Shown piece after piece: positions 1 through 26,560 of a stretch of DNA of 26,560 bases. The position numbers were made by a program, and so were the translations under genes. Under the pieces are notes generated by a model. That model was given only the letters and a program-made list of their open reading frames with translations. It was not told the origin of the DNA and ran no database searches. How positions within the stretch are numbered: position 1 is the first letter of the stretch; each line of letters starts with the position of its first letter. Source of the DNA: a virus; the IMG/VR virus record IMGVR_UViG_3300041583_000040, positions 1-26,560 of that record; one strand, 5' to 3'.

Positions 1-317
1 AGTCTATTAATAACCTACATTTAATATGTGCTTTGATATACAGGCCAGTTACTAAATATGTTAGTGATGAAGAATATGAAATAGAAGAACATAAGACACA
101 AGGGTTTATGAAACGATCCGATTTATTCCTAAAAGAGTTATCAATATCAACTGTGTTCGGATCTGTTCTTTTTTTTTCAGCTTCCGGGATCAAGTTTATC
201 GAGATTATGGCGGACTATTTGGAGGACGAAGCGAAGATAGTGACACAGAAGAAGAAGGCATCCGAGAGGAAGAAGAAAGCGACAACCCAGAAAGCTTCGA
301 AGAAAGACAACAAGTAG
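1..317 (+). CDS. Tail assembly chaperone, frame-0 product (5' partial)
   Basis: The reading frame is open from position 3 at the window edge to the stop at 315-317, so this is the C-terminal part of a gene. A TTG at 33 could be read as a start, but coding continues upstream (residues SINNLHLICALIYRPVTKY), so I reject it. The block 'ALIYRPVTK', then a Tyr/Glu-rich stretch, then 'VFGSVLFF' and an amphipathic tail match my recollection of the small tail chaperones of Bacteroidota siphophages, which bind the tape measure during tail assembly like lambda gpG. The last 22 residues are very basic (KKKASERKKKATTQ). A second frame, open underneath and continuing beyond the stop, suggests a gpG/gpGT-type pair. 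Its place at the head of the tail genes fits, although the tape measure lies 10 kb downstream instead of next to it. Confidence 0.6.
   Translation, partial: SINNLHLICALIYRPVTKYVSDEEYEIEEHKTQGFMKRSDLFLKELSISTVFGSVLFFSASGIKFIEIMADYLEDEAKIVTQKKKASERKKKATTQKASKKDNK
170..176 (+). promoter_or_regulatory. Candidate -1 ribosomal slippery site T TTT TTT
   Basis: A run of nine T (169-177) is read in the chaperone frame as CTT TTT TTT TCA. Positions 170-176 therefore form a perfect X XXY YYZ heptamer in the phase needed for a -1 slip into the frame that ends at 469. A slip here gives complete re-pairing of both tRNAs. I looked for other heptamers in the shared open region (95-317) and saw only poor ones in the AAG/AAA-rich part near 270-300. 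One caution: frame 0 after the T run still looks like good protein (FSASGIKFIEIMADYLED), so the true slip could lie further downstream. Confidence 0.45.
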
Positions 318-469
318 AGTTTCAGAAAACTTGGTGGTTATATGATATGGTATTCTCAGTATCTGATGAAGACTTAACTAAAATGGAATTTATTTGGAAG
401 ATGCCATTCAAAGGTTTCTTAAATCATTTAAGTTATAAGATATCTAAAAACAATATAAAAAGAAATTAA
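176..469 (+). CDS. Tail assembly chaperone, -1 frameshift extension (T-like domain)
   Basis: In the -1 frame relative to the upstream chaperone, the sequence is open from 95 to the stop at 467-469. It has no ATG before about 345, so it cannot be a normal separate gene. Read after a slip at the T run, it gives a short linker, a strongly acidic stretch (DTEEEGIREEEES) and then a compact domain with 'KTWWLYDMVFSVSDEDLTKM' and 'MPFKGFLNHLSYK'. The pattern Trp-Tyr followed by a hydrophobic/acidic helix and 'P-hydrophobic... L-x-Y' resembles the second chaperone domain I know from Bacteroidota phages, the equivalent of the T part of lambda gpGT. The next gene starts 10 nt after the stop. The alternative is a pseudogene fragment, but the domain looks intact and the overlap is free of stops for more than 200 nt. 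Confidence 0.55.
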   Translation, partial: FSFRDQVYRDYGGLFGGRSEDSDTEEEGIREEEESDNPESFEERQQVEFQKTWWLYDMVFSVSDEDLTKMEFIWKMPFKGFLNHLSYKISKNNIKRN

Positions 470-479
470 CATAATAGAT
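446..479 (+). promoter_or_regulatory. 34-nt leader, copy 1
   Basis: AAAAACAATA is followed 12 nt later by AACATAATAGAT and then directly by the ATG at 480. The same layout with the same 34-nt length occurs before the ATGs at 9349, 20552 and 22165. Here the first part lies inside the end of the chaperone extension frame. There is no Shine-Dalgarno sequence, so this may be the translation signal used in this phage, or part of a promoter. Confidence 0.45.
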
Positions 480-965
480 ATGAGTATAGGATATTTAAGC
501 CAGAACGGTGTAAACAAAATGTTTGGTCAGTTTTCTGAGGCAGACCCGAACCTGAATCAATATGGTTTCGGTCAGTTGTATAATCAGAATGGTGAGCCTA
601 AGGTTGATCAGAAGTACAAAGGGATGTGGGTTAACCCAGTTCAATCCTTTGTAAATGAATATACAGTAGATAGAACATACCAGATTCTAATCTATGATGT
701 TGTATATGAAGATGATGATGGTACAAGCCAGAATAAGATTATATCTGATTGTGAAGAGATTGCATTCAGACTAATTAGATTCTTGAGAAACAAGTCAGAT
801 ATATTTGATTTAACACAATCACCAACAGTTCAACCATTTACAGATAGATTCTTAGATAATGTCTCTGGTGTTATTATAGATATAACTATTGAATTTAATG
901 GAGAGTCTGCTATATGTGAAGATCCTAACTATGACTTTAATATAACACAAAATAACTTAGACTAA
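480..965 (+). CDS. Conserved virion protein, tail/neck associated
   Basis: This 161-residue protein matches a type I recognise from Bacteroidota phage structural regions. Its centre reads 'YQILIYDVVYEDDDGT', then 'IISDCEEIAFRLIRFL', then 'VQPFTDRFLDNVSGVI' and a final beta strand 'DITIEFNGESAICEDP'. The family is usually annotated only as a structural or tail-completion protein, and I know of no proven role. The start at 480 is supported by the 34-nt leader that ends exactly at this ATG. The stop overlaps the next start (TAATG at 963-967), so translation of the following fibre gene is probably coupled. The position just after the chaperone suits a tail-terminator or neck role, which is inference. 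Confidence 0.5.
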   Translation: MSIGYLSQNGVNKMFGQFSEADPNLNQYGFGQLYNQNGEPKVDQKYKGMWVNPVQSFVNEYTVDRTYQILIYDVVYEDDDGTSQNKIISDCEEIAFRLIRFLRNKSDIFDLTQSPTVQPFTDRFLDNVSGVIIDITIEFNGESAICEDPNYDFNITQNNLD

Positions 966-2293
966 TGGCTCAGAAAAAAACAGGTAATAGTGTAAACAGT
1001 AATCTTCAAGGAGATTCATTTATAATCAACAATGGATTAACAGCCTCAACACAATATAAATTTATTGGTGCTACTGATACTATATTCTACTTACCAATAG
1101 TAGATGGTGCTGCTGGGTATTCATTAATAACTGATGGTTCAGGTAACCTTTCATTTGGTACAGTATCAAATCAAGGTAATGTTCAATCTCCACTAGGTGG
1201 TGGTACAACCCCACAATTAGCATATTGGACTGGTTCTCAGTCACTAGGAGATTCAGACCTTCAACAAGGTACGGGTCAGTTATTATTCCCAAGTGGTTCA
1301 GCACCATCCCCAGGTATATCATTTCAATTAGACACAGACACAGGTATCATAAGACCATCTGCCAATAAAGTAGGTGTAGTTGCTGGTGGTTCAACAATAG
1401 CCACATTCGATTCTAATGGTATAAAAGTTGGTTCAGTTACTTATAATGGTACAGATGGTCCATCAGGTTATACTTTAGTGACTGATGGTTCAGGTAATTT
1501 ATCGTGGGGGTTCAATGGTGGACCAACTGGTCAGACAGGTGCCACAGGATCAACGGGTTCACAAGGAGATATAGGAGCAACGGGAGCAACGGGAGCTGAT
1601 TCAACATTACTAGGACCAACAGGTGCCACTGGTGCCACTGGTTCACAAGGAGCAACGGGTGGTGTTGACAACCAATTCTTATATCAATCAAATGTAGTTG
1701 ATGGTGCATCCTTTAGTGGTTCACCTTTATATTATGATGTAACTTTTGTTGGAACATTCACAGCATCTTATGTTGTTAGTATAGATTCAGAAGAAGTAAG
1801 AGATTGGTCAACAAGTAATAAGACTGCAACTGGGTTTAGATTAGAAAGTAATTCAACATCAGTTTTAGTAGAAGATGTTTATTGGAATGCAATTGAGAAT
1901 ACATCAACAACATTAGGATCCTTCATAGGTTCACAAGGACCACAAGGAGCAACTGGAGCAACTGGAGCAACAGGAGCCGATGGTTCTACTGGATCAACTG
2001 GATCAGCAGGGCCTGAGTTTACACCATCTGATACAACTGGATTAGTAATAGCATTCACATCATCTTTAATATATAATTCACCATCTGTACCTGGTACTTC
2101 ATCTATAACAGATGACTTGACAGGATCTAACGTTGGTATTATACAAAAAATATATCACAATTATACAACTGGACCAACACTACCCGTAACTTGGGTTAAG
2201 TTAGGACAAGGTACATACTCAATAGGTACACTTAATATAATCTATTCTGAGTGGGTAACTGGTACAAGAGTTGAATATTGGATCGTAAACTAA
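965..2293 (+). CDS. Tail fibre protein with two collagen-like blocks
   Basis: This is a modular fibre protein of 442 residues. Two copies of a motif of the form 'GYxLxTDGSGNLSxG' lie near residues 51-65 and 168-182. Between them, near 118-155, is a segment with 'DTDTGIIRPSANKVG' and 'AGGSTIATFDSNG', a motif common in phage fibres and shared with the gene at 22165. Gly-X-Y repeats, mostly GAT, GST and GSQ, fill about residues 186-232 and 322-350. They flank a beta-rich domain at about 233-321. The C-terminal 90 residues are beta-rich and probably form the trimeric tip. Collagen-like blocks in phage fibres are known to form rigid triple-helical stalks. The start overlaps the previous stop (TAATG). 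The 80- and 65-residue opposite-strand frames in this gene are shadows. Confidence 0.75.
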   Translation: MAQKKTGNSVNSNLQGDSFIINNGLTASTQYKFIGATDTIFYLPIVDGAAGYSLITDGSGNLSFGTVSNQGNVQSPLGGGTTPQLAYWTGSQSLGDSDLQQGTGQLLFPSGSAPSPGISFQLDTDTGIIRPSANKVGVVAGGSTIATFDSNGIKVGSVTYNGTDGPSGYTLVTDGSGNLSWGFNGGPTGQTGATGSTGSQGDIGATGATGADSTLLGPTGATGATGSQGATGGVDNQFLYQSNVVDGASFSGSPLYYDVTFVGTFTASYVVSIDSEEVRDWSTSNKTATGFRLESNSTSVLVEDVYWNAIENTSTTLGSFIGSQGPQGATGATGATGADGSTGSTGSAGPEFTPSDTTGLVIAFTSSLIYNSPSVPGTSSITDDLTGSNVGIIQKIYHNYTTGPTLPVTWVKLGQGTYSIGTLNIIYSEWVTGTRVEYWIVN

Positions 2294-2294
2294 T

Positions 2295-3356
2295 ATGGGA
2301 GTTAATAGCACAGATCATAATTATAGAAGATTAATTCAGAATGACCTTTCACTTGTGTCTGGTTTAGTAGTTGGTAGTGTCTTAGTACCTGAATACGGGT
2401 TCTCATTTAATCTAAGTGCGGCATCCGTAGATAGTCATATTATAGGACCAGTATTCCATCAGAAACCTAATGGTGATGTTATCGCTTATGGAGCATCTAA
2501 CTCAGGTACATACATACAAGGAGTTTGGAAGTCAACGGATGCTGGTGAGAACTGGGTGAAACAAGGAGACTTAATAGATTCAACATTCACTGGTGCTGTC
2601 GGTACTGTAGCTTATAACGGAACTACATATTCAGCAGTATCCGGTAGTAATATATTATATTCATCTGATGCTATTAATTGGTCAATAGGATTTACATCAT
2701 CTTCTACATTGAAGAAAGTTATTTACGTTGAGGATGGACCAACACTTGGTGGAACCAATTCATATTTCTACTATCTAAATGGGTCTACTACCTTATACGC
2801 ACAACCAGGAGAGGGTTCGATGGTTTCGAGTACAGGTCAATCCTATACTACTATATCATCAATTAATACAGTCGGACAAGGTGACTTAGGTAACACTGAT
2901 GTGGTTTGGTGTAGTGGGTTAAACCTTTTTATGAGAATTGGTAATGTACGTAATAGTGGTCATCAGAAAATACATTGGAGTGAAGATGGTGAGAATTGGT
3001 ATATGGTTAGTGGTATAACTGGATCATACAAACAGTGGTGTTCAATTGAATATTCAGAATCATTAAACAGGGTGGTCGTTATTGGTATTGATAATAACTC
3101 TGCGTCATACACTGTGTATAATGGTGTATCAGGAGATGGTAAAACATTCACACTCTATACAACTGATGTGGTAACTTCATCCAGAAGAATGGTTAAGTGG
3201 ACAACTAAATCACAAGAGTTTGTAATAGTTGGTGCTGGTACAGGTGTATATACCAGTGGAACTGGAAACGATGATTGGGTATTGAGAGAATCTCTATTGT
3301 TTTCAGCATCACCAACAGCAACTCAGTTTGATGTAACAATACAATTAGACTATTAA
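2295..3356 (+). CDS. Asp-box (BNR/sialidase-type) beta-propeller virion protein
   Basis: Of its 353 residues, five stretches match or approach the Asp-box S-x-D-x-G-x-x-W: 'STDAGENW' at 80-87, 'SSDAINW' at 123-129, 'SEDGENW' at 229-235, 'SGDGKTF' at 279-285 and 'SGTGNDDW' at about 321-328. Spaced repeats of this kind mark beta-propeller blades, as in sialidases and other carbohydrate-active or carbohydrate-binding proteins. I see no clear set of sialidase catalytic residues (Arg triad plus Tyr/Glu), so binding is more likely than cleavage. The gene follows the collagen-like fibre by one base (TAATATG) and its stop overlaps the next start (TAATG). It is therefore probably made with the fibre and may serve as its receptor-binding head. 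Confidence 0.65.
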   Translation: MGVNSTDHNYRRLIQNDLSLVSGLVVGSVLVPEYGFSFNLSAASVDSHIIGPVFHQKPNGDVIAYGASNSGTYIQGVWKSTDAGENWVKQGDLIDSTFTGAVGTVAYNGTTYSAVSGSNILYSSDAINWSIGFTSSSTLKKVIYVEDGPTLGGTNSYFYYLNGSTTLYAQPGEGSMVSSTGQSYTTISSINTVGQGDLGNTDVVWCSGLNLFMRIGNVRNSGHQKIHWSEDGENWYMVSGITGSYKQWCSIEYSESLNRVVVIGIDNNSASYTVYNGVSGDGKTFTLYTTDVVTSSRRMVKWTTKSQEFVIVGAGTGVYTSGTGNDDWVLRESLLFSASPTATQFDVTIQLDY

Positions 3357-3826
3357 TGAACGAACTAAAAGCAATAATCGAAAGTGTTGAGGAGCAGTGG
3401 GGTATAGAAACTGTCAAGGCCATTAAGAATAAGATAAAACAAGAGAAATTGATATGGAGTAGTAGACTCTATAATTCTGTTGGTATGACTTATCAAGATA
3501 GTGAGTTAGATATCTTTATGGATGACTATGGTCACTTCCAAGATGATGGTGTTAAGAGTTCTTATGGTAGAGGTACATCTGATACAGGGCTACAATTTAG
3601 AGGGAACTGGAAGGGTATGGCATTTCACTTAAAAAGATGGGCTGATTCTAAAGGACTTAATGCTTATGCAGTTGCTTACTCTATTCAGAATAAAGGGATT
3701 AAACCAAAGAGATTCTTCACAACTGTTATAGAAGATAGAGTTCCTATTTTAGGAGATTCTATCAATAAAGCTATAGGTGACTTTATGGATGCTCAAACAA
3801 ATAGATCAAATGAAGAAAACGGATAG
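3356..3826 (+). CDS. Tail-completion/neck protein, HK97 gp10-like
   Basis: In this 156-residue protein, 'MDDYGHFQDDGVKSSYGRG' is followed by a linker and by 'YAVAYSIQNKGIKPKRFF' with a C-terminal helix. The pattern 'yG.f.D.GvkG' then 'iA.sI..kGi.p..Ff' is typical of the HK97 gp10-like / minor tail completion proteins of Bacteroidota phages, which sit between the head connector and the tail tube. The start overlaps the previous stop in TAATG. A 56-nt A/T-rich gap with an AACATATTA element follows before the next gene. Assignment to this family is from pattern recognition; the exact place in the neck is inferred. Confidence 0.5.
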   Translation: MNELKAIIESVEEQWGIETVKAIKNKIKQEKLIWSSRLYNSVGMTYQDSELDIFMDDYGHFQDDGVKSSYGRGTSDTGLQFRGNWKGMAFHLKRWADSKGLNAYAVAYSIQNKGIKPKRFFTTVIEDRVPILGDSINKAIGDFMDAQTNRSNEENG

Positions 3827-3882
3827 TAACGTCCGCAAACACACAACTAATATCTAAACATATTATATAAATATTAGCTAAT

Positions 3883-5346
3883 ATGTCAATCACAATTATA
3901 AAAGATTTCACTTCTAATAGGTTCTATCCTAGTGCTAACCCAATAAACTGTACTGTTAATTCTAATAACAACGGTAAGTGTAATATGAGATATATCTGTG
4001 ATGTTTATATTGCTGGTGTTAAAATTTATACAAACAAACTATTCCCAGATCCAAATACTGGATACGCTTTCTTTCAGATAAGTAGAATATTACAAGATTA
4101 TATTAAGACATTAATACCGACTTCACCATTAGCTATATTCTTAGATGCTAATATGGCAGCACCTGGTTCAAACCTTAAAGTATATTGTAAGTTTGGTGAA
4201 GAGTATGATTCAAGTACTTATTGTGATGGTATAATAAGACAATATACAAACCTAAAAACATCTAATACTTTCTATGTGTTCCAAGGAGCAATAGATTATG
4301 AGAACTTTCTTACATTTGATTATACAGAATATAAAGTTAATGAAGCTTTATCATTGGGTGTTAAGTTTTTAACGAACTCACCTAGATCTGTCGATATTAG
4401 TTATGATGATTCATACTTCTTAGACTTTATTACATTAGATGATATGGATTCTAATTATGATATACTAGTAACTGTTACTGATGTATATAATGTTCAATCA
4501 ACTTATACTTATGCTTCTACTTCATTAGGTAATACTAGGAATAGATATAGAATAGCGGTAGGTCCTTATGACTTAAACAGAGTTGCTGATTTCCCAAGGA
4601 TATCACAATTCGTTAAGTCTTATACTATTCAAATGAGACATTCTGGTACATCATTCTCCGAAACATTTACATTCAATGTAAAGAAACCACAAGAATTTAG
4701 AACAAGGTTTGCCTTTGTTGGGTTACTTGGTGGTATAGAACACTTTACATTCTATCATAGAAATAAGAAGTCTTATACTATTGATAAACAGAATTATTCA
4801 AAGACATTACAATCTAATAAAAGCTCTAACTGGACATACGCAGTTGGTGATAGAGGTGATACTACTTATAAAGTAAGTGCCAAAGAAACACACGCAGTTG
4901 CTACATTCTGTTCAAGAGATATGAGTGAGTGGTTGTATGAGATGTGGTTGTCACCTACACAATGGACTTACCAAAGAGAACAGTTAAGAACATTCAAAGT
5001 GTTTAGAGAAGATAATACACCAACATCACGTATGTTATTTTGGGTTAAAGACACATCTAATTTAAGAACAGGAGATGAACTATTTTGTTTCCCTGATACA
5101 AGTGGGTCAGATTATAATAATAAGTTCACCATCACGTCCATAAGTGGTCACATCATTGATTGTGGATTGACCTTTAACGTTTACAATTCTATAACGTGTG
5201 GTTGGATTCAAAAGATTGATGACTGGAATACATTACCAATTATAATAAGTGATAGTGTTATTGAAGTAAAACAGAAGATGGGTAAGCCAATTGAGTATTC
5301 ACTAAACTATGCAATGGCTTACCAAAAAAATACATTAAGAGGTTAA
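3883..5346 (+). CDS. Large tail structural protein
   Basis: This 487-residue beta-rich protein begins 'MSITIIKDFTSNRFYPSANP' and contains 'FFQISRILQDYIKTLIP', 'FTFYHRNKKSYTIDKQNYSK' and 'VIEVKQKMGKPIEYSLNYAM'. I recognise this as the protein that regularly precedes the giant tail protein in Bacteroidota siphophages; its role there is usually given only as tail or minor structural protein. It has no signal peptide or membrane segment. It follows a 56-nt gap and is separated from the next gene by a single base (TTAATATG), so the two are probably translated together and assemble in the same tail-tip complex. Confidence 0.5.
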   Translation: MSITIIKDFTSNRFYPSANPINCTVNSNNNGKCNMRYICDVYIAGVKIYTNKLFPDPNTGYAFFQISRILQDYIKTLIPTSPLAIFLDANMAAPGSNLKVYCKFGEEYDSSTYCDGIIRQYTNLKTSNTFYVFQGAIDYENFLTFDYTEYKVNEALSLGVKFLTNSPRSVDISYDDSYFLDFITLDDMDSNYDILVTVTDVYNVQSTYTYASTSLGNTRNRYRIAVGPYDLNRVADFPRISQFVKSYTIQMRHSGTSFSETFTFNVKKPQEFRTRFAFVGLLGGIEHFTFYHRNKKSYTIDKQNYSKTLQSNKSSNWTYAVGDRGDTTYKVSAKETHAVATFCSRDMSEWLYEMWLSPTQWTYQREQLRTFKVFREDNTPTSRMLFWVKDTSNLRTGDELFCFPDTSGSDYNNKFTITSISGHIIDCGLTFNVYNSITCGWIQKIDDWNTLPIIISDSVIEVKQKMGKPIEYSLNYAMAYQKNTLRG

Positions 5347-5347
5347 T

Positions 5348-8300
5348 ATGAAGACATCCCTTATAATATATGAGAAGCCATTCAAGGCTGCTTACACACA
5401 GAACGTTTACTATGACTATATATCTAAGTTACCAGAAGGTGATTTTAATACAGGTGGTATAGATATAACAACACCACAGAATGAATATAGAAGAGCTTCT
5501 GGTACAGGTAGAACTGCTCAACAAGTTCCTAAGAAAGTTGCATTAACTACAGCAGGTAAGACTGTTGGTAATGCGTATGCCTTTCCATTATTAGCTAATT
5601 TGAATCAAACTATTGATTTAGCTTATCAATCTATCAACAGACCAGCCGAGAAAGGTGTTGGTTTGAATGTAGATTTATATGATTCAATTGCAATCCCTAT
5701 TACATACACAATATTAGATGTTAGAGAACCAGAGAAAAGAAAGACTTCATGGAGTAAAACTGTAACGATTCCGGGTTCGGCTAACAACAACAGAATCTTC
5801 TCACATATATACGAGATAGGTCAAGATGGTTGGGTTACAATTGGGAACACGAGTGTTTATCAAGGGTTCAACCTTAACTTACAAAAAGATATAGTTTTAC
5901 TGAATGATGGTATACAAGTACTTAGAGGTAACTTACAATTAAAAAAGATTAAGAAAGATAAAAATGGTAACATCGAATATGAAGTGGCACTTAGTGGTGA
6001 CTTAACTTCATTGTTCTATGACACAGGATCTTCTAAGTTAGATGAACTTGATTGGACAGAATATGATCATACGTGGTCAAGACAGAATATTAAAGATTCT
6101 TGGGGTGGTATCGTTAAGAAGAATGGTGTTAATTATGACTCAATAACAACAGGAACTTATAGATCTATCGATAGAATATATGGTAGTACAATGTCAGGTA
6201 GACTTGTTATAAAGACTACAACATCACATGGACTTCAATTAGAAGATTGGGTTGTAGTTGATTTAACTGGAGTTAATACTAACGGTTGGAATGCTGATGA
6301 TGTTAAAAGAGCCATTGGTTCTTCACGTTGGTATTTAAGTCCTAGCACAACAGAGTTTGGATATGCTTGTGAGTATCAAGTAGCTGAGAGAATATCTTCT
6401 ACTGAGGTTGCTTTGAATTACTTTTACCCTATGTCATTACCAACAAGTGGTCTTGATATGGATAATACTTCAATAGCTAATAGAATTGCTAAGAGAACAG
6501 CGAGTGGTAAAGGTTATGTTTACCCTATGATTTCTTGGGGATCTGAAGCAGATACACCTGGTGATGGTAATGGGGATACTTGGGGTGTTACTGATATGAT
6601 ACCTGGTTGGTATGTCAAAAGTATATGGGATAAAGTAATGGAGTCTACCAATTCTAAATATGAATCTAACTTCTTAAATTCTCAGTTATTTAAAAGACTT
6701 ACACTAATTCAAAAGAAAACAACATACGATTTAAACCTAGGTGAGTTCAGAAGCAGACAATTTAATGTTGGTTCTACTGAACACTTTTGGACTGGGTGTA
6801 GTTATATATCACCTGGTACTTATAGAGGCTTACAATTCACTGAGGGTAACACCACAACACCACAGAGTGGTAAGACTTGGGCCGGAGCCTTAGATATACT
6901 ACCAACCTGGCATGCTGGTAGAATGCCATTTGCCGCAGAAGTTGGGGCAGGAGCTACTGGTCCTTTCTATGATAATGGTATTACTGAAACTAATACTATT
7001 GGTAACTGGGATGAGAATCAATACAAATGGATTGTAGGTGATTCTGGTGAATATGATTTGAAAGTACATATCACAATAGATGCTATGTTGAAAATGAATG
7101 GTTATGCTAATGAAGCTAGTGGGTGGCCATTTAACGGTACAACAGACTTCCACCCAACTTCAGCAGATTATACTTACACACCAAACTCAACATCTATACT
7201 TGGTGTATTTGGTAGATTAAAAAGAAAGAGAGGAAATACTGTAACTGATATTGGAAGTTATAATCACTGGTTTGCACCCAACTCACAATCGAGATGGCTT
7301 AATGGTGAGTCTAACCCAAACTGGAGTGGTTTCGGTACTTATCAACAAAGTGATTGGAGAAACCACGTAATAACATTAACACCTGATTCTAAGTATTATG
7401 CAGAGGGTGATGAAGTATGGGTAGAACTATCTTATAAAGTACATGGTGGTGTATTAGGTAAGGCAGAATCAGGAGCTAATAGAGATGCTATCATTGGATT
7501 CTTAGAAAGATATAATACTGGTGACCCACCACACGTTGGGCCACCATTCGTATTACAATCTATTGTAGGTGAATATTTAGTTAAAGTAAACACGTTGTCT
7601 TTTATTGGGAACAACCCTACAAGAGGTGCAACAGAAGGTGGACTTATGGAAGCTAGAGCATTTTTACCCAAAGATATGACTTGTAAAGATTTCTTATTGG
7701 GTATAATGAAGATGTTTAATCTACATATTGAACAAGATCCATTAAAAGATAGAGTTTATAGGATAGAACCAAGAGATGATTATTACAAACAAGGTACCTC
7801 ACCAACAGATTTTGTTGATTGGACTGATAAGATGGATGTTACATCTGTTGATATGAGACCATTAGGTGAATTGATTGCTAAGTATTATGAGTTTAGTAAT
7901 GCTAAAGAATCAGATTATTGGAATAAGAAGTTCATTGAAGATAGAGGTAGACCTTATATGGAATACACTAAGGAGGTTAATAACGAATTCTTAAAGAACA
8001 CAGCTAAGATTACAACACAATTCGGATCAACTGTGATGATTAACAACCCAGAAAATTCAGATGTTGTTATACCCGCTATTTACCAACAAGATAATTCGAG
8101 TGGTGGTATGAAACCTTTATCTAATTCAAAAGCTCGTATATTAATATGGGGCGGGCTTAAACCATTCTCAGCATTAAGAGGAGCAGCCTTTGGTAATTGG
8201 CATCTAAAATCAGGATCTAATACACCAGAAGCTGGTTTAATAACCGAATACCCTGTGTATCCATTTGCTGGTACTTGTGATTCACCAACTGACCCTATTC

Positions 8301-9316
8301 ACGATTTGAATTGGTATAATATGGAGGATGGTGATTTCGTTTATTGGGATTCAGCAAGATGGACCAATGGGAATTTATACAATAGATATTGGAAGAATTT
8401 CATTGAAGAGATTAGTGACCCTGCTTCGAAAGTAATTGAAGCTTTTATCGATTTAGATCCTGCTGATATATTCGCCTTAGATTTTAAGAAGATATACATA
8501 TTAGATGGTCATTGGTTAAGACTACAACAAGTTATTGATTATGATCCTATTGGTGGTGGCCTTACTAAGTGTGAGTTCTTAAAGTTAAAAAGTCCTACAA
8601 AGTTCAAACTAAGAAGTGATGTTATATCTGTATATGGTTCACCGACAAGACAAGCTTTAGAAGAAGATGACAATACAGGTACAGTAACAACAGTTAATAT
8701 CGAAAGATCTCCAGGTAAAAGGAAACCAAATATTGGTTATAACAACTCAAGTATTGGTAGTGAGTTGGGTAGTGATTCATCTATCCAATTAACAGGCACA
8801 TCTAATCACGTTTCAAGTAGTGGTAGGAATATCAATATTAATGGTGATGAGAATGCTGTCGGTAGTAACACAAGAAACATTAACATCTCTGGTGGTAATG
8901 GTAACAAAATTGTTGGTGGTGTTAAGAATGTTAATATTATAGGAACGAGTAAAATTGTTGTTAATGAAAGTGATGTTACTTACATAAATGGTGTAAGGTA
9001 TAAGAATGGTATTGCTATATCTAAATCAAGTGTTATTAATGGTGGTATGGATGTCGCTAATGTTCCACAATCAGAAAGTACACAGATTAATATTATAAAT
9101 GCTGGTGAGGATGTAGTAATAACTGCTGGGTCTCAAACATATGAGAATGTGATTAACCCTGGGTTTGATAATATACTACCTGATGTTGCAGAACTTGGAT
9201 TATCAACAGACCTATCTCCTAGTCCATCTACTAACTTAGCCGGTGGTTTCATATTAAGTGGTACATCATCAATGATTAAGGTTGTAAGAGAGAACGCTAG
9301 ATTGAGAAAAGGTTAA
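5348..9316 (+). CDS. Giant tail tip / baseplate-type protein with C-terminal beta repeats
   Basis: At 1322 residues this is the largest protein here. Near residue 110 it has 'LNVDLYDSIAIPITYTILDV' followed by 'REPEKRKTSWSKTVTIPGS', which I associate with the central tail-tip protein of Bacteroidota phages. The middle is rich in Trp, Gly and Thr. About residues 1140-1225 form short Asn/Ile/Gly repeats ('NININGDENAVGS', 'NINISGGNGNKIVGG', 'NVNIIGTSKIVV') ending in 'SDVTYINGVRYKNG'. This looks like a small beta-helix or intertwined trimer segment, and the closing 'TY(V/I)NG' is characteristic of these proteins. A likely role is the hub joining tube and fibres; that is inference. The start is one base after the previous stop. 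Confidence 0.55.
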   Translation: MKTSLIIYEKPFKAAYTQNVYYDYISKLPEGDFNTGGIDITTPQNEYRRASGTGRTAQQVPKKVALTTAGKTVGNAYAFPLLANLNQTIDLAYQSINRPAEKGVGLNVDLYDSIAIPITYTILDVREPEKRKTSWSKTVTIPGSANNNRIFSHIYEIGQDGWVTIGNTSVYQGFNLNLQKDIVLLNDGIQVLRGNLQLKKIKKDKNGNIEYEVALSGDLTSLFYDTGSSKLDELDWTEYDHTWSRQNIKDSWGGIVKKNGVNYDSITTGTYRSIDRIYGSTMSGRLVIKTTTSHGLQLEDWVVVDLTGVNTNGWNADDVKRAIGSSRWYLSPSTTEFGYACEYQVAERISSTEVALNYFYPMSLPTSGLDMDNTSIANRIAKRTASGKGYVYPMISWGSEADTPGDGNGDTWGVTDMIPGWYVKSIWDKVMESTNSKYESNFLNSQLFKRLTLIQKKTTYDLNLGEFRSRQFNVGSTEHFWTGCSYISPGTYRGLQFTEGNTTTPQSGKTWAGALDILPTWHAGRMPFAAEVGAGATGPFYDNGITETNTIGNWDENQYKWIVGDSGEYDLKVHITIDAMLKMNGYANEASGWPFNGTTDFHPTSADYTYTPNSTSILGVFGRLKRKRGNTVTDIGSYNHWFAPNSQSRWLNGESNPNWSGFGTYQQSDWRNHVITLTPDSKYYAEGDEVWVELSYKVHGGVLGKAESGANRDAIIGFLERYNTGDPPHVGPPFVLQSIVGEYLVKVNTLSFIGNNPTRGATEGGLMEARAFLPKDMTCKDFLLGIMKMFNLHIEQDPLKDRVYRIEPRDDYYKQGTSPTDFVDWTDKMDVTSVDMRPLGELIAKYYEFSNAKESDYWNKKFIEDRGRPYMEYTKEVNNEFLKNTAKITTQFGSTVMINNPENSDVVIPAIYQQDNSSGGMKPLSNSKARILIWGGLKPFSALRGAAFGNWHLKSGSNTPEAGLITEYPVYPFAGTCDSPTDPIHDLNWYNMEDGDFVYWDSARWTNGNLYNRYWKNFIEEISDPASKVIEAFIDLDPADIFALDFKKIYILDGHWLRLQQVIDYDPIGGGLTKCEFLKLKSPTKFKLRSDVISVYGSPTRQALEEDDNTGTVTTVNIERSPGKRKPNIGYNNSSIGSELGSDSSIQLTGTSNHVSSSGRNININGDENAVGSNTRNINISGGNGNKIVGGVKNVNIIGTSKIVVNESDVTYINGVRYKNGIAISKSSVINGGMDVANVPQSESTQINIINAGEDVVITAGSQTYENVINPGFDNILPDVAELGLSTDLSPSPSTNLAGGFILSGTSSMIKVVRENARLRKG

Positions 9317-9348
9317 AAACAATAGAGGAAATAAAAAACATAATAAGT
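9315..9348 (+). promoter_or_regulatory. 34-nt leader, copy 2
   Basis: AAAAACAATA at 9315-9324 and AACATAATAAGT at 9337-9348 lie directly before ATG 9349, in the same 34-nt frame as copies 1, 3 and 4. Its presence argues that 9349 is the intended start of the next gene, even though that ATG is out of frame with most of it. Confidence 0.45.
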
Positions 9349-10565
9349 ATGATAGAACGTAACTCATTATATGGGTATAAAATAAAATCCACAGCCTTAT
9401 CGCTAAAATAGAACAGTATTCAAGGTTGATTAACCACGGGTTATCAACATCGACAGAACAATTCACGGTTCCTACAAGTAATGACCATACAGATGAAACT
9501 TGGGTTAAGACGGATTTGTATATAGGTGAAATAGGTATAAATATATCAGATGATACAATCTTTATGAGAACCAATAATGGTATCGTTCAGATTTCAACAG
9601 GTACATCAAGTGGTGGTACATCTTCTACTAATAGTATATTCACATTTGACACACCAGACATTAAGATTGGTGCAACTTATTCAGCAGATTCATTATCACC
9701 AAGAAGTGGTTACTATACTGATTTAGGTAGTACATCATTGAGATGGAAAGACTTATACTTAGGTGGTCAAGCTTCAGGAGCAGCAACTATCAATGTTAAT
9801 CAAGGTCTTGTATTGAGAGAGGCTACTGATTACATTATAACAACTAATAACATATCAAGTAATAATTCACCCATTGAAATAGGTACTACATCAGCCGATG
9901 TAGATAAAAATAGATTGTTACATCTGAACTCACGTAACGTTTATGGAACTGGGTCTAATAGTCAAGTAGTTTCAATGGCTTCTCATGGGGTTATATTCTC
10001 TAATAATATAAATTGTGCCGCTATCGGTTCTGATTCATCAGAGTTTGGTAATACGGTTGAGAATGTAGTTCAATTAGGAGTTACTCAGAACAGAGTTAAT
10101 GAAGTTTCTAACCAAGTTATAGCTGGTGGAGAATTGGCTATAAGAGGTGTACAGGATGATGGTACTACACAATACAACAAGTCTGATTGGATTACTTCAC
10201 AAGATTTATTAAGAACAACAAATGCTTTATCTACAGCAATTACAACTATACCTTGGTCATCAACGGCTTCAGGTGGTGATGTTATTCAAGTTAAAGCACA
10301 TATAATAGGAACTGATATAGCAGATGCATCACTTGTATATTCATCAGAAATAATGGGTGTGTATTCTATAAGTGGAACAGCATCTGGATTAATAGTTACA
10401 GAAATAGGAACACCTATATTAAATGCAGTTTCAACATTCACAGATGTGGATTGTGAGATGAGTGCTGATAATGATAATGTATATGTACAAGTACAGGGTG
10501 TTGCATCGAATACAATACAATGGTTATGTAGTTACAGTTACCATAGATTAATTAATGTATATTAA
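9349..10565 (+). CDS. Fibre-like tail protein with a one-base frame break near its start
   Basis: The leader-supported ATG at 9349 reads MIERNSLYGYKIK... but hits TAG at 9409-9411. The main frame, open from 9381 to 10565, begins within the same stretch (NKIHSLIAKIEQYSRLINHG) and has no ATG near its start. One extra A in the runs at 9379-9387 would join the two into MIERNSLYGYK-NKIHSLIAKI..., with an N-terminal helix. The body has motifs common in phage fibres: 'KTDLYIGEIGINISDDTIFM' and 'GSTSLRWKDLYLGG'. The C-terminal half is beta-rich. It sits between the tail-tip gene and the tape measure, with only two bases before the latter. It could be an indel in the genome, a sequencing error or a programmed -1 shift. 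A TTG at 9426 is the only conventional start in the main frame and I do not trust it. Confidence 0.55.
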
Positions 10566-10567
10566 AT

Positions 10568-13500
10568 ATGGCAAGTACTTATCAATTAAATGTAAAAGTA
10601 AATGGTGTTGACCAAGCGGTCTCTACTATTGGTGAGTTAGAATCTGCGTTAGCCGCTACTAAAGAAGAACTTAGTGGATTAGATATTGGTTCTGATGCCT
10701 TCCAAAATTTAGCAAAACAAGCCAGAACACTACAAGGTGAATTAGAAACTAATTCCGAGAAATTAACTAACTTCAATGGTAACTTAGATAACATCACACA
10801 ATCTGTGGGTCGTCTTGGTTCTACTATTGCTGGTGGATTCGCAGTTGCTACGGCAGCTATCGGTTTATTTGGAGCAGAGGGTGAAGATTTAAGTAAAGCA
10901 CAAGTTAAAGCACAACAAGCACTTACATTAGCCTTTGGTGTTACTACTATTGCGACTAATGCTGCAAGGATATCACAAGATTTAAAGAACGTAGCTGATT
11001 CCTTAGGTATAAATATTGGTAGAATTAAAACAGCAACAACTATATCAGACTCGGTAGTTACTGGGGCAAACACTGTTGTTACTGGGGCACAGACTGTTGC
11101 AACAGGAGCGGCAACTGCTGCTCAATGGAATTTGAATGCGGCTATGTTGGCTAATCCAATTGGGTTAGTATTACTTGGTGTTACTGCCTTAGTTGGTGCT
11201 CTAATACTATTCTCTGGTCAATCTGAGAAATCAACTCTAAATACTACTAAATCAACTGAAGCTTTTATTAAAGAAACAGCAGTTATTAAAGAGAATCAAT
11301 CCAGTATATTAGAATTGATAAAAGGTAAGGCTGAGTTATTAATAATATCAGAAAAGGATGCAACTAAGAGATTACAATTGGAAAATGATTTATATAACAA
11401 GTTATCACAAACAGAACAAGAATTCTTAAACGAGAGAAAGAAAAGAAATGATGAATCATTCAAAGAAGCAATTCAAGAATTTGGAAGAATAAATGAAGAA
11501 TATTTAAAGACAACAATCGTTACACAAAAAGAGATTATCGAATGGCACGGTAACTCTGGTCGTACAATACAGAAGGAGATTACTAAAGAGATTAACTTAA
11601 TGGATAAAGCCATAGATGCTAATGTAAAAGCTTATGAGAAGAATAAGGAAATAAATGATAAAGAATTATTAGAACTAAAGGAAAGATTTGGTGAAGAGAT
11701 TATAACAGAAGAGGTTGCGGCTTTAAGACTACAACAATTAGATGCTAAGCACTACTTGGCCTTAATAGATCAACAAGAGGAATACTTAAAGAAACAAGGT
11801 AAGTTAAGTGATGATGCTATCAAGGAAAGATTTGAATCATCTAAGAAAAGTTTACAAGATTTATTATCTTCATTAGAGGATAATATAAAAAGTCAGATAA
11901 AAATAAACACTGATAAGAATAAGAAAATAAAAGAGGATGACTTAAAGGCGTTTGAGGAACAAAAGAGAATAAATGAGAAGAGAGCCGATGATTGGAAAAA
12001 GTATTACGGTGATATCATTAAGATGGCTGATGATGCTGGTCAGAAACTAATCGACATACAATCTGATTATCAAGATAAGATTGAGGATGAACAGACTAAG
12101 GGTGATTTAGCCAATATAGAATTACAAAAGAAAAGGTCACTTGAAAGTATTGAGCTTATTAGATCTGAAGCAACTGCTGAGATAGAAGCATCAAAATTAA
12201 AAAAAGCTGAGAAGGAGAAACTAATCGATGAGATAAATGGTTATGCTCAATTAGCAATTAGTGAAGAGACATCGTTTTATCAAATAAAGATTGATGAACA
12301 AACAGCCATTGATAAAGCCAGAGTTGAACAACTTAAAGTTATTAACCAGGTTCTTATTGATGAATATACTTATGGTGATAATAACATATTAGATAGTAAG
12401 AAAGCTCTTAATCTACAACTACAACAATTAGAGATAGATTATCTAAGTGACCAGGATGTATTAAGAGATAATGTCCAAGGTAACTATAAAGAAAGGAACC
12501 GATTCTTATTGGCTCTTAAAATAGATGCTCTTAATAAAGAAAGGGAGTTAACAATATCAGCTATACAAGCTGGAGCAAATCAAGAGTATGATATTGTCGT
12601 TGACAATTTAAGAAAACAATATGATATTGAGAAGTTATTTGTTGGTAAAAGAATTGATTTAATAAAGACTGGTACATTAGAGGAGTTACAAGCTGATTAT
12701 GATGCGGCTGTGGAGAGTGGTAAATTAAATGATGAAGAATTAGAAGCTTATAAGGTTATATTAGAAACTAAGAAAAACTTAATACTTAAATCAGATGGTG
12801 AGATATTTGCCATTACTGAATCATCAAGACAAAAGAGAATAGATGCTGAGAAAGCAACAGAAGATGAAATATTTGCTTATAAAGTACAGAAGCTCAAGGA
12901 GGCATCAGATTTAGCATTTCAATTCATTAACGCTGGTTTACAAATAGCCAATGATATAAATGCTTTACAGAAAGTAGGGTTAGAGAATAATCTATTTAAT
13001 ATACAAGAGAACTTGACGGCACAAGAAGCATCATATGATGAATCTTATAACAATGAGTTGGCTCTATTAAATAACAAACTGAACGAGGGTACTATTTCAC
13101 AAGAACAATACAATGAACAACAGAAAGCATTACAAACAGATTTAGATAAGAGTAAGGTAGATGCACAACACAAGGCAGATTTAGAATCTTACAAAGCTAA
13201 GAAGAAAGCATTTGAATCTGATAAGAAATTAAAAATAGCTCAGTCTATTATCGCTGGTGCTCAAGGTGCCATTTCAGCATTCGCAGGAGCAATGCAGTTG
13301 GGACCTATCGCCGGTCCGATTGTTGGTGGTATTTTAGCCGCGGCTGTTGGTGTATCTACTGGTATACAAGTGTCCGCTATAAAGAAAACTAAATTTAACG
13401 AGTCACCACCTTCAATACCACAAACACCTACACCCAATTTATCCGGAGGTGGATTGGGAGGATCGGATGCCTTAAATACAGGATCGGGAGGTGGACAAAC

Positions 13501-13660
13501 ATTCTTCGATCCATCACTAGTAGGTGGTTCTGGAGGATCTAGTGGATTCCAATCAGCTGGAAGTGGACCAGGTGGTGCCACAAAGGTTTATGTATTAGAG
13601 TCTGATATAACTAATGTTCAGAACAAAGTATCAGCCTTAGAATCTAACGCATCGTTCTAA
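10568..13660 (+). CDS. Tape measure protein
   Basis: This 1030-residue protein combines hydrophobic segments with long helices. Hydrophobic stretches are at about 85-102 ('GSTIAGGFAVATAAIGLFG'), 195-216 ('NPIGLVLLGVTALVGALILF') and about 893-938 ('GPIAGPIVGGILAAAVGV'). A charged Lys/Glu/Gln-rich coiled-coil region runs between about 220 and 890. A Gly/Ser/Pro-rich stretch (about 945-1010) and a short helix end it. The N-terminus 'YQLNVKVNGVDQAVSTIGEL' is typical of Bacteroidota tape measures. Tape measures set tail length at roughly 1.5 angstroms per residue, so a tail of about 150 nm is expected. The chaperone pair that should bind it is 10 kb upstream, which is unusual. Antisense frames within it are shadows. 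Confidence 0.85.
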   Translation: MASTYQLNVKVNGVDQAVSTIGELESALAATKEELSGLDIGSDAFQNLAKQARTLQGELETNSEKLTNFNGNLDNITQSVGRLGSTIAGGFAVATAAIGLFGAEGEDLSKAQVKAQQALTLAFGVTTIATNAARISQDLKNVADSLGINIGRIKTATTISDSVVTGANTVVTGAQTVATGAATAAQWNLNAAMLANPIGLVLLGVTALVGALILFSGQSEKSTLNTTKSTEAFIKETAVIKENQSSILELIKGKAELLIISEKDATKRLQLENDLYNKLSQTEQEFLNERKKRNDESFKEAIQEFGRINEEYLKTTIVTQKEIIEWHGNSGRTIQKEITKEINLMDKAIDANVKAYEKNKEINDKELLELKERFGEEIITEEVAALRLQQLDAKHYLALIDQQEEYLKKQGKLSDDAIKERFESSKKSLQDLLSSLEDNIKSQIKINTDKNKKIKEDDLKAFEEQKRINEKRADDWKKYYGDIIKMADDAGQKLIDIQSDYQDKIEDEQTKGDLANIELQKKRSLESIELIRSEATAEIEASKLKKAEKEKLIDEINGYAQLAISEETSFYQIKIDEQTAIDKARVEQLKVINQVLIDEYTYGDNNILDSKKALNLQLQQLEIDYLSDQDVLRDNVQGNYKERNRFLLALKIDALNKERELTISAIQAGANQEYDIVVDNLRKQYDIEKLFVGKRIDLIKTGTLEELQADYDAAVESGKLNDEELEAYKVILETKKNLILKSDGEIFAITESSRQKRIDAEKATEDEIFAYKVQKLKEASDLAFQFINAGLQIANDINALQKVGLENNLFNIQENLTAQEASYDESYNNELALLNNKLNEGTISQEQYNEQQKALQTDLDKSKVDAQHKADLESYKAKKKAFESDKKLKIAQSIIAGAQGAISAFAGAMQLGPIAGPIVGGILAAAVGVSTGIQVSAIKKTKFNESPPSIPQTPTPNLSGGGLGGSDALNTGSGGGQTFFDPSLVGGSGGSSGFQSAGSGPGGATKVYVLESDITNVQNKVSALESNASF

Positions 13661-13691
13661 AAACATATTACCAAAAAATAACATATTAACT
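13658..13691 (+). promoter_or_regulatory. Leader related to the 34-nt element, copy 5
   Basis: AAAAACATATTA is followed by an A-rich stretch and AACATATTAACT directly before ATG 13692. The layout equals the other leaders apart from a one-base offset in the first half. Confidence 0.4.
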
Positions 13692-14759
13692 ATGAAGAAG
13701 GATATACCAATATTTGATATAGTTCTAAATGAAAAGAATTTAGAACAAGGAGTAGGTTACATCTCATTAGTAGATGACCCAGCTATTAAAGTAAATTGGA
13801 TCAAATTGGCAAAGCAATCATCTTTATCATTCAAGTCTGATACAGACAAACAACTATTATACGGACCATTTTTGATCCCTAATATGTTGATTTACAGACA
13901 TGATGAACAGAACGGAGAATACTATGTTAGGTTCAGCAAGGAAGAGATTGAGAAGATATCATCAAAATTCAATGAAGACCTTAATAACAAGAACATAAGC
14001 TTTATGCACACCAATGAAATGGTTGATGCTTTTGTCGCATCGAATTGGATAATAGAAGATGGTCAAGATAAGAGTAGAAATCTTGGATTTGATTTACCAG
14101 AAGGAACTTGGTTTGGATCCGTTAAGGTTAAAGATTCAGAGTTCTGGATTAACAAGGTTAAGAATGAAGAAGTGAAAGGTTTCTCAGTTGAGATTTTAGC
14201 TGACTTAGAATTATCACTAAAAAATAAACAAAACAAAATGAAAAATGAATTAAAATTAGCAAGTTCAGTTATCGCGGATGGTTCATCTATCTACTATGAT
14301 GGTGATTTGGCGGTTGGTACAGCATTATTTACTGATGAGTCACTTACTGTACCGGTATCTGGTAATGTAGAGTTGGAAGACGGTACGAGAATCACTATTG
14401 AAGAAGGTATTGTAACCGAAATAATAGAAGCAGATGTATCAGTTGAACAAGCAGAAGGAGATGCACCGGTCGATGAAACAGTATCATCAGAACCATTAAC
14501 AGCAGAAGAAGTATCAGCAATGATTGATGCAAGATTCACTGAATTAATGGAAGAGATTACTGCATTAAAAGTATTGGTTGAGGGAGCAGACGTATCATCA
14601 GAAGAAATGAAGGCTAAGTATGAATTAGAATTCAAAACTATGAAAGAGAAATTAAGTTCTACACCAGCAACACAACCTTTAAAAGTTGTTAAAACACCTA
14701 CTATGAATCACTTTGAGGCTATGGAGGCGAGAATAAAAGAGTTCGCAAGAACTAAGTAA
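13692..14759 (+). CDS. Prohead protease (XkdF-like) fused to a scaffold domain
   Basis: In this 355-residue protein the N-terminal part (about 1-172) has the features of XkdF-like prohead serine proteases: 'YGPFLIPNMLIYR', 'YYVRFSKEEIEKISSKF', 'ISFMHTNEMVDAFVASNWII', 'PEGTWFGSVKVKDSEFW' and 'VKGFSVE'. His106 and Ser165 are the likely catalytic pair. After an A-rich joint comes a beta-rich segment ('SSIYYDGDLAVGTALFTDES', 'LEDGTRITIEEGIVTEI'), then an acidic linker and a helix ('AEEVSAMIDARFTELMEEI'), as expected of a scaffold. The major capsid gene follows directly, the standard arrangement. The protease should cleave scaffold and capsid proteins in the procapsid. An in-frame ATG at 14238 could give the scaffold alone. 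Confidence 0.7.
   Translation: MKKDIPIFDIVLNEKNLEQGVGYISLVDDPAIKVNWIKLAKQSSLSFKSDTDKQLLYGPFLIPNMLIYRHDEQNGEYYVRFSKEEIEKISSKFNEDLNNKNISFMHTNEMVDAFVASNWIIEDGQDKSRNLGFDLPEGTWFGSVKVKDSEFWINKVKNEEVKGFSVEILADLELSLKNKQNKMKNELKLASSVIADGSSIYYDGDLAVGTALFTDESLTVPVSGNVELEDGTRITIEEGIVTEIIEADVSVEQAEGDAPVDETVSSEPLTAEEVSAMIDARFTELMEEITALKVLVEGADVSSEEMKAKYELEFKTMKEKLSSTPATQPLKVVKTPTMNHFEAMEARIKEFARTK
14238..14759 (+). CDS. Possible nested scaffold protein from an internal start
   Basis: Met183 of the protease gene lies exactly at the joint between the protease and scaffold domains. It is preceded by an A-rich stretch (AAAATAAACAAAACAAA at 14221-14237) that resembles the leaders of ordinary genes in this genome. 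Starting here would make a 173-residue protein (MKNELKLASS...) holding the beta-rich segment and the helical scaffold. Nested scaffolds sharing the protease frame are well known, for example lambda C/Nu3. The A-rich leader also encodes Lys/Asn/Gln (LKNKQNK), so it could be only a linker. Confidence 0.4.
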   Translation: MKNELKLASSVIADGSSIYYDGDLAVGTALFTDESLTVPVSGNVELEDGTRITIEEGIVTEIIEADVSVEQAEGDAPVDETVSSEPLTAEEVSAMIDARFTELMEEITALKVLVEGADVSSEEMKAKYELEFKTMKEKLSSTPATQPLKVVKTPTMNHFEAMEARIKEFARTK

Positions 14760-14791
14760 AAACATAATACCCAAGTTTAGACATATTAAGT
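14757..14791 (+). promoter_or_regulatory. Degenerate leader with ATA in place of ATG
   Basis: TAAAAACATAATACCC, then GACATATTAAGT, then ATA at 14792 where other copies have ATG. The capsid gene starts 30 nt further on after a second A/T-rich stretch. It looks like a displaced copy of the element found before 13692. Confidence 0.3.
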
Positions 14792-14821
14792 ATAAACTAT
14801 TAAAAAAATAATTAAATAAAA

Positions 14822-15727
14822 ATGGCTTTAACAGATAATACAACTTTCTATGGTAAGGATGCAGAAGGATTCTTCAAGAAGGTGTTAACAACAGGTTTGG
14901 CTAAAACTGAGATCGCTCTATTACCTAACGTAAAGAGTAAGATTAAATTAGCTTATTCAGATTTAGGAAATATTCTTCAAGCAGATGATTGTTCATTCAA
15001 CGCTACTGGAGAGGGTTCTCTTAATCAGAAAACAATGGAGGTATGTGACCTTAAAGTAAACTTAGAATATTGTGCAACAACATTCGAAGCAAACTACTTA
15101 TCAATGCAATTAAGAGCTGGGTCTAACTCAGCCGAAGTAATGCCTGATTCATATGCTAACTTCGTAGTTGATTACGTAGCAGAGAAAGTATCTGCTGACT
15201 TAGAATTAACTATGTTCCAAGGAGATACAGGTACAGCATCTTACCCACTATCATTATGTGATGGTTTGGTTAAATTAATGACTGCTGATGCAGACGTTAT
15301 CGATGTAGCTGCAACTGCATCTACTATTGACGCATCTAACGTTATTGGTGAAATGAACAGAATATTAGAAGCAGTTCCTGCTGAAGTAAGACAACAATCT
15401 AATTTCAAGATATTCGTATCTCAAGAGATTGGATTCGCTTACAAACAAGCACAAGCATCTACAACTGGTGGTTTATTCATGGTTGGAGATAAAGAGTTGA
15501 ACTACTTAGGATTCAAATTGGTTCCTACATCTGGTCTTTTAGCTAAACAAGCAATTGCGGCTAATATGGATAAAGTATTCTTCTTAACAGATTTAACTTC
15601 TGATTGGGATGAAATAATTATCATACCACAAAGAAATATCTCTGGTGCTAGATCTGAAAGATTTGCAACATCATTGAAATTCGGTATCAACTACCTTTAC
15701 GGAGCAGAAATCGTACTTTACTCATAA
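14822..15727 (+). CDS. Major capsid protein, HK97-fold type
   Basis: This 301-residue protein has a long helix region early on ('NFVVDYVAEKVSADLELTMF'), then 'YPLSLCDGLVKLMTADADVI', 'VIGEMNRILEAVPAEVRQ', 'FKIFVSQEIGFAYKQAQA', 'YLGFKLVPTSGL' and 'VFFLTDLTSDWDEIIIIPQ'. This succession (spine helix, central beta region, 'G..lvp..gl', then a strand pair near the C-terminus) is the pattern of Bacteroidota siphophage capsid proteins of the HK97 fold. It follows the protease/scaffold gene, as usual. The codons are richer in C-ending forms (AAC, TTC, GTA/GTT mix) than the neighbours, as expected for a highly expressed gene. The leader is A/T-only with no Shine-Dalgarno. Confidence 0.8.
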   Translation: MALTDNTTFYGKDAEGFFKKVLTTGLAKTEIALLPNVKSKIKLAYSDLGNILQADDCSFNATGEGSLNQKTMEVCDLKVNLEYCATTFEANYLSMQLRAGSNSAEVMPDSYANFVVDYVAEKVSADLELTMFQGDTGTASYPLSLCDGLVKLMTADADVIDVAATASTIDASNVIGEMNRILEAVPAEVRQQSNFKIFVSQEIGFAYKQAQASTTGGLFMVGDKELNYLGFKLVPTSGLLAKQAIAANMDKVFFLTDLTSDWDEIIIIPQRNISGARSERFATSLKFGINYLYGAEIVLYS

Positions 15728-15762
15728 TACTTAGCGTATATAAATAAAAATAATTAAAAACT

Positions 15763-16275
15763 ATGGCATGTGTAAGTTTTTCAGGAGGTATCGCTAACGA
15801 TTGTGCAAACAATATGGGTGGTGTTACCAAACTATATTTAACAGACTTCGATAACATTACTAGCTACACTGAAACAGGTGGAACTGTATCAGCGGTATCA
15901 ATGACTGCTTCAACTACATTCTATGAATTTGAGTTTAATAGAAACTCAGCTACATTCACAGAGGATTTAGTAAAATCAGTAGAAGCTGGTTCTGCATTAT
16001 TCGAACAAACTGTATCAGTTACTATACCAAGAAGAGATGTAGCTAAAAGAAACATTTTAGCACTATTAACTCAAAGAGACCTAGCGGTTATCATAAAAGA
16101 TTCTAACGGTCTATATTGGTATCCAGGAGCGGTTGAAGGATGTTACCTTTCAGAGGAAACATCAACATCAGGAACAGCTAAAACTGACGGATCAAACTAC
16201 GTATTAACTCTTAAAGGGTTCGAAGTTGAGATGTCACCAGCGGTCGATGGTTCAATCATAGCTGGTCTATTGTAA
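15763..16275 (+). CDS. Probable major tail (tube) protein
   Basis: In this 170-residue protein, 'TFYEFEFNRNSATFTEDL' is followed by 'SALFEQTVSVTIPRRDVAKR', 'ALLTQRDLAVIIKDSNGLYW' and a C-terminal beta segment 'YVLTLKGFEVEMSPAVDG'. I recognise this beta-rich type as the protein encoded after the capsid gene in many Bacteroidota phages, considered a tail tube or other abundant virion protein. It starts 35 nt after the capsid stop, behind an A/T-only leader, and is followed by the strong terminator at 16299. It is thus the last gene of the first structural operon, close to the capsid gene, which suits an abundant product. A capsid decoration protein is the main alternative. Confidence 0.5.
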   Translation: MACVSFSGGIANDCANNMGGVTKLYLTDFDNITSYTETGGTVSAVSMTASTTFYEFEFNRNSATFTEDLVKSVEAGSALFEQTVSVTIPRRDVAKRNILALLTQRDLAVIIKDSNGLYWYPGAVEGCYLSEETSTSGTAKTDGSNYVLTLKGFEVEMSPAVDGSIIAGLL

Positions 16276-16298
16276 TATTAACCACTATTAAAATTAAG

Positions 16299-16329
16299 AA
16301 ACCCAACCCTATCACAGGTTGGGTTTTTT
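16299..16329 (+). terminator. Rho-independent terminator
   Basis: A perfect 10-bp stem pairs AAACCCAACC (16299-16308) with GGTTGGGTTT (16317-16326) around an 8-nt loop, and a T run (16324-16329) follows. It ends the capsid/tail operon. It lies 23 nt after the stop at 16275 and 13 nt before the end of the opposing gene, and may also act weakly on that - strand transcript. Confidence 0.9.
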
Positions 16330-16341
16330 GTTTTCTATATT

Positions 16342-16626
16342 CTAATATACCCATGTCTCACCTTCAAGTCCGCTTAAATCTAGAACGAGAAAATCATTAG
16401 AGGTACCAACAATTTGTCCTTTAGGAATAAGTTCTATTTCATCATTATGAATCTGTACATCATAATCGTTTAACATCACACTCAACCAATCCGAACGCAT
16501 CATATCAGTTCTATTGGGGTTAAACTCCTTCATACTTTTGATGAATCCATCACACACTCTTTGTGCTATTAAAGGTTGTTTTTTTTCATATTCTCTTAAG
16601 AAATCATTTGTAGTCATTGTAGTCAT
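16342..16626 (-). CDS. Small protein of unknown function, inserted antisense in the structural region
   Basis: I do not recognise this 94-residue protein. It has a helical first half ('NDFLREYEKKQPLIAQRVCD') and a second half of short strands ('YDVQIHNDEIELIPKGQIVG', 'NDFLVLDLSGLEGETWVY'), so it is probably a small folded cytoplasmic protein. It begins with a duplicated start: ATGACTACA occurs twice in a row, giving MTTMTT. Either Met could be used. It is alone on the - strand, convergent with the capsid operon across the terminator and divergent from the portal operon, with its own upstream promoter-like element. This is the arrangement of a moron or a regulatory gene. Confidence 0.6.
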   Translation of the reverse strand: MTTMTTNDFLREYEKKQPLIAQRVCDGFIKSMKEFNPNRTDMMRSDWLSVMLNDYDVQIHNDEIELIPKGQIVGTSNDFLVLDLSGLEGETWVY

Positions 16627-16660
16627 TATCTTATCTTTTAGTTTAGTTATTAATTATATT

Positions 16661-16668
16661 CAAATATA
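16661..16668 (-). promoter_or_regulatory. Candidate -7 element TATATTTG
   Basis: Read on the - strand, 16668-16661 is TATATTTG, an exact match to the Bacteroidota -7 consensus TAnnTTTG, about 35 nt upstream of the ATG at 16626. I could not find a TTTG (-33) at the usual spacing, so the call is modest. The 138-nt divergent gap 16627-16764 must also carry the promoter of the portal operon, which I could not locate with confidence. Confidence 0.35.
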
Positions 16669-16764
16669 CGGACTTTAATATAACTTACCTAATTTAAACA
16701 CAATTATTTTCAAATAAAAAACAAACACACTCTTTGATAACATATTAATTAAATACTGATTACG

Positions 16765-17118
16765 ATGATATATTTGACACCCGGAGTTACTCAATCGACT
16801 TGGCTATCACTTAAAGAGGATATGGCATATGGCTCTACATCATCAGTTATTTTTACTTTCACTAACGATATGACTGGTGAGGTTATAACATTTACACCCG
16901 TAGATTTACAACCAACCAACAAGTGGAGTAGATATGACTTATATGTAGGCACACCACAATCTCTTCCTGAGACCTTAGATATGAGACCTGGAATGTGGAG
17001 TTATGAAATTGTTTCAGATAATACCACACTCGAAACGGGAAAGGTGGTGGTAGAAAATACTAAAACGTGGATGACACGAACAACACCCGCTAAAAACACT
17101 GCCGTCTTCAAACGATAA
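16765..17118 (+). CDS. Small conserved phage protein before the portal gene
   Basis: This 117-residue protein has an opening 'MIYLTPGVTQSTWLSL', a middle 'FTFTNDMTGEVITFTPVDLQ' and an end 'GMWSYEIVSDNTTLETGKVV'. I recognise this pattern from short beta-rich proteins in Bacteroidota phage structural modules, where it is usually annotated as hypothetical. It has the look of a two-sheet Ig-like or fibre-attachment domain. No catalytic motif is visible. It opens the second structural operon after the antisense gene. An AACATATTA element lies 20 nt before the start, and the portal gene follows after two bases (TAATTATG), suggesting coupled translation. A minor head or fibre-base role is a guess. 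Confidence 0.5.
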   Translation: MIYLTPGVTQSTWLSLKEDMAYGSTSSVIFTFTNDMTGEVITFTPVDLQPTNKWSRYDLYVGTPQSLPETLDMRPGMWSYEIVSDNTTLETGKVVVENTKTWMTRTTPAKNTAVFKR

Positions 17119-17120
17119 TT

Positions 17121-18281
17121 ATGGGATTATTTAACTTTAATAAGAAATCAGAAGCTCAACAAGAGCCTAAACAAGTACGTTCTAGTGACATACTTGAAAC
17201 TATCAATATGAGGAATATTGACTTACCACAACCAAAGGAACATAATGCTTATGATTGGGTTCTTTTTGGAAATAACAACCAATTCCCTATTGAACTTCTA
17301 GAGTATAAGAACTCTTCATCGATACACGATAGTATAATAGAGTCTAAGACATCTTTAATAGCTGGTAAAGGGTTTATGTTTGATAAGACTAGAGAACTAT
17401 CAGATCAATTTATAATCGATAATTGGAAGTTAGTTCCATTTTGGAGAAAACTGGATAAGATATTTCACCAAGTTACTAGAGACCAACAAACATTTGGTTA
17501 TTCTTGTTTTGAAGTAATCTATTCAATGGATAGAACTAGAATCGTAGATATTAACTGGGTTGATGCTTCAAGAATAGCTTGTGGTAAACAGGATGAGAAT
17601 GGTAATATTAATTCTTATTACTATTGTGCTGATTGGAAGAATACTAGAAAGAACACACCGAGAGAAATTGCGACATTTGATCCAAATAGTGATTCTGTTA
17701 GACAATTAATGTGGATTCAATATGATGATAACAATATGGATTATTATGCACTTCCTAATTACTATTCTGCTTTAAGATGGATTAAAGCAGATGGACTTAT
17801 GGCTGAGTATAATCTAGCCGCTATTAACAATGGATTCTCACCAAGTATTGTATTCAAATTTTACAAGAAACCAACACCAGAGGAAAGAAGAATGAACGCA
17901 GAGGCTGTAAAGTCTCAACACGGTGGTCCTTCTAATGCTGGTAAAGCTATTATATTATATTCTGATGGTAAAGATTTATCACCAGATATAGACACATTAG
18001 ATTCAACTAATATTGATTCAAGGTTAATAACAGTTGCTGATCAAATTGTTCAAAACATAATAACCGCACATAGAAGTCACCCACAATTAATGGGTATTCA
18101 AACACCTGGATCACTTGGAGTTTCATCAGAACTACTTCAAAGCTGGGTGATAATGGATAATATGGTTATCAAACCTGAAAGGAAATTAATACTTGATGCT
18201 TTCAAAGCAGTTTTAGTTTTCAATGGAGTTGTTAGAGTTCAAATAGAACCTTCAACACCAATAAAAATCATAACACAATAA
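17121..18281 (+). CDS. Portal protein
   Basis: In this 386-residue protein the N-terminus 'YDWVLFGNNNQFPIELLEY', then 'SIHDSIIESKTSLIAGKGF', 'WRKLDKIFHQVTRDQQTFGY', 'YYALPNYYSALRWIKADGLM', 'NNGFSPSIVFKFY' and 'ITVADQIVQNIITAHRSHP' follow the layout of PBSX/HK97-type portal proteins of Bacteroidota phages: clip and stem, then the long crown-side helix. The portal ring sits at one capsid vertex and is the channel for DNA. It lies downstream of the capsid gene here, instead of upstream. No terminase gene precedes it. The start is two bases after the previous stop; the next gene begins three bases after its own stop. Confidence 0.8.
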   Translation: MGLFNFNKKSEAQQEPKQVRSSDILETINMRNIDLPQPKEHNAYDWVLFGNNNQFPIELLEYKNSSSIHDSIIESKTSLIAGKGFMFDKTRELSDQFIIDNWKLVPFWRKLDKIFHQVTRDQQTFGYSCFEVIYSMDRTRIVDINWVDASRIACGKQDENGNINSYYYCADWKNTRKNTPREIATFDPNSDSVRQLMWIQYDDNNMDYYALPNYYSALRWIKADGLMAEYNLAAINNGFSPSIVFKFYKKPTPEERRMNAEAVKSQHGGPSNAGKAIILYSDGKDLSPDIDTLDSTNIDSRLITVADQIVQNIITAHRSHPQLMGIQTPGSLGVSSELLQSWVIMDNMVIKPERKLILDAFKAVLVFNGVVRVQIEPSTPIKIITQ

Positions 18282-18284
18282 ACC

Positions 18285-18842
18285 ATGGCAGCTACTTTTT
18301 CCGCATTATTCATAGATGATGTATATCTTAAAGACAATTCACCACTGGGTAAATCAATTGACGTTGATGAAATCTACCCATTCGTTGAACAAGCACAAGA
18401 CATACACACCCAACAAGTTATGGGAACACCCCTATACAACGAACTATCTTATATCTTATATTCTGGTGGTACGTTTACTCCAATTCAATTAGATGCTGTT
18501 AATATAGCTTCTAAGGCACTTTGTTATTGGACAGTTTATTTAGCTCTACCACATTTATATTTAAGGATAAGAAATGCTGGTGTTGTTAAACAATCTTCAG
18601 GAGATACACAAAACTCAGATTTATCAGAGATGAAGTATTTGAAAGAAGAGATGTCTAACTTAGCTGAGTTTTGGAATCAAAGATTGATTAACTTCTTATG
18701 TGATAATTCATCTTCATTCCCTCTTTATAATGCGGCTAGTGATGATATCAACCCAAGTTCTAAGGCTTATGATAGTGATATCTACTTAGAAGATTACCCA
18801 ACTTCTGATGAGTTGAGGTTCCTAAAAAAGTATTTAAGTTAA
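18285..18842 (+). CDS. Head-tail connector / head completion protein
   Basis: This 185-residue, mostly helical protein opens 'FSALFIDDVYLKDNSPLG', followed by 'DEIYPFVEQAQDIHTQQVMG' and 'LYNELSYIL'. A central helix 'ASKALCYWTVYLALPHLYLR' follows, and then 'EMSNLAEFWNQRLINFL'. This is the pattern of the gp6/gp15-like connectors in Bacteroidota phages (a DUF6712-type family, as far as I recall), which form the ring below the portal. The position right after the portal agrees. The stop is one base from the next start (TTAATATG). Confidence 0.6.
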   Translation: MAATFSALFIDDVYLKDNSPLGKSIDVDEIYPFVEQAQDIHTQQVMGTPLYNELSYILYSGGTFTPIQLDAVNIASKALCYWTVYLALPHLYLRIRNAGVVKQSSGDTQNSDLSEMKYLKEEMSNLAEFWNQRLINFLCDNSSSFPLYNAASDDINPSSKAYDSDIYLEDYPTSDELRFLKKYLS

Positions 18843-18843
18843 T

Positions 18844-19092
18844 ATGTATTTACAAGAGATGTTGATTTTCTTGGGTGGTTTAAGTATATCAATAATTGGT
18901 TACTTTTTAAGATCATCTATGAATGAATTAAAAGAGGTTAAGAAAGTGGCTTACAATAATTTAACAAAGTTACAAGTTATTGAGAATGATTACTTAAACA
19001 AGATAGATTCGTTAAACAACCGTATTGAGTTATTATATAAAGCTATAGATAAACTAAGTGATAAGATAGACCACTTAGATATAAAAAATTAA
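18844..19092 (+). CDS. Small membrane-anchored coiled-coil protein
   Basis: In this 82-residue protein a single membrane segment near residues 6-23 ('MLIFLGGLSISIIGYFL') is followed by 'RSSMNELKEVKKVAYNN' and a heptad-like helix to the end. Short proteins with this build are common near the portal/connector genes of Bacteroidota phages. A class III-like holin or a spanin-type role has been suggested for similar proteins, but no lysin gene is in the window to support lysis. It is tightly packed between the connector and the next gene (one base and six bases), so it is co-expressed with late genes. Confidence 0.6.
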   Translation: MYLQEMLIFLGGLSISIIGYFLRSSMNELKEVKKVAYNNLTKLQVIENDYLNKIDSLNNRIELLYKAIDKLSDKIDHLDIKN

Positions 19093-19098
19093 TATCAA

Positions 19099-19692
19099 AT
19101 GGCGTTAGTTAAAAGCTTACTTATTAAGAATAATTTATACAATGGTGTTAGAATGGTTATACAGGGTTCTCAATCTAGTGATACTTATTACTATTACACA
19201 GAGGCATCTGGTGATAGATTCTATTTTACATCTATTAGTGGTACTCAATCACCTTCATTAGAATCCGCATCTTTTAGAACATTCTTCTCAATGACACAAT
19301 CATCAACTGATGGTGATTTTACTTATGATTTGATACCTATGTCAACAGGTAACTCTGTTATGATAGAAACTAAAGTTGTTGGTGTTAATGGTGATAATAC
19401 TAAATATTATATGATGAAATCGTTTGGTGGATTCGTACATGATGGTACTAACTTAGATAACATAGGAATGAATTATGAAGTCGTTGGTAACTTCGTATCA
19501 GGAGGAGCTTCATTTTCACAATCAGGTACATCATCTGTTAAGTTAACAATGACACCAGAGACATCAGAAACTATTGACTGGGATATACACATATATTACA
19601 CAAAGGGATTCCATACAGTATCAGGTGGAGGAGGTTCACCATTAACTCCACCAGTTATATACACACCATCACCAAATAACCCAACATCTTAA
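19099..19692 (+). CDS. Probable virion protein with a Pro-rich tail
   Basis: I do not recognise this 197-residue protein. It is rich in Ser, Thr, Gly and Tyr and appears beta-stranded ('NNLYNGVRMVIQGSQSSDTY', 'YDLIPMSTGNSVMIETKVVG', 'VKLTMTPETSETIDWDIHIY'). It ends in a glycine- and proline-rich linker (SGGGGSPLTPPVIYTPSP). That composition is typical of phage surface proteins and the flexible tail suggests a tether. Only two bases separate its stop from the collagen-like gene (TAATTATG), so the two are probably made together and could form one fibre, with this protein as base or head. Confidence 0.5.
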   Translation: MALVKSLLIKNNLYNGVRMVIQGSQSSDTYYYYTEASGDRFYFTSISGTQSPSLESASFRTFFSMTQSSTDGDFTYDLIPMSTGNSVMIETKVVGVNGDNTKYYMMKSFGGFVHDGTNLDNIGMNYEVVGNFVSGGASFSQSGTSSVKLTMTPETSETIDWDIHIYYTKGFHTVSGGGGSPLTPPVIYTPSPNNPTS

Positions 19693-19694
19693 TT

Positions 19695-20519
19695 ATGAGT
19701 AACACAATATACATATTACAAAAAGATGGTACTTATAAGAAAACTATCTATTCAGAGAAAGAGATTAAAGGAAACTTAGCTCTTACAGAAGATCTATTAC
19801 CTATTGGTGCCACTGGATCAAATGGTTTAGATGGTAAGATTGGTAGAGATGGTAAAGATGGTATTAATGGTGAGAATGGTATTCAAGGTATACAAGGAGA
19901 GTTTGGTTTACAAGGGATTCCTGGTTTAAATGGGATTCAAGGTGAAACTGGACCAATTGGTCTTCAAGGATTACCAGGTGATGTAGGTCAAGAAGGTAAA
20001 GAAGGTATGATAGGACCAATGGGTCTTCAAGGATTACCAGGTGAGACAGGAGATATTGGACTAAGAGGTGAGAAGGGTGAAATAGGATTACAAGGACTTA
20101 CTGGTAAGAATGGTCGTATGGGTGTTCGTGGTGAGAAAGGAGATAAAGGAGATGTTGGTCCTAAGGGTTGGAGAGGTGATATGGGATTACCAGGAGTCAC
20201 AGGAGCAACCGGACCAAGAGGTATTCAAGGTATACCAGGACCAAGAGGAATGGGTGGTATGGGACCAGCTGGACCCGTTGGACCAGCGGGTGCAGGTACA
20301 TCACAATATAGATTCATAACTGATGAGATAACTATTCAACCAGGAGAACAACAGGTTGCTTATGATTTATACATAATTGATAAACTAATAGTATCTGGTT
20401 CAGATCAATCATATTTAATTGGGTCACAAACTTTTAGTAATGATTCTTTATTAAATATAAAGACTGATATATGGATCGAAGGAACATTCGAGGTAAGTGG
20501 AATAGTAACATTTGATTAA
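19695..20519 (+). CDS. Collagen-like fibre protein, charged-triplet type
   Basis: This 274-residue protein has a short N-terminal part (1-37), then about 54 uninterrupted Gly-X-Y triplets (about 38-199), then a beta-rich C-terminal domain of about 75 residues ('FITDEITIQPGEQQVAYDLY'). The triplets are diverse and include many Lys-Gly-Asp/Glu combinations (GEKGDKGD, GKDGINGEN) and Gly-X-Pro. In bacterial and phage collagens such charged pairs stabilise the triple helix without hydroxyproline. This differs clearly from the Thr/Gln-only triplets of the next gene. The C-terminal domain is probably the trimerisation or receptor-binding head. A 69-residue frame inside it in another phase is a shadow. 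Confidence 0.8.
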   Translation: MSNTIYILQKDGTYKKTIYSEKEIKGNLALTEDLLPIGATGSNGLDGKIGRDGKDGINGENGIQGIQGEFGLQGIPGLNGIQGETGPIGLQGLPGDVGQEGKEGMIGPMGLQGLPGETGDIGLRGEKGEIGLQGLTGKNGRMGVRGEKGDKGDVGPKGWRGDMGLPGVTGATGPRGIQGIPGPRGMGGMGPAGPVGPAGAGTSQYRFITDEITIQPGEQQVAYDLYIIDKLIVSGSDQSYLIGSQTFSNDSLLNIKTDIWIEGTFEVSGIVTFD

Positions 20520-20551
20520 AAACAATATAAGAAATAAAAAACATAATTAAT
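20518..20551 (+). promoter_or_regulatory. 34-nt leader, copy 3
   Basis: AAAAACAATA begins at the stop codon of the previous gene, and AACATAATTAAT ends directly before ATG 20552. It is about 85% identical to the copy at 9315 with identical spacing. Confidence 0.45.
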
Positions 20552-21367
20552 ATGGGTTTAATAAACATTAGTAGAGTATTAGGTGGTTCATCATCAGTTC
20601 CAACACCATCAAGTGGAATAGATACACTATTCAACGAAGGTGGTGTTTGGTATTTCAAAGATTCAAATGGAGTCGTAAGTTTAATAGCTGCAGGTATATC
20701 ATACATTACAGGTGCTACTGGTGCAACTGGTGCTCAAGGTGATCAAGGGATTCAAGGAGACCAAGGAATTCAGGGTATTCAAGGAGACCAAGGTATACAA
20801 GGAGATACTGGATCAACTGGCTCAACTGGAGCAACTGGAGCAACTGGATCACAAGGAATTCAAGGAGACCAAGGTATACAAGGAGATACTGGAGCAACTG
20901 GCTCAACTGGAGCAACTGGAGCAACTGGAGCAACTGGATCACAAGGAATTCAAGGAGACCAAGGTATACAAGGAGATACTGGAGCAACTGGCTCAACTGG
21001 ATCAACTGGAGCAACTGGAGCAACTGGATCACAAGGAATTCAAGGAGACCAAGGTATACAAGGAATTCAGGGTATTCAAGGAATTCAGGGTATTCAAGGA
21101 GACCAAGGTATACAAGGAGATACTGGAGCAACTGGCTCAACTGGAGCAACTGGATCACAAGGAATTCAAGGAGACCAAGGTATACAAGGAATTCAAGGAG
21201 ACCAAGGTATACAAGGAGATACTGGACCAACTGGCTCAACTGGAGCAACTGGACCTGGAATTACATCAACTGGACCAACAGATATTAACTCTATGTGGAG
21301 TGGTAGTCAGGCTCAATACGATGGACTGGGTTCTTGGGACTCAGATACAATCTATTTTGTAGTTTAA
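20552..21367 (+). CDS. Collagen-like fibre protein, Thr/Gln triplet type
   Basis: In this 271-residue protein, residues 1-53 form a small domain with '[19 protein letters not shown]'. Residues 54 to about 236 are about 61 Gly-X-Y triplets built from very few types (GAT, GST, GIQ, GDQ, GDT, GSQ). The C-terminal 35 residues hold '[13 protein letters not shown]' and 'DTIYFVV', a pattern (W-x-G-T/S-Q-x-x-Y-D... T-h-Y-F-V) that I know from the ends of many phage fibre and tail proteins. The repeat DNA is nearly identical between units, so its length may vary between isolates. Its stop overlaps the next start (TAATG). The 216-residue + frame and the 177-residue - frame inside it exist only because the repeat lacks stops in other phases. 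Confidence 0.85.
20711..21259 (+). repeat. Degenerate 9-nt-based tandem repeat encoding Gly-X-Y
   Basis: The blocks 'GGAGATACTGG' begin at 20801, 20882, 20972, 21116 and 21215. The distances are 81, 90, 144 and 99, all multiples of nine. Higher-order units of the form '[18 protein letters not shown]...' are therefore duplicated or deleted without leaving the triplet register. This is a slippage or recombination repeat within a gene, not a CRISPR array. Confidence 0.85.
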
Positions 21368-22131
21368 TGGCTGGTTTATTTAGAGGAACATCAGAGATGA
21401 CCGACTTGAAAAGAGGTTCAGATGATGTATTAAAAGTATATAGAGGTACTAATTTAGTATGGGAAAGATCAACACCTATTCCATTATTAGATTCATATGA
21501 TTTCTATTATGATGCTGGTAAGAGCACTACGTTTATTGATCAAACCACCAATGGTAATGATGGTACAGAATACACATCACCAGGTGGATCTGGAGCAATA
21601 ACACATATATCTGGAGCTGAACCATATTGGAATTTCACAGTATCCACAAAACCAGGTAAATATGTAGATACTGGAACTACATTAGGAAACGTAACAGGAG
21701 CATCATACACACAAGTCATTGTTGTAAAACCAGTATTCGTAGATATGTGTTATGTTATGTTTATAGATGGTGCACCATCCCAAACATATATTAATATTAG
21801 TGATACCTCTGGGAAAATACAATACAAAACAGGATTCACCACTAATTTAGATCCAACTACATCATTATCAGCTTCAAATTACTATTTAATAATAACTGTT
21901 GTTGATGGAACAAATAAATCTATTTATATAAATGATGTACTTAGAGCAACCAACACAAGTTTAAATACTGGAACATATACAAGTTCGATGAAATTAGGTT
22001 GGCCACTCGCAAGTACAAATAAAGCAAATGCTATGAAAATTTGTGCTACAGGTATTATGACTGATAAAGCTTTAGACGCAACTGAGAGAACAGAGATATA
22101 TGATTACTACAATGGTATTTATTCATTTTAG
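21367..22131 (+). CDS. LamG/concanavalin-like lectin-fold virion protein
   Basis: Starting at ATG 21367 gives 254 residues ([11 protein letters not shown]...). This ATG overlaps the previous stop in TAATG, the junction type used throughout, and I prefer it to a TTG at 21334 inside the collagen gene. The N-terminus 'LKRGSDDVLKVYRGTNLVWE' is a pattern often seen in phage virion proteins. From about residue 40 the protein looks like a jelly-roll of the LamG_3 type: 'DQTTNGNDGTEY', 'GKYVDTGTTLGNVTGASYTQ', 'YYLIITVVDGTNKSIYIND' and a C-terminal 'TDKALDATERTEIYDYYNG'. Such domains bind carbohydrates. Together with the collagen stalk upstream it may form a receptor-binding fibre. Confidence 0.65.
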   Translation: MAGLFRGTSEMTDLKRGSDDVLKVYRGTNLVWERSTPIPLLDSYDFYYDAGKSTTFIDQTTNGNDGTEYTSPGGSGAITHISGAEPYWNFTVSTKPGKYVDTGTTLGNVTGASYTQVIVVKPVFVDMCYVMFIDGAPSQTYINISDTSGKIQYKTGFTTNLDPTTSLSASNYYLIITVVDGTNKSIYINDVLRATNTSLNTGTYTSSMKLGWPLASTNKANAMKICATGIMTDKALDATERTEIYDYYNGIYSF

Positions 22132-22164
22132 TAAACAAGATTATAAAAAATAAACATAATAGAT
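22131..22164 (+). promoter_or_regulatory. 34-nt leader, copy 4
   Basis: The first half is diverged (GTAAACAAGA), but AACATAATAGAT directly before ATG 22165 is identical to copy 1. It starts at the last base of the upstream stop codon. Confidence 0.4.
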
Positions 22165-22680
22165 ATGTCCACATATTCAGTATATAACATAGAAGTAGAT
22201 GATAAGATATTAATCGATGATGGATCGGGTGCGGCCCCATCATTAACATTCACAGGTGATTCCGACACGGGTATGTACAGAAGTGCTACCGATGAAATAG
22301 GATTCTCAGCAGGTGGTATCGCTACAATGCAAGTAAAAGAAACTGGTGTTACAGTATTAGCACTTGATAATCTTAATAGAACATTTCATACTTTAACTGA
22401 TGCAGCCACTATATCATGGGATTATTCAGATGGATATAATGCTAAGGTTACTTTAGGTGGTAATAGAAGCTTATCTATCGGGACTGTATCAAATGGTGAT
22501 TACGGTACATTAGTAGTTACACAAGATGGTACTGGTACAAGAGTAATTAACTTTGGAGCCAATGATAAGTTCGCATCAGCCACACACTCATTCTCAACAG
22601 GATCTGGGGACGTTGATATATTCACTTGGGTATATGATGGTACAGATTTCATATGGAACTATAATAACGACTTCGCTTAA
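22165..22680 (+). CDS. Short tail-fibre-type protein
   Basis: In this 171-residue protein, residues about 27-64 contain 'LTFTGDSDTGMYRSATDEIG' and 'FSAGGIATMQVKETG', the 'GDsdTGmyr...iGfsaGG' motif widespread in phage tail fibres and also found in diverged form in the gene at 965. The second half ('LGGNRSLSIGTVSNGDYGTL', 'GTRVINFGANDKFA', 'VDIFTWVYDGTDFIWNYN') is a beta sandwich-like pattern seen at fibre ends. It is likely a small fibre or fibre tip. Its stop overlaps the start of the PKD protein (TAATG), linking the two. Confidence 0.6.
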   Translation: MSTYSVYNIEVDDKILIDDGSGAAPSLTFTGDSDTGMYRSATDEIGFSAGGIATMQVKETGVTVLALDNLNRTFHTLTDAATISWDYSDGYNAKVTLGGNRSLSIGTVSNGDYGTLVVTQDGTGTRVINFGANDKFASATHSFSTGSGDVDIFTWVYDGTDFIWNYNNDFA

Positions 22681-23930
22681 TGATACAAATTAATTTCTTC
22701 GGGATGAATAAGTTTATCGGTGGTGTATTACCTCCTGTAGCAGATTTTACTGTTAATAGTGTGTTCTGTAATACAGGTGAGGTTTTAGCATTCACGGATT
22801 TATCAACAGAAACACCAACAAGTTGGGCTTGGGATTTCGGTGATGGTAATACATCTACGTTTGAAAACCCAACACATTCTTATTCAACACAAGGAACTTA
22901 TTCAGTTAGTATGACAGCTTCTAATGCTGATGGGTCTGATGGTGAGGCTAAAACTGATTACATACAATCTATTGAATGGTTAGGAACTTCTATAATAATG
23001 GGTGGCATGAGAGATGATGGTGATGTTCTTAGAAGCAATCTATTATCTGGTACATTTAATTGGCAAAGTGACCCATTTTCTGGTAGTAATATAAACTTCG
23101 CTGCTATTGGTGTAGCACTTAATAGATTTAATGAAATATATGTTGGTTCTAGATGGTATGGAACAGAAACATACACATTCGTTAAGACTAATTATGATGG
23201 TGATATTATTTGGGGTATTGATACAAATACATTCTGTTATGGTGCAATGGTTGATAATAATGATAACCCTTGGGTAAGTATTGAGGGAAATATTATAAAG
23301 ATGGATCCAAGTGATGGTACTATATTAGCTACCGGTGGGTCAGGATCATTCACAGCATATGATATGGCGGGTGATATGGATGGTAATATTTATACAGCAA
23401 TCTATAACTCATCTAATAATTTACAAAAATTTGATAATGATGCTAATTTCTTATGGGAAGTAAGTGATCACGGTGGTAACTTACAATCAATTGCGGTTCC
23501 GTTATCAGGAACTTATGTGGTTGCTGGTGGTGTTAGAACATCTAATATAACTTGGAGAAAATGGGATTCAGATGGTAACTTAGAATATTCTAAAGATACT
23601 GGTTCTACATTTTTCTATACTGGTAGAAATATATTCGTAGATGAAGGAAATGATTCTATCTATGTAATATCTGAGAATGAGAACCTTAGAAAATACTCAT
23701 CAGCTGGTACATTACTTTGGTCACAAACATTAAGTTGTTCTTGGTGTAGAGCATTCTTCGTTATGGGTGATGGTACACACATATACACAGGTGATCAAGC
23801 ATATGGATATAGAAGATACACAGATGCTTATCCATTAGTAGCCGCTGGTGGTTATGATGCTGGTGCTATGTTCACAATATGGTTTGGTGCTATATGGCCT
23901 TTACCTTACGGAAGAAATAATATAACATAA
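22680..23930 (+). CDS. PKD domain plus beta-propeller virion adhesin
   Basis: In this 416-residue protein, residues about 19-97 are a textbook PKD domain: 'PVADFTVNSVF', 'FTDLSTETPTSWAWDFGDG' and 'HSYSTQGTYSVSMTASNADG'. From about 98 to the end there are repeats resembling blades of an NHL/PQQ-type propeller ('NEIYVGSRW', 'GDIIWGIDTNTF', 'GNIYTAIYNSSNNLQKFD', 'DGNLEYSKDTG', 'DSIYVISENENLRKYSSAGT'). PKD and other Ig-like domains on virions are known to bind surface polysaccharides or mucus. No catalytic site is visible. No signal peptide is needed for a virion protein and none is present. It is translated together with the fibre gene before it. Confidence 0.7.
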   Translation: MIQINFFGMNKFIGGVLPPVADFTVNSVFCNTGEVLAFTDLSTETPTSWAWDFGDGNTSTFENPTHSYSTQGTYSVSMTASNADGSDGEAKTDYIQSIEWLGTSIIMGGMRDDGDVLRSNLLSGTFNWQSDPFSGSNINFAAIGVALNRFNEIYVGSRWYGTETYTFVKTNYDGDIIWGIDTNTFCYGAMVDNNDNPWVSIEGNIIKMDPSDGTILATGGSGSFTAYDMAGDMDGNIYTAIYNSSNNLQKFDNDANFLWEVSDHGGNLQSIAVPLSGTYVVAGGVRTSNITWRKWDSDGNLEYSKDTGSTFFYTGRNIFVDEGNDSIYVISENENLRKYSSAGTLLWSQTLSCSWCRAFFVMGDGTHIYTGDQAYGYRRYTDAYPLVAAGGYDAGAMFTIWFGAIWPLPYGRNNIT

Positions 23931-23934
23931 TGAT

Positions 23935-24207
23935 ATGATTAGAGTAGCAGAGAGTATAATAATAAGATATGATATAATCTCAAAAGAGATAACAAGAGAA
24001 GACCCATTTGGTAATGAGATAACAGAGTCATACCTTTGTATTGAGTATGATGTACTTGATAAAGATGGTAATGTATTAGAAACTTGGGATTGGCAAATTG
24101 ATTCCAATCATACAACCCCACCATCATTAGAATTAATATTAGATAGAACTGGTATTAAATTTGGTGTTAGTGCTTGGGAGATACCAGATCAGGGAACAAT
24201 CGTTTAG
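23935..24207 (+). CDS. Small protein of unknown function ending the adhesion cassette
   Basis: I do not recognise this 90-residue protein. It is acidic and probably beta-rich ('RVAESIIIRYDIISKEITRE', 'CIEYDVLDKDGNVLETWDW', 'GIKFGVSAWEIPDQGTIV'). It begins four bases after the PKD gene; the preceding sequence AACATAATGAT resembles the leader core. Opposite-strand frames of 68 and 62 residues over it are less convincing, since this frame fits the run of close + strand genes. It is the last + strand gene, facing the - strand operon. It could be an assembly chaperone for the adhesins, but nothing in the sequence shows that. Confidence 0.5.
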   Translation: MIRVAESIIIRYDIISKEITREDPFGNEITESYLCIEYDVLDKDGNVLETWDWQIDSNHTTPPSLELILDRTGIKFGVSAWEIPDQGTIV

Positions 24208-24266
24208 GTCTATTCATCCGATTAATTCGTCTATACCTTTTATACTGATACCAATGTGTATTGAAT
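24208..24266. other. Convergent gap between + strand cassette and - strand operon
   Basis: In these 59 nt between two converging transcripts I see only imperfect short inverted matches (for example AATCG near 24199 with CGATT near 24222). There is no T-tailed strong hairpin comparable to that at 16299. Confidence 0.5.
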
Positions 24267-24941
24267 TCATTCGCCATATAAACTTCTAGGATATAATGTT
24301 GTGTAATGGTTAACACCAGAATTATGAGCGGTTAAAAATTTACCCTCAACAGAACAAACCCACATTTCACACATAATTCTATATCTAATATAATCGTTTG
24401 AGGGACACCAAGTAGATGGTTCTTTAAGTTTCCTTATATGAGAAGATTTAGACCACCAGAAGTTACCCGAGTAGTGAATAGGAGACTTCCCATACCCCCA
24501 AGTAGATGGTTGTTCTTTAATATCATCTTTATTACCTTGTAGATTTACACCAACAACATCATTAGATTCTAAATCAGTTAATCTATCACTCCATTTATTT
24601 ACATTAAAATAAGTTAGTAGTGAAACCCAATCTTTAATTTGATTAGATGTTCTTGATACACCCTTTGTATGTAGATACAACATGGTTATATCATCATCTT
24701 GTGAATGTGACCACATTAAGTCTAGTGTAGGGAACTCACATTTATCTATACCTTTATTTGGATTCCAAACAAAATATTTCTTTTTCCTCTCGAAGTTTAA
24801 TTGATTAACATCACCATTGATTACAAGGAATACTTTCCAACATTTCTCATATAACCCACTTGAATGTATATTAGATAGTAAGTCATTTAAGACTGTATTG
24901 ACATTACCAGTAACGGCTACATTTATATAAATATTTAACAT
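24267..24941 (-). CDS. Glycosyltransferase-like protein with HTKG and HYSGNFWW motifs
   Basis: This 224-residue protein has an opening 'MLNIYINVAVTGN' and a set of motifs: 'MLYLHTKG' (87-94), a Trp at 105 in 'IKDWVSLLTYF', 'DVVGVNL' (128-133), 'HYSGNFWW' (156-163) and 'CEMWV' (191-195), followed by 'LYPRSLYGE'. I recognise this order from a family of putative GT-A-like glycosyltransferases found in many viruses and in polysaccharide loci. The chemistry has not been shown for most members, and I see no clear DXD, only 'QDDDIT' at 81-86. Targets could be host surface sugars, phage fibres or modified bases. It is last in the - strand operon, 11 nt after the MuF-C-like gene, with AACATATAATAGT directly before ATG. 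Confidence 0.6.
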   Translation of the reverse strand: MLNIYINVAVTGNVNTVLNDLLSNIHSSGLYEKCWKVFLVINGDVNQLNFERKKKYFVWNPNKGIDKCEFPTLDLMWSHSQDDDITMLYLHTKGVSRTSNQIKDWVSLLTYFNVNKWSDRLTDLESNDVVGVNLQGNKDDIKEQPSTWGYGKSPIHYSGNFWWSKSSHIRKLKEPSTWCPSNDYIRYRIMCEMWVCSVEGKFLTAHNSGVNHYTTLYPRSLYGE

Positions 24942-24952
24942 ACTATTATATG

Positions 24953-25543
24953 TTAATATTCAATAATAGTTTCAGCAACAAACTTATGACGACATCCTTT
25001 ATCTATTCTTGAAGAGTCTGGTACATTATAATAACCACCTCTGTATTCAAATACATCTGATACATCAGAAGGCATTCCATTATTCATAGATGATATTTCT
25101 TCTTGTGTCCATCTTATACCTGAATCTGATAAAGCAGTCAATTGAACACAGAATGGTCTTGATGTAGGTCCTTTAAGAGCGGGAGCATCACCTCTTAACT
25201 CATACCTATAAACAACAGTTACAGTTAAAAACTTCATAGTCTTAACTTGATTCTTAAAATCAATAGCTTCTTGTACAGAATAAATTGACTTACTATCAAT
25301 AACTTTACCATTATACTTACGACCAGTAGCCATAAACTTCTCTAATACAGGATCATCACCAGTTAATAAAACTTCATAATTGTAACGATTATGTAAATCT
25401 CTGATGTTACCAAATTTCATTCTATCATCATTTGATAGTTTTATTCTATCTGATAAGATATGAACTTCATAACCTTTATCAGTATATTCTTGAACCAATT
25501 CTTTATCAAAGTTTTCTCTAACTAATATTCTTTTCGTCTCCAT
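24953..25543 (-). CDS. Protein with a MuF C-terminal-like Cys/His domain
   Basis: In this 196-residue protein the N-terminal half (about 1-100) is mixed alpha/beta and not recognised ('KRILVRENFDKELVQEYTDK', 'YEVLLTGDDPVLEKFMATG'). The C-terminal half has the order 'YRYELRGD', 'SRPFCVQL' (Cys132), 'RWTQEEISSMN', 'VFEYRGGYYNVPD' and 'GCRHKFV' (Cys184, His186). The pattern 'R-x-F-C ... I..m ... f.y.GG.y ... CRH.w' is that of the Cys/His module at the C-terminus of phage MuF-type minor head proteins, probably a metal site. Here it is on a separate gene in a - strand operon away from the head genes. Its start has AACATATTTAAT directly before ATG, within the tail of the endonuclease remnant. Confidence 0.45.
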   Translation of the reverse strand: METKRILVRENFDKELVQEYTDKGYEVHILSDRIKLSNDDRMKFGNIRDLHNRYNYEVLLTGDDPVLEKFMATGRKYNGKVIDSKSIYSVQEAIDFKNQVKTMKFLTVTVVYRYELRGDAPALKGPTSRPFCVQLTALSDSGIRWTQEEISSMNNGMPSDVSDVFEYRGGYYNVPDSSRIDKGCRHKFVAETIIEY

Positions 25544-25544
25544 A

Positions 25545-25647
25545 TTAAATATGTTTTAATTCCTTTAACTTGTTTTCATATGCTTTATGAGCTTCATATG
25601 GATCATCAAACATACCCAGGAATATCTTTCCAAATATCTTTAATCAT
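25545..25647 (-). pseudogene. Remnant of an HNH/AP2-type homing endonuclease
   Basis: On the - strand an ATG at 25647 reads MIKDIWKDIPGYV and then stops at 25606. 'IWKDIPGY' is the opening of the NUMOD4 motif that starts many phage HNH homing endonucleases. In another frame, immediately after, 25621-25545 reads FLGMFDDPYEAHKAYENKLK and ends in KELKHI plus stop. 'LGxFddpyEAhkAY' is typical of the C-terminal AP2/HNH tail of the same proteins. The whole middle, including the nuclease domain, is missing and the ends are joined out of frame. The ATG overlaps the stop of the upstream gene and the stop lies one base before the start of the next gene. Confidence 0.6.
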
Positions 25648-25861
25648 TTAAGTATTTACTTTTATTATTATCATACCAGTTCTTTAATCCTGTCCAAACT
25701 TTAGCTCTACAAGAACCACAAGACTTACTATATTCTCTTGTTCCCATAATTTTATTATAAATATTAAACATCCTTGTTATTTCCTCAGCAGGAACATTGT
25801 GGTTCTCTTTACCCCTCCAACTCTCCATAAGAGAATGCACTTCTTTAAAATTCTCACTCAT
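25640..25861 (-). CDS. Small conserved phage protein with a Cys pair
   Basis: In this 73-residue protein, helical 'AEEITRMFNIYNKIM' is followed by 'KSCGSCRAKVWTGLKNWYD' with Cys48 and Cys51. The pattern '(M/L)F..yN......  .C.sCr.rv...lk' is one I know from short hypothetical proteins of Bacteroidota phages; a metal-binding or DNA-packaging accessory role is possible but not shown. Only one Cys pair is present, so a full zinc finger would need a dimer or other ligands. It lies 15 nt after the membrane-protein gene and its stop overlaps the ATG of the endonuclease remnant. Confidence 0.5.
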   Translation of the reverse strand: MSENFKEVHSLMESWRGKENHNVPAEEITRMFNIYNKIMGTREYSKSCGSCRAKVWTGLKNWYDNNKSKYLND

Positions 25862-25876
25862 CGCATACTTTTAGTT

Positions 25877-26128
25877 TTATAGTAATGAACCACTATTTAG
25901 TTTTCTACTTATTATTTCTGCCGATACACTTACAATAGATGCCATCATTACATCTTGTGTGAATGCTAATCCAATCCAGAATGAAATACAGAAACAACAT
26001 TCAAGTAGCCTTCTAAACCAATTTTGTTTATCTTTGAATATCAATTCTCTCAAAGCCATTGTAGGTTCTGAATTTACCCATAAAGCACCGATACAAGCGG
26101 CACCCAATAGATTAAGTAATATCTCCAT
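25877..26128 (-). CDS. Small membrane protein, two or three segments
   Basis: This 83-residue protein has hydrophobic stretches at about 4-18 ('LLNLLGAACIGALWV'), 43-57 ('ECCFCISFWIGLAF') and 60-75. 'WFRRLLECCFCISFWIGL' resembles small membrane proteins (DUF1360-like) found often in Bacteroidota phages near lysis or early genes; three Cys cluster at 44, 45 and 47. Function is unknown, and a holin-like role is only possible by its build. The start overlaps the end of the sigma-like gene by 17 nt, so its translation is coupled to that gene. A 64-residue + strand frame over it is a shadow. Confidence 0.55.
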   Translation of the reverse strand: MEILLNLLGAACIGALWVNSEPTMALRELIFKDKQNWFRRLLECCFCISFWIGLAFTQDVMMASIVSVSAEIISRKLNSGSLL

Positions 26129-26560
26129 ATTTATCTCTTATTTTTTGTTTTAATTCTGTTAACATACTAAACACGGCTGATAATGGAATACCCAATATCT
26201 CACCAATATCTCTCATACTTTTCATGTTCGTGAAATATAAATCATATAAAACTTTTTCGTGTGTGTGTAGTGTTAAATATATTTGTCTGAACCTCATTAA
26301 CTTATCACCAGTCTCTTCACCAAACTCACGATACGTATCAACCATCCAATCTTTAATGTCTTTCCTATCACTCTCACAATACACATTAATTAAATTTTCT
26401 TCTGATTCATCTTGAATAGTAAATTGTTTATTAAGATTGTTTATACGAATCTCTTTATTAAATGAAGAGTTATACCATTTACTATTATTCTTTAACCAAG
26501 TGTTTGTAAATTTCAACCTCTGAACATCATCAGGTATACGATTGAAAGTCTCCCAATTCT
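26112..26560 (-). CDS. Sigma-70 region 4-like HTH protein (5' partial)
   Basis: The frame is open to the right edge of the window: upstream of a TTG at 26516 it continues as NWETFNRIPDDVQR, so the gene starts outside and the TTG is not the start. The visible part ends in 'HEKVLYDLYFTNMKSMRDIG' and 'EILGIPLSAVFSMLTELKQK', the arrangement of a region 4 helix-turn-helix of sigma-70-like factors (a helix ending in Leu-Tyr, then 'S-x-x-x-I-a/g-x-x-L-x-h-x-x-x-x-V' and a recognition helix). The N-terminal part is charged and not recognised. It may direct late or middle transcription, or be a small-terminase-like DNA-binding protein. It is the first visible gene of the - strand operon. Confidence 0.5.
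   Translation of the reverse strand, partial: NWETFNRIPDDVQRLKFTNTWLKNNSKWYNSSFNKEIRINNLNKQFTIQDESEENLINVYCESDRKDIKDWMVDTYREFGEETGDKLMRFRQIYLTLHTHEKVLYDLYFTNMKSMRDIGEILGIPLSAVFSMLTELKQKIRDKYGDIT

Follow-up and report, generated by a model that had tools for sequence, protein, structure and literature searches.

A length-conserved run of nine T's that probably joins overlapping G-like and T-like frames of tailed phages by transcriptional slippage

The DNA analysed here (the window) is a virus record of 26,560 bases, and the gene under study is cut by its left end. Two overlapping reading frames and a neighbouring gene lie in this region (Table 1). The junction of frame 0 and the -1 frame is formed by CTTTTTTTTTC, which holds nine T's at positions 169-177, the only run of nine or more A's or T's in the whole window (26.5 kb). 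The earlier note had described a frame-0 stop at 315-317 overlapped by a -1 frame that is open from 95 to 469 and has no usable start, together with a T TTT TTT heptamer in the proper phase. Both reading frames were recovered as described, the heptamer was found in that phase inside the nine-T run, and the only start codons of the -1 frame are situated at 347, 383 and 401. The 5' end of the G gene, however, lies outside the window, which corrects that note. The stretch 180-315, for which an enrichment in G had been claimed, contains 29.4% G, where the mean across the window is 19.2% (SD 5.1%); this is raised but not extreme, being above the 95th percentile (27.9%) and below the 99th (32.7%).

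Table 1. Features at the left end of the window
Feature	Position	Strand	Basis
G-like protein, frame 0	3-317 (5' end beyond the window; stop 315-317)	+	ORF; homologous to L004, L005 and P12024S_38
Parts of the G-like protein	conserved G domain up to the T run; last 46 residues a Lys-rich tail from the overlap	+	ORF
T9 run, putative slippage site	169-177	+	sequence; frame 0 reads CTT TTT TTT TCA
T_TTT_TTT heptamer, in frame-0 phase	170-176	+	inside the T9 run; sequence
-1 frame: acidic linker, then T-like domain (FQKTWWLYDM...LNHLSY)	170-469	+	conserved across relatives
Dual-coded overlap, G-rich	178-317	+	position-specific substitution rates; G content
Next gene, 161 aa, function unknown	480-965	+	conserved neighbour in L004/L005, 65-70% identity

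Searches with the window's own short frames as queries against viral contigs and annotated phages gave no matches. With the downstream gene (480-965) as query, two viral contigs, L004 and L005, were retrieved (identities in Table 1). Both carry the same gene upstream of this neighbour, each with T9 and a -1 frame. The cultured Nonlabens phage P12024S (L006) was reached via its portal protein; its T9 is located within P12024S_38, which directly follows the terminase gene, and a portion of the -1 frame has been annotated as a separate gene, P12024S_39. These two annotated hypothetical proteins occupy positions 23578-23830 of the phage genome, and P12024S_39 corresponds to the T domain of the -1 frame, with an internal ATG as its start; this ATG and the frame-0 stop overlap in TAATG (23661-23665). 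The relation of the G family was supported by a match of phrog_32199, the family of P12024S_38, to the G protein of L005 (E=1.4e-8). Searches blind to the run were performed with the alignment-based LYRP motif of G, yielding 32 loci, and with motifs of the T domain, yielding 80 loci (the best 80 of 169) and 15 loci. Together with the window and L004-L006 the search loci provided 127 sites, 68 of them non-redundant after removal of near-copies. Two search loci were exceptions: L155, in which the run has been lost, and L139, which starts inside the T domain and could not be read. The relatives retrieved belong mostly to one broad clade, and no prophage relatives were detected in two scans of bacterial genomes.

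Of the non-redundant sites, 68 when the window is counted, 64 carry T9, three T10 and one T11, and none is shorter than nine. The alignment of homologues proposed in the earlier note showed that the run, both frames and their -1 relation are kept at 68/68 of these sites, which represent dozens of phages of distant relationship. Run length is identical between sites that share the codon phase and at least 70% upstream identity, and conservation of the -1 frame begins exactly at the run. The second domain was not encountered as an independent gene; in L155 it is fused in frame to a second copy of G. Nor was a run seen that varies and breaks the frame relation, as it is the codon phase that varies and not the length or the relation of the frames. 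Judged from these alignments, the frameshift arrangement is real and conserved far beyond chance, and programmed -1 recoding that joins the G-like and T-like domains is strongly supported.

Substitutions between close pairs were counted by codon position (1/2/3) of frame 0. Before the run they amount to 0.085/0.048/0.211, as in normal coding DNA, and beyond the frame-0 stop to 0.066/0.165/0.092, the pattern of the -1 frame. In the overlap of G and the -1 frame the values are 0.062/0.122/0.117, differing from both flanks (chi-square p=0.005 and about 4e-32). This is consistent with constraint on both frames of the overlap, though the -1 pattern would be blurred as well if the linker were under weaker constraint. 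The switch from a basic to an acidic tail, which the earlier note had pointed out, is present in the window, where the Lys-rich tail of frame 0 has a net charge of +6 and the -1 linker one of -9. Its acidic half is general, an acidic linker being found in almost every relative (net charge -5.8 on average, over 28 residues). The basic half is frequent without being general: the frame-0 tail has a mean charge of +3.3 among the relatives, with a range from -4 to +11, an acidic linker is paired with a clearly basic tail in 40/68 sites, and P12024S has no such switch. As the Glu codons GAA and GAG become the Lys and Arg codons AAG and AGG when read one base on, the charge switch needs no explanation beyond this codon offset.

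A different arrangement is found in L155. Its G-like gene at 1832-2446 keeps the FF pair at its end as TTC TTT T, without a T9 run, and is followed in tandem by a second G-like protein that is fused in frame to a T domain (2446-3237). In this fusion the G part was recognized with E=2e-10 and the T part with E=1.4e-8 (hhalign, against the T domain of the window's close relatives); the similarity of the first gene to G is weaker (E=1.5e-5). An AF2 model of the fusion from its single sequence was too poor for use. The arrangement is known from one contig only; as the run is gone and both products are still encoded, it suggests that G and G-T are products under selection.

The -1 frame had been described as a recognisable second chaperone domain. 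It is indeed a conserved domain among the relatives, but neither window frame matched Pfam or PHROG chaperone families. The PHROG match obtained for G of L005 is a family of unknown function. For the L005 G domain, AF2 gave a confident model (pLDDT 90), which had no fold match in the PDB; in BFVD it matched uncharacterised phage proteins, and weakly and partially (E 0.16-0.21) proteins named tail assembly chaperone. In the relatives checked, the gene order is terminase, G/G-T and two small genes, one of them tail-completion/Neck1-like. The tape measure gene of the window, at 10568, is about 10 kb downstream and does not directly follow G/G-T, which speaks against a chaperone identity. From architecture and neighbourhood we infer a role of G and G-T as tail assembly chaperones. 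At 10044-10927 (minus strand), Flavobacterium phage 6H (L166) carries a protein, probably gp10, that is a remote relative of G by fold; its gene precedes the tape measure gene and overlaps a -1 ORF. The TTTTTTC heptamer of this phage cannot lead to the -1 ORF by a simple shift, since this ORF opens only after a -1 stop. Three proteins with collagen-like Gly-X-Y repeats are also encoded in the window (965-2293, 19695-20519 and 20552-21367).

As to how the frame is changed, the earlier note had proposed the ribosome and the T TTT TTT heptamer. Its programmed -1 shift between the two domains is strongly supported, whereas the ribosomal heptamer is less well supported than slippage of RNA polymerase. 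The T9 run occurs in codon phases 0, 1 and 2 of the G frame, with at least four changes of phase on a tree of 67 members; one of these is the T10 run of L102, in which the start of the run has moved by one base. Next to the FF pair the residues vary between lineages (frame 0: L, S, Y, F, T; -1 frame: F, L, Y), and the number of T's stays nine. Baranov et al. (2005, PMC1088944) regard a 9A/9T run whose length is conserved among homologues as indicating purposeful slippage in transcription. The remaining coding DNA of these loci, 274 kb, was compared with synonymous shuffles: it has 7 sense T7 runs against 33 expected, 1 run of T>=8 against 5.8 and 12 runs of A>=8 against 39.9. The depletion of T runs is based on small counts, and a possible alternative cause is that such runs are prone to mutation. 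The sole T>=8 run counted there is a T10 in L004 (2757-2766), which lies inside another long ORF (2128-3345) and was assembled without a frame change. No RNA structure beyond that of shuffled sequences was detected upstream or downstream of the run at the 68 sites (mean z near 0).

If the ribosome were to shift at T_TTT_TTT (170-176), unstimulated and at a low level as it does for G-T of lambda, the T's in excess of seven would be a by-product of Phe-rich dual coding; Phe codons are in fact dual-coded in both frames, and some of the T's are held in place thereby. Seven T's in one phase are enough for a ribosomal -1 site, and any T9 run contains an in-frame T_TTT_TTT whatever its phase, so that the heptamer is present in all relatives. 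As the G-T shifting of other phages is ribosomal and seemingly needs no stimulator (PMC5009743), the sequence alone is compatible with a ribosomal shift. However, U_UUU_UUU performs poorly in E. coli, whose ribosomes shift far less on it than on A_AAA_AAG (PMC5009743). Although seven T's would suffice, not one of the 68 sites has been reduced below nine, T_TTT_TTC or another heptamer never stands in place of the run, and the count of nine persists where the neighbours of FF have changed. A ribosomal shift is thus possible but rather unlikely. Run length is conserved, codon phase is free and a ribosome could do with less, which argues for the polymerase rather than the heptamer: most likely it is RNA polymerase that slips on T9 and not the ribosome, giving one extra U in some mRNAs. 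The sequence would also permit polymerase and ribosome to slip on the same U9 run, a double mechanism which we consider improbable.

Two further explanations do without recoding at the run. The T domain could be made as a separate protein if ribosomes re-initiated at an internal start close to the end of frame 0, which is what the annotation of P12024S_39 implies; the TAATG of P12024S would allow this, and in 13/68 sites some start codon lies no more than about 10 nt from the frame-0 stop. Between the run and 15 nt past the frame-0 stop, however, the -1 frame lacks ATG in 57/68 sites and any of ATG, GTG and TTG in 41/68, the window has no start before 347, the -1 residues just past the run are conserved, and a true G-T fusion is encoded in L155. 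A separate re-initiated T protein was rejected for most relatives, as start codons are mostly absent after the run, and is highly improbable as a general explanation; for the window, the T-like domain is expected as a G-T fusion only. An error of sequencing or assembly, or a decayed gene, might be suspected, since homopolymers are error-prone. Yet the same run and frames recur at 127 sites, which come from many independent assemblies and include a cultured phage, so this reading is ruled out by the relatives and its probability is negligible.

We return to slippage of RNA polymerase, by which G and G-T would probably be made from one gene, G-T being reached via the -1 frame. The polymerase would stutter on T9, so that a share of the mRNAs carries U10, with one U added; the loss of two U's would have the same outcome for the frame. 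Ordinary translation of the U10 mRNAs would then run into the -1 frame and yield the fusion. The products would be the short G and a probably minor G-T, composed of G, the acidic linker and the T domain, and their ratio would depend on how long the run is. Both products are presumably really made. With somewhat less assurance, we favour a broader view, which concerns a large group of uncultured tailed phages, kin of a cultured Bacteroidota phage. In this group programmed slippage of RNA polymerase on a length-locked T9, setting the G : G-T ratio, would have taken the place of ribosomal frameshifting, and at least one lineage would then have escaped by gene duplication and in-frame fusion. A sigma-factor-like protein is also encoded in the window (26112-26513, minus strand; PHROG match E=2.4e-5), and the phage may thus alter transcription by the host polymerase.

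These results extend the G/G-T product pair to a group of phages in which no database names it, and provide a clear candidate for the same protein ratio being set at transcription instead of translation. Comparison with lambda-type phages would show whether selection keeps the ratio and not the mechanism. Annotation misses the putative second product, as is seen in P12024S, where G-T is split into two hypothetical proteins. No report of T9 slippage in tail chaperone genes was found in the literature searched, which mostly did not include subscription papers.

The pair resembles gpG/gpGT of lambda in its two products with a common N-terminal domain, a C-terminal T domain added via a -1 shift, the lack of a stimulatory structure and the location of these small genes among the structural genes of a tailed phage. 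As in the gpG/gpGT type, the G and T frames overlap, T lies in the frame that a -1 shift late in G would reach, and a slippery heptamer is present in frame; this applies to all 68 sites, the window among them. The lambda site is a GGGAAAG-type heptamer, unlike the length-locked T9 described here, which is free in codon phase. The two systems also differ in that no profile match to known chaperone families was obtained here, that the genes are flanked by terminase and neck/tail-completion genes, with the tape measure gene about 10 kb further on, and that slippage is probably transcriptional and not ribosomal. A wider set of frameshifts in tail assembly chaperones has reportedly been described by Xu, Hendrix and Duda in 2004. 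Programmed transcriptional slippage on 9A/9T runs, as in Thermus dnaX (A9), Shigella mxiE (U run) and IS elements, shares with the present case a length of nine conserved among homologues, the avoidance of long runs elsewhere and a conserved shifted frame. The longer product would result from insertion of a single U, as it does in mxiE; unlike dnaX, mxiE and the IS elements, slippage would here serve a phage G/G-T pair. The tail chaperones of T4-like phages are reportedly made without frameshifting (Vladimirov et al. 2022), and in L155, too, the two products seemingly come from two genes. L155 differs from that case in that the rest of its family uses the run, and in that its second copy of G is joined in frame to T.
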